Below, in pieces: positions 1 to 64,000 of a stretch of DNA of 64,000 nt. Position 1 is the stretch's first letter. Each line of letters opens with the position of its first letter. The stretch spans positions 124,001 to 188,000 of the forward strand of contig NZ_JAPVBH010000008.1 in NCBI RefSeq assembly GCF_026967795.1, written 5' to 3'. Origin of the DNA: Modestobacter sp. VKM Ac-2986. GTDB taxonomy: Bacteria > Actinomycetota > Actinomycetes > Mycobacteriales > Geodermatophilaceae. The notes under the pieces were generated by a model, which had not been told where the DNA came from, searched no databases, and saw only the letters and a list, made by a program, of their open reading frames with translations. The translations under genes were made by a program, and so were the position numbers.

Positions 1-1
1 C

Positions 2-622
2 CGGCTGCACCAGGTGCTGGTCTACCGCGGGCTCGGGTTCCCCCTCGAGGAGGTCGCGACCCTGCTGGACGACCCCGACGCCGACCCCGCGGAGCACCTG
101 CGCCGGCAGCACCGGCTGCTCCGGGACCGGCTCGAGGCCACCTCGGCGATGGTCGCGGCCGTCGAGAAGGAGATGGAGGCACGGCAGATGGGGATCTCCC
201 TGACCCCGGAGGAGCGGTTCGAGGTGTTCGGCGACTGGCTGCCCGAGGAGTACGCGGCCGAGGCCGAGGAGCGGTGGGGCGACACCGAGGCCTGGGCGCA
301 GTCCCAGCGGCGGACGGCGGCGATGTCGAAGGAGGACTGGCTGCGGGTCAAGGCCGAGACCGACGACGTCGAGGGGCGGTTCGCCGCTGCCCTCGGTGCG
401 GGGGTGGCGGCCGACTCGGCGGCGGCGATGGACCTGGCCGAGGAGCACCGGCAGCACATCAGCCGGTGGTTCTACGACTGCTCGCCCGAGGTGCACGCCG
501 GCCTCGGCGAGATGTACGTCGCGGACGAGCGGTTCGCCGCGCACTACGAACGGATCGCCCCCGGCCTGGCGCAGTACGTGAGCACGGCCGTCCGGGCCAA
601 CGCCGCCCGCCAGCGCGGCTGA
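2..622 (+). CDS. MerR-family regulator with TipAS domain (5' truncated)
   Basis: The 5' end lies outside the window; the reading frame is open from base 2. The visible part starts in the MerR DNA-binding region (RLHQVLVYRGLGFPLEEV, then LLDDP), followed by a linking helix (residues ~35-60). The rest matches the TipAS antibiotic-sensing fold, including the EVFGDWLPEEYAAEAEERWG and WFYDCSPEVHAGLGEMY stretches. Known TipA proteins bind thiopeptides and other cationic peptides covalently and activate transcription; ligand and targets here are unknown. A strong hairpin follows at 653-684. The helix-turn-helix is mostly missing, so intactness upstream cannot be judged. Confidence 0.85.
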   Translation, partial: RLHQVLVYRGLGFPLEEVATLLDDPDADPAEHLRRQHRLLRDRLEATSAMVAAVEKEMEARQMGISLTPEERFEVFGDWLPEEYAAEAEERWGDTEAWAQSQRRTAAMSKEDWLRVKAETDDVEGRFAAALGAGVAADSAAAMDLAEEHRQHISRWFYDCSPEVHAGLGEMYVADERFAAHYERIAPGLAQYVSTAVRANAARQRG

Positions 623-652
623 CGGGTCGGCCCGGGCACCCTCCCGGGCGCT

Positions 653-684
653 CGAGCCCTGCCCCCACCCGGGGGCAGGGCTCG
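653..684 (+). terminator. Rho-independent-type hairpin after the MerR gene
   Basis: A perfect 14-bp stem (653-666 with 671-684) and ACCC loop lie 31 bases after the MerR stop. There is no U-tract, as is common in high-GC actinobacteria. Confidence 0.7.
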
Positions 685-774
685 ACTCCCCACGACACGC
701 CGCCGGGACCGACGTCACGACCACCCCTGCGGCGGACGGGCCGGCCGGGGCCGCATGCTGGCGGGGTGGGTCGG

Positions 775-1905
775 GTGATCGCGGTGCTGCAGCAGCCGTG
801 GGTGCAGCGCGGGGTCCGGGCGGCGCTGGCCGCGGCCCTGGCCTGGCAGGCCGCACTGCTGCTGCCCCCGGCGCTGTCGGCCTACGCCTACTACGCCCCG
901 CTGGGCGCGATCATCGCCGTCTCCCCCACCGTCGCGGACTCCGCCTCCGCGGCCTGGCGCAGCGTGCTGGCCATCCTGGTCGGCTTCGCCCTGGCCGTGG
1001 CGGTCTACGAGGTGACCCGCGGCATCCCGGACGCGCTGACCATCGCGCTCATCGTGGCGCTGGCGATCGGGGTGGAGCAGTGGCGGCTGTTCCGGGAGCA
1101 GGCCAGCTGGGTCAGCTTCGCCGCCGTCCTGATGATCACCGTGGGCACCTCCGACCCGGCCGAGTACGCCGTCCGGTACGCCGGGCTCACCCTGCTGGGC
1201 GCCGCGGTGGGCGTGCTGGTGACGACCGTGCTGTTCCCGCCGCTGCAGCTGACCACCGCCGTCCAGCGGATCGCGGTGGCCCGGGAGCTGCTCGCCGGGC
1301 ACCTGGAGGAGATCGCCGCCGGGTTGCGGACCGGCGAGATCCCCGAGCCCGGCGCCTGGGCCGCGCGCACCCAGGCGCTCGGCGCGGCGCTGGACCTCAT
1401 GCGCGGCGCGGAGGCCCGGGTCGAGCGGGCCCGGCGGGCGAACCCGCGGGCCCGGAACTGGCAGGGCACCGCGGGCGGCATCCGGGAGCAGTCCCGTGCC
1501 CTGGACCGGGTGGCGGTGCTGGTGGACGACCTCACGACGCTGGTGGTGGAGTTCCAGCCGCACCGGCGGGGACTGGACCGGGTGGACGGCGCGACCGGCT
1601 GGGTGCTCGCCGACGCCCTCACCGGCCTGGCCCGCGTCGTCCGCATCCCGTACCACGCCACCGACACCGAGCCCGACGAGCGGGACGCCGCCATCCTCGC
1701 CGCCGTCACCGCGCTGGACCGGCTCACCGGGCTGCTGCGCACCTCGCAGATCGCCGACGACGCGGGGTTCTTCGCCCTGGGCGCGGTCACCGTCGGGATG
1801 CACCGGTCGCTGCGGACCCTCGAGGCGCACGTCCGCTTCCCGGCCCGACCCGGCGCGCGTCCGCCCTCAGGGGAATCGGACGACCCGGTGCTCGAACGCG
1901 GCTAG
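775..1905 (+). CDS. FUSC-family membrane protein (aromatic acid exporter-like)
   Basis: About six hydrophobic helices fill residues ~10-165 (AALAWQAALLLPPALSAYAY, LIVALAIGVEQWRLF, YAGLTLLGAAVGVLV), followed by a long soluble helical half. This is the half-size FUSC/YgaE-like layout related to AaeB and the N-terminal domain of aluminium-activated malate transporters. The likely role is efflux of small organic acids, but the substrate is unknown. The GTG at 775 is chosen because hydrophobic coding begins directly after it; GTG 766 is in frame and equally possible. It ends 12 bases before the next MFS gene, so the two may be co-transcribed. Confidence 0.7.
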   Translation: MIAVLQQPWVQRGVRAALAAALAWQAALLLPPALSAYAYYAPLGAIIAVSPTVADSASAAWRSVLAILVGFALAVAVYEVTRGIPDALTIALIVALAIGVEQWRLFREQASWVSFAAVLMITVGTSDPAEYAVRYAGLTLLGAAVGVLVTTVLFPPLQLTTAVQRIAVARELLAGHLEEIAAGLRTGEIPEPGAWAARTQALGAALDLMRGAEARVERARRANPRARNWQGTAGGIREQSRALDRVAVLVDDLTTLVVEFQPHRRGLDRVDGATGWVLADALTGLARVVRIPYHATDTEPDERDAAILAAVTALDRLTGLLRTSQIADDAGFFALGAVTVGMHRSLRTLEAHVRFPARPGARPPSGESDDPVLERG

Positions 1906-1917
1906 GGTCTCCTGCTC

Positions 1918-3165
1918 GTGAGCCGCATCGCTGAGGTCGTCGTCCCGGCTCGCCTGGGCAGGAGCTTCCGCTGGCTGCTCGCCTCGTCCTGGACGTCGAA
2001 CCTGGGCGACGGGATCGCGCTGGCCGCAGGCCCCTTGCTGGTCGCGTCGCTGACCCGGGACGCGTTCCTGGTCGCCCTCGCCGCGACCGTGCAGTGGCTG
2101 CCGCCGCTGCTGTTCGGCCTGGTCGCCGGCGCGCTCACCGACCGGTTGGACCGCAAGCTCATCGTGGTCACCGTCGACGCCGCGCGGGCCGTCGTCCTGG
2201 CCGTGCTCACCCTGGCGGTGGCCACCGACCGGGTGTCGATCGTGGCGGTGCTGGCCGCGCTGTTCGTGCTGGCCACCGCCGAGGTGTTCGCCGACAACAG
2301 CTCGCAGACCCTGCTGCCGGTGCTGGTGGCCCGCGAGGACCTGGCGATCGCCAACTCCCGGATGCAGAGCGGCTTCATCACCGTCAACCAGCTCGCCGGG
2401 CCGCCGCTGGGCGCCGCCCTGTTCACCGCCGGGGCGGCCTGGGCGCTGGGCGCGCAGGCGGTGGTCATCGCGCTGGGGGCGGTGCTGATCACCCGGGTCG
2501 TGCTGCCCGCCCGCGAGCCCGACACCGCGGCGCGGCGCCCGATGCGGCACGACATCGCCGAGGGGCTGCGCTGGACGGTGGCGCACCCCGCCGTCCGCAC
2601 CCTGGTGCTGACCATCACGATCTTCAACGTCACCTTCGGCGCGGCCTGGTCGGTGCTGGTCCTCTACGCCACCCAGCGGCTCGGCCTGGGCGAGATCGGC
2701 TTCGGGCTGGTCACCACGGTCGGTGCGGTCGGCGGCCTGGCCGGCGTGCTGGTCTACGGCTGGATCACCCGCCGGGTCAGCCTCAGCGGCATCATGCGGA
2801 TCGGCCTGGTCATCGAGACGCTCACCCACCTCGCGCTGGCACTGACCACCAGCCCGTGGATCGCGCTGCCGGTGTTCTTCGTGTTCGGGGCGCACGCCTT
2901 CGTCTGGGGGACGACGTCGGTCGCCGTCCGGCAGCGGGCCGTCCCGCTGGAGCTGCAGGGGCGGGTGGGCAGCGTCAACCTGGTCGGCGTCTTCGGCGGG
3001 CTGGTGGTCGGCTCGGCGATCGGCGGCGTGCTCGCCCAGCACATCGGGGTGACCGCGCCGTTCTGGTTCGCCTTCGTCGGGTCGGCGGTGTTCGTGGTGC
3101 TCATCTGGCGCTCGCTGCGGCACATCGCGCACGCCGACGACGCGCCGGTGCCCGCCGCCGCCTGA
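1918..3165 (+). CDS. MFS transporter (EntS/MFS_3 type)
   Basis: This 415-residue protein has 12 predicted membrane segments. The opening motif SSWTSNLGDGIALAAGPLLV and the cytoplasmic loop GALTDRLDRKLIVV after the second helix are typical of the EntS-like MFS subfamily of siderophore and drug exporters. The central loop (~residues 195-225) and the helix VLVLYATQRLGLGEIGFGL also fit. The start is a GTG 12 bases after the FUSC stop, without a clear ribosome binding site. A second member of the same subfamily lies at 42859-44100. Substrate unknown; efflux is inferred from the family. Confidence 0.85.
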   Translation: MSRIAEVVVPARLGRSFRWLLASSWTSNLGDGIALAAGPLLVASLTRDAFLVALAATVQWLPPLLFGLVAGALTDRLDRKLIVVTVDAARAVVLAVLTLAVATDRVSIVAVLAALFVLATAEVFADNSSQTLLPVLVAREDLAIANSRMQSGFITVNQLAGPPLGAALFTAGAAWALGAQAVVIALGAVLITRVVLPAREPDTAARRPMRHDIAEGLRWTVAHPAVRTLVLTITIFNVTFGAAWSVLVLYATQRLGLGEIGFGLVTTVGAVGGLAGVLVYGWITRRVSLSGIMRIGLVIETLTHLALALTTSPWIALPVFFVFGAHAFVWGTTSVAVRQRAVPLELQGRVGSVNLVGVFGGLVVGSAIGGVLAQHIGVTAPFWFAFVGSAVFVVLIWRSLRHIAHADDAPVPAAA

Positions 3166-3219
3166 CGGGGCAGGCGCCGGGTCCTTGCCCGGGACGGCGG
3201 GAGAGCGGGACGCTGGGCC

Positions 3220-3552
3220 ATGGCCTACGACCAGGAGCTCGCCGACCGGCTGCGCGCGGAGCTGTCGGGCGACCCGCGGGTGACCGAGCGGGCGATGTTC
3301 GGCGGGCTGGCGTTCCTCGTCGACGGCGCGATGGTGGTGGCCGTGGCCGGCGGGGACGGGCTGATGGTGCGCTGCGACCCCGCCCGGACGGCGGACCTGG
3401 TGGCGGGCGAGGGCGTGGAGCGGATGGTCATGCGCGGCCGCGAGCTCGACGGCTGGCTGCTGGTCGCCCCCGGCGTCCTGGACGACGACGCGGCGCTGCG
3501 CCACTGGGTCGGCATCGGCCAGCACGCCACCCGCAGCCTCCAGGACCGCTGA
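3220..3552 (+). CDS. TfoX N-terminal domain protein
   Basis: This 110-residue protein matches the stand-alone TfoX_N family: an N-terminal helix with MAYDQELADRLRAEL, then the hallmark MFGGLAFLVDGAM and later GWLLVAPGVL. Full-length TfoX/Sxy regulates competence in gammaproteobacteria. Actinobacteria carry only the N-terminal domain, usually as single genes of unknown role, so a competence function should not be assumed. The ATG at 3220 is the natural start. It is followed 8 bases later by a dispersed hairpin element (3560-3609). Confidence 0.85.
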   Translation: MAYDQELADRLRAELSGDPRVTERAMFGGLAFLVDGAMVVAVAGGDGLMVRCDPARTADLVAGEGVERMVMRGRELDGWLLVAPGVLDDDAALRHWVGIGQHATRSLQDR

Positions 3553-3559
3553 GGGAGGA

Positions 3560-3609
3560 CCCCCTCGCCCCCACCCTTCGCGAGCTCAGGGCGGGCCCCT
3601 GCGAGGGGG
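3560..3609. terminator. Dispersed hairpin element, family A copy 1
   Basis: Arms CCCCCTCGC (3560-3568) and GCGAGGGGG (3601-3609) pair perfectly around a conserved core with CCCACCC, TTCGCGAGCTC and GGGCGGG. Like the other copies, it begins with GGACCCC a few bases after a stop codon. It lies between convergent genes and probably terminates transcription from both sides. Confidence 0.7.
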
Positions 3610-3677
3610 CCGACCGACTGTGCGCCCAGCGGGCTGCCGGAGCCCCGCCGACCCCGCCCAGCGCACGGTCGGCGGGT

Positions 3678-4472
3678 TCAGACGCGGATGAGCAGCTCGC
3701 CGTGCAGCATGCCGAGCCAGCCGTCGTCGGACGCCGCCCACTCCAGCCAGGCCGCGGCGATCTCCTCCAGCTCGGCAGGCGAGGACAGCCCGTACGCGAC
3801 CGCCTGCTCCGCGAACGCCGAGGCCGTGGCCCGGCCGGCCCACGACGTCCCCCACCACTCGCGCTCGGCGGGGGTGGCGTAGCACCAGGCGCCGGTGGTC
3901 GCCTCGACGTCGCGCAGCCCGGCGGCGTGCGCCCAGGACAGCAGCCGCCGCCCGGCGTCGGGCTCGGCGTCGTTGCGCCGGGCCACCTGCCGGTAGAGCT
4001 CCAGCCAGCGGTCCAGCCCCGCGGACGCCGGGAACCAGGTGGTGGCGGCGTAGTCGACGTCGCGCACGGCCACCAGGCCCCCGGGCCGGCACACCCGGGC
4101 CATCTCCCGCAGCGCCGCGACCGGGTCGGTGAGGTGCTGCAGCACCTGGTGGGCGTGCACGACGTCGAACGAGGCGTCGGGGGCCGTGAGCCGGTAGACG
4201 TCACCGACGGCGAACTCGACGGCCACGCCCGCCCGCCCGGCCTGCGCGCGGGCCTCCGCCAGCGGCGCGGGTGAGACGTCCAGCCCGACGACCCGGCCCG
4301 GCGCGACCCGGGCGGCGAGGTCGACGGTGATCGTGCCGGGCCCGCAGCCGACGTCGAGGACGTCGAGCCCCGGCCGCAGGTGCGGCGCGAGGTGTGCCGC
4401 CGAGTTCTCCACCGTGCGCCAGCGGTGGGACTGCAGCACCGCGTCGGCGTGCCCGTGCGTGTAGGTGTCCAC
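3678..4472 (-). CDS. Class I SAM-dependent methyltransferase
   Basis: A 264-residue Rossmann-fold methyltransferase. Motif I is LDVLDVGCGPGTITVDLA (residues ~38-55), motif II VVGLDVSP, then VEFAVGDVYRL and the DVVHAHQVLQHLTDP post-motif typical of the UbiE/Methyltransf_11 group. The C-terminal half (WLELYRQVARRNDAEPDAG) resembles actinobacterial methyltransferases of unknown substrate. The GTG at 4472 is the start that begins directly before VDTYTHGHADAVLQSHRWRT, a conserved N-terminus in this group; the open frame extends further upstream but loses similarity. It is convergent with the TfoX gene. Confidence 0.85.
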   Translation of the reverse strand: MDTYTHGHADAVLQSHRWRTVENSAAHLAPHLRPGLDVLDVGCGPGTITVDLAARVAPGRVVGLDVSPAPLAEARAQAGRAGVAVEFAVGDVYRLTAPDASFDVVHAHQVLQHLTDPVAALREMARVCRPGGLVAVRDVDYAATTWFPASAGLDRWLELYRQVARRNDAEPDAGRRLLSWAHAAGLRDVEATTGAWCYATPAEREWWGTSWAGRATASAFAEQAVAYGLSSPAELEEIAAAWLEWAASDDGWLGMLHGELLIRV

Positions 4473-4614
4473 GCCACCACCCTGCCCGACCGTCCCGTTC
4501 AGTGGTATCACCTTCCCATTGGGTGGGACGCACCACCGTATCGCGACCCGCCCGGGCCGGGCGTGGCGCTGGCCACTGGGCGTTTGGGCAGCGCACGAGG
4601 GGTACCGCAACACC

Positions 4615-4953
4615 ATGTCCCTCAGCGTCCACCCTGCTGACGGGCCCGCTGCCGGTGAGGTCCGCTGGGTCGAGGACGCCACCGGTCCCCTCCTGGTCCT
4701 CACCGGGCGGATCGACCGCGAGACCGTGCGCCGCTTCCGGCTGCTGGTGCCGCCGGCGTCCTGGCCGGCCCGGGCCGACCTGTCCGCGGTGACCACCCTG
4801 GACGTCGCCGGGCTGGAGCTGCTGGTGCACCTGGCCCGCAAGCCCGCCCGCACCGGCTCCCGCCTCGAGCTGCTCGACGTGCCCGAGCGGCTGCGCCCGG
4901 CCATCGAGCGGGCCGGGCTGTCCCAGCTCCTCCCCCGGCCCGCCGGGTCCTGA
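4615..4953 (+). CDS. STAS-like domain protein
   Basis: A 112-residue protein that looks like a single anti-sigma-antagonist (STAS) fold: GPLLVLTGRIDRETVRRFR, then DLSAVTTLDVAGLELLVHL and a final amphipathic helix. The usual phosphorylatable serine of the STAS loop (DSSG in SpoIIAA) is replaced by LDVAG, so control by serine phosphorylation is unlikely in the usual way. It is paralogous to the C-terminal half of the ANTAR protein at 15171-15791, sharing the unusual RLL..PASWP motif. The start is ATG 4615. Its 3' end is only 6 bases from the convergent small membrane gene. Confidence 0.65.
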   Translation: MSLSVHPADGPAAGEVRWVEDATGPLLVLTGRIDRETVRRFRLLVPPASWPARADLSAVTTLDVAGLELLVHLARKPARTGSRLELLDVPERLRPAIERAGLSQLLPRPAGS

Positions 4954-4959
4954 GCCCGG

Positions 4960-5211
4960 TCAGGCCCTGGGGGGCCGCCGCACGTCGGGCAGCCGGGGTG
5001 CCAGCCGGCGGGTGACCCAGCCGCCGACGACCGCGGCGACGACGACCACCGCAACGAAGCCCAGCGAGCTGATCGCCTGGACACCGGCGGCCTGCAGCAC
5101 GAGCAGGGCCACCACGGCCACCAGCAGGGACAGGCCGGCGGCCAGCATGACCAGCAGCCAGCGCGGCGGGCCGGCCGGGGAGTCGGGACGGCGGGACGGC
5201 GTCGGGCTCAC
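4960..5211 (-). CDS. Small two-helix membrane protein
   Basis: An 83-residue protein, hypothetical. It has a short Pro/Ser-rich N-terminus, then two adjacent hydrophobic segments (WLLVMLAAGLSLLVAVVALL and LGFVAVVVVAAVVGGWV) and a basic tail with RRLAPRLPDVRRPPRA. No family is recognised. I chose the GTG at 5211 because it starts just before VSPTPSRRPDSPAGPP; the upstream extension is Arg/Gly-rich and looks non-coding. It is divergent from the DUF3352 gene. Confidence 0.5.
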   Translation of the reverse strand: MSPTPSRRPDSPAGPPRWLLVMLAAGLSLLVAVVALLVLQAAGVQAISSLGFVAVVVVAAVVGGWVTRRLAPRLPDVRRPPRA

Positions 5212-5441
5212 CGAGGTAGTGGACCACGCGCCGGCCGCCCCGCCGCCGGCACGACGACCGCCGCCGTCCCGTCCCACCCCACCGGGTGGACCTGCGCGCG
5301 CCTCACGGCCGAACGCGGCCACCTGCGGCCTCCTGCGTGCTAGAACCGCGGTACCGGCATCGAGACCGCAGGTCACGACCTCGGGTGGACCGCCAGCTGA
5401 CCGCAGCTGGGGCCGATGCCCCGACCACCTGGAGACCCGAC

Positions 5442-6950
5442 GTGACCCAGCCGCCCGCGGCCGGACCCACCCCTCCCCCCGGCCCCGGCTGGTCCGGCGC
5501 CGACGAGATCCACGACGGGCTCCCGCCCGCACCCGCCGAGTCCGAGGCCGGTGGGCGCCGCGTCCGCCGGGGCCTGCTCGTGGCCGGGGCCACCGCGGGC
5601 GTCCTCGCGCTCGGCGGCACCGGCTTCGCCGTCGCCTCCTACGTCTCCGGCGGTGGCGCCCAGCCCGAGGAGGTGCTGCCGGCCGACACCCTCGCCGTCG
5701 TCAAGCTCGACCTCGACCCGGCCGCCGGCCAGAAGATGGCGGTGTCCTCGCTGCTGGACCGCTTCCCGTCCCTGACCTCCGGCGAGGACGACGGCGACCT
5801 GCGGGAACGGCTGGTCGCCCCGCTGCTGGCCGACAACGAGTGGGGCCTGACCTACGACCAGGACGTCGAGCCGTGGCTGGGCAACCGGATGGCCGTGGCC
5901 GCGGTGCCCGACCCGGGCTCGGAGGCCGGCGTCGCCCCCGTCGTCGTCCTGGCCGTGACCGACGAGGACGCGATGACCGAGCGCCTCGGGGCGGTGGCCG
6001 AGCCCGGCTTCGCCTTCGCCGTGCGCGACGACTTCGTGCTGCTCGGCCAGACCCAGGAACTGGTCGACCGCCTGGCGGCGTCGGGCAGCACGCTGAGCGA
6101 GGACGCCGACCACGTCGAGGACGTCGACGCCCTCGACGGTGACCAGCTCGCCGTCGCGTGGGCCGACCTCGCCGCCCTGCAGGACCTCGTCCCGGTGGCG
6201 CCGGCCGGCGTCGGCCTCGGTGACCAGCAGCTGTCCGGGCGGGTGGTGCTCGGGGTCCACGCCGAGGACGACGCGCTCGAGGTGGAGGGCCTGGCCCGCG
6301 GGACGGCGCCCGCGCCGACCACGGCGGGCAGCGAGCCCACCGGCCTGGTCGGCGACCTGCCCGCGGACACGGTGGCCGCGCTGTCGGTCAGCGGCCTCGG
6401 GGAGGCCCTCACCACGGCCTGGGCGAGCCTGGAGGAGACGGGCCTGCCGCCGGAGTTCCAGGAGCAGGTCGACGCCCTCGGGCTCGACCTGCCCGCGGAC
6501 CTCGGCGCCGTCCTGGGCACCGACCTGGCGCTGGCCGTCACCGGCGACCTCGCGGCTCCGGCCTTCGGCGCCCGCGTCCTCACCGACGACCCGCAGCGGG
6601 CCACCGAGGTCCTCGACGGCGTGCTCGGCGACCCGGAGCTCGGCCTGCCGCTCACCACCGTCGCCCTGGACGACGGTTACGTCCTGGCCTCCGACGAGCA
6701 GCTGGCCGACGCGCTCACCACGGACGGCGGGCTCGGGGACACCGAGGCGTTCCGCGCCGCGGTCGGGAACGCCGAGGACGCCGGGGCCGTCGGCTTCGTC
6801 GACCTCGGCCGGCTGATCGACCAGGTGGTCGCCGAGGGCGGCGAGGACGCCGCCCAGGTGCAGGAGTTCAGCGCCCTGCGCGCCCTCGGGTTCAGCGCCA
6901 CGACCACGGACGACGGCGGCCGGTTCCTCCTGCGGGTCACCACCCGCTGA
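5442..6950 (+). CDS. DUF3352-type single-pass membrane protein
   Basis: A 502-residue protein: Pro-rich cytoplasmic N-terminus, basic RRVRRG, one transmembrane helix (LLVAGATAGVLALGGTGFAV, residues ~44-64), and an acidic extracellular domain that begins QPEEVLPADTLAVVKLDLDP, the hallmark of DUF3352 proteins. Similar phrases recur in the second half (VGDLPADTVAALSVSG), suggesting two related lobes. Function is unknown in the family. The GTG at 5442 has GGAG seven bases upstream; the longer open frame has no such site. A perfect 15-bp hairpin follows immediately. Confidence 0.8.
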   Translation: MTQPPAAGPTPPPGPGWSGADEIHDGLPPAPAESEAGGRRVRRGLLVAGATAGVLALGGTGFAVASYVSGGGAQPEEVLPADTLAVVKLDLDPAAGQKMAVSSLLDRFPSLTSGEDDGDLRERLVAPLLADNEWGLTYDQDVEPWLGNRMAVAAVPDPGSEAGVAPVVVLAVTDEDAMTERLGAVAEPGFAFAVRDDFVLLGQTQELVDRLAASGSTLSEDADHVEDVDALDGDQLAVAWADLAALQDLVPVAPAGVGLGDQQLSGRVVLGVHAEDDALEVEGLARGTAPAPTTAGSEPTGLVGDLPADTVAALSVSGLGEALTTAWASLEETGLPPEFQEQVDALGLDLPADLGAVLGTDLALAVTGDLAAPAFGARVLTDDPQRATEVLDGVLGDPELGLPLTTVALDDGYVLASDEQLADALTTDGGLGDTEAFRAAVGNAEDAGAVGFVDLGRLIDQVVAEGGEDAAQVQEFSALRALGFSATTTDDGGRFLLRVTTR

Positions 6951-6955
6951 CCGCC

Positions 6956-6989
6956 CGGCCGGGCGGGCCCGCACGGGCCCGCCCGGCCG
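6956..6989 (+). terminator. Strong hairpin after the DUF3352 gene
   Basis: A perfect 15-bp GC-only stem (6956-6970 with 6975-6989) and a GCAC loop begin 5 bases after the stop codon. Confidence 0.8.
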
Positions 6990-7054
6990 CACGGACGGCC
7001 TGCGCGGGTGACCCGGGCTGGCCGCCGTGATCGGCATCGGCCAGGCTCGACGCC

Positions 7055-8296
7055 ATGACCGCTGCGACCCCGACCCCCGCCGGCCTCGGCGTGAGCAGCG
7101 AGGTGGGCCGGCTGCGCACCGTGCTGCTGCACCGCCCCGGGGACGAGCTGCGCCGGCTGACCCCGCGCAACAACGACCAGCTGCTCTTCGACGGGGTGCC
7201 GTGGGTCGACCGCGCGCAGGAGGAGCACGACGCCTTCGCCGCGGCGCTCACCGACCGCGGCGTCGAGGTGCTGCACCTGGACCGGCTGCTCGCCGAGGTG
7301 ATGGACGTGCCTGCGGCCCGCGCCGAGGTGATCGCCGCCGCCGTCGACGACCCGCGGCTGGGGGCGACACTGCGGCACGCCACCACCGCCCACCTCGACG
7401 GCCTGGCACCCGAGGACCTCGCCCGGGCACTCGTCGTGGGGGTCGCGCACGACGAGCTGCGCGGCGGCCGCGGGCTGGCCTACGAGCTGATGGGCCGGGG
7501 CGAGTTCGTCGTCCCGCCGCTGCCCAACCTGATGTTCACCCGCGACTCCTCGGTCTGGGTGGGCGACCAGGTCGCCGTCACCTCGCTGGCGATGCCCGCG
7601 CGGGACCGGGAGAGCGCCCTGACCGCCGCCCTCTACACGCACCACCCGCGCTTCACCGGGGCCGACCAGCTCTACGGCCCGCAGCTGGAGCACCTGGAGG
7701 GCGGCGACGTCCTGCTGCTGGCGCCGGGCGTGCTGGCCGTGGGCGTGGGCGAGCGGACGACGGCCGGAGGTGCGGAGCGGCTGGCCCGGCGGGTGTTCGC
7801 CCGCGGGCTGGCGCACACGGTGCTCGTCGTCCCGATCGCCCAGGAGCGCGCCACCATGCACCTGGACACCATCGCCACCATGGTCGACGTCGACGCCCTG
7901 GTCATGTACCCAGCGGTCGCCGACCACCTGCAGGCCTGGACGGTCACCGCCGGCGCCGAGCTGCCCGACGACGCCGACACCACCGAGCTGTCGGTCACCG
8001 GCCCGCAGCCGTTCCTGCTCGCGGCCGCCGCGGCCATGGGCATCGACCGGCTGCGGGTGATCGACACCGGCCTGGACCCGGTGACCGCCGAGCGCGAGCA
8101 GTGGGACGACGGCAACAACACCCTCGCCCTGGCCCCCCGGCTGGCGGTGGCCTACGAGCGCAACACGGTCACCAACGCCGCGCTGGAGGCGGCCGGGATC
8201 GAGGTCCTGGCCATCGCGGGCTCCGAGCTGGGCAGCGGCCGGGGCGGGCCGCGCTGCATGTCCTGCCCGGTGCTCCGCGACCCCCTGCCCAGGTAG
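7055..8296 (+). CDS. arcA: Arginine deiminase
   Basis: A 413-residue enzyme that converts L-arginine to citrulline and ammonia. Family signatures are present from end to end: [50 protein letters not shown] with the catalytic histidine, and the C-terminal [11 protein letters not shown], where Cys401 is the expected nucleophile. Most homologues have MSMP after that cysteine; here it is MSCP. No arcB or arcC is adjacent, so the energy-yielding arginine deiminase pathway is not encoded at this spot. A role in arginine catabolism or pH defence is inferred. Confidence 0.93.
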
Positions 8297-8515
8297 ACCT
8301 GCCGGACCAGTGGTCCTCGTGGTGTCGCCGGGACCCGTGTGACTCGTGTGGCGGACGGGTTCGATCGCCGTCCCGGGCCGCCTGGCACAGCGTGCGGCAC
8401 CCGGCGGGTGACCCGGCGCGGCGCCGTCACCAGCACGGACGGCGGCGGCGCCGGAGGCACACCACGGGGGCGTGGTCAAGCGGGACGCTCCCAGGCTCAG
8501 AGCAGCGCGTGGTCA

Positions 8516-8534
8516 GTAGCTGACAGACAGCTAC
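8516..8534. promoter_or_regulatory. Inverted repeat just upstream of the GH6 cellulase
   Basis: GTAGCTG and CAGCTAC are separated by 5 bases and end 11 bases before the ATG, so the dyad would overlap the 5' leader. About 30 bases further upstream is CGCTCCCA, identical to one half of the CebR cellobiose-repressor box of actinomycetes, but the other half is not conserved. Operator function is a guess. Confidence 0.3.
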
Positions 8535-8545
8535 CGTTCGTGCCG

Positions 8546-9874
8546 ATGAAGCGCTGCGCACGTCTCCCCGGCCGCCCGCTGCTGCGCGGGGTCCTCGCCT
8601 CCGGCGCCCTCGTCCTCGCCCTGACCGGCGGGACCGTCGGCGCCCAGGTCGTCGGAGGGGGACCGACCGCCGCCGCCCCCGCCCCGGCGGTCCCGGCCGG
8701 CACCCCGTCGCACGCCGCCGCGCTCCCGGCCGGGACGGGCGGAGCACCCGTCCCGGCGCCGGCCGCCCCGGCGAGCAGCACGGCTGCCCGTCCCACCCCG
8801 GCCGCCGGCACCACGCCGGTCCGGGCCGCCGGCACGGGCACAGCGCCCAGGAGCACGGCCCCGGCCGGCACCGCCCGGACCAGCACGGCGCCCGCCGGCA
8901 CGGCACCCGCCACGGCGCCGAGGAGCACCGCCACGGCGAGCGAGGTCCCGACGACGAACGCCCCGACGAGCACGGCCCCCGCGAGCACGGCCCCGGCCGC
9001 CGCTGGGCCGGTCACCCGGTCGGCGGCCAGCCCGCTGGCGGGGGCCACCTTCTACGGCCCGAACACCGGTGCCGCGCAGGCGGCACAGGCCGGCGGCCGC
9101 AGCGCCGCGGACGCCGCGCTGCTGCGCGAGCTCGCCCAGGTGCCCACCACGCTGTGGCTGGGTGGGTGGAGCGGGGACGTCGCCGAGACGGTCCGGACGA
9201 CGGTGCGCGCGGCGCAGGCCGCCGGCAGCATGCCGGTCTTCGTCGCCTACGACATCCCCGGCCGGGACTGCGGCCAGTACTCCGCCGGCGGGGCCGGGTC
9301 GGTGGAGGCGTACGACCGGTGGATCGCCCAGGTCGCCGCCGGCATCGGGACCGCAGAGGCGGTCGTCGTCGTCGAGCCCGACGCCCTCGCCCAGCTGTGC
9401 GGCGACACCGCCCAGCGGTACGCGATGCTCGACCGAGCGGTCAGCGTGCTGGAGGCCAACCCGGGCACCCACACCTACCTCGACGCCGGCAACCCCACCT
9501 GGATCCCGGCCGGGGTGATGGCCGACCGGCTGCGCACCGCGGGCGTCGCGAAGGCCGACGGCTTCGCCCTCAACGTCTCCAACTTCGAGACCACCGCGAG
9601 CAACCTGGCCTACGGGAGGACGGTGGCCGCAGCACTGGGCGGCGCGCACTTCGTCGTCGACACCAGCCGCAACGGCCGCGGCCCCGGCACCCACTGGTGC
9701 AACCCGACCGGCCGCGCGATCGGCGAGCGCCCCACCGGCGTGACCGGTCAGGCCGGCGTGGACGCCTACCTGTGGATCAAGCGGCCCGGGGAGTCCGACG
9801 GCACCTGCAACGGCGGCCCTGAGGCGGGCACCTTCTGGACCGACCACGCGATCGGCCTCATGCGCAACCGGTGA
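8546..9874 (+). CDS. Secreted glycoside hydrolase family 6 (endoglucanase-like)
   Basis: A 442-residue protein: signal peptide (MKRCARLPGR then a Leu/Ala core, to ~34), an Ala/Thr/Pro linker of about 125 residues with repeated STAPAGTA-like units, and a GH6 catalytic domain (~163-442). The catalytic acid region VVEPDALAQ (Asp279) and the conserved YDIPGRDCGQYS (Asp241) are present, as is IKRPGESDG near the end. Cysteines 242/285 and 385/421 match the two family disulfides. GH6 enzymes cut cellulose by inversion; short loops suggest an endoglucanase. No carbohydrate-binding module is visible, and the unusual order linker-then-catalytic domain may reflect its loss. GTG 8540 is an alternative start. 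Confidence 0.88.
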   Translation: MKRCARLPGRPLLRGVLASGALVLALTGGTVGAQVVGGGPTAAAPAPAVPAGTPSHAAALPAGTGGAPVPAPAAPASSTAARPTPAAGTTPVRAAGTGTAPRSTAPAGTARTSTAPAGTAPATAPRSTATASEVPTTNAPTSTAPASTAPAAAGPVTRSAASPLAGATFYGPNTGAAQAAQAGGRSAADAALLRELAQVPTTLWLGGWSGDVAETVRTTVRAAQAAGSMPVFVAYDIPGRDCGQYSAGGAGSVEAYDRWIAQVAAGIGTAEAVVVVEPDALAQLCGDTAQRYAMLDRAVSVLEANPGTHTYLDAGNPTWIPAGVMADRLRTAGVAKADGFALNVSNFETTASNLAYGRTVAAALGGAHFVVDTSRNGRGPGTHWCNPTGRAIGERPTGVTGQAGVDAYLWIKRPGESDGTCNGGPEAGTFWTDHAIGLMRNR

Positions 9875-9883
9875 CCGCGGCGG

Positions 9884-10639
9884 TCAGGCCGCCTGCTGGT
9901 GACCGTCGGAGGCGACCGCGTCGCCCGGCCACGGCCCCGTCCGGCTGACCGTCGCCGGGGCGGTGCTGCCGGCCGCGACGCGCCACCGGGCCCACCGGAC
10001 CGTGTCGGCCGGCCGCGGGCCGGTGCGGGTGGCGCGGCCGCGGAAGGCCAGCACGCTCACCAGGACGGCGCCGGCCAGCAGCAGCAGGTGGCCGGTGGCC
10101 CGGCCGCCGTGCACGTGCCCGGCGCCCAGGTCGCGGACGGTCACGAAGCTGAGCAGCGCCGTGAACGACAGCAGGAACGGCAGCGAACCCGGGGCCAGCC
10201 GGGGCAGCGCGGCGACGCCGAGGAAGCACACGGCCAGCCCGAGGTTCCACGCGCCGGTCTCGTGCGAGAGGTGCACCGAGCCCGCCATGTCCATCGCGCC
10301 GGTCAGCGCCGGCCACGCGACGGCGAGCTGGCCGATCCCGACGACCAGCAGGGCCCCGCGGAGCGCGGCGTCGGTCACCCGGCGCCGCCGTCCCACCGCC
10401 CGGCCCCCCTCGGGCAGCCGGGCGAGCACCGCGGCCGTGACGTCGGGCACGGCGGCCGCCGGGGCCAGCCGGGCCCGGCGGGTCACCTCGGCGGCGGTGT
10501 CGGCCCAGCTCCGGCAGGCCGGGCAGCCGGCGAGGTGGGCGTCCAGCCGCTCCTGGGACATCTCCAGCGGCTCGCCGTCCAGCCCGGCCGAGACGGCCTC
10601 GCGAAACGGTTCACAGTGCACGCTGGCATAGTCGCCCAC
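9884..10639 (-). CDS. Membrane anti-sigma factor with zinc-finger (zf-HC2) and Met/His-rich loops
   Basis: A 251-residue protein. Residues 8-42 form a ZAS-type zinc-binding anti-sigma domain (HCEPF ... HLAGCPAC, with H35-x3-C39-x2-C42). After a linker come about four transmembrane helices with extracytoplasmic segments rich in metal ligands: GAMDMAGSVHLSHETGAW and DLGAGHVHGGRATGH. It is divergent from the ECF sigma gene with 30 bases between starts, so it is the likely cognate anti-sigma. The Met/His loops suggest metal, perhaps copper, sensing; this is inference. The GTG at 10639 is chosen; GTG 10621, directly before the zinc finger, is the alternative. Confidence 0.75.
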   Translation of the reverse strand: MGDYASVHCEPFREAVSAGLDGEPLEMSQERLDAHLAGCPACRSWADTAAEVTRRARLAPAAAVPDVTAAVLARLPEGGRAVGRRRRVTDAALRGALLVVGIGQLAVAWPALTGAMDMAGSVHLSHETGAWNLGLAVCFLGVAALPRLAPGSLPFLLSFTALLSFVTVRDLGAGHVHGGRATGHLLLLAGAVLVSVLAFRGRATRTGPRPADTVRWARWRVAAGSTAPATVSRTGPWPGDAVASDGHQQAA

Positions 10640-10669
10640 GACAGGTGATGAGTTCCCGGGAGGCCGTAG

Positions 10670-11224
10670 GTGGGGCAGCTGGAGGACCTGGCGGCCCGTG
10701 CCGCCCAGGGCGACCCGGCAGCGCAGGCGGCGCTGATCCGGGAGACGCAGGCCGACGTGTGGCGGCTGTGCGTCCACCTGGCCGACCGTCAGGTGGCCGA
10801 GGACCTCACCCAGGAGACCTACCTGCGGGCGCTGCCCGCCCTCGCCGGCTTCGAGGGCCGGTCGTCGCTGCGCACCTGGCTGCTGTCGATCGCCCGCCGG
10901 GTCTGCGCCGACCACCTGCGCAGCCGGAAGCGGCGCGGCCTGGTGCTGGTCGCCGACGACACCGACCTGGCCGCGCTCGAGCGGGACGCCCCCGCCGACG
11001 AGGTCGGCGGCACGGTCGCGGCGCAGGACGTGCTCGACCGGCTGGACCCGGAACGACGCGAGGCGTTCGTGCTCACCCAGCTGATCGGGCTCCCCTACGC
11101 CGAGGCCGCGGAGGTGGTGGGCTGCCCGATCGGCACCATCCGCTCCCGCGTGGCCCGCGCCCGCGCCGACCTGGTCGAGGCCCTGCAGGCCGCCGACCAC
11201 CCGCGCAGCCGCCGTCCGTCCTGA
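10670..11224 (+). CDS. ECF sigma factor, SigC-like
   Basis: A 184-residue group 4 sigma-70 factor. Region 2 (DVWRLCVHLADRQVAEDLTQ, ETYLRALPAL, FEGRSSLRTWLLSIARRVCADH) and region 4 (REAFVLTQLIGLPYAEAAEV, VGCPIGTIRSRVARARADL) resemble mycobacterial SigC closely by eye. SigC in Mycobacterium has been linked to copper acquisition. Here the flanking anti-sigma factor and CtaG-like protein carry Met/His-rich segments, which supports a metal-related regulon. The GTG at 10670 is the start. The stop codon lies at the foot of a perfect 20-bp hairpin shared with the convergent ctaG-like gene. Confidence 0.85.
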   Translation: MGQLEDLAARAAQGDPAAQAALIRETQADVWRLCVHLADRQVAEDLTQETYLRALPALAGFEGRSSLRTWLLSIARRVCADHLRSRKRRGLVLVADDTDLAALERDAPADEVGGTVAAQDVLDRLDPERREAFVLTQLIGLPYAEAAEVVGCPIGTIRSRVARARADLVEALQAADHPRSRRPS

Positions 11225-11271
11225 GCGGAGTGGATCCGTCGCGGTGACCGCGACGGATCCACTCCGCCTCA
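11222..11271. terminator. Bidirectional hairpin containing both stop codons, family B copy 1
   Basis: A perfect 20-bp stem (11225-11244 with 11248-11267) closes on a TGA loop. The TGA stop of the sigma gene (11222-11224) and the stop of the opposite gene (11269-11271) extend the stem, with one bulged C. The core GGAGTGGATCCGT and the TGA loop are shared with copy 2 at 63400-63447. Confidence 0.8.
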
Positions 11272-12276
11272 GCCGTTCTGGGCGGCCATCCGGCGCAGGC
11301 GCTCGTTGTAGGCGACCAGGGCCGGGTCGTCGCCGCTCTCGCCGCGGGCGATGGCGCGGTCGCGGACCCGGTCGGCCGCCTTGTTCGACCGCTCCTCGGA
11401 CTTGGCCCACTGGAAGAACACCACGGCCAGCACCAGCACGGTCGGGAACTCACCGAAGGACCACGCGATGCCGCCGGCCGAGCCCTGGTCGAACAGCGGG
11501 TCGATGCCCCAGGACGCCGGCGGGGTGGCGAAGCTGGTGAGCAGCTCGGTGTTGCTCATCATCACGATGACGCCGAAGAAGGCGTGGAACGGCGCGGGCA
11601 GCAGCAGCTCGAGCATCCGGCCGCCGTGACCGGAGCGGCGCGGCCACGGGTCGATCGCCAGGATCGGGCCGAAGAAGAGCATCCCGGTGGCCAGGAAGTG
11701 CAGCAGCATGAACGTGTGCCCGGGCGTCGTCGCCATCAGGTCGTCGAAGACCGGGGTGAAGTAGACGCCGTAGAGGCTGGCGATGAACAGCGGCACGGTG
11801 AACAGCGGTGAGGAGACCGCCTGCCCGAGCCGGCTGTGCAGCCCGGTGAGCAGCAGCCGCCGGGGCATGCCCGCCAGGCCCTGGTCGGCCGGCAGCGCCC
11901 GCAGCGCCAGCGTGACCGGGGCGCCCATGAGCAGCATCAGCGGCGTGATCATGGTCAGCACCATGTGCTGGATCATGTGCAGGCTGAACAGCGCCATGCC
12001 GTAGGACTGCAGGCCGCTGGCGGTGACCCAGAACAGGCTCGCGCAGCCGGCCATCCAGGCCAGCGTGCGCAGCGGCGACCAGCGCACGCCGCGCTGCCGC
12101 AGCCGCAGCAGCCCGACCGCGTAGCCCACGGCCAGCAGGACGGCCAGCCAGGCGACCGGCGAGGCGGCGCCCATGTCCAGCGCGAGCACCCGGCCCAGCG
12201 TCGGCGGCAGCTCCGGGACGTGCATGTGCATGCCGCCCATGTCGCCGCCCATGCCGCCCATGTTGTGCTCGCCCAC
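11269..12276 (-). CDS. CtaG-like cytochrome c oxidase assembly protein (caa3_CtaG type)
   Basis: A 335-residue polytopic membrane protein of the actinobacterial/Bacillus CtaG family (unrelated to Cox11-type CtaG): SLHMIQHMVLTMITPLMLLM, HFLATGMLFFGPILAIDPWP and FHAFFGVIVMMSNTELLTSF are conserved motifs with paired histidines and methionines inside membrane helices. The N-terminus MGEHNMGGMGGDMGGMHMH is strikingly Met/His-rich and could bind copper. The family is needed for haem-copper oxidase assembly or copper handling. The start is ATG 12276 with GGAGGACGACG upstream. The leader or promoter region carries the five-dyad ladder at 12384-12534. Confidence 0.85.
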   Translation of the reverse strand: MGEHNMGGMGGDMGGMHMHVPELPPTLGRVLALDMGAASPVAWLAVLLAVGYAVGLLRLRQRGVRWSPLRTLAWMAGCASLFWVTASGLQSYGMALFSLHMIQHMVLTMITPLMLLMGAPVTLALRALPADQGLAGMPRRLLLTGLHSRLGQAVSSPLFTVPLFIASLYGVYFTPVFDDLMATTPGHTFMLLHFLATGMLFFGPILAIDPWPRRSGHGGRMLELLLPAPFHAFFGVIVMMSNTELLTSFATPPASWGIDPLFDQGSAGGIAWSFGEFPTVLVLAVVFFQWAKSEERSNKAADRVRDRAIARGESGDDPALVAYNERLRRMAAQNG

Positions 12277-12383
12277 CGTCGTCCTCCTCAGTCCTGCGTG
12301 CGGTCCCCACGGTAGGCCGGTGGCCGGGCCGCCGCCGCACCCCCGGACAGTCGCCCGCCGGCGGTCCCCGGTTCCCGCACGTC

Positions 12384-12534
12384 CGACCAGGTGACCTGAT
12401 CGACGTCCGTCCTCCCGCAGCTGCGGAGGTGCAGGAGGACGAGTCTCTGATCAGGTCACCTGATCAGAAATTGGCCTACCTCAGCAACGCTGGTGAGGTG
12501 GGCCAGACGGTGATCAGGTGACCTGATCACCGTC
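12384..12534. promoter_or_regulatory. Ladder of five inverted repeats at ~31.5-bp spacing
   Basis: Dyads I, III and V share the palindrome GATCAGGT-S-ACCTGATC: 12384-12402 (one mismatch), 12447-12467 (perfect 21-mer) and 12506-12534 (perfect 14-bp arms). Between them lie two unrelated dyads: II (12408-12415 with 12434-12441, around the palindrome CGCAGCTGCG) and IV (12472-12483 with 12494-12505, one wobble). Centres are at 12393, 12424.5, 12457, 12488.5 and 12520, three helical turns apart. The ladder starts 7 bases after the DUF5926 stop and ends 108 bases before the ctaG-like start. It could be an operator array, a structured leader or a compound terminator. Confidence 0.7.
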
Positions 12535-12540
12535 CGGGCG

Positions 12541-13476
12541 TCAGCGCAGGGTGACCTGGCGGGAGAGCAGGCCGGCGCGGGCGCGGCGCTCGTCGCTGGT
12601 CAGCGGGTCGGTCACGGCCAGCGCCTCGGTCAGCCGGGCGTCCAGCTCGGCCGCGGGGCCGGACCAGTCGGCACCCGGGGTCTCGGCCGGGACGTCCCAC
12701 ACCGGGACGACGAGGCCCAGCGCACGGAAGGCGCCGGCGTAGCGGGTGCCCTCCCCCAGGGTCAGCTGCTCGGCCGCCGACAGCCGGGCCAGCGCGTCGA
12801 GCAGCGCCTCCTCCGGCTCGGGGCGGGCCCACCGCACGTGCGCGCGGTCGGTGCTGGGGCGGCACCAGTAGGCGGCCTCGAGCCCGGCCAGCCGCACGGT
12901 GGGCATGACCATCTCGTTGGCCTGCTCGAGCCCGGCCCGGGTGGCGGCGTCGAGCTCGGCGCCCTCCAGCCAGAAGCCGAAGTCGTCGTGCACGGTGACC
13001 TCGAAGGGCGCGGAGAGGTCGAGCAGCTCCTGCAGCCGCGGGCCGGCCGAGCCCGCGCCCCCGATCGGGCCCGGGTCGACCGGGGCGCCGGCGGGGGCCT
13101 GCAGGGCGGCGGCCAGCGCCGTCCCGAGGTCACGGCTGACGTCGTCGGAGGAGGTGGGCAGCTGGACGCCGAGCAGGATCTCGCCGTTGGCGCGCACCAG
13201 GGCCGGGACGGCGCCGGGCAGCACGCTGGCCAGGGTGACCGCGCGGCCCTCGGTGGTGGTCAGGGTCGCCGTGGCGGCGGGGACCAGCTCACGCATCGCC
13301 ACCCAGTCGGGCTCGCCGGGCAGGCCCTCGAACGGGCGCAGCACGGGCTGGGCGTAGCCCGAGCCGTGGCAGTGCTTGTAGCGGCGGCCGGAGCCACAGG
13401 GGCAGGGGGCCTTCGGGTTGATCTCGCCCTCGGCCACGGGGGCGGCAGCGGGACGACGGGTCGCGGTACGGGCCAT
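12541..13476 (-). CDS. DUF5926 family protein with SEC-C zinc motif
   Basis: A 311-residue protein conserved in actinobacteria. The N-terminus carries the SEC-C motif NPKAPCPCGSGRRYKHCHG (residues ~20-38), a zinc-binding element found at the C-terminus of SecA and in many proteins of unknown role. The remainder matches DUF5926 (PFEGLPGEPDWVAMRELVPA near residues 48-67, DDFGFWLEGAELD in the middle). The function is not known. The ATG at 13476 starts MARTATRRPAAAPVAEGE; a longer open frame upstream is not supported. It is divergent from the P450 gene with 76 bases between starts. Confidence 0.85.
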   Translation of the reverse strand: MARTATRRPAAAPVAEGEINPKAPCPCGSGRRYKHCHGSGYAQPVLRPFEGLPGEPDWVAMRELVPAATATLTTTEGRAVTLASVLPGAVPALVRANGEILLGVQLPTSSDDVSRDLGTALAAALQAPAGAPVDPGPIGGAGSAGPRLQELLDLSAPFEVTVHDDFGFWLEGAELDAATRAGLEQANEMVMPTVRLAGLEAAYWCRPSTDRAHVRWARPEPEEALLDALARLSAAEQLTLGEGTRYAGAFRALGLVVPVWDVPAETPGADWSGPAAELDARLTEALAVTDPLTSDERRARAGLLSRQVTLR

Positions 13477-13552
13477 GCGCTCCAGGCTATGCGGCCCGGT
13501 CCGGGATCTCGTGCCGAGCCGGGCCGCCGGGACCGGTCCGTAGGCTCCGGCC

Positions 13553-14764
13553 GTGACGCTCGCGCCCCCGCCGCTGGACCTCACCGACCCCGCGGTCGTC
13601 GCCGACCCCTACCCCGCGTTCGCCGCGGCCCGCGCGCAGGCGCCGGTGCAGTGGCACGAGGGCATGGGCATCTGGCTGGCGTTCACGCACGCGGAGTCCA
13701 ACGCCGTCCTGCGGGACCGGCGGCTGGGGCGGATCTGGTCGGACAAGGAGCCGGCGCAGCGGTTCGAGAGCTTCAACCTGATCCACCGCAACGCCATCCT
13801 GGAGATGGAGCCGCCCACCCACACCCGGCTGCGGCGGCTGATCAGCGCCGCGTTCGCCCGCGGGCACGTCGAGCGGCTGCGGCCCTGGGTGCAGGAGCTG
13901 GCCGACTCCCTCGTCGACGGGCTGGTGGAGCGGTCGGCGGGGCGGACACCGGTCGACGTCCTGTCCGGGATGGCCGAGGAGCTGCCCGTCGCGGTGATCG
14001 CCGAGCTGCTCGGCGTCCCGGCCGCCGACCGGCCGCTGCTGCGGCCGTGGTCCAACGCGATCGTGAAGATGTACGAGTACGGCCGGACGACGGCCACCGA
14101 GGACGACGCCGAGCGCGCCGCCGCCGAGTTCGTGGCCTACCTGCGCGAGCTGGCCGCACAGCGCCGGCTGGCCCCCGGGGACGACCTGCTCAGCCACCTG
14201 GTCACCGTGCGCGACTCCGACGGCGACAAGCTGACCGAGGACGAGCTGGTCACCACCTGCATCCTGCTGCTCAACGCCGGCCACGAGGCGACGGTCAACG
14301 TCAGCGGCAACGGCCTGCTGGCGCTGCTCCAGAACCCCGACCAGCTGCAGCGGCTCCGCGACGAACCGGCCCTGCTGCCCACGGCGATCGAGGAGCTGAT
14401 GCGCTTCGACTCCCCGCTGCAGCTGTTCGAGCGCACCGCGACCGAGGACGTCGCGATCGGCGGCATCACCGTCGAGCGCGGGCAGAAGATCGCCGCCCTG
14501 CTCGGCGCGGGCAACCGCGACCCGCAGGTGTTCACCGACCCGGACACCCTCGACGTCGGCCGCACCGACAACCCGCACATCACCTTCGGCGCGGGCGTGC
14601 ACTTCTGCATCGGTGCGCCGCTGGCCCGGGTCGAGCTGCAGGCCTCCTTCGGGGCGCTGCTGCGCCGGACGTCGTCCCTCGAGCTCGGCGCCCCGGCCGT
14701 GCGCCGTCCCGAGTTCGTCATCCGCGGCCTGGCCGACCTGCCCGTGGTGCTCACCGCCCGCTGA
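13553..14764 (+). CDS. Cytochrome P450
   Basis: A 403-residue soluble class I P450. The haem-ligand loop FGAGVHFCIGAPLARVE has the thiolate Cys352. The ExxR helix motif is in EELMRFDSPLQ, and the I-helix reads LLLNAGHEATVN, with Glu in place of the frequent Asp and Ala-Thr following it. PPTHTRLRRLISAAF is the conserved C-helix segment. The length and style match bacterial CYP families acting on fatty acids, terpenes or secondary metabolites. No ferredoxin or reductase gene lies next to it, so redox partners must come from elsewhere. The GTG at 13553 is the start. Confidence 0.93.
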   Translation: MTLAPPPLDLTDPAVVADPYPAFAAARAQAPVQWHEGMGIWLAFTHAESNAVLRDRRLGRIWSDKEPAQRFESFNLIHRNAILEMEPPTHTRLRRLISAAFARGHVERLRPWVQELADSLVDGLVERSAGRTPVDVLSGMAEELPVAVIAELLGVPAADRPLLRPWSNAIVKMYEYGRTTATEDDAERAAAEFVAYLRELAAQRRLAPGDDLLSHLVTVRDSDGDKLTEDELVTTCILLLNAGHEATVNVSGNGLLALLQNPDQLQRLRDEPALLPTAIEELMRFDSPLQLFERTATEDVAIGGITVERGQKIAALLGAGNRDPQVFTDPDTLDVGRTDNPHITFGAGVHFCIGAPLARVELQASFGALLRRTSSLELGAPAVRRPEFVIRGLADLPVVLTAR

Positions 14765-15170
14765 CCGCCGGCCCGGCTCCCCCTCTGCCGACCAGGGACC
14801 GCGACACGTGCCCGGCTGACCGCACCGTCGCGGGGGTCCGGTGCCGCGTCCCGGCCACCCGGACCAGCGCGGCTCCGCGTCCAGCCGGCGTCCCGCTGCT
14901 GCCGCGGCGGTCAGCGACCGGTGCCGCGGAGCGGGTCTGTCCGCCGCTGCAGGCGGGCCGGGCCGGGCCGATCAGGACCAGATCAGCGCCCCCATCAGGA
15001 CTGCCAGCTGCCGCCACGAGGCCCGCACCGACCACGCGTCCACCCGGCACATGGTGCAGCACCGGCGTGCGGGTCCGGACCACCTGGAGCCGTGGCCCTC
15101 CCCGCCGTCACGAGACCAGACGGTGACGAATGAGGGGTGTGCACACGTCCCCACCGGGCATCAGCTGGCC
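14765..15170. other. 406-bp region without a convincing gene
   Basis: Open frames exist on both strands but have Arg/Gly/Pro-rich shadow composition and no recognisable motif. I see no strong hairpin after the P450 stop. It presumably holds the promoter of the ANTAR-STAS gene; in-frame GTG codons at 15123 and 15138 are alternative starts for that gene. Confidence 0.4.
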
Positions 15171-15791
15171 ATGACGCCGACCGAGACGACCGGCGCCGCC
15201 GTCCCGGTGGCACCGCCGACCGACGAGGGCCCCGACCGGACCGCCGACGCAGGTCCCGCACCGACCGCCGACCCCATGGGCGCAGGTCGGCCTGACCTGG
15301 TGACCGGCATCGCGATCGGCATCCTCGTCGAGCGGTACCGCATCTCCCCCGCGCGTGCCGCCGTCGAGCTGGACACGCTCATCCACCGCCACGGCCTCCC
15401 GGCCGAGCAGGTGATCGACATGCTCACCGGGTCCCGGGGCGGGTCCCGCGCCGAGGCCGGGCCGTCGTCCCGCGCGCTGCGCGAGGCCACGCCGGGGTAC
15501 ATCAGCGCCGACCGTGACGCCCGCGGGCCGGTGCTGGTCTTCACCGGCGAGGTCACCAAGGACACCGTGAGCCGCTACCGGCTCCTGGAGCGTCCCGCCT
15601 CCTGGCCGCGGCACGTGGACCTGCGTGCCGCGACGCTGCTCAGCGCGGCGGCGCTGAACCTGCTGCGGCACATGGCGGAGCGGCAGCGACGCCTGGGCAA
15701 CCGGCTGCACGTCACCGTCACCGACTCGGTGGTGCGCCACCAGCTGCTGGCCACCGGCCTCAACACGCTCGCCACGATCTCGACCGAGTGA
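15171..15791 (+). CDS. ANTAR-STAS fusion protein
   Basis: A 206-residue protein in three parts. Residues 1-40 are a Pro/Thr-rich tail. Residues ~43-87 (VTGIAIGILVERYRISPARA then VIDMLTG) fit the ANTAR RNA-binding domain, whose known members bind paired hairpins and prevent termination. Residues ~118-202 are a STAS-like domain with the same unusual RLL..PASWP motif as the small protein at 4615-4953, and like it lacking the phosphorylatable serine. I do not know this domain combination as a described family. ATG 15171 is chosen; GTG 15123 would add 16 residues. Confidence 0.65.
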   Translation: MTPTETTGAAVPVAPPTDEGPDRTADAGPAPTADPMGAGRPDLVTGIAIGILVERYRISPARAAVELDTLIHRHGLPAEQVIDMLTGSRGGSRAEAGPSSRALREATPGYISADRDARGPVLVFTGEVTKDTVSRYRLLERPASWPRHVDLRAATLLSAAALNLLRHMAERQRRLGNRLHVTVTDSVVRHQLLATGLNTLATISTE

Positions 15792-15825
15792 CCGGTCCCC
15801 CGCCACCGCACGGCCGACCACGTGA

Positions 15826-15861
15826 CGACGCCCCGGCCAGCAGGTGCTGGTCGGGGCGTCG
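15826..15861. terminator. Hairpin between ANTAR-STAS and araA
   Basis: The outer stem CGACGCCCCG/CGGGGCGTCG closes over an inner CCAGCA/TGCTGG stem, 34 bases after the plus-strand stop. It probably ends transcription from both sides together with the next hairpin. Confidence 0.7.
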
Positions 15862-15869
15862 AGGTGGGG

Positions 15870-15916
15870 TCCGGTCACCCGCGGCCGCTCGGGGGGTGCC
15901 ACCGCGGGTGACCGGA
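15870..15916 (-). terminator. Second hairpin, end of the ara operon
   Basis: A perfect 15-bp stem (15870-15884 with 15902-15916) with a 17-base loop lies directly after the araA stop. Confidence 0.7.
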
Positions 15917-15918
15917 GT

Positions 15919-17421
15919 TCAGAGGCGCTGCGCCAGCCGGTGGTAGGCCGCGCTCCAGCGCAGCTCCTTGGCGAGCGAGCGCCGGGTGGTGTCGGCGTCG
16001 ATGACGACCAGCTCGGTCTGGAAGACCTCGGCCAGGTCGGTGAGCTCGTCGGCACCCAGCTGGGTGGACAGCACCGTGTGGTGCGGCCCGCCGGCGGTCA
16101 GCCAGCCCTCGGTGGCGGTCTCGAAGTCCGGCCGGGGCTCCCAGACGGCGCGGGCGACCGGCAGGTTCGGCAGCGGCTCGGAGGGCTCGACGACGTCGAT
16201 CTCGTTGGCCACCCAGCGGAACCGGTCACCCAGGTCCGACCAGCCGATCGTGATGCCGGCGGCGGGCGCGGCGGTGAAGACCAGGCGGGCCGGGTCCTCG
16301 CGGCCGCCGATGCCCAGCGGGTGCACCTCCAGGCTCGGCTTCCCACCGGCGATCGAGGGGCACACCTCGAGCATGTGCGCGCCGAGGATCTTCGGGACGT
16401 CGGAGGCCAGGTCGTAGGTGTAGTCCTCCATGAAGGACGTGCCACCGGGCAGGCCCTGGGCGGCGACCTTGAGCACGCGCAGCAGCGCCGAGGTCTTCCA
16501 GTCGCCCTCGCCACCGAAGCCGTACCCGTCGGCCATCAGCCGCTGGACGGCGAGGCCGGGCAGCTGGCGGAGCCCGCCGAGGTCCTCGAAGTTGGTGGTG
16601 AACGCGCCGAAGCCGCCGTCCTCGAGGAACGACCGCAGGGCGACCTCGATCCGCGCCTGGTAACGGACGCTGTCGTGCCGCTCGCCACCGGGACGCAGGT
16701 CGTCGGCCATGTCGTACAGGTCGCCGTACTCGGCGATCACGGCGTCGACGGCGGAGTCGCCCACGCGCTCGACGACCTCGACCAGGTCGTTGACGCCCCA
16801 GGTGTTGACCGACATGCCGAAGCGGATCTCGGCCTCGACCTTGTCGCCCTCGGTCACCGCGACGTTGCGCATGTTGTCGCCGAACCGGGCCAGCTTGAGG
16901 CCACGGGCGGCGGCGGCACCGGCGGCGGCGCGGGCCCACGAGCCGACGCGGGCCTGCACCCGGGGGCTGCCCGCGTGGCCGGCCACGGTCGTGCGCGGGG
17001 TGCGCAGCCGGGTGAGCATGAACCCGTACTCCCGGTCGCCGTGGGCGGCCTGGTTGAGGTTCATGAAGTCCATGTCGATGGTCGACCACGGCAGCGCCGC
17101 GTCGGCCTGGGTGTGCAGGTGCAGCAGCGGCTTGCGCAGCGCGTCGAGCCCGCTGATCCACATCTTCGCCGGGGAGAAGGTGTGCATCCAGGTGATGACG
17201 CCGAGGCAGTTCGGGTCCTCGTTCGCCGCACCCATCATCGACCGGATCGCGCCGGAGTCGGTGAGGACCGGCTTCCAGACGACCCGCACCGGGACGTCGG
17301 GAGCGCCGTCCAGGGTCTCGGCGACCCGCTGGGACTGCTCCGCCACCTGCTGGAGGGTCTCCTCCCCGTACAGCCCCTGGCTGCCGGTGAGGAACCAGAT
17401 CTCCTGGCCTTCGAATGCCAC
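15919..17421 (-). CDS. araA: L-arabinose isomerase
   Basis: A 500-residue enzyme converting L-arabinose to L-ribulose with a Mn2+ ion. Signatures include [17 protein letters not shown] at the N-terminus, [64 protein letters not shown] with a catalytic glutamate, and [11 protein letters not shown] late in the protein. The GTG at 17421 is preferred because AAGGAG lies 6 bases upstream; an ATG at 17442 that overlaps the araD stop is in frame. Last gene of the araB-araD-araA string; two hairpins follow. Confidence 0.95.
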
Positions 17422-17438
17422 GTGGTGCTCCTTCGAGG

Positions 17439-18113
17439 TCATCGCTGTCCGTAGACGTTCTGATAGCGCGCGTACAGCGAGTCGATGTCCGCCTGCGCGA
17501 TGGGCTCGGGCTCCCCCAGCTGGCGGGAGAGGTGCACGGTGCGGGCGACGTCCTCGGTCATGACGGCGGCCTTGACCGCTGCCTTGGCCGAGGGCCCGAT
17601 GGTGAAGACGCCGTGGTTCTTCATGAGCACCGCGGGTGAGCGGTGCCCCTGGAGGGTCTCGACGATGCCCTGGCCGATGGAGTCGTCGCCGATGAGCGCG
17701 AACGGCCCGACCGGGATCGGCCCGCCGAACTCGTCGGCCATGGCCGTGAGCACGCAGGGGATCTCCTCGTGCCGGGCCGCCCAGGCCGCGGCGTAGGTGC
17801 TGTGCGTGTGCACCTGGCCGTTGACCTCGGGCATGTTGCGGTACACGTAGGCGTGCGCATCGGTGTCCGAGGAGGGCGCCTTGACGCCGTCGACGGCGTT
17901 GCCGTCGAGGTCGCAGACGGTGACGCCCTCCCAGGTCAGGTCGTCGTACTCGACGCCGCTGCCCTTGATGACGAACAGGTCCTCGCCGGGCACCCGCTCG
18001 GACACGTTGCCCGAGGTCCAGGTGACCAGCTCGTAGCGGGTGAGGTACGAGTGCAGGTGGGCGACGTGCTCGCGCTGCGCCTGGTGGGTCCCGTGCTCGG
18101 TGGGGGCGGTCAT
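17439..18113 (-). CDS. araD: L-ribulose-5-phosphate 4-epimerase
   Basis: A 224-residue class II aldolase/epimerase. It shows [20 protein letters not shown] near the N-terminus and the zinc-ligand motif [13 protein letters not shown] in the middle, then [19 protein letters not shown], all typical of AraD. It converts L-ribulose 5-phosphate to D-xylulose 5-phosphate, feeding the pentose phosphate pathway. The ATG at 18113 overlaps the araB stop by four bases, so the two are translationally coupled. Confidence 0.93.
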
Positions 18114-19756
18114 GCCGGCTGCTCCTGTGTCTCGGGGGTGGTGGTCGGGGTCCCGACGGCCACGTGCTCGACCGCGGCCTGCTCGACCGGGAGGCCGGCC
18201 AGGTACCGCTGCATGAAGGCGTCGAAGCCCGCGACGTCGGCGGGGTCGGGCTCCACGGTCTGCAGGCTCGTGCCGGCGAAGACCGCGGTGTCCAGGTGGT
18301 CGGCGAGGCTCTGCTCCGGCGCGGGCCCGGCGGCGGAGAAGGCGGCCAGGACGGCGATGCCCCAGGCACCGCCCTCGGCCGCGACGTCCCCGACCGAGAC
18401 CGGGGTGTCGATCGCGGCGGCCAGGAACCGCTGGGCCACGCCCTCGGTCTTGAACAGACCGCCGTGGGCGAACATCCGGTCCAGCCGCACGCCCTCGGCC
18501 TTCTGCAGCACGTCCATGCCGATGCGCAGCGTGGCCAGCGACGAGTACAGGTGGGTGCGCATGAAGGAACCGAGGTCCAGCGGGCTGTCCGGAGACCGCA
18601 GGAAGAGCGGGCGGCCCTCCTCCAGCTCGGTGATCGGCTCGCCGGAGAGGTAGTTGTAGGCCAGCATCCCGCCACCGTCGCCGGCGCCGTCGAGCGCTGC
18701 GGTGAACAGCGTGCGGAACACCGTCGCGGAGTCGGCCTCGGCACCCAGCGCCCGGGCGAACTGGCCGAAGAGGCCGGCCCAGGCGTCGAGCTCGCTGGCG
18801 CCGTTGTTGCAGTGCACCATCGCGACCGGGTCGCCGGCCGGCGTGGTGACCAGGTCGAGCTCGCGGTGCACGCCGCCCAGGCCGCCCTCGAGCACGACCA
18901 TCGCGAAGATCGACGTCCCGGCCGAGACGTTGCCGGTGCGCGGCGCCACGGAGTTGGTGGCGACCATGCCGGTGCCGGCGTCGCCCTCGGGCGGGCACAT
19001 CGGGACGCCGGGGCGCAGCCACCCGGTCGGGTCCAGCAGCCGGGCACCGGACTCGGTCAGCGTGCCGGCGGGCCGGCCGGCGACCGCGACGGCCGGCAGC
19101 AGCCCGGCCAGGTCCAGCGGGGCGCCGGCCTCGGTCGCCAGCTGGTCGAAGCGGGCGAGCATGGTGGCGTCGTACCCGCCGGTGGCGGCGTCGATGGGGA
19201 ACATGCCGCTGGCGTCCCCGACCCCGAGCACCTTCTCCCCGGTCAGCTGCCAGTGCACGTAGCCGGCGAGGGTGGTCAGGTGGTCGATCCGGGCGACGTG
19301 CTCCTCCCGGTCGAGCACGGCCTGGAACAGGTGGGCCACGCTCCACCGGTGCGGGATGTTGACGCCGAACTCCGCCGACAGCCGCTCGGTCGCCCGGCCG
19401 GTGTGGGTGTTGCGCCAGGTGCGGAAGGGCGTGAGCAGCTCGCCATCGGCGTCGAAGGCCAGGTAGCCGTGCATCATCGCCGAGACCCCGAGCGCGCCGA
19501 CGCCGGCCAGCTCGACCCCGTGGCGGCGCCGCACGTCCTCGGCCAGGGCCGCGACGCTCTCCCGCAGACCGGCCCAGACGGCGTCCAGCGAGTAGGTCCA
19601 GACCCGGTCGACCAGCTGGTTCTCCCAGTCGGAGCTGCCGACGGCCAGCGGTGCGTGGTCGGGACCGATCAGCACCGCCTTGATGCGGGTCGAGCCGAGC
19701 TCGATCCCCAGGGCCGTGCGGCCGGAGGTGATCGCCGCGCCAGCGTCCATCGCCAT
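18110..19756 (-). CDS. araB: Ribulokinase (FGGY-family carbohydrate kinase)
   Basis: A 548-residue FGGY kinase. The N-terminal phosphate-binding strand [37 protein letters not shown], and the C-terminal half with [20 protein letters not shown] and [10 protein letters not shown] fit the fold. Position directly upstream of araD and araA makes L-ribulose the expected substrate, although sequence alone does not separate ribulokinase from xylulokinase-like members. The ATG at 19756 has GGA spaced 8 bases upstream. Control is by the LacI-type operator at 19838-19853. Confidence 0.85.
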
Positions 19757-19837
19757 GTGAGGCGTCCTTCCCCGCCCACCGGTGATGGGCTGGTCTCAGC
19801 GATCAGGAGGGCCGCGGGGCCGCGGCACGGGTGTCGA

Positions 19838-19853
19838 TTGTTAGCGCTAACAA
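19838..19853. promoter_or_regulatory. LacI-type operator upstream of araBDA
   Basis: TTGTTAGCGCTAACAA is a perfect 16-bp palindrome with the central CG typical of LacI/GalR operators. It sits 82 bases upstream of araB and 22 bases downstream of the lacI-family gene. A near copy precedes the ABC importer (25176-25189). Confidence 0.85.
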
Positions 19854-19874
19854 CAGGTTGGTCAAACGCCCGGG

Positions 19875-20912
19875 TCACCCTCGCGGGCGAGCAGGACCGG
19901 TCGTGCTGCGGACCACCAGCCGGGGCAGCACCGGCTCGGCCTCGGCGGCCTGACCGCGCAGCCGGGCCAGCACCAGCTGGACGCCGCGCCGCCCCAGTTC
20001 GGCGAAGTCCTGCCGCACCGTGGTGAGTGCCGGGGTGAAGTAGCCGGCCTCCGGGACGTCGTCGAAGCCGACCACGCTGACGTCGTCGGGCACCGACAGC
20101 CCGGCGACGTGCAGGGCGTTGAGCAGCCCCAGCGCCATCTGGTCGTTGGCCACGAAGACGGCGGTGACCTCGGGCCCGGTGCCGCTGAGCAGCCGGGCGG
20201 CCAGCTCACGGCCGGCGTCGAACCCCGACTGCGGCCACCAGTCGCCGCACACGACCTCCGGCACGGGCGCGCCAGCGGCCAGCAGCTCCGCACGCCACCC
20301 GAGCAGGCGGCCGCGGGCCTCCATGGAGTCCGGGGGCCCGGTGACGTGGTGCACCGTGCGGTGCCCGAGCTCGAGCAGGTGCCGGGTGGCCAGTGCTCCC
20401 CCGACCTCCTGGTCGACCCAGACGGTGGGCCGGGAGTCGTCCCGCCCCACCTGGACGGCGATCAACGGCACCGGCGACTCGAAGCGCCGCAGCGCCTCGA
20501 CCGCCTGGCCGTAGGTGGACAGCGCGATGACCGCGTCGACCGACTGGGCGACGAAGCGGTCGACCGCCTCGCGCATCGCCACCTCGCTGTCCTCGTCCAG
20601 GACGGCGACGCTGAGCGAGTACCCGGCCGCCCGGGCGGCCTTCTCCAGTCCGAGCAGGGTCTGCGCCGGCCCGTACTGGTTGATGTGCGAGGTCACCAGC
20701 CCCAGCGTGCGGGTGGACCCGGTGACCAGGGCGCGGGCGGCCGCGTTGGGCCGGTAGCCCAGCTCGGCGATGGCCTGCTGGACGCGCTCCCGGGTCGACG
20801 GCGCCACGTTGGGGTGGCCGTTGACCACCCGCGAGACCGTCTGGTGCGAGACGCCGGCGCGTGCGGCGACGTCGGACAGGCCCAGAGCGCGGGGCACTCC
20901 CTCGGGCAGCAC
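19875..20912 (-). CDS. LacI-family repressor, probable arabinose regulator
   Basis: A 345-residue regulator with an N-terminal HTH (LSDVAARAGVSHQTVSRVVN, residues ~11-30), hinge helix (AARALVTGSTRTLGLV) and a periplasmic-binding-protein-like effector domain (NDQMALGLLNALHVAGLSVP, VVGFDDVPEAGYFTPALTTV). It lies between the importer genes and araBDA, and matching palindromes flank both. The expected inducer is L-arabinose or a downstream metabolite; that is inferred from context. The GTG at 20912 has GGGGAG 5 bases upstream. The GTG at 20897 lacks good spacing. Confidence 0.9.
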   Translation of the reverse strand: MLPEGVPRALGLSDVAARAGVSHQTVSRVVNGHPNVAPSTRERVQQAIAELGYRPNAAARALVTGSTRTLGLVTSHINQYGPAQTLLGLEKAARAAGYSLSVAVLDEDSEVAMREAVDRFVAQSVDAVIALSTYGQAVEALRRFESPVPLIAVQVGRDDSRPTVWVDQEVGGALATRHLLELGHRTVHHVTGPPDSMEARGRLLGWRAELLAAGAPVPEVVCGDWWPQSGFDAGRELAARLLSGTGPEVTAVFVANDQMALGLLNALHVAGLSVPDDVSVVGFDDVPEAGYFTPALTTVRQDFAELGRRGVQLVLARLRGQAAEAEPVLPRLVVRSTTGPARPRG

Positions 20913-20930
20913 GGATCTCCCCTCCGAGGA

Positions 20931-20978
20931 GGCGGCACCGTTGCCGCCCCCGGTGTGGGGGGCGGCAACGGTGCCGCC
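20931..20978 (-). terminator. 21-bp hairpin after the importer permease gene
   Basis: A perfect 21-bp stem (20931-20951 with 20958-20978) lies between the permease stop and the lacI-family start. It would separate importer transcription from the regulator, unless read through. Confidence 0.8.
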
Positions 20979-21004
20979 CCCCGCCGGTGGAACTGCTCGC
21001 TACC

Positions 21005-22261
21005 TCAGCGGGAGGAGCCGGCGCGCCGCTTGTTGTAGACGTCGAAGGCGACGGCCAGGAGCAGCACGAGCCCCTTCACGACCGACTGGATCTGCTGCTC
21101 GACGCCCATGAGCTGCATGCCGTTGCTCATGACGCCGACGAGCAGACCACCGACCATCGCGCCGACCACGGTGCCGACACCACCGGTGACGGCAGCGCCA
21201 CCGATGAAGGCCGCCGCGATGGCGTCGAGCTCGAAGCTGTTGCCCGCGCCGGGCTGGGCACCGTTGGAACGCGAGGAGAAGATGATCCCCGCGACTGCGG
21301 CCAGGAAGCCCATGTTGACGAAGATCCAGAAGTTGACGACCTTCACCTTGACGCCGGACAGCGTCGCCGCGGCCAGGTTGCCGCCGATGGCGTAGACCTG
21401 ACGCCCGAAGACCGAGCGCTTGGTGATCGTCGAGTAGGCCAGGATCAGCACGCCGAGGATGATCAGCACGATCGGCAGGCCACGGGCGTGGGCCAGCTGC
21501 CAGGCGAAGGCCATGACGACGACGGCGACGAGCACGACCCGGGCGATGAAGAGCGGGAAGCTCTCGACCGGCTGCTTGTAGCGGATCCGGGCGACGCGGG
21601 TGCGGAAGCCGCTGACCGCGTAGCCGGCGACCGCGAGGGCACCGATCAGCAGCGTGAACGCGTCGTAGCCGTTGCCGCCGAGGAGGCCGTTGAGGAAGCC
21701 GCTGGCCACCTTCTGGTACTCCGCCGGGAAGGGCGAGAGCGAGGTGTTGGCCAGCACCTGCTGGGTGGCACCACGGAAGATCAGCATGCCGGCGAGGGTC
21801 ACGATGAACGCGGGGATGCCGACGTAGGCGACCCAGAAGCCCTGCCACATGCCCACGGCGATGCCGACGGCGAGCGCGGCCAGGATGCCGACCCACCAGG
21901 GGGCACCGTTCTTGATCACCAGGACGGCGGAGACCGCACCCGAGAGCGCGACGACCGAGCCGACCGAGAGGTCGATGTGGCCGGCGATGATCACGATGAC
22001 CATGCCGATGGCCAGCACCAGCACGTAGGAGTACTGCAGGATGATGTTGGTGATGTTGCCCGGGCTCAGCGACGTCCCGCCGGTGAGCACCGCGAACAGC
22101 ACGACGACCGCGAAGAACGCGATGTAGATGCCGCTCTGCCGCAGGTTGCGGCTGAGCAGGTCGCGCAGGTCGCTCGTCCCCGTCTTCGTCGCCTTGGCCG
22201 CGGCGTCGGGGACCTCCGGCGGGGTGTTGTTGGTCTGGGCGGAACCCACGGACGTGCTCAT
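21005..22261 (-). CDS. mmsB: Multiple-monosaccharide ABC importer permease (GguB/MmsB type)
   Basis: A 418-residue permease of the BPD_transp_2 (RbsC/XylH) family with about ten membrane segments. Conserved features are the [19 protein letters not shown] opening, [20 protein letters not shown], and [20 protein letters not shown] with [20 protein letters not shown] at the end. The start overlaps the stop of the ATPase gene by four bases. With the ChvE-like binding protein it should import L-arabinose and perhaps galactose or xylose. Confidence 0.9.
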
Positions 22262-23796
22262 GCTGCGAGCTCCCTCTCCTTGGTCATCAGCTTCATGAGG
22301 CTCTCCTGCGTGGCCTCGTGCACCGACTGCTCGCCGGTGATGCGGCCGGCCGACAGCGTGTAGATGCGGTCACAGGTGCCGAGCAGCTCAGGGAGCTCGG
22401 ACGAGATGATGATGACGGCCTTCCCGGCCGCCACCAGCTTGTTGATGATCGTGTAGATCTCGTACTTGGCGCCGACGTCGATGCCGCGGGTGGGCTCGTC
22501 GAGGATCAGCACGTCAGGGTCGGTGAACAGCCACTTGGACAGCACGACCTTCTGCTGGTTGCCACCGGACAGCTTGCCGACGATCGAGGACACGCTGGGT
22601 GCCTTGATGTTCATGTCGCGCCGGCTGTCCTCGGCGACCTTGGTCTCCTCGTTGCCGTTGACCCAGCCGCCCTTGGCGAGCTTGGCCAGCCCGGCGGCCG
22701 AGACGTTGCGCCGGATGTCCTCGATCAGGTTGAGGCCGTACTTCTTGCGGTCCTCGGTGGCGTAGGCGATGCCGGCGTCGATGGCCTCGGAGACGCTGCG
22801 CGCCTTGACCTCACGGCCGTGCACGAAGATCTTGCCGGACTCGTACCGGCCGTAGGAGCGGCCGAAGACGCTCATCGCCAGCTCGGTGCGGCCGGCGCCC
22901 ATGAGGCCGGCGATGCCGATGACCTCACCGGCGCGGACGTTGAGGTCGGCGTGGTCGACGACGAGGCGGTCCTGGCTGGGGTGCCGGACCGTCCAGCCCT
23001 CCAGACGGAGCACCTCCTCGCCCGGGTGCGACACGCGGTCGGGGTAGTAGGACTCCAGGTCACGGCCGACCATGCCGCGGATGATCCGGTCGGTGTCCAC
23101 GTCGGGGGCGCTCATGTCGAGCGTCTCCACGGTGCGGCCGTCCCGGATGATCGTGGTGCTCTGCGCGATCGCCACGATCTCGTTGAGCTTGTGCGAGATG
23201 ATGATCGAGGTGATGCCGCGGTCACGCAGCCGGCGCAGCAGGTCCAGCAGGTGCGCGGAGTCGTCGTCGTTCAGCGCGGCGGTGGGCTCGTCGAGGATGA
23301 GCAGCTTCACGTCCTTCGACAGCGCCTTGGCGATCTCGACCAGCTGCTGCTTGCCCACGCCCAGGGAACCGACCGGGGTCACGGCGTTCTCCGCCAGGCC
23401 GACCTCCTCGAGCAGCGCGGCGGCGTCGGCGTTGGCCTTGTTCCAGTCGATCAGGCCGCCGCGGCCCTTGCGCTCGTTGCCCAGGAACATGTTCTCGGCG
23501 ATGGACAGGTAGGGGACCAGCGCGAGCTCCTGGTGGATGATCACGATCCCCTTGTCCTCGCTGTCGCGGATGCCGGAGAACCGCTGCACCTCGCCGTCGA
23601 AGACGATCTCGCCCTCGTAGGTCCCCGCGCCGTAGACGCCGGAGAGCACCTTCATCAGCGTCGACTTGCCGGCGCCGTTCTCGCCACAGATCGCGTGGAC
23701 CTCACCGCGCCGCACCTGCAGCGAGACCTCGCTCAGCGCCTTGACGCCGGGGAAGGTCTTGGTGATGGAGCGCATCTCCAGGATGTTGTCGCTCAT
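22258..23796 (-). CDS. mmsA: Sugar ABC importer ATPase with two nucleotide-binding domains (GguA/MmsA type)
   Basis: A 512-residue protein with tandem ABC domains, as in RbsA/XylG. Domain 1 has Walker [10 protein letters not shown], signature [16 protein letters not shown] and Walker [12 protein letters not shown]. Domain 2 has the degenerate [10 protein letters not shown] loop, [16 protein letters not shown] and [13 protein letters not shown], as expected for this family. The ATG at 23796 begins [20 protein letters not shown]. It follows the binding-protein gene after a 168-base gap containing a hairpin. Confidence 0.93.
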
Positions 23797-23912
23797 GGAC
23801 TCCGTAGTCCTCAACCTCTCCGATGGGCGGGCCGGGGACGTGCCACCCGGCCCTGGAAGCACGATTGCCCGGCAGCCCGGGTGGCCCCGGCCGGAGGCCG
23901 GGGGAGGTGGTG

Positions 23913-23949
23913 CGACCGGGCCCGGCAGACGTGCTGCCGGGCCCGGTCG
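23913..23949 (-). terminator. Intercistronic hairpin between binding protein and ATPase genes
   Basis: A perfect 16-bp stem (23913-23928 with 23934-23949), 15 bases after the binding-protein stop. Such hairpins usually raise the level of binding-protein mRNA relative to downstream genes by partial termination or 3' protection. A second, looser dyad (GCCACCCGG/CCGGGTGGC) lies downstream near 23840-23890. Confidence 0.7.
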
Positions 23950-23964
23950 AGTGGCGCGCCTACG

Positions 23965-25104
23965 TCAGTCCGACTGGCCCTTGGCGACCTCGTCGGCCGT
24001 CCAGTAGCCGGTGTCGATCAGCTTGGACTGGATGTCGGCCTTGTAGACCGTCTCCACCGGGAGCAGGTAGGAGGGGACGACCTTGACGCCGTTGTTGTAC
24101 GTCTCGGTGTCGTTGGCCTCCGGCTCCGTGCCCTCGAGGAAGGCCTGCGCAGCGGTGACGGCCTGCGCGGCGAGCTCGCGGGTGTCCTTGAAGATCGTCG
24201 AGCTCTGGACACCGTCGTTGATCAGCTTGACCGAGGCGATCTCGGCGTCCTGACCGGTGACGACCGGCAGCGGCGAGGTGTAGCCGTTGCCCTGCAGGGC
24301 GGTGATGATGCCGCGCGAGATGCCGTCGTAGGGCGACAGGACGCCCTGGACCTTCGAGCCGTCGGCGTAGCTGCCGGTGAGGAGGTCCTCCATGCGCTTC
24401 TGGGCGGTCTCCTGGGCCCAGCGCAGGGTGGCGGCCTGCTCGATGCTCGTCTGGCCCGACTTCACCACGAGGGTGCCGTCGTCGATCTTGGGCTGGATGA
24501 CCGACATCGCGCCGTCGAAGAAGAACCCGGCGTTGTTGTCGTCCAGCGAGCCGGCGAACAGCTCGACGTTGAACGGCCCGGTCGCGGTGCCGGCGGAGCC
24601 GTCGGCGTTCAGGACGCCGAGGCCGGTGAGGAGCGCGGTGCCCTGCGCGACGCCGACCTTGAAGTTGTCGAAGCTCACGTAGAAGTCGACGTTCTCGGTC
24701 TCGCGGATCAGCCGGTCGTAGCTGATGACCTTGACGTTGGCGTCGGCCGCGGCCTGCAGCTGGCTGCTCAGCGCGGTGCCGTCGATCGCGGCCACGATGA
24801 GCAGGTCGGCGCCCTGGGTCAGCATCTGGTCGATCTGCTGGCCCTGGGTGGGGATGTCGTCGTTGGCGTACTGGAGCTCGACCTTGTAGCCGGCCTCCTC
24901 GAGCTGGGACTTGACGGCGTTGCCGTCGGCGATCCAGCGCTCGGAGGTCTGCGTCGGCATCGAGACGCCGATGGTCAGCTCCTCGGGGGCCGCAGTCGCA
25001 GCGGGCGCCTCGCCACTGGCAGCGCCGGCACCCTCGCCACCGCAGGCCGTGAGACCGATCGCCATCGCTGCGCCCAGGGCGGTCAGCCCGAGCTTCTTGT
25101 TCAC
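23965..25104 (-). CDS. chvE: Sugar-binding lipoprotein (ChvE-like)
   Basis: A 379-residue periplasmic-binding-type lipoprotein. The N-terminus MNKKLGLTALGAAMAIGLTACGG gives a lipobox LTAC, so the mature protein is anchored outside the cell membrane. The body begins LTIGVSMPTQTSERWIADG and includes YANDDIPTQGQQIDQMLTQG and SPYDGISRGIITAL, as in ChvE and related multiple-monosaccharide binding proteins. The GTG at 25104 is chosen because AAGGAG lies 10 bases upstream and it gives a compact signal peptide; GTG 25110 is too close to that site. Confidence 0.9.
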   Translation of the reverse strand: MNKKLGLTALGAAMAIGLTACGGEGAGAASGEAPAATAAPEELTIGVSMPTQTSERWIADGNAVKSQLEEAGYKVELQYANDDIPTQGQQIDQMLTQGADLLIVAAIDGTALSSQLQAAADANVKVISYDRLIRETENVDFYVSFDNFKVGVAQGTALLTGLGVLNADGSAGTATGPFNVELFAGSLDDNNAGFFFDGAMSVIQPKIDDGTLVVKSGQTSIEQAATLRWAQETAQKRMEDLLTGSYADGSKVQGVLSPYDGISRGIITALQGNGYTSPLPVVTGQDAEIASVKLINDGVQSSTIFKDTRELAAQAVTAAQAFLEGTEPEANDTETYNNGVKVVPSYLLPVETVYKADIQSKLIDTGYWTADEVAKGQSD

Positions 25105-25175
25105 TGCCACATCTCTCCTTCGAGACATCTGCGACCCGAAGGCGCGCAGGCCCGCCGCTGTGCGAGCCGACACAG

Positions 25176-25189
25176 TGTGAGCGCTAACA
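25176..25189. promoter_or_regulatory. LacI-type operator upstream of the sugar importer
   Basis: TGTGAGCGCTAACA, one mismatch from a perfect palindrome, matches the araB operator core (GCGCTAACA). It is 72 bases upstream of the binding-protein start, at a likely promoter. Confidence 0.75.
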
Positions 25190-25277
25190 ACCCCGGTCCG
25201 TCAAGTGCCGGGAGCGAAGTCCAGCGTCACGTTCGCGTAACGGCCCGTTCATCCCGCGTCCTGCCTGGGCGCAGGCC

Positions 25278-25311
25278 CGGCGGCCGTCATCCGGACGGGT
25301 GACGGCCGCCG
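25278..25311 (-). terminator. Hairpin after the FtsX-like permease gene
   Basis: A perfect 12-bp stem (25278-25289 with 25300-25311) with a 10-base loop lies 33 bases downstream of the minus-strand permease stop. Confidence 0.65.
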
Positions 25312-25343
25312 CCGCGGCCCGGTTACTGACGAGTACGGACCGG

Positions 25344-27866
25344 TCACTCTCGCGTTCCGACCGCCCCTGCCCGCGCGCCGTGCAGCACGACCCGCGTGGG
25401 CACCCCGGTGCAGACCAGCGCGAGGACGACGACCCCGCCGAGCACGCCGGCGGCCAGCGCCGGCGGCACGTACGGCCCCGCGCCGGTCGCCCCGTGCACC
25501 GAGGGCAGCAGGGTTCCCCAGGCGATCAGCGAGCCCAGCCCGATCGCGGCGCCGGCCACCACCAGGGCCTCCAGCCGTGCGGTGCGCAGGACCTGGCGGC
25601 GGGTGGCCCCGACCATCCCGAGCAGGCCGACCTCGCGGCGCCGGGCCAGGGTGATCATGACCAGGGTGTTGGCCGCCGCGATCGCGGCGAACCCGGCCAG
25701 CCCGGCGGCGAACACGACGTCCAGCCAGCTGTCCGAGGTGAGCGCCGAGGCGGGCGCCCCGTCGGGGCCGGGGCCGGCGACCTGCGCGGCCGGGCCGGTC
25801 ACCGTACCCAGGGCGGCCAGGTCGGCCGGCTGCACCGGCCCGTCGTGCCGCACCAGCAGCTCGCTGAGCACCGGCGTGGTCAGGTGCGGGCGCAGCGTCT
25901 CGGCCGGCAGCAGCGCCGCGGCCACGCCGAGCCCCCGGTCGTAGCGCGCCACCACCGTCGGGCGGATCGTGGCACCGTCGGGGGTGATCAGCTCGACCGG
26001 CTCCCCCACACGGGCGTCCAGCGCGTCGGCCAGCAGGACGTCGAGGGCCACCGTGCCGTCGCCGCCGGGTCGCAGCGCGGCCAGGTCGCCGTCCCGGACG
26101 CCGACGTCGAGGGCCCGGGACAGCAGCGCCGGGTCGCCGGTGAGCCCGGACGCGGTGTGCGGCATCAGCTCCCCCAGCGCCGGGGTCGCCACCGACGCGG
26201 GCAGCACCCCGACCGCCGCACCGACGCCGGGCAGCGCCGCGACCTGGGCCGGGAGGTCGACCGGCAGCCCCGCTGGCCCGGCCGAGACCACCGTGTCGGC
26301 GACCACCGCGGCCTCGCGCTGGTCCGCCGTCGCCCGGTCGACGCTGCCCTGGAGCAGGAACATGGTGCCGGCGAAGGCGACGGCCATGACCAGCGGCGTG
26401 ATCGCCGAGCCGAGCCGGCGGGCGTTGGTGCGGCCGTTGGCGGCGGCGAGCCGGCCGGGGGCACCGAACCGGTCCAGCACCGGGCGCGCCAGCCGGGACA
26501 CCGCACCGGCCACGACCGGGCCGAGCAGGCCGATGGCCAGCAGCAGGGTGAGCACCACCGTGGCGGCCAGGCCCATGCCCAGCTCGCCGGGGACGGTGGC
26601 CGACACGATCGCCAGCGGCACGCTGCCGGCCAGCGCGGTCAGCCCCAGCACCCAGCGCGCCGGGCCCAGCCGGCTCCCGGCCAGGCTGGCCTCGCGCAGG
26701 GCCTCGGCGGGCCGGATCCGCGCCGGACGGCGGGCGGCCAGCAGCCCGGCGGCCACCGCGGCACCGGCCACGACGAGCACGGTGACCAGCAGTGCGACCG
26801 GCCCGGTGGACAGCTCCAGCCCGGGCAGCAGGTACCCGCGGGCGGTCATCTCCCCGAGCAGCCAGCGGGCCAGGAAGAGCCCGGGCACCAGCCCGAGCGG
26901 GGCGGCCAGGAACGCGACCAGGGCCGCCTCGGTGGCCACGGTGCGCCGCAGCTGCCGGGGCGTCGCGCCGATCGCGCGCAGCAGGGCCAGCTCACGGGAG
27001 CGCTGCTCGACGGCGAGGGACGTGGTCGACACGACCACGAACAGCGCCACCGTGAGCAGGACGCCGCCCAGCGAGCCGCCGATCGCGGTCAGCGTCTCCT
27101 TCGAGGCGCCGAACCCGGCGGTCTCGACCTCGCCGCGCTCGTCGCCGGTCACGACGACGAGGCCGGTCGGCGGGCCGGGGACGCCGGCCAGCGCCTGCCG
27201 GACGGCGCCGCGCAGCTGGGCGGCCGAGGTGCCCTCGGTGGCGCGCAGCGCGAAGGCGTCGACGCGGCCGGGGTGGCCGGCCACCGCGGCGGCGTCGGCG
27301 TCGGCGACCCAGACGTCGGGTCCGCCCGCGGCGTCGCGCAGCGCGGCCACGGTCACCGACCGGGTGCCGCCGGGGGTGCGCAGCTCGAGCCGGTCGCCGA
27401 CCCCGACCACGGCAGCCGCCGCGGCCGCCGGGGCCAGCACGACCTGACCGGTCCGTGGGCCTGCGTCCGCGACCGTGGTGGCGCCGGGCTCCAGGGCGGT
27501 GCGCGACCAGCCCGCGGCCGACCAGGTCGCCGTCCCGGCGGTGACGGTGGCCGACACGTCCGGCACGACCGCCGCGACGCCGGGGACGTCGGCGAGCCGG
27601 TCGGCCAGGGCCGCGTCGACGAGCGGGCGCTGCGCCAGCGGCAGCGTGGTCTCCCAGTCGCCCTCGCCGCGGCGCACCTGGTCGTCGGCGGCCACCACGA
27701 CCGCCGCATCGGCGTAGCGCACCGGCTGCGCGGACAGGGTCACCCCGCTCTGCAGGAACAGCGCGCTGGCCGCGACGACGACCGAGGCGAACAGCAGCGC
27801 CACGAAGGCACCGGCGAACGCGGTGGGCCGGAACCGGATCGAGGCCCGGGCCAGGCCGTTGCTCAT
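25344..27866 (-). CDS. FtsX-type ABC transporter permease
   Basis: An 840-residue protein with the duplicated MacB/FtsX plan: an N-terminal helix (AFAGAFVALLFASVVVAASA), a large extracytoplasmic domain, a three-helix block (LLTVALFVVVSTTSLAVEQR then SRELALLRAIGATPRQLRRT), a middle pair of helices, and a second extracytoplasmic domain with a final block (ITLARRREVGLLGMVGATRR). Such permeases work with LolD-like ATPases in lipid, lipoprotein or antimicrobial peptide export. It overlaps its ATPase gene by four bases. A paralogous pair is at 56796-60034. Confidence 0.88.
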   Translation of the reverse strand: MSNGLARASIRFRPTAFAGAFVALLFASVVVAASALFLQSGVTLSAQPVRYADAAVVVAADDQVRRGEGDWETTLPLAQRPLVDAALADRLADVPGVAAVVPDVSATVTAGTATWSAAGWSRTALEPGATTVADAGPRTGQVVLAPAAAAAAVVGVGDRLELRTPGGTRSVTVAALRDAAGGPDVWVADADAAAVAGHPGRVDAFALRATEGTSAAQLRGAVRQALAGVPGPPTGLVVVTGDERGEVETAGFGASKETLTAIGGSLGGVLLTVALFVVVSTTSLAVEQRSRELALLRAIGATPRQLRRTVATEAALVAFLAAPLGLVPGLFLARWLLGEMTARGYLLPGLELSTGPVALLVTVLVVAGAAVAAGLLAARRPARIRPAEALREASLAGSRLGPARWVLGLTALAGSVPLAIVSATVPGELGMGLAATVVLTLLLAIGLLGPVVAGAVSRLARPVLDRFGAPGRLAAANGRTNARRLGSAITPLVMAVAFAGTMFLLQGSVDRATADQREAAVVADTVVSAGPAGLPVDLPAQVAALPGVGAAVGVLPASVATPALGELMPHTASGLTGDPALLSRALDVGVRDGDLAALRPGGDGTVALDVLLADALDARVGEPVELITPDGATIRPTVVARYDRGLGVAAALLPAETLRPHLTTPVLSELLVRHDGPVQPADLAALGTVTGPAAQVAGPGPDGAPASALTSDSWLDVVFAAGLAGFAAIAAANTLVMITLARRREVGLLGMVGATRRQVLRTARLEALVVAGAAIGLGSLIAWGTLLPSVHGATGAGPYVPPALAAGVLGGVVVLALVCTGVPTRVVLHGARAGAVGTRE

Positions 27867-28681
27867 CGCTGCACCCCCGCCACGGCCAGTGCGCCGGTCC
27901 CACCGGTCAGCGCGACCATCCGGTCGGCGATCTCGTGCACCGAGGGGTGGGCCAGGTCGGCGACCAGCGCGCCGTCGGCGAGGAAGACCACCCGGTCGGC
28001 CACCGAGGCCGCCAGCGGGTCGTGGGTCACCATCACCACCGTCGCGCCCTCGGCGTCGACGATGCCGCGCAGCAGGCCGAGCACGTCGGCCGCCGTCCCG
28101 CTGTCCAGCGCGCCCGTGGGCTCGTCGCCGAAGACGACGTCGGGCCGGCTGACCAGCGCGCGGGCGATCGCCACCCGCTGCTGCTGGCCGCCGGACAGCT
28201 CCGCCGGGCGGCGGTGCCCGTGGGCGCCCAGGCCCACCCGGTCGAGCGCCGCCTGGGCGTCCCGGCGGCCGGCGGGACGGCCGGCCAGCCGCAGCGGGAG
28301 GAGCACGTTCTCCGCCGCGGTCAGCGAGGGCAGCAGGTTGAACGACTGGAAGACGAAGCCGATGCGCTCGCGGCGCAGCCGGGTCAGCTCGTCCTCCGAC
28401 AGCCCGGTGAGCTCGGTGCCGCCGATCCGCACCGAGCCCGACGTGGGCCGGTCCAGCCCGGCGGCCGCCTGCAGGAACGTGCTCTTGCCCGAGCCGGAGG
28501 GGCCCATCACCGCGGTGAACGACCCGCGGGGCATCCCGACCGTGACCTCGCGCAGCGCGTGCACCGTCGAGTCCCCGGAGCCGTACGTGCGGCTCACCCC
28601 GGTCAGCGAGACGACGTCGGACGTCGCGCTCCCGCCGTCCCCCGTCGTCGCGTCGCCGCGTGTCCGTCGCCAGGTCCTCAT
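27863..28681 (-). CDS. ABC transporter ATPase, LolD/MacB type
   Basis: A 272-residue ATPase partner of the adjacent FtsX-type permease. It shows Walker A GPSGSGKST, Q-loop GFVFQSFNLLPSLTAAENVL, signature LSGGQQQR, Walker B VVFGDEPTGALDS and the switch histidine in VMVTHDPLAASVADRV. The ATG at 28681 has GGGGAG upstream; the N-terminus is about 30 residues longer than usual and is rich in Arg, Gly and Thr. No two-component genes flank this pair, unlike the 56.8-kb paralogue. Confidence 0.9.
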   Translation of the reverse strand: MRTWRRTRGDATTGDGGSATSDVVSLTGVSRTYGSGDSTVHALREVTVGMPRGSFTAVMGPSGSGKSTFLQAAAGLDRPTSGSVRIGGTELTGLSEDELTRLRRERIGFVFQSFNLLPSLTAAENVLLPLRLAGRPAGRRDAQAALDRVGLGAHGHRRPAELSGGQQQRVAIARALVSRPDVVFGDEPTGALDSGTAADVLGLLRGIVDAEGATVVMVTHDPLAASVADRVVFLADGALVADLAHPSVHEIADRMVALTGGTGALAVAGVQR

Positions 28682-28806
28682 GAACGCTCCCCGCACCGGG
28701 CTCCGCACCCGGCCCCCTGTGGGCCGGCCGGAGCCAGGACGCCGCAGTCCGGCGCCTATACCGAGCCTCCGCCGGTGGAGGGGCGGGGACGATGCCGCCA
28801 GCAGGT

Positions 28807-28838
28807 GTCCCGGGGTCGGGCTGGCCCGACCCCGGGAC
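28807..28838 (-). terminator. Hairpin after the GH5 gene
   Basis: A perfect 14-bp stem (28807-28820 with 28825-28838) and a CTGG loop, 46 bases downstream of the minus-strand GH5 stop. Confidence 0.7.
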
Positions 28839-28883
28839 GTGCGGCCTGCCGGAGCAGGCGCCCCGGTCAGGACGCCCTGCGGG

Positions 28884-30287
28884 TCAGGAGCGCGAGGACG
28901 CCTGCAGCAGCCGGGCCAGCGGCTCGCGCTGGACGCAGCGGTCGAACGCGAAGTCGCCGGCGAGTTCGGCGGCCTCGTCGGGGGTCACGCCCTGGAACAC
29001 CGCCCCGAAGTCGCCGACCATCGCCTCGGCGAGCAGCACGTGCCGCACGATGCCGTGCAGCCAGCGGTGCTGGCCCCACGGGTAGGGCTGGAAGTCGGGG
29101 AACTCGCGGGCGACCAGCTCCTCGATCGGGCCGAGGACGTCGCGGACGCCGGCGTCGGTCGCCCCCCACGAGTCGACGCCCAGCCGCGCCTTCTTCTCCA
29201 GCACCGGCGCGATCCGCTGCAGGTAGGGCGCGGACGGCGGCACCGTGACCAGGCCCTGCAGACCGATGTCCTTGTAGGTCCACAGCGCCCAGCTGGCCCC
29301 GTGCTCGGCGTAGATGTCGAGCTGGTCGGTGAGCAGCTGGTACCGCATGGCGTCGCGCTCAGGGTCGCCGGTGTAGACCGGCCCGAACTCCCCCACCCAG
29401 ATCGGCGTCCCGGTCTGGCGCATGTAGGCCGTCCGCTCCAGGAACGTCTGCTCGACGACGTCGCGGTCGACGAACTTCCCGCGGCTGACGCCGGGGTAGG
29501 GGCCGCCGTCGACGAAGCCGGGCAGCGCGTAGTCGTGCGCGGTGTAGACGGTGTTGGGCAGCGGGTCACCGAGCTGGTCGAACTGGGTGGAGTACCGGTT
29601 GCCGTCCAGGAACAGCACGTGCCGGGGGTCGACCGCGCGGATCGCCTTCTCCAGCCGCCGGTAGAACGGGCCGATCGCCTCGCCGACGGCGTCGCCGGGC
29701 TCGTTGACCGGGTTGTAGCCGGCCACCCACGGGTTGTCCTGGTAGTGGTCGGCGAGGGCCTCCCACAGTCCGACGACGCGGTCCTGGAAGTGGCGGTGGG
29801 TCCAGAAGTGCGCCCAGTGCGTGGGGTTGTCGCTGTGCCAGTGCTGGTTCTGGGCACCGGGGACGGCGTGCAGGTCCAGGATCGAGTAGATGCCCGCGCG
29901 AGCGCAGGCCTCCACCGCCTGGTCGAGGCGACGGAAGCCCTCCTCCTTCAGCTCACCGGGCCGGTCGTCGTCCTCGAAGTGCCGGTAGCTGAACGGGATG
30001 CGCACGCAGTTCAGGCCCAGCGAGGCCAGGTGCTCGGCGTCGGCGTCGGTGAAGAAGTCGGTGAGGAAGCGGTCGAAGAACCGCTGGTAGCCCTCCTCGC
30101 CGAGCGCGGCGCGCAGCACCGTGCGCTGCTGGGACTCCGTCCCCGGGTAGCCGGTGATGAAGTTCTCCATGTTCATCCAGCCGCCCAGGCCCACTCCGCG
30201 CAGCACGACGGGGCTGCCGTCGGGCAGCACCAGCCGGTCGCCGTCGACCTGGAGGATCCCGTCGTCCACTCTGGGTGCGTTGCTCAC
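28884..30287 (-). CDS. Glycoside hydrolase family 5 protein (cellulase-like, intracellular)
   Basis: A 467-residue TIM-barrel glycosidase. The acid/base glutamate is in GYNPVNEPGDAVGEA and the nucleophile is in PIWVGEFGPVYTG; LRGVGLGGWMNMENFI and LNCVRIPFSYRHFED are the usual early barrel strands. There is no signal peptide, so it probably acts inside the cell on imported oligosaccharides or glycolipids rather than on polymeric cellulose. GTG 30287 is the start; GTG 30293 is also in frame. It is divergent from the acyl-CoA ligase gene with only 36 bases between starts. Confidence 0.88.
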   Translation of the reverse strand: MSNAPRVDDGILQVDGDRLVLPDGSPVVLRGVGLGGWMNMENFITGYPGTESQQRTVLRAALGEEGYQRFFDRFLTDFFTDADAEHLASLGLNCVRIPFSYRHFEDDDRPGELKEEGFRRLDQAVEACARAGIYSILDLHAVPGAQNQHWHSDNPTHWAHFWTHRHFQDRVVGLWEALADHYQDNPWVAGYNPVNEPGDAVGEAIGPFYRRLEKAIRAVDPRHVLFLDGNRYSTQFDQLGDPLPNTVYTAHDYALPGFVDGGPYPGVSRGKFVDRDVVEQTFLERTAYMRQTGTPIWVGEFGPVYTGDPERDAMRYQLLTDQLDIYAEHGASWALWTYKDIGLQGLVTVPPSAPYLQRIAPVLEKKARLGVDSWGATDAGVRDVLGPIEELVAREFPDFQPYPWGQHRWLHGIVRHVLLAEAMVGDFGAVFQGVTPDEAAELAGDFAFDRCVQREPLARLLQASSRS

Positions 30288-30323
30288 GGCCACCAGTAGA
30301 TCGTGAGCCGCGTCACTGGCAGC

Positions 30324-31949
<1,626 letters not shown>

Positions 31950-31955
31950 CACACC

Positions 31956-32019
31956 GGGGCGAGCCTCCGGCCCCGTCCAGAGGCTCGCCCCGAGCTCGCG
32001 AGGGGTGAGGGGGACGGGG
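31956..32019. terminator. Compound hairpin with dispersed element, family A copy 3
   Basis: One stem, GGGGCGAGCCT/AGGCTCGCCCC, pairs 31956-31966 with 31981-31991. A second alternative stem pairs CCCCGTCC (31971-31978) with GGACGGGG (32012-32019). Read on the minus strand, GGACCCC, CCTCACCC and TCGCGAGCTC of the family A core follow the rhodanese stop. The two stems overlap and exclude each other. It lies between convergent genes. Confidence 0.65.
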
Positions 32020-32026
32020 TCCTTCG

Positions 32027-32371
32027 TCAGACGACGTAGGGCGGGCGGCCGGTCTCGCTGACCATGGGGCGGCCGGCGGCGTCCCACTCGCCCATGCCGC
32101 CGCCGACGTTCACCGCGTCGTAGCCGTTCTGGTTCAGCCAGGCCGCGACCCGGGCGGAGCGTCCGCCGCCGCGGCAGGTGACGTAGAGCGGGTCGCCCTC
32201 GGGCAGCTCGTCGAGCCGGGCCGGGACCTCGCCCATCGGGATGTGCGTGGCGCCCTCGACGTGGCCGGCGGCCCACTCGTCGTCCTCGCGCACGTCCAGG
32301 ACGACGGCGTCGGCGGGGACCTCGGCGGCGGGGACGGTCGGCACCTGCTGGGGCATCATCACGCGGTCCAT
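32027..32371 (-). CDS. Single-domain rhodanese
   Basis: A 114-residue rhodanese domain: DAVVLDVREDDEWAAGHVEG, ATHIPMGEVPARLDELP, and the active-site loop YVTCRGGGRSARVA with the nucleophilic cysteine. Family members transfer sulfane sulfur to a thiol or cyanide acceptor, or handle persulfides. The physiological acceptor is unknown. ATG 32371 is used; an internal ATG (MMPQQ) is an alternative. Confidence 0.9.
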   Translation of the reverse strand: MDRVMMPQQVPTVPAAEVPADAVVLDVREDDEWAAGHVEGATHIPMGEVPARLDELPEGDPLYVTCRGGGRSARVAAWLNQNGYDAVNVGGGMGEWDAAGRPMVSETGRPPYVV

Positions 32372-32442
32372 CGTGGCACGCAGCGCAGCCGCGCCGCCGC
32401 GTTGCGGCCGGGCTCACACCCGCCCCTGCCAGGATGGCGACG

Positions 32443-32958
32443 ATGTCCACTGCCCTCCCGGCCCCCGTCCGGGAACCCGCCTGGTCGCTGTCCCGCTCGG
32501 CGATCAGCCTCTGGGTCGCCCAGGGGGTGGTCGCCACGGTCGTCGAGGCGCTGGTGGTCGCCGCGCTCATCGTGTTCGTCCCGTCCGACGCCGGCCTGTG
32601 GACGGTCCTGGTGCGCTGGGTCGCCCCGGTGGTCGTGCTGGTCACCGCCGTGGTCGACATCGGTGTGCAGCCGCGGCTGCGCTACCGGGTGCACCGCTGG
32701 GAGGTCACCGCCGACGCCGTCTACACCCTCACCGGCTGGCTGAACCGGACCTGGACGCTGGTGCCGATCAGCCGCATCCAGACCGTCGACGTCAACCGCG
32801 GCCTGGTCCAGCAGCTGTTCGGACTGGCCACCGTGGCGGTGCTGACCGCCTCGTCGCAGGGCACCGTGCGCATCCCGCACCTGGAGGTGGAGGTGGCCCG
32901 CCGCGTCGCGGAGGACCTCGCCCGGCGGGCGGAGCAGGTGCGGGACGAGGCCACGTGA
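32443..32958 (+). CDS. PH-domain membrane protein, YdbS-like
   Basis: A 171-residue protein with two membrane helices (AISLWVAQGVVATVVEALVV and VLVRWVAPVVVLVTAVVDIG) followed by a bacterial PH domain (bPH2/DUF304: YRVHRWEVTADAVYTLTGWL, ISRIQTVDVNRGLVQQLFGL). Paired with the following YdbT-like gene, as in Bacillus YdbST. ATG 32443 has AGGA 8 bases upstream and is preferred to ATG 32434. Confidence 0.85.
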   Translation: MSTALPAPVREPAWSLSRSAISLWVAQGVVATVVEALVVAALIVFVPSDAGLWTVLVRWVAPVVVLVTAVVDIGVQPRLRYRVHRWEVTADAVYTLTGWLNRTWTLVPISRIQTVDVNRGLVQQLFGLATVAVLTASSQGTVRIPHLEVEVARRVAEDLARRAEQVRDEAT

Positions 32959-34433
32959 CCGACCCGGCCGCCCTGACCGGGCAGCGCACCTCCCGCTGGG
33001 TGCTGCTGCTGCACACGATCACGTTCCGGCAGGCCCGGGCGCTGGTGCCGGCGGTCCTGGCGCTGGGCGCCACCCGCGGTTTCGACGGCGGCACGGTCAC
33101 CGTCGTCGCGCTGGTCGTCGGGGTGACCCTGCTGTCGCTGCTGTGGGCGGCGCTGTCGTGGTGGCGGTTCAGCTACGCGGTCGGGGAGACCTCGGTGGTG
33201 GTGACCCGCGGGCTGCTGTCCCGGTCGGTGCGCACCGTGCCGCTGGACCGCGTCCGCGGTGTGGAGATCGAGGCCCCGGCGCTGCACCGGCTGTTCGGGC
33301 TGGTTCGGGTGGAGGTGGACGCGGCGGCGGGGTCGGCGGGCGCCACGGGCGAGGAGCTCGTGGTCGACGGGGTGTCCCGCGCCGAGGGCGACCGGCTGCG
33401 GGCCCGGTTGCTGGCCCGCCGGGCCGTGCTGGTCGACGCCGCCGGCGCCGGGGACGTGGCCGCGCCGGTCGAGGAGCCCGAGGAGGTCGTCACCCGCTTC
33501 GATCCGCGCTGGCTGCTCTACTCGCCGCTGGTCGGCGGCTACCTCGCCGTGCCGCTGGCCGCGTTCGGCGCGCTGTTCCGGCTGCTCGAGGAGGTGCCCG
33601 ACCGGTTCGTGCCCGACCTCGACCGGCCCGGGCTCCCCGACGGGACGCTCGCGGCGCTGGTGCTGGCCGGCGGGCTGGTGCTGCTGGTCGTCGGCTCGAT
33701 CGCCGGCAGCGCGGTGGTGAACTGGCGCTTCCGGCTGGTGCGCCGCGGCGGGTCGCTCATCGCCACCCGCGGGCTGGTCACCCGGCGGCACACCGAGCTG
33801 GAGATCGACCGGATCCGCGGCTGCACGGTCAGCCAGGGCGTGGGCATGCGCCTGGTGGGGGCCGCCCGGGCCAGCGCACTGGTCACCGGCCTCGGGGACG
33901 CCGCCCGCCGGGGCCAGCTGCTGCCCCTGGGGCCGCAGGACCAGGCATGGGCGCTGGCCGACCGGCTGGTCGAGCGCACCGGGCCGCTGCGGCGTCACCC
34001 GGCCGCGGCGCGGCGGCGGTCGGTCGTGCGCGGCGTCGTCCCCGGCGTCCTGGTGCTCGTCGCGGGCGTCGTGCTGACCGTCCTCGCCGGCTGGTGGCCG
34101 CTGCTGGTGACCGGTGCGGTGCTCACCGGGCTCGGCGTCCCGCTCGGGCTGGCCCGCCACGCCGCCACCGGGCACGCCACCGGGCCACGGTCGTTCGCGG
34201 TGCGCTCGGGCTGGCTGGTGCGCGAGCACGTGGTCCTGCAGCGCCGGGCCGTGGTGGGCTGGCAGGTGCGCCAGTCGTTCACCCAGCGCCGGGGCGGCCT
34301 GGCCACCGTGCTGGCCTGCGTGGGGGCCGGCAGCGGTGGCTACGCCGCCCGGGACATGGCCGCCGACGAGGCCGCGGACTTCGCCCGCGCGGCCTCCGGC
34401 GCCTGGGCCGACACCCTCGACCCGGCCAGGTAG
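32955..34433 (+). CDS. PH-domain membrane protein, YdbT-like
   Basis: A 492-residue protein with repeated bPH2 domains (FSYAVGETSVVVTRGLLSRS, VPLDRVRGVEIEAPALHRLF; later FRLVRRGGSLIATRGLVTRR, IDRIRGCTVSQGVGMRLVGA; and a third C-terminal copy with VRSGWLVREHVVLQRRAVVG) separated by helix pairs. In Bacillus subtilis ydbS and ydbT protect against a bacteriocin-like peptide (amylocyclicin). The GTG start overlaps the previous stop by four bases, so the pair is coupled. Confidence 0.88.
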   Translation: MTDPAALTGQRTSRWVLLLHTITFRQARALVPAVLALGATRGFDGGTVTVVALVVGVTLLSLLWAALSWWRFSYAVGETSVVVTRGLLSRSVRTVPLDRVRGVEIEAPALHRLFGLVRVEVDAAAGSAGATGEELVVDGVSRAEGDRLRARLLARRAVLVDAAGAGDVAAPVEEPEEVVTRFDPRWLLYSPLVGGYLAVPLAAFGALFRLLEEVPDRFVPDLDRPGLPDGTLAALVLAGGLVLLVVGSIAGSAVVNWRFRLVRRGGSLIATRGLVTRRHTELEIDRIRGCTVSQGVGMRLVGAARASALVTGLGDAARRGQLLPLGPQDQAWALADRLVERTGPLRRHPAAARRRSVVRGVVPGVLVLVAGVVLTVLAGWWPLLVTGAVLTGLGVPLGLARHAATGHATGPRSFAVRSGWLVREHVVLQRRAVVGWQVRQSFTQRRGGLATVLACVGAGSGGYAARDMAADEAADFARAASGAWADTLDPAR

Positions 34434-34524
34434 CCGCCCGCGGCACACGACTGGGCACAACAGAACCGTCCGGTCCGGGAGTGTGCGGCGTACCGGCGGG
34501 TAACCGGGCAGCGATGCCCTCCGC

Positions 34525-35220
34525 TCAGCGCCCTCCGTCCGCCACGTCCGCGACCAGGCCCACGCGCCCGGCCAGCGCCGCGGCCTCCACCCGCGTGGAC
34601 ACCCGGAGCTGGCGCAGCAGGTTGGCCACCAGCCGCTTCACCGTGCGGTCGGAGACGTGCAGCGTCGTGGCGATGTCGACGGTGCTGGTGCCGGCCGCGA
34701 CGAGCTTCCACAACCGCCGGTCGTCGGCGGACAGGTTCGCGGCGATGCCCTGGTCGTCGGTGGGGGCCGCGTCGTCGAGCAGCTGGCGCAGCAGCGACTC
34801 CGGGATCACCGACCAGCCGTCGAGCACCGCGAGCAGCGGGCGCACCAGCGCCTCGGGGCTGGTGGTCTTGGGCAGGAACGCACTCGCCCCGGCCCGCAGC
34901 GCCTCCAGCGCCGCGTCGGCCTCGGCCAACCCGGACAGCGCGACGATCCGCACCATCGGCTGCGTCCGGCGGATCGCCGCGATCGCCCTGGTCCCCCCGG
35001 GCGGGGGCATGTGCAGGTCGACGATCGCGACGTCGGCGTTGTGCCGGCGCACCAGCGCCGCGGCCGCCGAGGCGTCGTCCGTCGTTCCCACGACACGCAC
35101 CCGCCCGTCACTCTCGGGGGGCAGGAGCAGTTCCAGTCCCCGGCTGAACAAGGGGTGGTCGTCCACGACCACCACGTCCACGGGGGGCCGGTGCCCAGCC
35201 TCGGCGTCAGCGCCCTCCAC
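34525..35220 (-). CDS. Response regulator with LuxR-type HTH
   Basis: A 231-residue two-domain regulator. The receiver domain has VVVDDHPLFSRGLEL with the acidic pair, phosphorylation site VAIVDLHMPPPGG, ALSGL and the conserved lysine in LPKTTSPEA. The HTH is LVAAGTSTVDIATTLHVSDR then TVKRLVANLLRQLRV. The GTG at 35220 has AGGGGAG spaced 4-5 bases. It is divergent from the kinase-like gene with 60 bases between starts, suggesting shared control. Confidence 0.9.
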   Translation of the reverse strand: MEGADAEAGHRPPVDVVVVDDHPLFSRGLELLLPPESDGRVRVVGTTDDASAAAALVRRHNADVAIVDLHMPPPGGTRAIAAIRRTQPMVRIVALSGLAEADAALEALRAGASAFLPKTTSPEALVRPLLAVLDGWSVIPESLLRQLLDDAAPTDDQGIAANLSADDRRLWKLVAAGTSTVDIATTLHVSDRTVKRLVANLLRQLRVSTRVEAAALAGRVGLVADVADGGR

Positions 35221-35280
35221 GTCACTCCCCTGGTCCGTTGCGCCCGGCGTGGCTGACCGACCGCTCCACTGGAGGTGCCC

Positions 35281-35997
35281 GTGACCCTCGCTGCCGACAC
35301 ACGACCCGCTGCCCTGCCCGGACTGTTCACCGACCTGCTGCGCGTCGTGCGCAGCAGGCTCCCGCACGCCGCCCCGCAGGCGGTGAGCACCGGCGACGCG
35401 CTGGTGCGCGCCATGTGCCACGACATGCGCAGCCCGCTGGCCGCGCTGGAGTCGGTGCTGGACCGGCTCGACCCCGACGACCCCCGTGGCCCGGAGATGC
35501 TGGAGCTCGCCCGCGCGCAGGCCCACCACCTCGCCTCCATGCTGCGCACCGCCGACGCCACCGGCGGGGCCACCGAGCGCCGGGGCGTGCGCACCCTGGG
35601 CGACGTGGTGCGCGCCTCCGTGGCCGCCTCCGGCCTGCCGCCCCATCAGCTCGACCTGCGGCTGGACGACGCCGCGGTCGACGTCACGGTCGGCGACGCG
35701 CGGGTGCAGCGCATCCTGACCAACCTGCTGGAGAACGCCCACCGGCACGGCCGGGGACGACGGGTGACGCTGCGGGCGGACTGCCGGGGCGACTGGGTCG
35801 ACCTCTCCCTCACCCAGCCCGGGGTGCCCGCCGACCGCGTGCTCGGTCACCTGAGCCGCACCACCCCGCCGGTCGACCTGACCGGGCTGGGGCTGTGGTC
35901 GGTGCAGCGGCAGACCCGTGAGCTGGGCGGCCGGCTGGCCTGGAGCCAGGGCGAGGACGGCGACTTCACGCTCGTGGTCCGCCTGCCCGACCGCTGA
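35281..35997 (+). CDS. Soluble histidine kinase without input domain
   Basis: A 238-residue protein with a HisKA-type dimerisation helix (MCHDMRSPLAALESVLDRLD, phospho-His in HDMRSP) and an HATPase domain (NLLENAHRHGRGRRVTL; TGLGLWSVQRQTRELGG). There is no membrane helix and no recognisable sensor domain; the N-terminal ~45 residues are the only candidate. It probably works with the divergent LuxR-type regulator. The G1 box (usually DxGxG) is poor here (LTQPGVPADRV), so ATP binding may be weak. GTG 35281 has GGAGG upstream. Confidence 0.8.
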   Translation: MTLAADTRPAALPGLFTDLLRVVRSRLPHAAPQAVSTGDALVRAMCHDMRSPLAALESVLDRLDPDDPRGPEMLELARAQAHHLASMLRTADATGGATERRGVRTLGDVVRASVAASGLPPHQLDLRLDDAAVDVTVGDARVQRILTNLLENAHRHGRGRRVTLRADCRGDWVDLSLTQPGVPADRVLGHLSRTTPPVDLTGLGLWSVQRQTRELGGRLAWSQGEDGDFTLVVRLPDR

Positions 35998-36010
35998 CGA
36001 AGTCGAAGGA

Positions 36011-36061
36011 CCCCCTTGCCCCCCACCGCTCGCGAGCTCGCGGCGGGACCCTGCAAGGGGG
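36011..36061. terminator. Dispersed hairpin element, family A copy 2
   Basis: Arms CCCCCTTGC (36011-36019) and GCAAGGGGG (36053-36061) enclose CCCCACC, CTCGCGAGCTCG and GGCGGGACCCT. GAAGGACCCC follows the kinase stop by 8 bases. It lies between convergent genes. Compared with copy 1, both arms change together (CTCG to CTTG, CGAG to CAAG). Confidence 0.75.
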
Positions 36062-36076
36062 CCGGGGGCCGAACCG

Positions 36077-36667
36077 TCAGGCGCGGAGTGCGTGCAGGTG
36101 GGCGGTGAGGACGTCGGTGGCCCAGTCGGTCGGGGCGCCGGCGTCCTGGCGGACGAGGTGCAGGGCGAGCCCGTCGACGAGCGCGTGCAGGCGGCGGGCC
36201 TCGACGGGCAGGTCCAGGGACGAGGGCGCCCAGCCCGCCTCCACGAGCGACCCGATCAGCCGCAGGCTGGCCTCGGCCAGCTCCCGGTGCGCGGTGTCGT
36301 ACACCTCCCGCAGCGCGCCGCCCCCGACGGCCAGCGAGCCCAGGTGGAGGAAGACCTCCATCTCCAGCCGCCGCTCGGCGTCCAGCGGGAGCAGCTCGAG
36401 CAGGACGGCGGTCTGCGGGCCCGGCGCCGGGGCGGTGAGGTCGAGTGCACCGATCCGCTCCCGCACCCGGCGGGCCACCAGCTCCAGCGAGAAGACCAGC
36501 AGCGCGTCCTGGGTGGGGAACGCCCGGCGCAGCGAGCCGGTGGCCAGGCCCGCCTCGGCCGCCACCGTGCGCACCGAGAGCGCGCCGACCCCGCGGCCGG
36601 ACAGCACCCGCCAGGCGGCCTCGGCGACCTCCACCTCACGCGCGGCGTGGTCGATGAGCCTGGGCAC
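36077..36667 (-). CDS. TetR-family regulator
   Basis: A 196-residue regulator with an N-terminal HTH (AAEAGLATGSLRRAFPTQDALL) and a helical ligand domain with LHLGSLAVGGGALREVYDTA. The GTG at 36667 (VPRLIDHAAREVEVAEAAW) fits the family start; GTG 36682 is in frame. It is divergent from the membrane protein gene at 36736, and a direct repeat TCGTGC[TC]AAC occupies the gap. A role as repressor of that gene and itself is inferred. Confidence 0.88.
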   Translation of the reverse strand: MPRLIDHAAREVEVAEAAWRVLSGRGVGALSVRTVAAEAGLATGSLRRAFPTQDALLVFSLELVARRVRERIGALDLTAPAPGPQTAVLLELLPLDAERRLEMEVFLHLGSLAVGGGALREVYDTAHRELAEASLRLIGSLVEAGWAPSSLDLPVEARRLHALVDGLALHLVRQDAGAPTDWATDVLTAHLHALRA

Positions 36668-36684
36668 CCCCGGAATGTACACAG

Positions 36685-36723
36685 TCGTGCTAACTTGCTG
36701 CGTGTGAACACACTCGTGCCAAC
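36685..36723. promoter_or_regulatory. Candidate TetR operator (direct repeat with dyad)
   Basis: TCGTGCTAAC (36685-36694) and TCGTGCCAAC (36714-36723) are repeated 29 bases apart, with GTGTGAACACAC between them. The segment is the only non-coding DNA between the divergent tetR and membrane-protein genes. Confidence 0.55.
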
Positions 36724-36735
36724 AAGCGGGCCGTC

Positions 36736-37281
36736 GTGATCCTGGCCGTGATCGTCGCGTGCGAGATCGGCTTCTGGGTCGCGGTCCTGGGCGGGCTGGC
36801 GGCCCGGTACCTGCTGCGCGCCCGCCGGCTCAGCGTCGTCCTGCTGGTGGCAGCACCACTGCTGGACGTCGTCCTGCTGGTGGCCACCGCGGTGCACCTG
36901 CGGTCCGGGGCGACGGCGTCGCTCGAGCACGGGCTCGCCGCGCTCTACATCGGCTTCTCGGTCGCCTACGGCCACCGGCTGGTGCAGTGGGCCGACGTCC
37001 GGTTCGCGCACCGCTTCGCCGGCGGTCCGGCCCCGGTCAGGCTCACCGGCGCCGCGTACACCCGCGCCTGCTGGGGCGACGTCGGCCGGACGGCGCTCGC
37101 GGTGGGCATCGCCGGCGCCGTCCTGCTCGGCCTGATCGCCCTCGTGGACGCCCCCGAGCGCACCGAGGCGCTCCGGGCGGAGTTCCCGCTGCTGGCGCTG
37201 ATCATGGGTCTCGAGCTGCTGTGGGCGGTCAGCTACACGGTCTGGCCGCGGCGTCCTGCGGGGGTCCCGGCCGGCCGCTGA
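36736..37281 (+). CDS. Hypothetical membrane protein next to tetR
   Basis: A 181-residue protein with about five hydrophobic segments (ILAVIVACEIGFWVAVLGGL, LLVAAPLLDVVLLVATAVHL, LEHGLAALYIGFSVAYGHRL, ALAVGIAGAVLLGLIAL, LLALIMGLELLWAVSYTVW). I recognise no named family. The GTG at 36736 is 68 bases from the divergent tetR start, so it is the likely target of that regulator. Confidence 0.7.
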   Translation: MILAVIVACEIGFWVAVLGGLAARYLLRARRLSVVLLVAAPLLDVVLLVATAVHLRSGATASLEHGLAALYIGFSVAYGHRLVQWADVRFAHRFAGGPAPVRLTGAAYTRACWGDVGRTALAVGIAGAVLLGLIALVDAPERTEALRAEFPLLALIMGLELLWAVSYTVWPRRPAGVPAGR

Positions 37282-37393
37282 GCAGGTCGGCCCCTGCGGG
37301 CCACCGGACGGCACCGGGGTGACAGCGGGCGTGGGCATCTGTCCGTTGTCGACGCGAGAGCGGCGGCACCGACGACGCAGAGGGAGAACGCCC

Positions 37394-38257
37394 GTGTTCA
37401 CGCACACTCACGCACTCCAGTTCGAGGCCAAGCCCGACGGTCCCGACGCCGACTTCGCCCGCAAGATGCAGGAGGTGCTGGGCGGCCAGTGGGGCGAGAT
37501 GACCGTCGCCACCCAGTACCTGCTCCAGGGCTGGAACTGCCGCCTGCCCGGCAAGTACAAGGACATGCTCCTGGCCATCGGCACCGAGGAGCTGGCCCAC
37601 GTCGAGATGATCGTGACGATGATCGACCGGCTGCTGGACCACATGCCGCTCAAGCCCGACGCCTCCGACCGCAGCAAGGAGGCGGCCGCGGCCTACGGCC
37701 AGCACAACCCGCAGCACCCCATCGTCAACGGTGGCGGCGCCTCCTACATGGACTCCATGGGCAACCCCTGGACCGGCGCCTACGTGACCGCCAGCGGCAA
37801 CCTGTTCGCCGACTTCTCCTACAACGCCACCGCCGAGATGCAGGGTCGCCTGCAGGTCGCCCGCCTGTGGAACATGACCGACGACCCGGGCGTCAAGGAC
37901 CTGCTGCGCTTCCTGCTCACCCGCGACCACATGCACCAGCAGCAGTGGCTCGCCGCGATGGAGGAGCTCAAGGCCGACGGTCTCGACGGCATCCCGGTGC
38001 CCGAGGCCTTCCCGCTGAGCGAGGAGCTCCCCGAGTTCGCCTACACCTTCATCGACGCCTCCGACGGCCCCGACGCCGCCAACGGCCGCTGGGCCAACGG
38101 CCCCGCGATGGACGGGACGGACAACGTGTTCCGCGCCGCCCCCATCGCCGCCACCGCCGACGCCCCGATCCTGCCCCCGGGTGACCCGCGTCTGTACGGC
38201 ACGCCGCCGGCCCCGATGACCGGCCTGCTCCAGAAGGCCAAGGACGCCCTCAAGTGA
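37394..38257 (+). CDS. Manganese catalase
   Basis: A 287-residue four-helix-bundle (ferritin-like) protein. Metal ligands are visible as the glutamate of GGQWGEMTVATQYLLQGW, EELAHVEM, the glutamate of NATAEMQGRLQVARL and the histidine of TRDHMHQQQW. The central GNPWTGAYVTASGNLFADFS is typical of Mn catalases. It disproportionates hydrogen peroxide. GTG 37394 has GGGAG nine bases upstream. Confidence 0.92.
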   Translation: MFTHTHALQFEAKPDGPDADFARKMQEVLGGQWGEMTVATQYLLQGWNCRLPGKYKDMLLAIGTEELAHVEMIVTMIDRLLDHMPLKPDASDRSKEAAAAYGQHNPQHPIVNGGGASYMDSMGNPWTGAYVTASGNLFADFSYNATAEMQGRLQVARLWNMTDDPGVKDLLRFLLTRDHMHQQQWLAAMEELKADGLDGIPVPEAFPLSEELPEFAYTFIDASDGPDAANGRWANGPAMDGTDNVFRAAPIAATADAPILPPGDPRLYGTPPAPMTGLLQKAKDALK

Positions 38258-38381
38258 GGTCCCGCCTCCCCTGACCGGGAGGCACCCGAAGCGCCGTCGC
38301 CGTGCCGGCGTCCCCGTCCGCTCCCCGCGGACCCGGGCGCCGGCCCGGCGGGCGTCCGCCCAGCCGATGGAGGTCCGCACC

Positions 38382-38660
38382 GTGCACCTGTCCGTCCCCA
38401 CCACGTCCGCGCCGGGCCTGCCCGCGCTGCACGCCCCCGCCCTGCACCTGCCCCGCGGCCTGACTCCCTCGGCCGCACTGCTGTCCCTGCTCTACGTCGC
38501 CGCGATCGTCGTGGCCCTGACCGCCCCCGGGCAGCACGCCGTCGCCGGCAGCGTGGTGCTCCTGGGTCTGGTCGCCCGCTCGGTCGCCCGCCGCCGCCGT
38601 CCGGTCACCGCCGTGGCCCCGTTCCGCGAGCCCGCCCCGGCCACCGCCACCGCCGCCTGA
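38382..38660 (+). CDS. Small membrane protein downstream of Mn catalase
   Basis: A 92-residue hypothetical protein: a Pro/Leu-rich start, two hydrophobic segments (ALLSLLYVAAIVVALTA and VAGSVVLLGLVARSV) and a basic-then-Ala/Pro/Thr tail. No known family. The GTG at 38382 has GGAGG 8 bases upstream, which is better than the in-frame ATG at 38367. Possibly co-transcribed with the catalase gene. Confidence 0.55.
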   Translation: MHLSVPTTSAPGLPALHAPALHLPRGLTPSAALLSLLYVAAIVVALTAPGQHAVAGSVVLLGLVARSVARRRRPVTAVAPFREPAPATATAA

Positions 38661-38698
38661 CCCGGCGCCGCCACCTCTTGAGGAGGCCGTGACACGAC

Positions 38699-38734
38699 GC
38701 GAGGCGCGTCCCCCACCCGGGGGACGCGCCTCGC
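38699..38734 (+). terminator. 16-bp hairpin after the catalase gene pair
   Basis: A perfect 16-bp stem (38699-38714 with 38719-38734) and ACCC loop, 38 bases after the small membrane protein stop. Confidence 0.75.
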
Positions 38735-38786
38735 GCGACGTTCACGGTCCTACGTGTGCGGCCCCTGGTACGGGGCAGCGGTCAGG

Positions 38787-38838
38787 CCCCGCTGCAGGGT
38801 CCCGCCCTGAGCTCGCGAAGGGTGGGGGGGCAGCGGGG
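38787..38838. terminator. Dispersed hairpin element, family A copy 4
   Basis: CCCCGCTGC (38787-38795) pairs with GCAGCGGGG (38830-38838). Read on the minus strand, it is CGAAGGACCCC directly after the actP stop, then CCCCACCC, TTCGCGAGCTCAGGGCGGGACCC-type core, with arms unlike those of copies 1 and 2 but still complementary. Confidence 0.75.
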
Positions 38839-38845
38839 TCCTTCG

Positions 38846-40498
38846 TCAGTGCTGGACGGCCTTCTCCGCACCGATGCCGGTCAGCGACCGGACCTCGAGC
38901 TCGGCGTACTTGTCGACGTCGGGCTTGTCCTTGCTGAGCTTCGTGCCCAGCCAGCCGAGGAAGAACGACAGCGGGATGGAGACCAGGGCCGGGTTGTTGA
39001 GCGGGAACCAGGAGAAGTCCACGCCCTGGATCAGCGAGGTGCTCTTGCCGGTGGTCGGGTTGACCGTCGCGCCGGACACGACCGGCGAGAAGATGATCAG
39101 CGTGACGCAGGCGATGAGCCCGCCGTAGATCGACCACAGCGCGCCCTGGGTGGTGAACTTCTTCCAGAACAGCGTGTAGAGGATGGTCGGCAGGTTCGCC
39201 GACGCGGCCACGGCAAAGGCCAATGCCACCAGGAAGGCGATGTTCAGGCCGGCCTGCAGCGCCAGGATGCCGAGGCCGATGGCCACCGCACCGATGACGA
39301 TCGCGGCGATCCGGGCGACCTTGACCTCGGCCTCCGGGGAGCTCTGGCCCTTCTTCATCACCGAGGCGTAGACGTCGTGGGCGAACGACGCCGACGCGGT
39401 GATCGTGAGCCCCGCGACGACGGCCAGGATGGTCGCGAACGCGACGCCGGCGATGACGCCGAGCAGCGCCGTGCCACCGAGCTCGAAGGCCAGCAGCGGA
39501 GCCGCGGCGTTGACCCCACCGGGAGCGGCCAGGATGCGGTCGGCACCGACCAGGGCGCCGGCGCCGTAGCCGATGACCAGGCTGAACAGGTAGAAGATGC
39601 CGATCAGCCAGATCGCCACGACGACCGACTTCCGGGCGTCCTTGGCCGTGGGCACGGTGTAGAAGCGCATCAGCACGTGCGGCAGGCCGGCGGTGCCGAG
39701 CACCAGGGCCAGGCCCAGGGAGATGAAGTCGAGCTTCGTCGTCCCGGTGGCGCCGTACTGGGCACCGGGGCTGAGCACCTCGCGCGGGGTGGCCGAGGCG
39801 TTCGAGCTGTCCTGGGCGGCACCGAGCAGCGAGGACAGGTTGAACCCGTACTTGCCGAGCACCCAGACGGTCATGACGAAGGCGCCGGCGATGAGCAGCG
39901 TGGCCTTGATGACCTGGACGTAGGTGGTGCCGCGCATGCCGCCGACGAGCACGTAGAAGATCATCAGCGCGCCGACGACGACGACGGTGGCGGCCTGGGC
40001 GGCCTCACCGGTGACGCCGAGGAGCAGCGTGACCAGGCCACCGGCGCCGGCCATCTGGGCCAGCAGGTAGAAGAGGCTGACCACCAGCGTGGACAGCGCC
40101 GCCGCGGTGCGCACCGGGCCCTGCCGCATCCGGAAGGCCAGGACGTCGGCCATGGTGAAGCGGGCGGTGTTGCGCAGCAGCTCGGCGACCAGCAGCAGCG
40201 CCACCAGCCAGGCGACGAGGAAGCCGATCGAGTAGAGGAAGCCGTCGTAGCCGTAGACGGCGATGGCCCCGGCGATGCCCAGGAACGAGGCGGCCGACAG
40301 GTAGTCCCCGGCGATGGCCAGCCCGTTCTGGGTGCCGCTGATGTTGCGGCCGGCGGCGTAGAAGTCGGCGGCGCTCTTGTTGTTGCGACTGGCCTTGAAC
40401 GTGATGATCAGGGTGACCAGGACGAACGCCCCGAAGATCGAGATGTTGACGGCCGGCTCGCCGATCGTGGCGGCGTCGGCGGCGATCAGGTCATGCAC
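38846..40498 (-). CDS. actP: Cation/acetate symporter
   Basis: A 550-residue sodium:solute symporter with about 13 membrane helices. Signatures include SAADFYAAGRNISGTQNGLA, AGDYLSAASFLGIAG (family hallmark), TVPTAKDARKSVVVAIWLIG, and ATILAVVAGLTITASASFAH with DVYASVMKKG. ActP imports acetate, propionate and related monocarboxylates. It overlaps the upstream DUF485 gene by 8 bases, the usual yjcH-actP arrangement. Confidence 0.93.
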   Translation of the reverse strand: MHDLIAADAATIGEPAVNISIFGAFVLVTLIITFKASRNNKSAADFYAAGRNISGTQNGLAIAGDYLSAASFLGIAGAIAVYGYDGFLYSIGFLVAWLVALLLVAELLRNTARFTMADVLAFRMRQGPVRTAAALSTLVVSLFYLLAQMAGAGGLVTLLLGVTGEAAQAATVVVVGALMIFYVLVGGMRGTTYVQVIKATLLIAGAFVMTVWVLGKYGFNLSSLLGAAQDSSNASATPREVLSPGAQYGATGTTKLDFISLGLALVLGTAGLPHVLMRFYTVPTAKDARKSVVVAIWLIGIFYLFSLVIGYGAGALVGADRILAAPGGVNAAAPLLAFELGGTALLGVIAGVAFATILAVVAGLTITASASFAHDVYASVMKKGQSSPEAEVKVARIAAIVIGAVAIGLGILALQAGLNIAFLVALAFAVAASANLPTILYTLFWKKFTTQGALWSIYGGLIACVTLIIFSPVVSGATVNPTTGKSTSLIQGVDFSWFPLNNPALVSIPLSFFLGWLGTKLSKDKPDVDKYAELEVRSLTGIGAEKAVQH

Positions 40499-40865
40499 GG
40501 GGGGCTCCCTTGCCGCGCGGTGCGGAGAACTCGTGGGCCTCGAGGCGCTCGCGCATCTCGTCGGCGATCGGGTCGGTGGTGCGGCCGGAGTACCGGACGT
40601 AGAGCTGCGTGATGAGGAAGGTGCTCACGAACTGCCCCAGCCCCAGCAGGATGCCGAGGTTGACGTTGCCGAAGACCTCGGTGGACATGAGGTCCGGCGC
40701 GTAGGTGGAGAGCAGGACGTACAGCAGGTACCAGGTCAGGAAGGCCACCGTCATCGGGACGGCGAAGCGACGGAACCGGCGGCGCAGCTCCGCGAACTCC
40801 GGGGAGTCCTGGGCCTGCCGGTACTCCTGGGCGGTCAAGAGCCTGCGTTCGTTCGGTGGGGTCAC
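40491..40865 (-). CDS. DUF485 membrane protein (YjcH-like)
   Basis: A 124-residue protein with two membrane helices (VAFLTWYLLYVLLSTYAPDL; LGILLGLGQFVSTFLITQLY) and a C-terminal DPIADEMRERLE tail, typical of DUF485. It accompanies acetate symporters throughout bacteria and probably affects their assembly or activity. The GTG at 40865 is the start. Repeated GGTCAC dyads lie just upstream. Confidence 0.9.
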   Translation of the reverse strand: MTPPNERRLLTAQEYRQAQDSPEFAELRRRFRRFAVPMTVAFLTWYLLYVLLSTYAPDLMSTEVFGNVNLGILLGLGQFVSTFLITQLYVRYSGRTTDPIADEMRERLEAHEFSAPRGKGAPRA

Positions 40866-40893
40866 GGTGGCACCTCACTGTGCTTTTCCTGGA

Positions 40894-40969
40894 CGGTGAT
40901 CGCGGTCACCTTAGGGTGTGGACGGTCACAACGGCAGTGCCGGTGCCCGATGGTCACGGAACCGTGACC
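40894..40969. promoter_or_regulatory. GGTCAC dyads upstream of the acetate uptake operon
   Basis: GGTGA-N6-TCACC (40894-40909) and the dyad GGTCACGG-AA-CCGTGACC (40952-40969) flank another GGTCAC (40924-40929). They lie 29-104 bases upstream of the DUF485 start and are probable binding sites for the regulator of the operon, which is not identified. Confidence 0.5.
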
Positions 40970-41033
40970 GGAAGGTCCCGAGAGTGCATCCGGACGCAAT
41001 CACCGGGAAACGGCGGGCTGGTGCCATGGGGGC

Positions 41034-42314
41034 ATGGCCTCCTCCTGGACCGTCAGCTCCCGGACCGGCACGTCCGCACGGCCGGCCACCGGCTGGTACC
41101 CGGTGGCCCGCTCCGCCCAGGTGGGGACGACGCCCCTGCCCGTGGGCGCCGGCGGGCAGGCCTACGTCGTCCTCCGGCTGCGGCCCGGCGCGGAGGTGAC
41201 CGCCCTGCCGGCGCGGTGCCCGCACCGGCTGGTGCCGCTGGCGCACGCGACCGTGGTCGACGGCCGGGTGCAGTGCCCGTACCACGGCTGGCAGTACGGC
41301 TCCGAGGGCCGCTGCGTGGAGATCCCGTCGCTGGGGCCGGCGGGCACCCCGCCGCCGCGCGCGGACCTGACCGCCCCCTGGGCGGTGGAGGAGCGCGACG
41401 GCTGGGTCTGGCTGGCCCCCGAGCGCACGGCCACGCTGCGGCCGCCGAGGTCGGGGCACCCCGTCCCGGAGCCGGTGCCCCCGCTGCCGACCCCGGCGGG
41501 GCCGGTCCTGGGCAACCTGGACCCCTCGCTCGAGCACGCCTGGCACCCGGTCGCACTCTCCGGCGAGCTGCACGAGGGCGGCTACGTCCAGATCCGGCTG
41601 CTCGGCCGCACCTGGACGGTCCACCGCCACGGCAGCACGCTGGACGCCGACCCGCCGGCCTGGGGCGTCGTCGAGCGGCACGGCCTGGTCTGGATCGCCC
41701 CGGCCGAGCCGCGGGACACCCCGCTGCCCGTCCCCGAGACCACCGACCCCCGGGCGGTGCGCGCCTGGCTGCCACCGGCCCGCAGCTCGGCCCCGGCCGG
41801 GCCGCTGACCGACCTGTTCCTCGACGCGGCGCACGTCCCCGTCCTCCACCCCACCGCCGACGCCCCGTACGCACCGGTGGCGGAGGTGACGCCACAGGCC
41901 GGCGGGTCGACCAGCGTGTGGGAGGAGCCGTCCGCGGGGACGCGGCGCCGCACCACCGCCGTCCACCGGGCGCCGTTCCAGCTGCGGCGGCGCACCGACG
42001 AGCTCGAGACCGGCGCCGCCCGCACCACGCTGTTCCTGCTGCAGCCCGAGGACGAGGACTCGACGCGGGTCTACACCTGCCTGTTCCTCACCCCACCGGC
42101 CGGGACGACGCTGGACGCCGAGGAGGTGGCGGCCGCGGTGGCCGGGGCGGGCGCCGCGCTCACCGGGGACCTGGAGCTGGCGGCGGGGCTGGCGAGCAGC
42201 GGGCTGCCCCTGCTGCCCCGCGACGAGCTGCACGTCCCGGCGGACGCCCCCGGCGTGGCGCTGCGCCGCACGCTGGCCGACTTCGCGGCCGACCCCCTGC
42301 GCCGGTCCGCCTGA
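41034..42314 (+). CDS. Rieske non-haem iron oxygenase with degenerate second Rieske-like half
   Basis: A 426-residue protein. Residues ~20-131 form a Rieske domain with [2Fe-2S] ligands C62/H64 and C81/H84 (RCPHRL, QCPYHGW). Residues ~169-226 repeat its first and last strands (WHPVALSGEL and WGVVERHGLVWIAPAE, against WYPVARSAQV and WAVEERDGWVWLAPER), but the cluster-binding part is gone. The mononuclear iron site follows as D264-x2-H267-x4-H272. The C-terminal domain shows FLLQPEDEDSTRVYTCLFL. Family members hydroxylate or demethylate aromatic or steroid substrates; the substrate here is unknown. The ATG at 41034 is the start. Confidence 0.85.
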   Translation: MASSWTVSSRTGTSARPATGWYPVARSAQVGTTPLPVGAGGQAYVVLRLRPGAEVTALPARCPHRLVPLAHATVVDGRVQCPYHGWQYGSEGRCVEIPSLGPAGTPPPRADLTAPWAVEERDGWVWLAPERTATLRPPRSGHPVPEPVPPLPTPAGPVLGNLDPSLEHAWHPVALSGELHEGGYVQIRLLGRTWTVHRHGSTLDADPPAWGVVERHGLVWIAPAEPRDTPLPVPETTDPRAVRAWLPPARSSAPAGPLTDLFLDAAHVPVLHPTADAPYAPVAEVTPQAGGSTSVWEEPSAGTRRRTTAVHRAPFQLRRRTDELETGAARTTLFLLQPEDEDSTRVYTCLFLTPPAGTTLDAEEVAAAVAGAGAALTGDLELAAGLASSGLPLLPRDELHVPADAPGVALRRTLADFAADPLRRSA

Positions 42315-42369
42315 CCGCACCAGGAGCCCGGACGAGCCCCGCCGGTCGCGACGGGGGACGATCCAGCGC

Positions 42370-42855
42370 GTGAGCACGCCTCGTCCCGACGGGGACGCAC
42401 GACCGGGACCCGGCCGCTTCGAGCGGGGCACGGACGGACCCCGGGTGATCCTGGCCGGCGTCGACGGGTCGTCCACCTCGCTGCACGCCGTGGCCTACGC
42501 GGCGGGGCTCGCGCGCCGGCAGCGCTCCCGGCTGGTCGTGGTCTTCGTGGCCGAGGCGGGTCCGGCGATGGCCGGGCTGGTGCCCGGCGCCGGGGCCGTC
42601 GTCCGGGAGGCCAACACCGAGATCGGCACCCGACTGCGCGCGGAACTGCTGCCCGTGGCCGAGGAGCTCGGCGTCGAGGTCGACTTCCGCATCGCCTCCG
42701 GGGACCCGGTCGCGGAGATCTCCCGGATCGCCGACGAGGTGCTCGCCGACGCCGTCCTCGTGGGCGCCTCGGAGCAGGCCGGGCACCGGGTGGTCGGGTC
42801 GGTCGCGGTGCGGCTGGTGCGGGTCGGGCGCTGGCCGGTGACCGTCGTCCCGTAG
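42370..42855 (+). CDS. Universal stress protein (UspA family)
   Basis: A 161-residue single-Usp-domain protein. It has VILAGVDGSSTSLHAVAYAA at the first strand, and the end VGASEQAGHRVVGSVAVRLV, with the nucleotide-binding G-x2-G-x9-G(S) loop partly conserved. Usp proteins act in stress and dormancy; ATP binding is plausible. The N-terminal 20 residues are a charged, Pro/Gly-rich extension. GTG 42370. Its stop is 3 bases from the convergent MFS gene. Confidence 0.85.
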   Translation: MSTPRPDGDARPGPGRFERGTDGPRVILAGVDGSSTSLHAVAYAAGLARRQRSRLVVVFVAEAGPAMAGLVPGAGAVVREANTEIGTRLRAELLPVAEELGVEVDFRIASGDPVAEISRIADEVLADAVLVGASEQAGHRVVGSVAVRLVRVGRWPVTVVP

Positions 42856-42858
42856 GTC

Positions 42859-44100
42859 TCAGGCCGTGGCGGGCTGCGGGCCGGCGGCGAAGGCGGTGTC
42901 GACCAGGTCGCGGTGGACGGCGAGCAGCCACCACAGCACCAGGGAGAGCACGAGCAGGCCCGCGCCGGACACGGCGAAGACCGTCGGCACGCTGGTGGCG
43001 TCGGCGAGCAGGCCCCCGGCGAGCGCGCCGAGCGGGATGCCGCCCCAGACCAGCGTGCGGTAGCCGCCCTGCACGCGGCCGAAGAGCACCTCCGGGATGA
43101 GCGCCTGGCGCAGCGACATGGTCAGCACGTTCCAGAACATGACGCCGGCCGCGCCGGCCCCGAACAGCAGGCCGGCGACGACGGCGTTCCCGGTCGCGGC
43201 CATCCCGAGGGTGGCCAGGGCGGCGATCACCGAGCCGGCCACCAGGGTCGCGGTGCGGCCGATCCGGCCCGCCAGCGGCGCCGCGGTGAGCCCGCCGAGG
43301 ACCGAACCGACACCGGCGGTGGTGAGGAGCAGGCCGTAGCCGGCCTCCTCGACGCCCAGGTCGTCGAGGGCGTAGAGCACGAGGACGCCGGTGGTCATCG
43401 ACTGGACCAGGGCGGTGGCGGCCGAGACGAGGGTGAGGCCGCGCAGGAACCGGTGCCGCCACAGCCACCCGACGCCCTCGGCGACGTCCCGGCGGATCGT
43501 GGTGGGCGGCCCGTCGGCGCGCGCCGGCCGGTGCCGCCCGGCGATGCCGAGCACCAGGACGGCGGCGAGCAGGAAGCCACCGGCGGTGCCGAGCAGCGGT
43601 GCGGCGACGGCGAGGGCGAACAGCACCGACCCCAGCGGGGCACCGAGGAAGCCCTGACTGGCCTCCTCGGCCGTGGTCAGCAGCCCGTTGCCCCGGTCGA
43701 GCTGCTCACGGGTCACGACCTGCGGCAGCATCGCGCGGGCGGCGCTGTCGTAGAACGTCTCGGCCACCCCGATGGCGAACGCGACGGCGTAGAGGGCGGG
43801 CAGCGACGTCGTCCCGGTGAGCGCGGTGACCGCCAGCGCACCCAGGGCCAGCGCCCGGACGACGTTGGCCGCGGCCATCGCCCGCTTGCGGTCGACCCGG
43901 TCGACGACGGCACCGGCCGGCAGCGCGAACAGCAGCCAGGGCAGGAAGGCCAGCGAGGACAGTGCGGCGACCTGCACCGGGTCGCGGGTGAGGGTGGCGG
44001 CCAGCAGCGGCAGCGCCACCCGGATCACGCCGTCGGCGAGGTTGGAGACCGCGCTGGCGGCGTAGAGCCGCCAGAACGCCGGGCCGAGGGGCGTGGACAC
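42859..44100 (-). CDS. MFS transporter (EntS/MFS_3 type)
   Basis: A 413-residue exporter with 12 membrane segments. Signatures: YAASAVSNLADGVIRVALPL, GAVVDRVDRKRAMAAANVVR, TFYDSAARAMLPQVVTREQL and RQALIPEVLFGRVQGGYRTL. It is a paralogue in type of the transporter at 1918-3165. The GTG at 44100 is the start. The neighbouring regulators suggest drug or siderophore export, but substrate is unknown. Confidence 0.87.
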   Translation of the reverse strand: MSTPLGPAFWRLYAASAVSNLADGVIRVALPLLAATLTRDPVQVAALSSLAFLPWLLFALPAGAVVDRVDRKRAMAAANVVRALALGALAVTALTGTTSLPALYAVAFAIGVAETFYDSAARAMLPQVVTREQLDRGNGLLTTAEEASQGFLGAPLGSVLFALAVAAPLLGTAGGFLLAAVLVLGIAGRHRPARADGPPTTIRRDVAEGVGWLWRHRFLRGLTLVSAATALVQSMTTGVLVLYALDDLGVEEAGYGLLLTTAGVGSVLGGLTAAPLAGRIGRTATLVAGSVIAALATLGMAATGNAVVAGLLFGAGAAGVMFWNVLTMSLRQALIPEVLFGRVQGGYRTLVWGGIPLGALAGGLLADATSVPTVFAVSGAGLLVLSLVLWWLLAVHRDLVDTAFAAGPQPATA

Positions 44101-44166
44101 GCCCCGACCCTGCCAGGCGGGGACGACAGGACCGTCGACCGCCGTCCGGCCCGTCGCGGGAGCCGG

Positions 44167-44514
44167 CTACGGCGGGTCGAGGACCCCCGCGTGCATCCCA
44201 GCGACGACCAGCCGGGCGCGGTCGGGGACCTGCATCTCCCGCATGGCCCGGTTGACGTGCGTCTTGACCGTGAGCGTAGAGAAGAGGAAGTGCTCGGCGA
44301 TCTCGTCGTCGGACAGCCCGCGCACCACCAGGGCGAGGACCTCCCGCTCCCGTGCGGTCAGCTCCGCACCCGCGATGGAGAAGGCGGAGTCGGAGGACTT
44401 CGCGCCAGTGACGGTCAGGACGGCGAAGACCGCGGTGACCAGGACCCACGCGACCGCCACCACCCCGCGGTGACCGGCGCTGTAGGCGCCGACCCGGGAC
44501 GAGGACCTCGACAT
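44167..44514 (-). CDS. In-frame chimera: MMPL transporter N-terminus fused to LuxR-type HTH
   Basis: A 115-residue open frame with a perfect start context (GGAGGAG seven bases before ATG 44514). Residues ~8-51 (AGHRGVVAVAWVLVTAVFAV, then KSSDSAFSIAGAE) read like the first helix and SFSIPGTE motif of MMPL/RND transporters. From residue 52 the protein switches to a LuxR/NarL output domain (LTAREREVLALVVRGLSDDE, STLTVKTHVNRAMREM). This looks like a deletion that joined the start of an mmpL gene to the end of a response-regulator gene; the join is near 44360-44366. It may be expressed as a membrane-tethered HTH or be a remnant. Confidence 0.65.
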   Translation of the reverse strand: MSRSSSRVGAYSAGHRGVVAVAWVLVTAVFAVLTVTGAKSSDSAFSIAGAELTAREREVLALVVRGLSDDEIAEHFLFSTLTVKTHVNRAMREMQVPDRARLVVAGMHAGVLDPP

Positions 44515-44638
44515 CGGGATCTCCTCCGGTCTCGGTCCGCGGTGCGGACCTGCTGAGGGAGACCCTGGTCGCCGGCGGGGTGCCCGTCGTCGTGCTCGCG
44601 CGGTGACCGCCGTACTGCGGGCGCGGTACCCGGCGGCG

Positions 44639-45304
44639 TCAGCTGCGCGGGACGGCGCCCAGGAGCATGGTGCGGATCCCCAGCTGGAGGGACTCCTGCA
44701 GCTCGAGGTGGAGGACGGCCAGCGCCGGCTCGGCCTCGTAGGCAGCGCGCACGCCCGGCGGCGGGGAGCTGTAGGGCGCCAGGGCACCGGCCAGGACCAT
44801 CGACTGGAAGCAGAACGTCTCGGCTGCCGCGCCGAGCTCGGGGAGATGGCGGCGCAGGAGGTCGGCGGCGGCGGTGAGCTGGGTCAGGGCCGCGCGCTTG
44901 TGGCGCGCGACCACCTCGGCGGTGACGTTCCGCTCCAGGACGCCGCCCTGCGCCCCGAGCAGGTCGCACAGCACGCGGTGGGCGGCCAGCGAGCGGGCGA
45001 GGACCGCGGACAGCTGCTCGCCGCGGTCCACCAGCGGCAGCCCGGCGTCGACCCCGGTCGCGAGGTCGTCGACCAGCCCGTCGATCCAGTCCTGCAGCAC
45101 CGACTGCATCAGCTCGAGCAGCACGCCCTCGCGGGAGTCGAAGTAGCGCAGCACGTTGGACTTGGCCAGGCCGACGCGGCGGCTGAGCTCGTTGAGGCTG
45201 ACGTCGGCCACCGGCATCTCCTCGAGCATGGCCGCCGCCGCGCCCAGGATCGCCCGCCGCCGGACCTCGCGCTGCTCCTCGCTCCGGGCTCGCTGGAAGG
45301 TCAC
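44639..45304 (-). CDS. TetR-family repressor of the adjacent SDR gene
   Basis: A 221-residue TetR protein with HTH LNELSRRVGLAKSNVLRYFD (residues ~37-56) and a C-terminal TetR_C domain (LCDLLGAQGGVLERNVTAEV; SMVLAGALAPYSSPPPG). The GTG at 45304 starts MTFQRARSEEQREVRRRAIL. It is divergent from the SDR at 45412, and three copies of AGACCGNCGGTCT lie between them, so it very probably represses both. Confidence 0.9.
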   Translation of the reverse strand: MTFQRARSEEQREVRRRAILGAAAAMLEEMPVADVSLNELSRRVGLAKSNVLRYFDSREGVLLELMQSVLQDWIDGLVDDLATGVDAGLPLVDRGEQLSAVLARSLAAHRVLCDLLGAQGGVLERNVTAEVVARHKRAALTQLTAAADLLRRHLPELGAAAETFCFQSMVLAGALAPYSSPPPGVRAAYEAEPALAVLHLELQESLQLGIRTMLLGAVPRS

Positions 45305-45323
45305 GCAACGACCCTAGCATTTC

Positions 45324-45391
45324 AGACCGGCGGTCTCTTGACAGCGGACCGATGGTCTCTTAGCGTCCTCCGCACAACAGACCGACGGTCT
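45324..45391. promoter_or_regulatory. Three TetR operator copies between tetR and SDR genes
   Basis: AGACCGGCGGTCT (45324-45336), GGACCGATGGTCT (45346-45358) and AGACCGACGGTCT (45379-45391) are 13-bp dyads, each followed by CTT. Centres are 22 and 33 bases apart, two and three helical turns, so bound dimers would sit on one face. Confidence 0.85.
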
Positions 45392-45411
45392 CTTCACGCA
45401 GGAGGAACGCC

Positions 45412-46314
45412 ATGAACACCCACTGGACAGCCAACGACGTGCCCGACCAGCAGGGCCGGGTCGCGGTCGTGACCGGCGCCAACACCGGTCTGGGCTTCGA
45501 GACCGCGAAGGTCCTCGCCGGACGCGGCGCCACGGTGGTGCTGGCCGTGCGTGACGTCGACAAGGGCGCGCAGGCAGCGGCCCGCATGGCCGGCGACGTC
45601 ACCGTGCAGCGGCTGGACCTCACCTCCCTGGACTCCGTCCGCTCGGCTGCGGACCAGCTGCACCGGACGCACCCGCGGATCGACCTGCTCATCAACAACG
45701 CCGGGGTGATGTACACGCCGAAGCAGACGACGCAGGACGGCTTCGAGCGCCAGTTCGGCACCAACCACCTGGGCCACTTCGCCCTCACGGGGCTGCTGCT
45801 GGACCTGCTGCTGCCCGTCCCCGGCTCCCGCGTGGTGACCGTCAGCAGCACCGGGCACCGCATCCGCGCGGCGGTCCACTTCGAGGACCTGCAGTGGGAG
45901 CGCTCCTACTCCCGGACCGGCGCCTACGGGCAGTCCAAGCTCGCCAACCTCATGTTCACCTACGAGCTGCAGCGCCGGCTGGCAGCCCACGGCACGACCA
46001 CCCTCGCGGCGGCCGCCCACCCGGGGGTGTCCAACACCGAGCTCGTGCGCAACTCCCCCACCCTGCTGCGGGCACCGCTGGAGCGACTGGCGCCGCTGCT
46101 CACCCAGCCCGCCGCGATGGGGGCACTGCCGACGCTGCGGGCCGCGACCGACCCGGCCGTCCTGGGCGGGCAGTACTACGGCCCCAGCGGCCTGGGCGAG
46201 GTCCGCGGGCACCCCCGGCTCGTGACCTCCAGCCCGGCGTCCTACGACCTGGCAGTGCAGCGGCGGCTCTGGGACGTGTCCGAGGGCCTCACCGGCGTCA
46301 CCTTCCCGGTCTGA
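45412..46314 (+). CDS. SDR family oxidoreductase (retinol dehydrogenase-like)
   Basis: A 300-residue classical short-chain dehydrogenase. The cofactor motif is VVTGANTGLGFETAKVLAGR with an Arg-rich AVRDVDKG pattern that suggests NADP(H). NNAGVMYTP, SSTGHRI and the catalytic YGQSKLANL (Y-x3-K) are present. Related proteins reduce small carbonyls and are often induced by xenobiotics through TetR regulators. ATG 45412 has AGGAGGAACGCC upstream. Confidence 0.9.
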   Translation: MNTHWTANDVPDQQGRVAVVTGANTGLGFETAKVLAGRGATVVLAVRDVDKGAQAAARMAGDVTVQRLDLTSLDSVRSAADQLHRTHPRIDLLINNAGVMYTPKQTTQDGFERQFGTNHLGHFALTGLLLDLLLPVPGSRVVTVSSTGHRIRAAVHFEDLQWERSYSRTGAYGQSKLANLMFTYELQRRLAAHGTTTLAAAAHPGVSNTELVRNSPTLLRAPLERLAPLLTQPAAMGALPTLRAATDPAVLGGQYYGPSGLGEVRGHPRLVTSSPASYDLAVQRRLWDVSEGLTGVTFPV

Positions 46315-46329
46315 CCCTCGAGCCCGGAC

Positions 46330-47229
46330 GTGTCGATCCTCCTCGAGTTCCTCCGTGCGCCCCTGACCACCGGGGCCGTCGCAGCCAGCGGACGACGCCT
46401 CACCCGCGCGGCCATCGCACCGGTGTCGTCGCGTGCCGCCGTCGTCGTCGAACTCGGGCCCGGCACCGGCGCGATGACCGGGCCCGTCACCGAGCGGCTC
46501 GCCGGCGGCGGCCGGCAGCTCGCGATCGAGGTGAACACCCGACTGGCCTCGCGGCTGGCCACCCGGCACCCGGCGGTCGAGGTGGTCGAGGCAGACGCCG
46601 CCGACCTCCGGGCGGTGCTCACCGAGCGCGGCGTCACCCACGCCGACGTCGTCGTCAGCGGGCTGCCGTGGGCCGCCTTCCCGGCGCGGCAGCAGGAGCA
46701 CCTGCTCGACGCCGTGGTCGACAGCCTGTCCCCCGACGGCGCGTTCACCACCTTCGCCTACGTCCACAGCCGGTGGACACCGGCCGCCCGACGGTTCCAG
46801 CGACAGCTGGAGGCGCGGTTCGAGGAGGTGCTCGTCAGCCGGACCGTGTGGCGGAACGTCCCACCGGCGCTCGTGTACTGCGCGCGCCGGCCCGTGCCGG
46901 CGGGTGGAGCGTCGACTCAGCCGGCGAGGCCGGTCGCCCACGCGCGCACGGCGCCGGCCACGACCGTGTCCTCCCCGGCGGGACCGACCACGTGCGCGAG
47001 ACGGTCCTCCACCAGGAGCGCGGCGACCCCGTGGGCGATCGACCAGAGCTCCGCTGCCCGGCGGACCACCCCGGCAGGGTCGTCGCCGACGAGCTCGCGC
47101 AGCGCGTCCTGGAGTCCGGACTGCACCCGGCCTGCGCACTCGAGGAGCTCCGGGTGCCGGTCCTTGTCGATGCTCGCGGCGAACATCACCTCGAAGCGCG
47201 CGGTGTCCGCGAGTGCGAAGCCGACGTAG
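46330..47229 (+). CDS. SAM-dependent methyltransferase lacking its expected stop
   Basis: Residues 1-~190 form a phospholipid N-methyltransferase/rRNA-dimethylase-like methyltransferase: FLRAPLTTGAVAASGRRLTR, motif I VVELGPGTGAMTGPVTERL, SGLPWAAFP and RNVPPALVYCARR at the expected C-terminus. No stop follows; the frame runs on for about 103 residues opposite the convergent tetR gene, in low-complexity Ser/Arg/Thr sequence that looks like antisense shadow. Either the real end was lost by a small mutation, or the protein has an unusual tail. GTG 46330, 15 bases after the SDR stop, so likely co-transcribed with it. Confidence 0.6.
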   Translation: MSILLEFLRAPLTTGAVAASGRRLTRAAIAPVSSRAAVVVELGPGTGAMTGPVTERLAGGGRQLAIEVNTRLASRLATRHPAVEVVEADAADLRAVLTERGVTHADVVVSGLPWAAFPARQQEHLLDAVVDSLSPDGAFTTFAYVHSRWTPAARRFQRQLEARFEEVLVSRTVWRNVPPALVYCARRPVPAGGASTQPARPVAHARTAPATTVSSPAGPTTCARRSSTRSAATPWAIDQSSAARRTTPAGSSPTSSRSASWSPDCTRPAHSRSSGCRSLSMLAANITSKRAVSASAKPT

Positions 47230-47513
47230 GCCTCGGCGATCGCGACTGCCCGCACGACCTGGTCTCCCGGGTCGGCGACCCCGTCGAGCGTCTCCTGCAG
47301 CTCGGTGAAGCCCCTCGTCGCGACGGCGGCCAGCATCGCCTCGCGGTCGTCGAAGTGCCGGTAGGGGGCGGCGATGGAGACGCCCACCCGGCGGGCCGCC
47401 TCCGAGACGCTGAATCCACGCGCCCCCTTCTCCCGCACCAGCTGTGCCGTCACCTCGAGCAGCGCACTGCGCAGGTCGCCGTGGTGGTAGGCGCTCTTCG
47501 GCACGCGCGTCAC
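46917..47513 (-). CDS. TetR-family regulator (WHG-type C-terminus)
   Basis: A 198-residue regulator: YHHGDLRSALLEVTAQLVRE, HTH EAARRVGVSIAAPYRHFDDR (residues ~39-58), and a WHG-type ligand domain (YVGFALADTARFEVMFAASI; WSIAHGVAALLVEDRLAHVV). The ATG/GTG at 47513 starts the protein. It is divergent from the SDR at 47668, with TCTTACATCG repeats between. Its 3' third is overlapped by the run-on of the methyltransferase frame. Confidence 0.88.
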   Translation of the reverse strand: MTRVPKSAYHHGDLRSALLEVTAQLVREKGARGFSVSEAARRVGVSIAAPYRHFDDREAMLAAVATRGFTELQETLDGVADPGDQVVRAVAIAEAYVGFALADTARFEVMFAASIDKDRHPELLECAGRVQSGLQDALRELVGDDPAGVVRRAAELWSIAHGVAALLVEDRLAHVVGPAGEDTVVAGAVRAWATGLAG

Positions 47514-47536
47514 TCCGTCGGGTCGGGTGTTGAAGT

Positions 47537-47584
47537 CTCTTACATCGTCGCATAGCCTCCTCGATGAAAGAGCCTCTTACATCG
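47537..47584. promoter_or_regulatory. Candidate operator repeats for the second TetR
   Basis: CTCTTACATCG occurs at 47537-47547 and 47574-47584, 37 bases apart. The inverse, CGATGAAAGA (47562-47571, one mismatch), forms a dyad with the first copy. These lie just upstream of the tetR start and in the leader of the SDR gene. Confidence 0.65.
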
Positions 47585-47667
47585 CAGACGTCGATGTGCG
47601 TACGGTCCCCCGGCGTACGGCGACGAGACGTGAGGCCCCCCTTCCGCCCACCTCAGGGAGTCACCTC

Positions 47668-48447
47668 GTGCAGTACGCCCACACCACGGCAGTCGTCACC
47701 GGCGCGAGTTCGGGCATCGGCGCCGAGTTCGCCCGCACCCTGGCCCACCGGGGCGCCGACCTCGTGCTCGTCGCCCGCCGGGGCGACCTCCTGGAGACGC
47801 TGGCGGCCGAGATCCGCAGCACCAGCGGGCGAGCGGTGCACCCGATCCCGATGGACCTGACGGCCGACGGCGCGGGCCACGACCTCGCCCGCCGGGTGTC
47901 CTCGATGGGCCTGACCGTCGACACCGTGGTCAACGCGGCCGGCGCCGGCCGCACCGAGCCCTTCTCCACCTCCGACGCCGCCGCGGTCGACCAGCAGCTG
48001 GCGCTCAACGTCCGCGCCGTCGTGGACGTGTCACACGCCTTCCTGCCCCAGCTGGTGAGCTCGGGGCGGGGCGCCCTCGTCAACGTCGCCAGCCTGACCG
48101 GCTACATGCCCGTCCCGGGCATGGCCGTCTACGCCGCGTCGAAGGCCTTCGTCATCCGCTTCACCGAGGCCCTCGCCCACGAGACCCGGACGTCGGGGAC
48201 CACGGTGCTCGCCGTCTCACCCGGCCCGACCCGGACCGGTTTCTACGCGGACTCCGGGACCGCCACGACCGGCGTCCGGTTCGAGACACCCGCCCAGGTC
48301 GTCGCGACCACCCTCGCCGCACTCGAGCGGCGCCGCCCGCCGGTGAGCGTCGTCTCCGGCGCCGGCAACCGACTCACCCGCCGGGTGGTCGGCCTGCTCC
48401 CCACCCGGGTCGTGCTCCAGCTGGCGGAATCGAAGCCGGCCCAGTGA
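47668..48447 (+). CDS. SDR family oxidoreductase (DltE-like)
   Basis: A 259-residue short-chain dehydrogenase: TAVVTGASSGIGAEFARTLA, LVARRGDLLETLA, NAAGAGRTEPFS (a variant of NNAG), NVASLTGYMPVPGMAVYAAS with catalytic Y-x3-K in YAASK, and SPGPTRTGFY. The GTG at 47668 has AGGGAG upstream and begins right before the first strand; a longer frame to 47527 runs through the operator region and is not credible. It is the likely target of the divergent tetR. Confidence 0.9.
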   Translation: MQYAHTTAVVTGASSGIGAEFARTLAHRGADLVLVARRGDLLETLAAEIRSTSGRAVHPIPMDLTADGAGHDLARRVSSMGLTVDTVVNAAGAGRTEPFSTSDAAAVDQQLALNVRAVVDVSHAFLPQLVSSGRGALVNVASLTGYMPVPGMAVYAASKAFVIRFTEALAHETRTSGTTVLAVSPGPTRTGFYADSGTATTGVRFETPAQVVATTLAALERRRPPVSVVSGAGNRLTRRVVGLLPTRVVLQLAESKPAQ

Positions 48448-48589
48448 GGGCCGCACACACGCCGCGCGCCTCCCGACGGGACCGGCCCAGCCGCCGTCAC
48501 ACCGGAGCGCGTGCGATGCTCCGACCCGACCACGCGATCACCGCGGCTTCCGACCGGGGCCTTCCGCGTGAGCTGATCAGGACCTTCTG

Positions 48590-49015
48590 ATGACCTCCGC
48601 TCGTGTCCACCTGCGTCCGCTCGTCGGCGACCACGTCATCGCCCGACTGCCCGCCGACGCCCCGGTGCCCACCACCCTGCTGTCTGCGCCCCCGGGGAAC
48701 GGCTTCGTCTCCGTCACCCGCACCCCGCAGGAGCTGTCGATCGTCTGCCCGGCCGCCGCCGCGCCGCCCGGCGCGACGATCGACGGCCCGTGGACGGCCC
48801 TCTACGTCGAGGGGCCGGTCCCGTTCGGACTCACCGGTGTCGTCACGTCGCTCGTCGCGCCGCTGTCCGCCGCCGGGTGCCCGGTCTTCGTCGTCTCGAC
48901 CTTCGACGGGGACGTCGTCATGGTCCCGTCGTCACGAGGCGACCAGGCCCGTGAGCTGCTGACTGCCGCGGGCCACACGGTGACCGAGCAGTCGGCGGAC
49001 ACGTCCCTGAGCTGA
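48590..49015 (+). CDS. ACT-domain protein (CASTOR/ACT_7-like)
   Basis: A 141-residue protein: an N-terminal region with VHLRPLVGDHVIARLPADAP and SVTRTPQELSIVCP, then an ACT-like domain GLTGVVTSLVAPLSAAGCPV with FVVSTFDGDVVMVP. Proteins of this layout are thought to bind amino acids, but no function is established for the bacterial group. The ATG at 48590 has AGGACC upstream. Confidence 0.75.
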   Translation: MTSARVHLRPLVGDHVIARLPADAPVPTTLLSAPPGNGFVSVTRTPQELSIVCPAAAAPPGATIDGPWTALYVEGPVPFGLTGVVTSLVAPLSAAGCPVFVVSTFDGDVVMVPSSRGDQARELLTAAGHTVTEQSADTSLS

Positions 49016-49123
49016 CCGATGGCCGCCCGTCTCCGCCCCCTGAGCACGCTCGGTCGCGTCGGTGTCGTGTGAGACCACGGAACAGGACATGGACGGCAGG
49101 GTCCCAGTCCGCGAAGGGGACGC

Positions 49124-49394
49124 GTGACCGGCTCGTTGCCTGCTGCTGCCGCGCTACCTGCAGCTTCGGACCCGGCGTTCGAGCGGTTCGCCCGCCTGGT
49201 CCGCCAGCAGCTCGGTGTACCAGTCTCGTTGGTGACGTTGGTGTCGGCCGACGAGCAGGTGCTGGCCCGCATGCTGCTCACGACACCGGACGACGACGTC
49301 GCCCTGATCGCCGTCCGGCTGCACCGCCAGGACCGGCCACGGCCGGCCGAGACCAGGCCGAACCGGATCCCGCCCAATGTCCCCCCCCGAGTGA
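49124..49394 (+). pseudogene. Remnant of GAF-SpoIIE phosphatase gene, internal deletion and frameshift
   Basis: The frame starts GTG 49124 with ASDPAFERFARLVRQQLGVP then VSLVTLVSADEQVLA, the usual beginning of an actinobacterial GAF-domain PP2C (SpoIIE) phosphatase. It then jumps directly to DDDVALIAVRLHRQDRPRP and AETRPNRIPPNVPP, which resembles the very C-terminus of the same family. The whole GAF core and phosphatase body (several hundred residues) are missing. The ending is also damaged: a run of eight C (49381-49388) shifts the frame, and removing one C would give an immediate TGA at 49392-49394. As sequenced, the frame runs on opposite the next gene. Confidence 0.6.
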
Positions 49395-49447
49395 GCGCCG
49401 CGCCAGGAGCGGCGAGCCTCACGCCGGCTCGCGTACTGGTCGTGGAC

Positions 49448-50419
<972 letters not shown>

Positions 50420-50522
50420 CGGACAGTCCCTCCTCGATCGGTCGCCGACCCCCGCCTGGTGCGTGGGCCGGTCGCGTGCTGCAGAGACCGACCCTGCCGA
50501 GGACCGGTGCGCCCGACCGTCG

Positions 50523-50583
50523 ACTTGATGCGTCAAGTTCACTGCTGGTGACTGTCTACGCCTGCGAACTTGATGCGTCAACA
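50523..50583. promoter_or_regulatory. Two MarR-type operators between AKR and marR
   Basis: ACTTGATGCGTCAAGT (50523-50538) and ACTTGATGCGTCAACA (50568-50583) share the core TTGATGCGTCAA; centres are 45 bases apart. The second ends 23 bases before the marR start. They fit autoregulation and control of the aldo/keto reductase. Confidence 0.8.
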
Positions 50584-50606
50584 CAGATGTTGCCTAGACT
50601 CGTCGC

Positions 50607-51224
50607 ATGCCCAGGACTCCGGTGGACGCCGACGGTCATCGCGGTCAGCGTCCCCAGGACGGGACCGCGGCAGGCCTGTCGCCGTCCGACGCGGGGGCGC
50701 CCGCCGGCACCGCGGCGCAGTCGCCGCACGAGGTGGCTGCACCACGCTGGCTCGACGCTGACGAGCTGGCGGCCTGGCTCGCCAACTCCGCGATCATGAT
50801 CAGCCTGCCGGCCGCCCTGGACGCGCGGATGCAGCGCGAGAGCCAGCTGACCTTCTTCGAGTACATGGTGCTCTCGGTCCTGTCCGAGGAACCCGAGCGC
50901 ACGATGCAGATGAGCGGACTGGCCGCCCGTACGTCGTCCTCGCTGTCGCGGCTGTCCCACGTCGTCGCACGACTGGAGAACCGGGGACTGCTCACCCGGT
51001 CCCGGATCCCGGGCGCCGGCCGGCGGACCAACACGACCCTGACCGAGTCCGGCTACGACGTCGTGGCGGCGGCGGCACCCGGCCACGTGGCCGCGGTCCG
51101 GGAGTACCTGATCGACCAGGTCCTCCCCGACGACCTGAGTGCACTGCGCCGGATCGGCACGGCCGTCGAGGCCGCGATCAAGCGTGGAGAGGCGTCCACA
51201 GCATCGGTCGTGCACGCCCGGTAG
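50607..51224 (+). CDS. MarR-family regulator
   Basis: A 205-residue regulator with a ~45-residue Pro/Gly/Ala N-terminal extension, then a MarR fold: LTFFEYMVLSVLSEEPERTM, winged HTH MQMSGLAARTSSSLSRLSHV with VARLENRGLLTRSRIPG, and NTTLTESGYDVVAAAAPGHV. ATG 50607 begins MPRTPVDADGHRG. The likely targets are itself and the divergent aldo/keto reductase. Confidence 0.9.
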   Translation: MPRTPVDADGHRGQRPQDGTAAGLSPSDAGAPAGTAAQSPHEVAAPRWLDADELAAWLANSAIMISLPAALDARMQRESQLTFFEYMVLSVLSEEPERTMQMSGLAARTSSSLSRLSHVVARLENRGLLTRSRIPGAGRRTNTTLTESGYDVVAAAAPGHVAAVREYLIDQVLPDDLSALRRIGTAVEAAIKRGEASTASVVHAR

Positions 51225-51423
51225 TGGTGCGGAGGTTGGTGCGGCGAACCGCTGACGCCCATCAGCAGACCGACCGCCAACCGTATGTACTCGGGCCCGC
51301 ACCCACCGGGTGACGGGTGCGAGGATCCCGCTCCCGGCCAGCCACCTGGACTCGGGGGCAGTCAGGCGGTGGACCCTGGACCGAGTCCTGGATGTCCGTG
51401 TGGTGTCGGTCTAGGGTCCCCGG

Positions 51424-52071
51424 ATGTCCGAACTCGACGAGCGCATCTGGCGGGCCTGGACGGCGACCGCGTGGCTCCACGAGCCTCGGCCTCCCGCGTC
51501 ACCCGCCGAACTGGACTCCGTCGAGCAGTCGATCGGACGCCCCCTGCCGGACACGTTCCGAGAGCTGTACCAGCGGCACGACGGTGGTTCCTGGCTCGGG
51601 GGCAACTGCGTCCTGTACCCGTTGCAGGCCGACGGTGAGCTCAGCATCGCGCAGGCGTCTGCAACACATCGCGGGTGGGGTTGGCCGGTCCCGGACGAGC
51701 TCGTGCTGTTCGGGAACGACGGCAACGGTGACCCGGTGGGACTGTGGTCACCGGCCACCGCGACACGGCCGATCATCGTGAAGATCGGTGCGATCTTCGA
51801 GCCCGGCTGCATGGGCGTCATCGGGGAAGACCTCAACGCGTTCCTTCGGGCATGGACCGCCTACCACCTGCTCCTGCCCGACCGGGAGACGACAACCGCC
51901 GGCCTCGATGCCCTCCAACTCCCCGACCACCTGCGGTTTGACGACCCCGACGACGAGACCTTCGCTGACATCGTCGAATGGGCGAGCCCGAGGACCACGG
52001 GCTCGCCGAGTGACCCGTACGAGGCACGGCTGACCGCGGACGACGTGCGTCGCATCGCACTTGCCGGCTGA
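51424..52071 (+). CDS. SMI1/KNR4 (SUKH) family protein
   Basis: A 215-residue SUKH-fold protein: IWRAWTATAWLHEPRPPASP, AELDSVEQSIGRPLPDTFRE (typical start), LYQRHDGGSWLGGNCVLYPL, and LFGNDGNGDPVGLWSP. SUKH proteins are common immunity proteins against secreted nuclease toxins, but many stand-alone copies exist. No toxin gene is visible nearby. ATG 51424. It lies at the start of a patch with lower GC. Confidence 0.85.
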   Translation: MSELDERIWRAWTATAWLHEPRPPASPAELDSVEQSIGRPLPDTFRELYQRHDGGSWLGGNCVLYPLQADGELSIAQASATHRGWGWPVPDELVLFGNDGNGDPVGLWSPATATRPIIVKIGAIFEPGCMGVIGEDLNAFLRAWTAYHLLLPDRETTTAGLDALQLPDHLRFDDPDDETFADIVEWASPRTTGSPSDPYEARLTADDVRRIALAG

Positions 52072-52137
52072 CCCATCTGCCCCTTCGTGGGCCGCTGTGG
52101 GACATGCCCCAGAGGACGTCGGCGCATCGCGCAGTGA

Positions 52138-52183
52138 CCGAGAACGTCCGTTGACGGGCCGCCCAGTACCCAACCGTTCTCGG
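52138..52183. terminator. Hairpin between SUKH gene and small membrane gene
   Basis: CCGAGAACG (52138-52146) and CGTTCTCGG (52175-52183) pair perfectly, between convergent genes. The loop is 28 bases long, so the assignment is moderate. Confidence 0.5.
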
Positions 52184-52213
52184 GCCGAGTGGCGCCCACG
52201 ACAACATCACGCC

Positions 52214-52471
52214 TCATCCGTCAGCGGAAACGGCTGACCCCTGGTCGTTTGCCTCGCTACGACGTACAAGGCGCTGATTCCAGGCGTAGACGCCAAGACT
52301 GAGCAACCCGAATCCAAGCAACACCAACCAGGCGGGTCGCGACCATGAGCGATCCAAGTAGCTCACTGTGGCCATGGCGATGACGCAGACACTCATGAGG
52401 ATGCGGCCAGCGAGGGCGAGCCTCCGCGCTCGATGTAGCGGCGCCGGAAGCTCGGTCATGAGGGTGATCAT
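52214..52471 (-). CDS. Small two-helix membrane protein in the low-GC patch
   Basis: An 85-residue hypothetical protein: basic start (LHRARRLALAG), two hydrophobic segments (ILMSVCVIAMATVSYLD; PAWLVLLGFGLLSLGVYAW), and a polar tail NQRLVRRSEANDQGS. No named family. ATG 52471 is used; ATG 52459 (MTELPAP) is equally possible. Codon use is less GC-biased than in neighbours. Confidence 0.55.
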   Translation of the reverse strand: MITLMTELPAPLHRARRLALAGRILMSVCVIAMATVSYLDRSWSRPAWLVLLGFGLLSLGVYAWNQRLVRRSEANDQGSAVSADG

Positions 52472-53034
52472 GACGCCCGCAGACTCGTGCAAGTAGTCAG
52501 CGCAGCGTCGCCTGGCCCAAATGGGGCGCTTAGCACCAGCGGCTCGTTCATCGCACTGACCAGAACCGCCCATTCAAGGGCCGCTCCCGGCACCACTTGA
52601 CCCGTCGCGCGTTCGTGCACGTCAGCCAATCAGTGGACCGGCCCAGAACGCATGCCTGGGATCAATGGCCCGAATCCGCCAGCGCCTGACCTCCGCGGGC
52701 CGCTCGCTTCCCAGGCCTCCGGGCAGGAGCACCTGCCCCCCGAGGTCGTCGCGATGTCCGCCGCTGGGCGAGCAGCTCGTGGCTCCGGCGCGGCAGGCTC
52801 TTCTGACTCTGCAACGACGCTCGCTCGAACCGACGACCACGGATCTTGCGGATGACGGTGAGGCGTACAGGAGGAGCGCCGTCCACCGGCTCGTTCATCA
52901 CCTCGAGCGACGGGCCGTCGTCACCCGTCACGCTGGGCCGCCGGGCGGGGATGCGACCTCCGCCCCGGAACAATCAGACGCATGACCTTTGAATGAAGGA
53001 CGACACCCAACGACCGCCCAGAGGACCCGCCTGC
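52472..53034. other. Region without a convincing gene in the low-GC patch
   Basis: Both strands have open frames of about 100 codons, none with known motifs. On the minus strand a frame ending AEVRRWRIRAIDPRHAFWAG (~52625-52700) looks protein-like, and another near 52860-52930 (MNEPVDGAPPVRLTVIRKIR) could be its frameshifted N-terminal part. This may be a decayed gene, but I cannot name it. Confidence 0.35.
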
Positions 53035-53226
53035 TCATTTCTGAGCGGAGCCTCGATCACCGTGATGAACTCGCGCCCAGACCAAGAGGCCAACACCGCA
53101 CAGGCCTACCGTCAGCAGTCCCGCGGGCACGAAGCTCCACCCCTGGATGGATGCAATGACGCCCAGGATCACCCCCGCGAAAATGGCGACGTCGGCAACC
53201 AGGGCGAGAATGCGCGATCTGTCCAT
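53035..53226 (-). CDS. Very small membrane protein
   Basis: A 63-residue hypothetical protein consisting of a basic start (MDRSRIL), two hydrophobic segments (VADVAIFAGVILGVIASI; VPAGLLTVGLCGVGLLVWA) and a short polar tail. ATG 53226 is preceded by GAGGA. No family known. Similar in style to the gene at 52214, but not clearly homologous. Confidence 0.55.
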   Translation of the reverse strand: MDRSRILALVADVAIFAGVILGVIASIQGWSFVPAGLLTVGLCGVGLLVWARVHHGDRGSAQK

Positions 53227-53605
53227 TCCTCGACCCTAGTGCCGACGGCTCGTTGGCCGCCGCCAACATCACCGAGTGCTGACTGCCTACGGACAGCTTC
53301 AGCGGCGCGCTGACGGACTTCGGCCGCCAAGGAGCCGTTGCTCTCGCCCCGCGACCGTCGATACAACATGAAGGACGTCATGCTGTGTTCAAGTGGAGCA
53401 GTTGGTCCCGGTTCTGCCATCTCGCGCCATGTGCACGGCACGCAGGCATGAATGGACCGTGACCAACAGACAAGGCATGCCTCGACGGCCGAACACCTCG
53501 GGACAACGCCATGCCGAGTCCCGATGAGCGTCCCCTCAGCCCAGACTCGTCCCACGGATGCGATCCGATCACCTGGCCGGCGACCGCCACCCCCCGATGG
53601 CCGGG
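53227..53605. other. 379-bp region without a convincing gene
   Basis: GC is about 58% in the 60-base line I counted (53341-53400). A minus-strand frame (53169-53555) includes MTSFMLYRRSRGESNG but overlaps the previous gene and has no motif. I see nothing I can support here. Confidence 0.35.
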
Positions 53606-54070
53606 TCAGCGCAGCGGCTTGGCCAGGTGGACGACGGTCAGGACGTCGTCCACCCGCTCCCGGCGCTGCTCGACGTAGCCCGCCCGGGCGTACAGCCGCA
53701 GGTTCGCCGCACTCCGGTGTCCGGTGGACAACGCCGCCGTGGCGACGTCCGGACCGGCGGCCCGCTCGACCGCGGCCAGCAGCACCCGGCCGATGCCGCG
53801 CCCCTGCTGGTCGGGGGCGACCACCAGCCGGCCGACGTGCAGGACGCCGTCGGCGACCCGGGCGCGCACCGCGCCCACCAGCCGCCCGTCGTCGCGTGCG
53901 GTCAGCGCCGGTTCGCGCTGCACGGCGGCCAGCAACTCGGGCAGCGTCTCGACCAGCGCGGGCAGCCGCGGGTCGTCGTAGAGCTGGGCCTCGGTCACGA
54001 ACGCAGCGCGCTGCAGGGTGAGCAGCTCACCGACGTCGTCCGGGTGCACCGGACCGATCCCCACCGCCAT
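53606..54070 (-). CDS. GNAT-family N-acetyltransferase
   Basis: A 154-residue acetyltransferase: IGPVHPDDVGELLTLQRAAF at the start, LHVGRLVVAPDQQGRGIGRV with the acetyl-CoA pyrophosphate loop Q-Q-G-R-G-I-G, and STGHRSAANLRLYARAGYVE at the end. The substrate is unknown. ATG 54070; divergent from the sensor kinase gene with about 100 bases between. Confidence 0.9.
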   Translation of the reverse strand: MAVGIGPVHPDDVGELLTLQRAAFVTEAQLYDDPRLPALVETLPELLAAVQREPALTARDDGRLVGAVRARVADGVLHVGRLVVAPDQQGRGIGRVLLAAVERAAGPDVATAALSTGHRSAANLRLYARAGYVEQRRERVDDVLTVVHLAKPLR

Positions 54071-54171
54071 GCCCGGACGCTACGGCGGGGCATGGCGTCA
54101 TCCTGCGGGCGGACACGCGGTTCACCCCGCAGGACGACGACGCCGCCCCAGCCCGCTCCTACGCTCGCTGC

Positions 54172-55878
54172 GTGGACCTCCGGCTGCTCGAGCCCGCGAC
54201 GTCGCGGCGGGGGCAGCACCCCTTCCGCGCCGACGTCGCGCTCGCCGTCGTGCTCGCGGTGGTCACCACCGGCCTGCAGGCCGCCGTCGGGCTGTACCAC
54301 TCCCGCGCCGAGGTCGGTCTCCTGCTGAGCGTGGTCCTCTGTGGCGCCCTGGCCTGGCGGCGCACCCGCCCGCTGCTCACCGCGGCGATCGTCGTCCCCG
54401 CGTGCCTGCTCGAGCTCGTCCTGACCCCCTACGACTTCCTGCTGGCCAACGTCGCCGCACCGATGACGGTCTACGCGCTCGCGGCGTACGGGCCCCGGTG
54501 GTCGGTCCGCGCCGGGCTGGGGACCGGCCTCGTCGGCGCCGCGCTGGCCGCCGCCGTCTACCGAGGCAACGGTCAGGTCGACGTCTTCGCGACCGTGTTC
54601 ATCGCGCTCAGCGCCGTGGTGGTCGCCGTGTGGGCACTCGGCGTCCAGCGCCGCAACCGGTCCCGGACCCCACGCGGGTGGGCCGACGACCTCCCGCAGA
54701 AGCCGGTGCTCGAGCGGATGGAGGGGTGGCTGCGGCGGCACCCCTTCGGCGTCGACTCGACCCTCGCCGGCCTCGCGGTGTTCGTGCTGGTGGTCGTGTC
54801 CTCCAACGGCTACCCCGAGGCCGAGGTCGCCGCCGTCCTGGGCCTGGTGCTGCTGGTGCCGCTGGCCTGGCGCCGGCGCCGTCCGGTCCGCGCGGCCGCC
54901 GTGGTCATAGTCGGCTGCCTGCTCGAGCTGGTGCTGCTGCCGGGCCAGTTCCTGCCGGCGAACGTCGCCGCGCCCGCGATGGTCTACGCGCTGGCCGCCT
55001 ACGCACCCCGGAAGGCCGGCCGCGCCGGGCTGGTGATCGGCCTGGTGGGCGCCGTGCTGGCCTCCCTCACCTACTTCGGCGGCGCCGGGCTGTTCTCCTA
55101 CGTCGCCACCGCCGGCGCCATCGGCGTCCTGGTGATCGCCGCCTGGGCGCTGGGCGACCTGCGCCGGGCCCGGTTGCAGCAGGTCGCCGGCCTGGAGGAA
55201 CGCGCCCGCCTCCTGGAACTGGAACGGGAGCAGGAGATGCAGCTGGCCGCCTCGACCGAGCGCGCCCGGATCGCCCGGGAGATGCACGACGTCGTCGCCC
55301 ACTCCCTGTCGGTCGTCATCGCCCAGGCCGACGGCGGCCGCTACGCCGGGCAGGTCGACCCGGCGGCGGCCACCTCGGCGCTGGAGCAGATCTCCTCGAC
55401 CGGCCGGCAGGCCCTCGCCGAGATGCGCAAGCTGCTCGGCGTGCTGCGGGAGGGCGACGGGCAGGAGTTCGCCCCGCAGCCCGACGTCGCCGCGATCGAC
55501 CAGCTGGTCGCCGACGTCCGGGCCAGCGGCCTGGACGTCGAGCTCGTCGTGGCCGGCACGCCGCAGCCGATGCCCGCCGGCCCGCAGCTGGCCGCCTACC
55601 GGATCGTGCAGGAGTCGCTGACCAACGTGCTCAAGCACGCCGGCCCGGCGGGCCGTGCCTGGGTGCGCCTGCACTGGCGCACCGACGCCCTCGAGCTGCA
55701 CGTGGAGGACGACGGCCGGGGCGCCGCCGCCGCGATCATGGAAGGCGACGGCCAGGGGCAGGGTCTGCTCGGCATGCGCGAGCGGGCGCAGCTGCACGGT
55801 GGCCGGCTGACCGCCGCGCCGCGGGCCGGCGGCGGGTTCGGCGTGCACGCCGTCCTGCCCTACCGTTCGTCCCGATGA
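54172..55878 (+). CDS. Histidine kinase with tandemly duplicated membrane sensor domain
   Basis: A 568-residue HisKA_3/NarX-type kinase. Two homologous membrane blocks of about five helices occur in tandem: residues ~16-160 and ~189-330. CLLELVLTPYDFLLANVAAP (78-97) matches CLLELVLLPGQFLPANVAAP (249-268), offset 171. Then a coiled coil (~338-360), the phospho-His motif REMHDVVAHSLSV (His372), and an HATPase domain (VQESLTNVLKHAGPAG; QGLLGMRERAQLHGG). The usual kinase of this family has one block and ~400 residues. It overlaps the regulator gene by four bases. GTG 54172. Confidence 0.9.
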   Translation: MDLRLLEPATSRRGQHPFRADVALAVVLAVVTTGLQAAVGLYHSRAEVGLLLSVVLCGALAWRRTRPLLTAAIVVPACLLELVLTPYDFLLANVAAPMTVYALAAYGPRWSVRAGLGTGLVGAALAAAVYRGNGQVDVFATVFIALSAVVVAVWALGVQRRNRSRTPRGWADDLPQKPVLERMEGWLRRHPFGVDSTLAGLAVFVLVVVSSNGYPEAEVAAVLGLVLLVPLAWRRRRPVRAAAVVIVGCLLELVLLPGQFLPANVAAPAMVYALAAYAPRKAGRAGLVIGLVGAVLASLTYFGGAGLFSYVATAGAIGVLVIAAWALGDLRRARLQQVAGLEERARLLELEREQEMQLAASTERARIAREMHDVVAHSLSVVIAQADGGRYAGQVDPAAATSALEQISSTGRQALAEMRKLLGVLREGDGQEFAPQPDVAAIDQLVADVRASGLDVELVVAGTPQPMPAGPQLAAYRIVQESLTNVLKHAGPAGRAWVRLHWRTDALELHVEDDGRGAAAAIMEGDGQGQGLLGMRERAQLHGGRLTAAPRAGGGFGVHAVLPYRSSR

Positions 55879-56579
55879 CAGACAGCCCGATCCGCGTCGT
55901 CCTCGTCGACGACCAGCAGCTGGTCCGCGCCGGCTTCCGCATGGTGATCGACTCCCAGCCCGACCTCACCGTCGTCGGCGAGGCAGGGGACGGCGCCGCG
56001 GCGGTCGACCTGCTGCGCCGGACGGCGGCCGACGTCGTGCTGATGGACGTGCGGATGCCCGGGATGGACGGCATCGCCGCGACCGAGCAGGTCACCGCGC
56101 TGCCCGAGCCGCCGCGGGTCGTGGTGCTGACCACCTTCGACCTCGACGAGTACGTGGTGGCCGCGATCGGCGCCGGGGCCAGCGGCTTCCTGCTCAAGGA
56201 CGCCCCGCCGGAGGAGATGCTCGCCGCGGTGCGCACGGTGCACTCCGGTGACTCGGTGATCGCGGCCAGCTCCACCCGGCGGCTGCTCCAGCACGTCGCG
56301 CCGATCCTGCGCGAGGCGAACGGGACGTCGGCGTCGGCGCCGGCCGACCCCTCGGCGCTGGTCGAGCTGACGCCGCGGGAGAAGGAGGTGCTGGTGCAGA
56401 TGGCCTACGGCTCCTCCAACACCGAGATCGCCTCGCAGCTGTTCGTCAGCGAGGCCACGGTGAAGACCCACGTCGGCCGGGTCCTGGCCAAGACCGGCTC
56501 GCGGGACCGGGTGCAGGCCGTCGTCCTGGCCTACCGCACCGGCCTGGTCGCCCCCGCCGACCTGCTCCGCAACGCCTGA
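55875..56579 (+). CDS. NarL/LuxR-type response regulator
   Basis: A 234-residue regulator. Receiver: VVLVDDQQLVRAGFRMVIDS, phospho-Asp in DVVLMDVRMPGMDG, VLTTFDLDEYV and FLLKDAPPEEML. Output HTH: LTPREKEVLVQMAYGSSNTE and VSEATVKTHVGRVLAKTGSR. It is the partner of the upstream kinase (ATGA overlap) and probably controls the ABC exporter genes that follow at 56796. Confidence 0.93.
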   Translation: MTDSPIRVVLVDDQQLVRAGFRMVIDSQPDLTVVGEAGDGAAAVDLLRRTAADVVLMDVRMPGMDGIAATEQVTALPEPPRVVVLTTFDLDEYVVAAIGAGASGFLLKDAPPEEMLAAVRTVHSGDSVIAASSTRRLLQHVAPILREANGTSASAPADPSALVELTPREKEVLVQMAYGSSNTEIASQLFVSEATVKTHVGRVLAKTGSRDRVQAVVLAYRTGLVAPADLLRNA

Positions 56580-56651
56580 GGGTCGACCCGGTCCGGGCAG
56601 GGCGGAGCCGCGTGCGCACGCGGATCCACCCTGCCGCCCGCGGGTCGACCC
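56580..56651 (+). terminator. Hairpin flanked by GGGTCGACCC repeats
   Basis: A stem pairs 56597-56606 with 56625-56634 (one mismatch) over an inner perfect palindrome at 56608-56623. Self-complementary GGGTCGACCC occurs on each side (56580-56589 and 56642-56651), so the two copies could pair with each other to extend the structure. It separates the response regulator from the ABC exporter genes. Confidence 0.6.
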
Positions 56652-56795
56652 GGGCGGGGTCAGCCCCAGGGATGACGTGAGGTCATCCCCCGGCCCCAGG
56701 TGGGAGGAGGCCAAGACCCACCTGTGCGGCGACGCGGGAGGAGGCCCCCGGGCGAGAACGTGGTCACGACCTGATCACCGCCTCTGGAGGCCGAA

Positions 56796-57566
56796 GTGTC
56801 CGTCCCCGTCATGACCGTCCCGGGTGAGTCCCCGGCGTCGCTGTCCACCGCCGTCCGCGCCACCGACCTGCGCAAGACCTACGGCTCGGGTGAGACCGCC
56901 GTGCACGCCCTGGCCGGTGTCGACGTGGCGTTCGAGCGCGGCGCCTTCACCGCCATCATGGGCCCCTCGGGCTCGGGCAAGTCCACCCTGATGCACTGCC
57001 TGGCCGGCCTGGACGCCGCCACCTCCGGGCAGGTGTGGCTGGGCGACACCGAGCTGACCAGCCTGCGCGACGAGCAGCTGACCAAGCTGCGCCGCGAGCG
57101 GATCGGCTTCGTCTTCCAGTCCTTCAACCTGCTGCCCGTGCTCAACGCGCAGGAGAACATGCTGCTGCCGATGCAGCTGGCCGGGCAGCGCCCCGACCGC
57201 GCCTGGATGGACTCCGTCATCGCCCGCCTCGGCCTGCGCGAGCGCCTGCAGCACCGCCCCTACGAGCTCTCCGGCGGGCAGCAGCAGCGCGTCGCCGTCG
57301 CCCGGGCGCTGCTCCCCCGCCCCGACGTCGTGTTCGCCGACGAGCCCACCGGCAACCTCGACTCCTCCGCGGGTGCCGAGGTGCTGGGGCTGCTGCGCTC
57401 CAGCGTCCGGGAGACCGGCCAGACCGTCGTCATGGTCACCCACGACCCGGTCGCCGCCGCCTACGCCGACCGCGTCGTCCTGCTGGCCGACGGCCACCTC
57501 GCCGGCGAGGTCCACCAGCCCACCACCGACTCGATCATCAACGCGCTCCGCGGCCTGGGGGCCTGA
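56796..57566 (+). CDS. ABC transporter ATPase, LolD/MacB type
   Basis: A 256-residue ATPase: Walker A GPSGSGKST, FVFQSFNLLPVLNAQENMLL, LSGGQQQRVAVARALL, VVFADEPTGNLDSS and VVMVTHDPVAAAYADR. GTG 56796 has GGAGG 5 bases upstream; ATG 56811 is in frame. It is paralogous to 27863-28681. Follows a two-component pair, as in Bce-like or NarL-type regulated exporters. Confidence 0.93.
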   Translation: MSVPVMTVPGESPASLSTAVRATDLRKTYGSGETAVHALAGVDVAFERGAFTAIMGPSGSGKSTLMHCLAGLDAATSGQVWLGDTELTSLRDEQLTKLRRERIGFVFQSFNLLPVLNAQENMLLPMQLAGQRPDRAWMDSVIARLGLRERLQHRPYELSGGQQQRVAVARALLPRPDVVFADEPTGNLDSSAGAEVLGLLRSSVRETGQTVVMVTHDPVAAAYADRVVLLADGHLAGEVHQPTTDSIINALRGLGA

Positions 57567-57571
57567 CCCTG

Positions 57572-60034
57572 ATGCGCGCCGTCACCCTCGCCAGCATCCG
57601 GGCGCACCTGCCCCGGCTGGTCGCCTCCACCCTGGCCATCGTCATCGCCGTCGGCTTCGTCGTCGCCACCCTCGTGCTCAACGAGACGATGAAGCACACC
57701 GTCGCCGAGGCCGCCGGCGCCCGCTACGTCGGCGCCGACGCCGTCGTCACCGCCGAGGACGGCTCCGACCTGACCGACCAGGTCGCCCCCCTCTCCGCGG
57801 TGCCGGGCGTCCGGTCCGTCGACCCGGGCTACGAGACCTCGGTCTCCGGCCTCGTCCCCGGGCGCACCGGGACCCAGTACCTGGCCGTGGAGTCCGTCGC
57901 CGCCGACCCGCAGCTGCGCTGGCAGCACCTCACCGCCGGCGCACTGCCCACCGGGCCGGGTGAGGTCGCGGTCAGCGAGCGCGCCGGTGCCGCCCTCGGC
58001 GACGTCCTGACGCTCACCTACTACGGCCCCGAGGAGGAGGGGACCTCGTCCGCCGAGGTCACCGTGGTCGGCATCGTCGACCTGCGCGGCGACCCCACCG
58101 CCGACCTCTACGGCCGGCTCTACGCCACCGGCGACCAGGTCCTGGCCTGGGGCGCGGCGCAGCCGGTGGAGCTGCGGATCTCCGGCACCGACGGCGCCGA
58201 CCCGGCCACCGTGGCCGGCGCGGTGTCCACCGCCCTGGCCGGGACGGCGTTCGTCGTGCGCACCGGCGCCGAGCAGGCCGCGGAGTCGGTCGCGTCCCTG
58301 ACCGGCGACGCCGACTTCCTGACCACCGGGCTGCTGCTGTTCGCCGGCATCGCCGTGCTCGTCGCCGGGCTGGTCATCGCCAACACCTTCGCCGTCCTGC
58401 TGGCCCAGCGCACCCGCGACCTGGCCCTGCTGCGCTGCGTCGGGGCGACCGCCCAGCAGGTGCGCCGCAGCGTGCTCGGCGAGGCCCTGCTCACCGGCCT
58501 GGCCGCCTCGGTGATCGGCGTCCTGGCCGGCATCGGGCTCGCCGCCGCCGTCTCGGCCGTCGTCGGCACCAACTCGCCGATCCCGCTGTCCGGGGTGTCC
58601 GTGCCGCTCTACGTCGTCCTGGTCGGCCTCGTCGTCGGCACGCTGACCACGCTGGTCGCCGCGCTGGCCCCGGCCCGCGCCGCCACCCGGGTCGCGCCGC
58701 TGGCCGCCCTGCGGCCGACCGACCCGGTCGCCCTCCGCTCCCGTGGTGGCGTCGTGCGGCTGGTCCTCGGCCTGCTGCTCGCCCTCCCCGGCATCGGCCT
58801 GATGGCCCTCGGCGTGGTCACCCAGGAGGTCTTCGTCGCCTTCGCCGGCGTCGTCCTCAGCTCCCTCGGCGGTCTGCTCCTCGCCCAGCGGGCGGTCCCG
58901 CCGGTCGTCGCCGCTGCCGGCCGGCTCCTCGGCCGGGTCGGCGGGCTCCCGGCCCGCCTGGCCGCCGGCAACGCCACCCGCAACCCCCGCCGGACGGCGG
59001 CCACCGCGACCGCGCTGCTCATCGGCGTCACCCTGACCACCGCCATGGTCGTGGGCGCCAGCTCCACCCGGGCCACCGCCCAGGCCGGCCTGGTCGCCGC
59101 CTACCCGACCGACGTCATCGTCGAGGGCAACGGCGAGACGATCCCGGCCGCGGTGCTCGACCAGCTGACCGCCGTGGACGGCGTCGTCGCCGGGACCGCG
59201 CTCACCAGCGGCCAGCTCGTCGGCCCGGACCAGGTCGAGGTCACCGTCAAGGGCGTGGACGTCGCGCAGGCGCTGCCGGTGCTGCGCTCGACGACCCAGC
59301 TGAAGCTGCCCGAGCCGGGCACCGTCGTCCTGCCCGGTTGGGCGGAGGAGACGTGGGGCGTGTCGGCCGGCCAGGAGGTCACCTTCACCGGGGCCGGCGG
59401 TCCGCGCACGTTCACCGCGGTCGCCGGCGACACCAGCGACCCGCTGGTGCCCGCCGCCGACCTCGCCGCGCTCGCCCCCGACGCCACCCCCGGGACGCTG
59501 TGGCTCCGCCTGGGTGACGACGTCGAGCAGAACGACGTCGTCGACGAGGTCACCGACATCGCCGGCACCGCGGTCCCGAACTCCTGGGTCAGCGGCATGG
59601 CCACCGAGCGGGCCGCGATCGACCAGGTCGTCGACGTGCTCCTGCTCATCGTGACCGGGCTGCTCGGGGTGGCCGTGCTCATCGCGCTGATCGGCGTCGG
59701 CAACACCCTCGCCCTCTCGGTCGTCGAGCGGCGCCAGGAGAGCGGGCTGCTGCGGGCGCTGGGGCTGACCCGCGGCCAGCTGCGCGGGCTGCTGGCCTGG
59801 GAGGCCGTCCTGGTCGCCGGGGTCGCCGCGGTGCTCGGGGTGCTGGTCGGCGGCACGTACGGCCTGGTCGGGGTCGCCTCGGCGCTGGGCGAGGTCGGCG
59901 AGCTGACGATCAGCGTCCCGTGGCTGCAGGTGGCAGCGATCGTCGTGGTCGCCACGGTGGCCGGGCTGCTCGCCTCGGTGCTGCCGGCCCGCCGCGCGGC
60001 GATGACCCCGCCGGTGGCCGCCATCGCCGGCTGA
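57572..60034 (+). CDS. FtsX-type ABC transporter permease
   Basis: An 820-residue permease with two extracytoplasmic MacB-like domains and two three-helix FtsX blocks: LLLFAGIAVLVAGLVIANTF with RTRDLALLRCVGATAQQVRR, and VLLLIVTGLLGVAVLIALIG with VVERRQESGLLRALGLTRGQ. The opening LASIRAHLPRLVASTLAIVI is typical. It starts at ATG 57572, 5 bases after the ATPase stop. Substrate unknown; such pairs export peptides, lipids or antibiotics and are often induced by them through the adjacent two-component system. Confidence 0.9.
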   Translation: MRAVTLASIRAHLPRLVASTLAIVIAVGFVVATLVLNETMKHTVAEAAGARYVGADAVVTAEDGSDLTDQVAPLSAVPGVRSVDPGYETSVSGLVPGRTGTQYLAVESVAADPQLRWQHLTAGALPTGPGEVAVSERAGAALGDVLTLTYYGPEEEGTSSAEVTVVGIVDLRGDPTADLYGRLYATGDQVLAWGAAQPVELRISGTDGADPATVAGAVSTALAGTAFVVRTGAEQAAESVASLTGDADFLTTGLLLFAGIAVLVAGLVIANTFAVLLAQRTRDLALLRCVGATAQQVRRSVLGEALLTGLAASVIGVLAGIGLAAAVSAVVGTNSPIPLSGVSVPLYVVLVGLVVGTLTTLVAALAPARAATRVAPLAALRPTDPVALRSRGGVVRLVLGLLLALPGIGLMALGVVTQEVFVAFAGVVLSSLGGLLLAQRAVPPVVAAAGRLLGRVGGLPARLAAGNATRNPRRTAATATALLIGVTLTTAMVVGASSTRATAQAGLVAAYPTDVIVEGNGETIPAAVLDQLTAVDGVVAGTALTSGQLVGPDQVEVTVKGVDVAQALPVLRSTTQLKLPEPGTVVLPGWAEETWGVSAGQEVTFTGAGGPRTFTAVAGDTSDPLVPAADLAALAPDATPGTLWLRLGDDVEQNDVVDEVTDIAGTAVPNSWVSGMATERAAIDQVVDVLLLIVTGLLGVAVLIALIGVGNTLALSVVERRQESGLLRALGLTRGQLRGLLAWEAVLVAGVAAVLGVLVGGTYGLVGVASALGEVGELTISVPWLQVAAIVVVATVAGLLASVLPARRAAMTPPVAAIAG

Positions 60035-60041
60035 AGAGGGA

Positions 60042-60067
60042 CCCCTCTGCCCCACCCTGCAGAGGGG
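60042..60067 (+). terminator. Short dispersed hairpin element, family A copy 5
   Basis: CCCCTCTGC (60042-60050) pairs with GCAGAGGGG (60059-60067) over CCCACCCT. GGGACCCC follows the permease stop, as in other copies, but the central TTCGCGAGCTC part is absent. Confidence 0.7.
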
Positions 60068-60080
60068 CCGAGCCGGACGT

Positions 60081-60115
60081 CCGTGCCCTGCCGCCGCACC
60101 GGTGGCAGGGCACGG
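60081..60115. terminator. Second hairpin after the exporter operon
   Basis: CCGTGCCCTGCC (60081-60092) and GGCAGGGCACGG (60104-60115) form a perfect 12-bp stem with an 11-base loop, between the exporter and the MBL-fold gene. Confidence 0.65.
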
Positions 60116-60182
60116 GCGCGTCTGGCCCCTGCCGGTGCCGGGGCACTCGCCCTGGCACAGCCGTTCGGGGGATGCTGGTGCC

Positions 60183-61397
60183 GTGCCGTTCCCCCGTCGC
60201 ACCGTCACCGTCACCGCCGCCGCCGCCCTGCTCGGTGGGGCCAGCTGGGTCGCCCGCGCCGCCTGGGGCATCCCCGCAGCGCTGGGCGCCAGCCAGCGCC
60301 AGCTGCGCCCGACCGTCGCCGGCTCCCCGCAGTTCCGCGAGGGCAAGTTCCACAACTCACTGCCCACCGCCACGATGTCCCCCGCCAACGCCCGCGACGG
60401 GCTGCTGCGGCAGTGGCACGAGGAGCGGCACAAGGGCCTGCCCGGCGGCCCCATCCCGCTGGTCACCGCCGACCTCCCGGCCGAGGCCGGCGAGCTGGCC
60501 GTCACCTGGTTCGGCCACTCCAGCGCCCTGCTGGAGGTCGACGGCCGCCGGGTGCTCCTGGACCCGGTGTGGGGCGAGCGCGTCTCCCCCTCCCCGACCA
60601 TCGGACCGACCCGGCTGCACGAGCCGCCGGTGCCGCTGGAGAGCCTGCCCCCGGTCGACGCCGTGCTGATCAGCCACGACCACTACGACCACCTCGACCT
60701 GCCCACCGTGCGCGGCCTGATCCGCACCCAGACGGCGCCGTTCGTCGTCCCGCTGGGCATCGGTGCGCACCTGCGCGGCTGGGGCGTGCCCGAGGACCGG
60801 ATCGTCGAGCTCGACTGGGACGGCGCCACGACCGTCGCCGGGCTGACCCTGACCTGCACCGAGGCCCGGCACTTCTCCGGCCGGTTCCTCGCCCGCGACA
60901 CGACGCTGTGGTCGTCCTGGGTCGTCGCCGGCCCGCGGCACCGGGTGTTCTTCGGCGGCGACACCGGCTACACCCCGGCCTTCGCCGGCATCGGCGCGCG
61001 GCTGGGCCCCTTCGACCTGGCCCTGCAGCCGATCGGGGCCTACAACCACAACTGGCACGCCATCCACATGGACCCCGAGGAGGCGGTGCGCGCGCACGGC
61101 GACCTCGGCGGCAAGGTGCTCATGCCGATCCACTGGGCGACGTTCAACCTCGCGTTCCACCGCTGGGCGGAGCCGGTGCAGCGGCTGCTGGTGGCCGCCG
61201 CGGCCCACGACGTGCAGGTCGTCGTCCCCCGGCCCGGCGAGCGCGTCGACCTGCTCGACCCGCCCGCCCTGCAGGACTGGTGGACCGAGGTCGGCTCGGC
61301 CGAGGACGCCGCGGGCGGTGACCTCACGCCCGAGGCCGGCCTGGTCACGGCCGTGGCCAGCCGGGCCCGCCGCGGGATCACGTCCCGGCGCCGCTGA
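60183..61397 (+). CDS. MBL-fold metallo-hydrolase (NAPE-PLD/UlaG-like)
   Basis: A 404-residue protein with an N-terminal hydrophobic stretch (VTVTAAAALLGGASWVARAA), FGHSSALLEVDGRRVLLDPV, the zinc motif LISHDHYDHLDL, FFGGDTGYTP, and LMPIHWATFNLAFHRWAEP. The layout resembles NAPE-hydrolysing phospholipase D-type and related outer-envelope hydrolases. The N-terminal helix may anchor it at the membrane. GTG 60183 is the start; an upstream in-frame extension lacks a site. Confidence 0.88.
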   Translation: MPFPRRTVTVTAAAALLGGASWVARAAWGIPAALGASQRQLRPTVAGSPQFREGKFHNSLPTATMSPANARDGLLRQWHEERHKGLPGGPIPLVTADLPAEAGELAVTWFGHSSALLEVDGRRVLLDPVWGERVSPSPTIGPTRLHEPPVPLESLPPVDAVLISHDHYDHLDLPTVRGLIRTQTAPFVVPLGIGAHLRGWGVPEDRIVELDWDGATTVAGLTLTCTEARHFSGRFLARDTTLWSSWVVAGPRHRVFFGGDTGYTPAFAGIGARLGPFDLALQPIGAYNHNWHAIHMDPEEAVRAHGDLGGKVLMPIHWATFNLAFHRWAEPVQRLLVAAAAHDVQVVVPRPGERVDLLDPPALQDWWTEVGSAEDAAGGDLTPEAGLVTAVASRARRGITSRRR

Positions 61398-62049
61398 CCT
61401 CCCGCAGCAGGGCCGGGAGCGCGCCGAGGTCGTCGACCTCGTGCTCCGGGCGTGGTCCGTCCGGGTCGAGCGCGTGGCCCGGACGGACCACCCGGACGAC
61501 GGCGAGCCCGGCCTCCAGCGCGCCGCGGGTGTCCCGCGCGGAGGCCGGCACGTGCAGCCCGACCCCGGCGGCGACCGCGCGGCGGTAGAGCTCGGGGTGC
61601 GGCTTGTAGGCGTGCAGGCGCTCGCTGGTGAGCACCGCTCCCGGCTCGACCAGCGGCGCCACCCGGGTGCGGGCGAACAGGTCGTCGTCCACGTTGGACA
61701 GCACGCCCACCCGGTGGGTGCGGGCGACCTCGACCAGCGCCGCCTGGACGTCGGGCCACAGCGGCCAGTCCGGCAGCGTCGCCAGCAGGGCGGCGGTGTC
61801 GGCGACCGGGTCGGCGTCCAGCCCGCGGGCGGCGCAGGTGGCGGCCAGGGCGCGCCGGCAGTGCTCGGCGAAGGGCACCCAGGCCGGCTCGTCCCGCTGG
61901 GACGCCTTGTTGCGGGCGTCCCAGTCGTCGTACAGCTCGGTGCCCGAGACGGGCCAGCCGCGCCCGGCGGCGAGCTCGGCCAGCGCGGCCGAGCCGCCGG
62001 CCCGCGCGTCGACCAGGGCGCTGAACAGGTCGAACGTCACCAGAGCCAC
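61378..62049 (-). CDS. HAD-family hydrolase
   Basis: A 223-residue haloacid dehalogenase-like phosphatase: motif I VTFDLFSALVDAR (catalytic Asp in FDLFSA, with Ser-Ala in place of the usual Gly-Thr), motif II VGVLSNVDDDLF, and motif III KPHPELYRRAV. The final acidic motif is atypical (GLHVPASARDTRGALEAGLA). The substrate is unknown. GTG 62049 is used; GTG 62040 would shorten it by three residues. Its 3' end overlaps the convergent MBL gene by 20 bases. Confidence 0.8.
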   Translation of the reverse strand: MALVTFDLFSALVDARAGGSAALAELAAGRGWPVSGTELYDDWDARNKASQRDEPAWVPFAEHCRRALAATCAARGLDADPVADTAALLATLPDWPLWPDVQAALVEVARTHRVGVLSNVDDDLFARTRVAPLVEPGAVLTSERLHAYKPHPELYRRAVAAGVGLHVPASARDTRGALEAGLAVVRVVRPGHALDPDGPRPEHEVDDLGALPALLREVSGAGT

Positions 62050-62160
62050 AGCCCCATCGTCACCCACGCGGTGATCATCAGCACCCCGCGGCGGTTGGCC
62101 GGTCGCACAGCGGGCACCCATGTCGCCGACGATCCAGCACGGGTCACCAGGAGGCACGCC

Positions 62161-63402
62161 ATGGCAGCGCAGAGCGACCGCTCGTCCGACCCCACCCCCA
62201 CGGAGTCCCACGGCAGCACGGCGGCCGGAGCGCACACCGTCCCCGCCGGCGGCTCGGCGGGCGCCTCCGACATGACCAACCGGATCGTGGCCCCCGACCG
62301 GGACGCCACCAACGCGATCCCGCTCGACCGCGACACGACCCACGCGAGCTCGACCGACCGCGACCCGACCAACGCCATCCCGCTCGACCGGGACTCGACC
62401 GCCGCGATCCCGCTCGACCGGGACGGGACCCACGCGAGCTCGCCCGACCGGGACTCGACCGCCGCGATCCCGGTCGACCGGGACGCGACCAACGCGATCC
62501 AGCCCCAGCGGGACTCGACGGCCGCCCTGCCCGTCGACCGCAGCGGGCACGCCGGCGCCGGGAGCCCGGCCGAGCGCACGAACGCGATCCCGGCCGCCGA
62601 CCGCGGCGCCGAGGCCACCCGGGCGATGCCGGACCGGCCGGCCGCCGGGCTTTCCGCCGACCCGACCGTGCCGCACGGCACGACCGACCCGACGCCCACG
62701 GCCGGGCACTCCACGCTCCCCGCGATGGCCGTGCCGGCGGCCGCCGTGCCCGCGGCGGCAGCAGTCGGCACCCCCGGCGGCACGGACACCGCCCGGCATC
62801 CCCACCCCGAGCCGGACGACGTCCCCGTCGCACCGACCCCTCCGCCCTCCCGCCAGCAGGTGGTGGCCGCGCAGAAGGAGCGCTTCGGCGGCCTCTCCTG
62901 GGGCGCGGCGTTCTTCGGCTGGCTGTCGGCCAACGGCATGGCCGTGCTGCTCATCGCGCTGCTGTCGGCCGCCGGGCTGGCCTTCGGCCTGTCCGACACC
63001 GTCGCCTCGCTCGACCAGGCCGCCGACTCCGCCACCTCGGGCATCGGCCTGGGCGCGGGCATCGCGCTGCTGGTGGCGCTGTTCCTCGCCTACCTCGCCG
63101 GCGGCTACGTGGCCGGGCGGATGGCCCGCTTCAACGGGGCCCGGCAGGGCGTGGCCGTGTGGGTGATCGGCCTGGTGGTCGTCGTCCTGCTGGCGCTGGC
63201 CGGCCTGCTCTTCGGCGCGCAGTACAACGTGCTCGCCCAGCTGGACCTGCCGCGCATCCCGATCGACGAGGGCACCGCCACCACCGCCGGGGCCATCGCC
63301 CTGGTCGCCGTCCTGGTGGCGACGCTGCTCGGCGCCGTCCTCGGTGGCCTGCTCGGCACCCGGTACCACCGCAAGGTCGACCGCGTCGGCTACGACTCCT
63401 GA
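62161..63402 (+). CDS. Four-helix membrane protein with nine decapeptide repeats
   Basis: A 413-residue protein. The N-terminal half (~1-240) is hydrophilic, low in complexity and contains nine consecutive ten-residue repeats at residues 46-130, consensus DRDxTNAIPL or DRDxTHASSP, with strong Asp-Arg-Asp periodicity. The C-terminal part (~245-405) has four membrane helices (MAVLLIALLSAAGLAFGL; GIALLVALFLAYLAGGYV; VAVWVIGLVVVVLLALAGLL; AGAIALVAVLVATLLGAVLG) like small YrzE/DUF3792-type proteins. Function unknown. ATG 62161 has AGGAGG at good spacing. Confidence 0.75.
   Translation: MAAQSDRSSDPTPTESHGSTAAGAHTVPAGGSAGASDMTNRIVAPDRDATNAIPLDRDTTHASSTDRDPTNAIPLDRDSTAAIPLDRDGTHASSPDRDSTAAIPVDRDATNAIQPQRDSTAALPVDRSGHAGAGSPAERTNAIPAADRGAEATRAMPDRPAAGLSADPTVPHGTTDPTPTAGHSTLPAMAVPAAAVPAAAAVGTPGGTDTARHPHPEPDDVPVAPTPPPSRQQVVAAQKERFGGLSWGAAFFGWLSANGMAVLLIALLSAAGLAFGLSDTVASLDQAADSATSGIGLGAGIALLVALFLAYLAGGYVAGRMARFNGARQGVAVWVIGLVVVVLLALAGLLFGAQYNVLAQLDLPRIPIDEGTATTAGAIALVAVLVATLLGAVLGGLLGTRYHRKVDRVGYDS
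62296..62550 (+). repeat. Coding 30-bp tandem repeats
   Basis: Nine consecutive 30-base units within the membrane-protein gene encode DRD-type decapeptides. Units vary at synonymous and non-synonymous sites, alternating NAIPL and HASS or AAIPL types, so the array is not fresh. Confidence 0.8.
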
Positions 63403-63447
63403 GCGGAGTGGATCCGTGCCGGTGACCGGCACGGATCCACTCCACTA
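63400..63447. terminator. Bidirectional hairpin, family B copy 2
   Basis: A perfect 18-bp stem (63405-63422 with 63426-63443) and a TGA loop. The upstream TGA stop (63400-63402) and the reverse-strand TAG stop (63445-63447) directly flank it. Core GGAGTGGATCCGT and loop match copy 1 at 11222-11271, while the inner pairs differ (TGCCGG against TCGCGG) yet stay complementary. Confidence 0.8.
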
Positions 63448-64000
63448 GCGCAGGAGCTTGGACATCCGGCGGTCGGCGAGCGGCTTGCCGCCGGTCTGGC
63501 AGGTCGGGCAGTACTGCAGCGACGTGTCGGCGAAGGACACCTCCCGCACGGTGTCCCCGCACACCGGGCAGGGCAGGCCGGTGCGGGCGTGCACCTGCAG
63601 CCCGGCCCGCTTCTCGCCCTTGAGCGTGGCCGCCCGCTGACCGAGCTGGCGCTCCAGCGCGCCGGTCAGCGTCTCGCGCACCGCGGCGTGCAGCCGGAGC
63701 AGCTCGTCGTCGGTGAGCTTGTCGGCGGACTTGAACGGCGACAGCCGGGCGGCGTGCAGGATCTCGTCGGAGTAGGCGTTGCCGATGCCGGCGAGCACGG
63801 TCTGGTCGGTGAGCGTGCCCTTGAGCTGGGTGTGCCGGCCGGTCAGCAGCGCGCCGAAGGCCTCGGCGTCCAGCTCGAGGGCGTCCGGGCCGAGCCGGGC
63901 GATGCCGGGCACCTCCGACGGTGACCGGACGACGTACACCGCCAGCCCCTTGCGGGTGCCCTGCTCGGTCAGGTCGAAGCCGGAGGGCAGCTCGCCCTCG
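63445..64000 (-). CDS. Fpg/Nei-type DNA glycosylase, 5' end outside window
   Basis: The visible 185 residues are the C-terminal part of a formamidopyrimidine-DNA glycosylase family protein: LTDQTVLAGIGNAYSDEILH (the helix-two-turn-helix with GIGN), LSPFKSADKLTDDELLRL, and a C-terminal zinc finger CPVCGDTVREVSF with YCPTCQT. The N-terminal catalytic proline or glutamate is beyond the window. It removes oxidised bases such as 8-oxoguanine or oxidised pyrimidines; the exact class cannot be decided without the start. Confidence 0.9.
   Translation of the reverse strand, partial: EGELPSGFDLTEQGTRKGLAVYVVRSPSEVPGIARLGPDALELDAEAFGALLTGRHTQLKGTLTDQTVLAGIGNAYSDEILHAARLSPFKSADKLTDDELLRLHAAVRETLTGALERQLGQRAATLKGEKRAGLQVHARTGLPCPVCGDTVREVSFADTSLQYCPTCQTGGKPLADRRMSKLLR

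Follow-up and report, generated by a model that had tools for sequence, protein, structure and literature searches.

Within the 64,000-nucleotide stretch of Modestobacter sp. VKM Ac-2986 DNA that was analyzed (the window), five inverted repeats form an array between a CtaG-like gene and a gene that we take to encode a SEC-C-motif-like protein and call secC (Table 1). Recomputed dyad centers at positions 12393, 12424.5, 12457, 12488.5, and 12520 gave spacings of 31.5, 32.5, 31.5, and 31.5 bp, identical to the values in the initial annotation of this region. The palindrome that the annotation assigned jointly to dyads I, III, and V was confirmed: III and V match GATCAGGTNACCTGATC exactly, and I differs from it at one base. 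Dyads II and IV had been described as different sequences, a description that did not hold up, both being diverged copies of a second module, B. The 32.5-bp spacing at copy II fits a 1-nt insertion in the alignment of B. Complementary pairs at centers I to V numbered 8, 13, 13, 13, and 15 of 16; beyond its core, dyad I is thus poorly paired. The window contains three matches to the pattern of palindrome A (≤3 mismatches) against 0.14 expected, and at least three matches arose in 0 of 100 shuffles of the window. This five-module array is the longest of those examined; the 94 chains of modules listed, some overlapping and with Streptomyces (L058) and Melainabacteria (L096) loci retained, reach four modules at most.

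Table 1. Features of the secC-ctaG interval, in window coordinates
Feature	Position	Strand	Basis
Whole array A-B-A-B-A of dispersed palindromic repeat	12382..12538		Dyad and repeat searches
Palindrome A copy I (GACCAGGTGACCTGATC), one mismatch	12385..12401		Pattern search
Hairpin B copy II, diverged	12408..12441		Alignment; covariance match E 1.4e-4 at C14:136405-136444
Palindrome A copy III, exact	12449..12465		Pattern search
Hairpin B copy IV	12469..12508		Covariance match E 1.5e-11 at C14:136469-136508
Palindrome A copy V, exact; outer arms reach 12503-12537	12512..12528		Pattern search
Upstream gene secC, presumed SEC-C-motif-like protein	12541..13437	-	ORF; stop 12541-12543, 2 nt from array
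TACCGTG block 5' of ctaG	12308..12314	-	22/22 genomes; presumably promoter-like
CtaG-like gene, downstream	11269..12276	-	Name from initial annotation; relatives have gene without array

The array is built from a 63-bp unit of two modules with centers 31.5 bp apart: palindrome A (GATCAGGTSACCTGATC), which is conserved, and hairpin B, which covaries; the stems of the unit comprise 17 and 11 pairs. Across 112 related stretches, 113 of 129 exact copies of A had a flanking dyad (≥11/16) within 25-40 bp, compared with 352 of 2000 random points having some such dyad, and 110 of 122 such flanking dyads sat at exactly 31.5 bp from A. At 12 loci of the window's own genome, from which three weak matches without B (L011, L013, and L014) were left out, every listed A (18/18) was accompanied on one side by a dyad of at least 10/17 pairs, 31.5 bp away. 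The usual forms of the element were half-B, B, A or A-B-A. Eighty-six units aligned without gaps over 63 columns, and in these units 15 of the 17 pairs of hairpin B had undergone compensatory double changes, with 85.6% of cells paired. Covariation over the whole structure was 0.316, against a shuffle mean of 0.118 and values of at most 0.092 when the structure was slid along the alignment. The core of A is invariant in this alignment, partly because it served as the search key. Judged from the alignment, B appears to be conserved in pairing more than in sequence, and A in sequence. An alternative core, GATCAGCTSAGCTGATC, occurs in all three G066 copies listed and in copies from G044, G052, G077, and G084. 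GATC stands at both ends of most A cores listed (L183-L235), and several other palindromes contain it (flanks of the paralogues L276, L288, and L289); winged-helix domains have been described in endonucleases that sense adenine methylation (PMC11037411).

The repeat is dispersed. In the window's own genome (4.19 Mb, 15 contigs), 14 exact copies of A were found among 21 places with ≤2 mismatches, compared to one for the reversed pattern. A covariance model of B recovered at least 16 places, namely the known ones plus two without an intact A; these searches scored 150 candidates per genome, and element totals are lower bounds. Exact A was detected in 76 of 112 Geodermatophilaceae genomes, whereas the reversed control gave none; copy number per genome ranged from 0 to 43, and some genomes of the family that are 99-100% complete had no copy. 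Order-wide, it was present in 58 of 397 genomes, all 58 among the 75 Geodermatophilaceae, and in 0 of 322 from other families. Among the matches listed, 112 of 116 stretches belonged to Blastococcus, Modestobacter, Geodermatophilus, Klenkia, or Trujillonella; the four loci outside the family (L058, Streptomyces; L096, Melainabacteria; L115 and L143, Nocardia) were left out. The copies listed for G107 extend across its chromosome. Shuffles, reversed-pattern controls, restriction to the family, and the 110/122 dyads at 31.5 bp rule out a chance palindrome or chance phasing. The initial annotation had linked chance phasing to a palindrome common in the genome and to relatives lacking the spacing: the palindrome is indeed common in its own genome, and relatives lack the array at this site, but the phasing is built into the repeat unit itself. 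From these sequence comparisons, the array is almost certainly a compound copy of a dispersed REP-like palindromic repeat of the Geodermatophilaceae, bacteria of soil and stone. No report of the repeat, or of a gene with flanking palindromes of the kind described below, appears in the titles or abstract openings of the open PMC papers that literature searches listed.

Elements lie preferentially behind genes. Classification was possible for 76 of 87 external sites (five others fell inside an ORF of the simple gene finder, and six lay at an edge), giving 32 convergent, 40 tandem, and 4 divergent sites. All gaps of ≥80 nt in the same loci, elements included, comprised 40 convergent, 163 tandem, and 60 divergent cases. 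In the window's own genome, seven sites were convergent, six tandem, and none divergent. At many sites, roughly 18-31 nt appeared to separate the center of A from a stop codon, an uncounted impression. Mismatches in the stems, read on the transcribed strand, were G.U in 55 cases versus A.C in 25 (44 units at 35 tandem loci, with B entering twice in A-B-A loci; locus-flip p 0.006), and this excess points to constraint on the RNA. No run of T was seen 3' of the array, and an Rfam search of positions 12250-12650 returned 12 matches at E ≤10, none at its gathering score. On balance, we consider it somewhat probable that the elements act as RNA, as 3' barriers or bidirectional terminators.

Minus-strand RNA of the array has a predicted fold of -107 kcal/mol (z -12) in which A(I) pairs with A(III) around B, in agreement with the earlier suggestion that A copies could pair with one another. 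Such a fold is compatible with the idea, put forward in the initial annotation, that ctaG has a cis-regulatory RNA leader in which neighboring hairpins alternate with long-range A-A pairing, possibly in response to copper. However, comparison of the locus across the genus makes this reading highly improbable. Of 23 genomes, all but G091 yielded secC, and in each of these 22 the CtaG-like gene comes next and TACCGTG precedes ctaG. The array, and A itself, is missing from this site in 21/21 relatives; ctaG therefore has no need of it. The secC stop codon is separated from TACCGTG by 226 nt in the window, by 4-11 nt in 8 of the relatives, and by 35-227 nt in the other 13, and several of the longer gaps hold a strong unrelated hairpin, such as the one with 22 consecutive pairs in G094. 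The block common to all genomes sits between the array and ctaG, and the same repeat is found behind other genes. A copper switch or ctaG leader was rejected on these grounds. That a protein reads palindrome A is also plausible. The simplest reading is that the window's lineage acquired the array, at a position that follows secC and precedes the control region of ctaG.

Elsewhere in the same genome, a gene for a 337-aa protein (P0003, G000:C8:452499-453509) is enclosed by two copies of the repeat in inverted orientation, with AceE-like and amidohydrolase-like genes (named by eye) as neighbors. Several genomes have two elements about 1.2 kb apart, and the same type of gene was found between elements in L094, L100, L076, and L114. 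Covariance matches were obtained on either side of the gene in the window's own genome and in G090, G100, G101, G107, G066, G077, G084, G087, G019, G021, and G026; in G066, these flanks carry the core GATCAGCTSAGCTGATC, identical to the dispersed core there. By flank similarity, gene and repeats together occur in at least four different neighborhoods, in several genera. P0003 matches PF13338 AbiEi_4 (E 6.8e-9) and, over residues 11-183, PADLOC AbiEi (2.9e-23). The predicted fold of the L094 orthologue (pLDDT 86.6, from 8 sequences) resembled Rv2827c (1zel, E 3.1e-4) and AbiEi (6y8q, 3.8e-4) in Foldseek, which also aligned the C-terminal part with I-Bth0305I (3r3p; probability 0.98, TM 0.68 on the target, weak E 0.19). 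A profile search placed a weak 3r3p match at positions 237-305 (E 0.1), and DUF559 was matched in just one of eight members (E 0.0085). Taken together, these models predict an AbiEi-type winged helix joined to a putative nuclease-like domain resembling I-Bth0305I. By eye, no AbiEii-type toxin gene was seen beside P0003, the L094 and L100 neighborhoods having also been read, and a plasmid collection gave no homologue at E 1e-5. Two nearby elements alone do not imply a partner gene, because 6 of 15 regions between close element pairs contained no homologue (L237, L238, L245, L247, L249, and L250), and L084, L090, L038, and L077 hold one to three genes between two elements that are unrelated to P0003 by eye.

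We compared the presence of this gene with the number of intact A copies. At the aceE site, gene and repeats occur in 10 of 20 genomes; the gene is frameshifted in G087 and truncated in G088, seven of the 20 lack a homologue, G086 retains a 43-residue remnant, and G102 and G103 were unreadable. At the same site in G105, GGGTCGACCC-type palindromes (L304) stand where relatives hold the gene. Eighteen Modestobacter genomes entered the comparison, five that are <90% complete having been left out; G102 and G103 were scored as lacking the gene on the basis of no close homologue, despite their unreadable aceE site. Exact A numbered 14, 33, 27, 5, 7, 12, 9, and 37 in the eight genomes with the gene there, versus 0, 0, 5, 0, 0, 2, 0, 22 (G086), 3, and 4 in the ten without it (p 0.0011, by a statistic that ignores the tree). 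G094 is close to the window's species (SecC 97% identity; amidohydrolase-like protein 96%) and has no close homologue of the gene (best, 41%) and zero exact A. At an element that G094 shares with the window's genome (L007; 92.9% identity over 3066 nt), the G094 copies of A have decayed and B pairs through changed bases, an observation from one locus. Exact A also occurs at 5, 3, 4, and 2 copies in G085, G102, G103, and G104 without a close homologue; G065 has 41 copies and a distant best homologue (E 6.9e-22), G071 has 6 (best E 3.8e-21), and G086, with its 22, has no close homologue elsewhere. From these genome comparisons, the repeat seems to depend on the nuclease-like gene between two of its copies, and the AbiEi-nuclease gene is likely to be the cognate partner of the repeat.

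Flanking palindromes extend to more distant relatives of the gene. Matching upstream and downstream flanks (score ≥25) were found at 23 of 28 top loci, from which the frameshifted G087 gene (L259/L273) was excluded, and for 15 of 20 distant homologues (29-39% identity) hand-picked from the homologue list; the test thus missed five members in each set. Among 348 control genes, five reached 25, three of them members; among 130 further genes, three did so, two of them members (L114 and L120). This leaves 2/345 and 1/128 non-members, a total of 3/473; a score of ≥26 occurred in 1 of the 345, and the Fisher figure for flanks was based on that count. The two controls among the 345 that reached 25 were L090:786-1643, which lies between two A elements, and L035:2189-2956. 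The flanks of L123:800-2230, a control gene outside the family, match with a score of 31. For two loci below the cutoff (L257 and L277), flanks taken from the match ends do match, in a comparison without a control. Many distant homologues carry, by eye, palindromes unlike A and B on both flanks; the flanks of one gene match each other but differ among paralogues. A paralogue in the window's own genome (L275, G000:C8:489503-490408) has flanks with a palindrome of its own, GTTGAGCCG..CGGCTCAAC, and this palindrome is dispersed, at nine places with ≤3 mismatches (one being its own flank) compared with one for the reversed control. Of three G078 paralogues (L327-L329), one is flanked by GATCAGGTCACCTGATC, one has GATCAGGGCCCCTGATC downstream, and one shows no core of the pattern. 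Free-standing actinobacterial AbiEi-winged-helix/nuclease genes could constitute an extensive and so far undescribed class of systems for mobile repeats, each gene reading its own flanking palindrome through the winged helix and seeding and maintaining dispersed copies of it; we advance this as a tentative proposal that might prove right or wrong with nearly equal chance. Under this proposal, the array in the window would be among the copies so produced, by a route that differs from the HUH chemistry of RAYTs.

For the array itself, we favor the reading that it is a copy of a REP-like repeat, a hairpin behind stop codons, that is probably spread or maintained by the AbiEi-nuclease protein. Copies would settle directly behind stop codons, and, once transcribed, would form strong hairpins that serve most likely as 3' barriers or bidirectional terminators; the array here would separate secC from the region 5' of ctaG. 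Spreading or maintenance would most likely be carried out in trans by the AbiEi-like winged-helix/nuclease-like protein, with palindrome A as the putative recognition site of the protein encoded at G000:C8:452499-453509. Dispersal, architecture, covariation, position, gene flanking, and co-occurrence with A in Modestobacter can be read from the sequences themselves. The protein may bind A, and it might also mobilize the repeat, a step for which we judge the case to be almost evenly balanced.

The same observations could be accounted for by an orphan REP/BIME-like repeat that acts as a terminator or mRNA 3' protector without an enzyme of its own, with AbiEi-nuclease genes merely inserting at hairpins. 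Placement at 3' ends is as described for REPs (PMC3733652), G065 and G086 have many A copies but no close, intact gene, 6 of the 15 close element pairs enclose no homologue, and flanking repeats could mark a hotspot at which the gene inserted. This explanation is nevertheless unlikely, given that the two flanks of each gene match yet differ among paralogues, that gene and A co-occur within Modestobacter, and that in G066 the dispersed core equals the flank core. Still less expected is a genome-wide DNA site, a chromosome organizer or regulator bound on A, with B as a spacer of about three helical turns and the nuclease-like protein as a domesticated binder rather than a mobilizer. Consistent with such a site, B drifts while A is kept (its core being partly the search key), other cores such as GATCAGCTSAGCTGATC take the place of A in some genomes, copies are listed from across the G107 chromosome, and AbiEi antitoxins are described as binding inverted repeats in their promoters (PMC7319586). 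However, copy number ranges from 0 to 43 within the family, with none in some 99-100% complete genomes.

Should the preferred reading, a REP-like repeat with an AbiEi-nuclease partner, be correct, the protein would represent a new type of partner of dispersed palindromic repeats, some families of which, such as the CGTC REPs, are described without a known enzyme (PMC3733652). With a second and unrelated family of proteins whose genes have palindromes of their own on both sides, and whose presence accompanies intact repeat copies in one genus, the question of who moves and maintains such repeats becomes directly testable in harmless soil bacteria. A possible role would also emerge for proteins that the libraries searched recognize mainly as AbiEi.

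REPs are described as dispersed palindromic units in mosaics, found mostly after genes, between convergent or tandem genes (PMC3733652), and in REP/RAYT systems, the gene lies right beside copies of the repeat, whose abundance often correlates with it (PMC3733652, PMC8266576). Like the REP/BIME elements with RAYT (TnpAREP) partners, or REPtrons, the repeat in the array is dispersed, intergenic, and 3' of genes, and an enzyme gene is flanked by its copies, but the enzyme is a different one. Sites without the gene (aceE) and without the array (secC-ctaG) exist in relatives. Unlike REPtrons, the 86-unit consensus has no GTAG tag beside a stem, the stems comprise 17 and 11 pairs, and the flanked gene combines an AbiEi winged helix with a nuclease-like part. 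A RAYT/Y1 transposase was ruled out as the partner: Y1_Tnp (PF01797) had no match in the window's own genome, compared with matches in 5 of 14 control genomes. With neither a GTAG tag nor a Y1 enzyme, the system is therefore REPtron-like in its working and not a member of that class. CGTC-tagged REPs (Di Nocera 2013) are described as having stems of 8-9 bp, loops of 4-5, mostly CCA tails, and no dedicated transposase (PMC3733652); the main text of that paper cites untagged REP-like families of M. tuberculosis and does not contain the word actinobacteria. CGTCC stands at the end of half-B in many of the copies listed (uncounted); the repeat here is a two-module unit with longer stems. P0003-type genes share N-terminal AbiEi-type domains with AbiE type IV toxin-antitoxin systems (AbiEi, Rv2827c) and differ from them in the C-terminal nuclease-like fusion, the repeats both dispersed and on both flanks, and the lack of a toxin neighbor by eye. 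The predicted C-terminal fold of P0003-type proteins may resemble that of I-Bth0305I (3r3p, weak E 0.19), which we take to be Vsr-like; 3r3p is titled a mobile intron protein, whereas here the gene lies between palindromic repeats and the AbiEi part stands in front.
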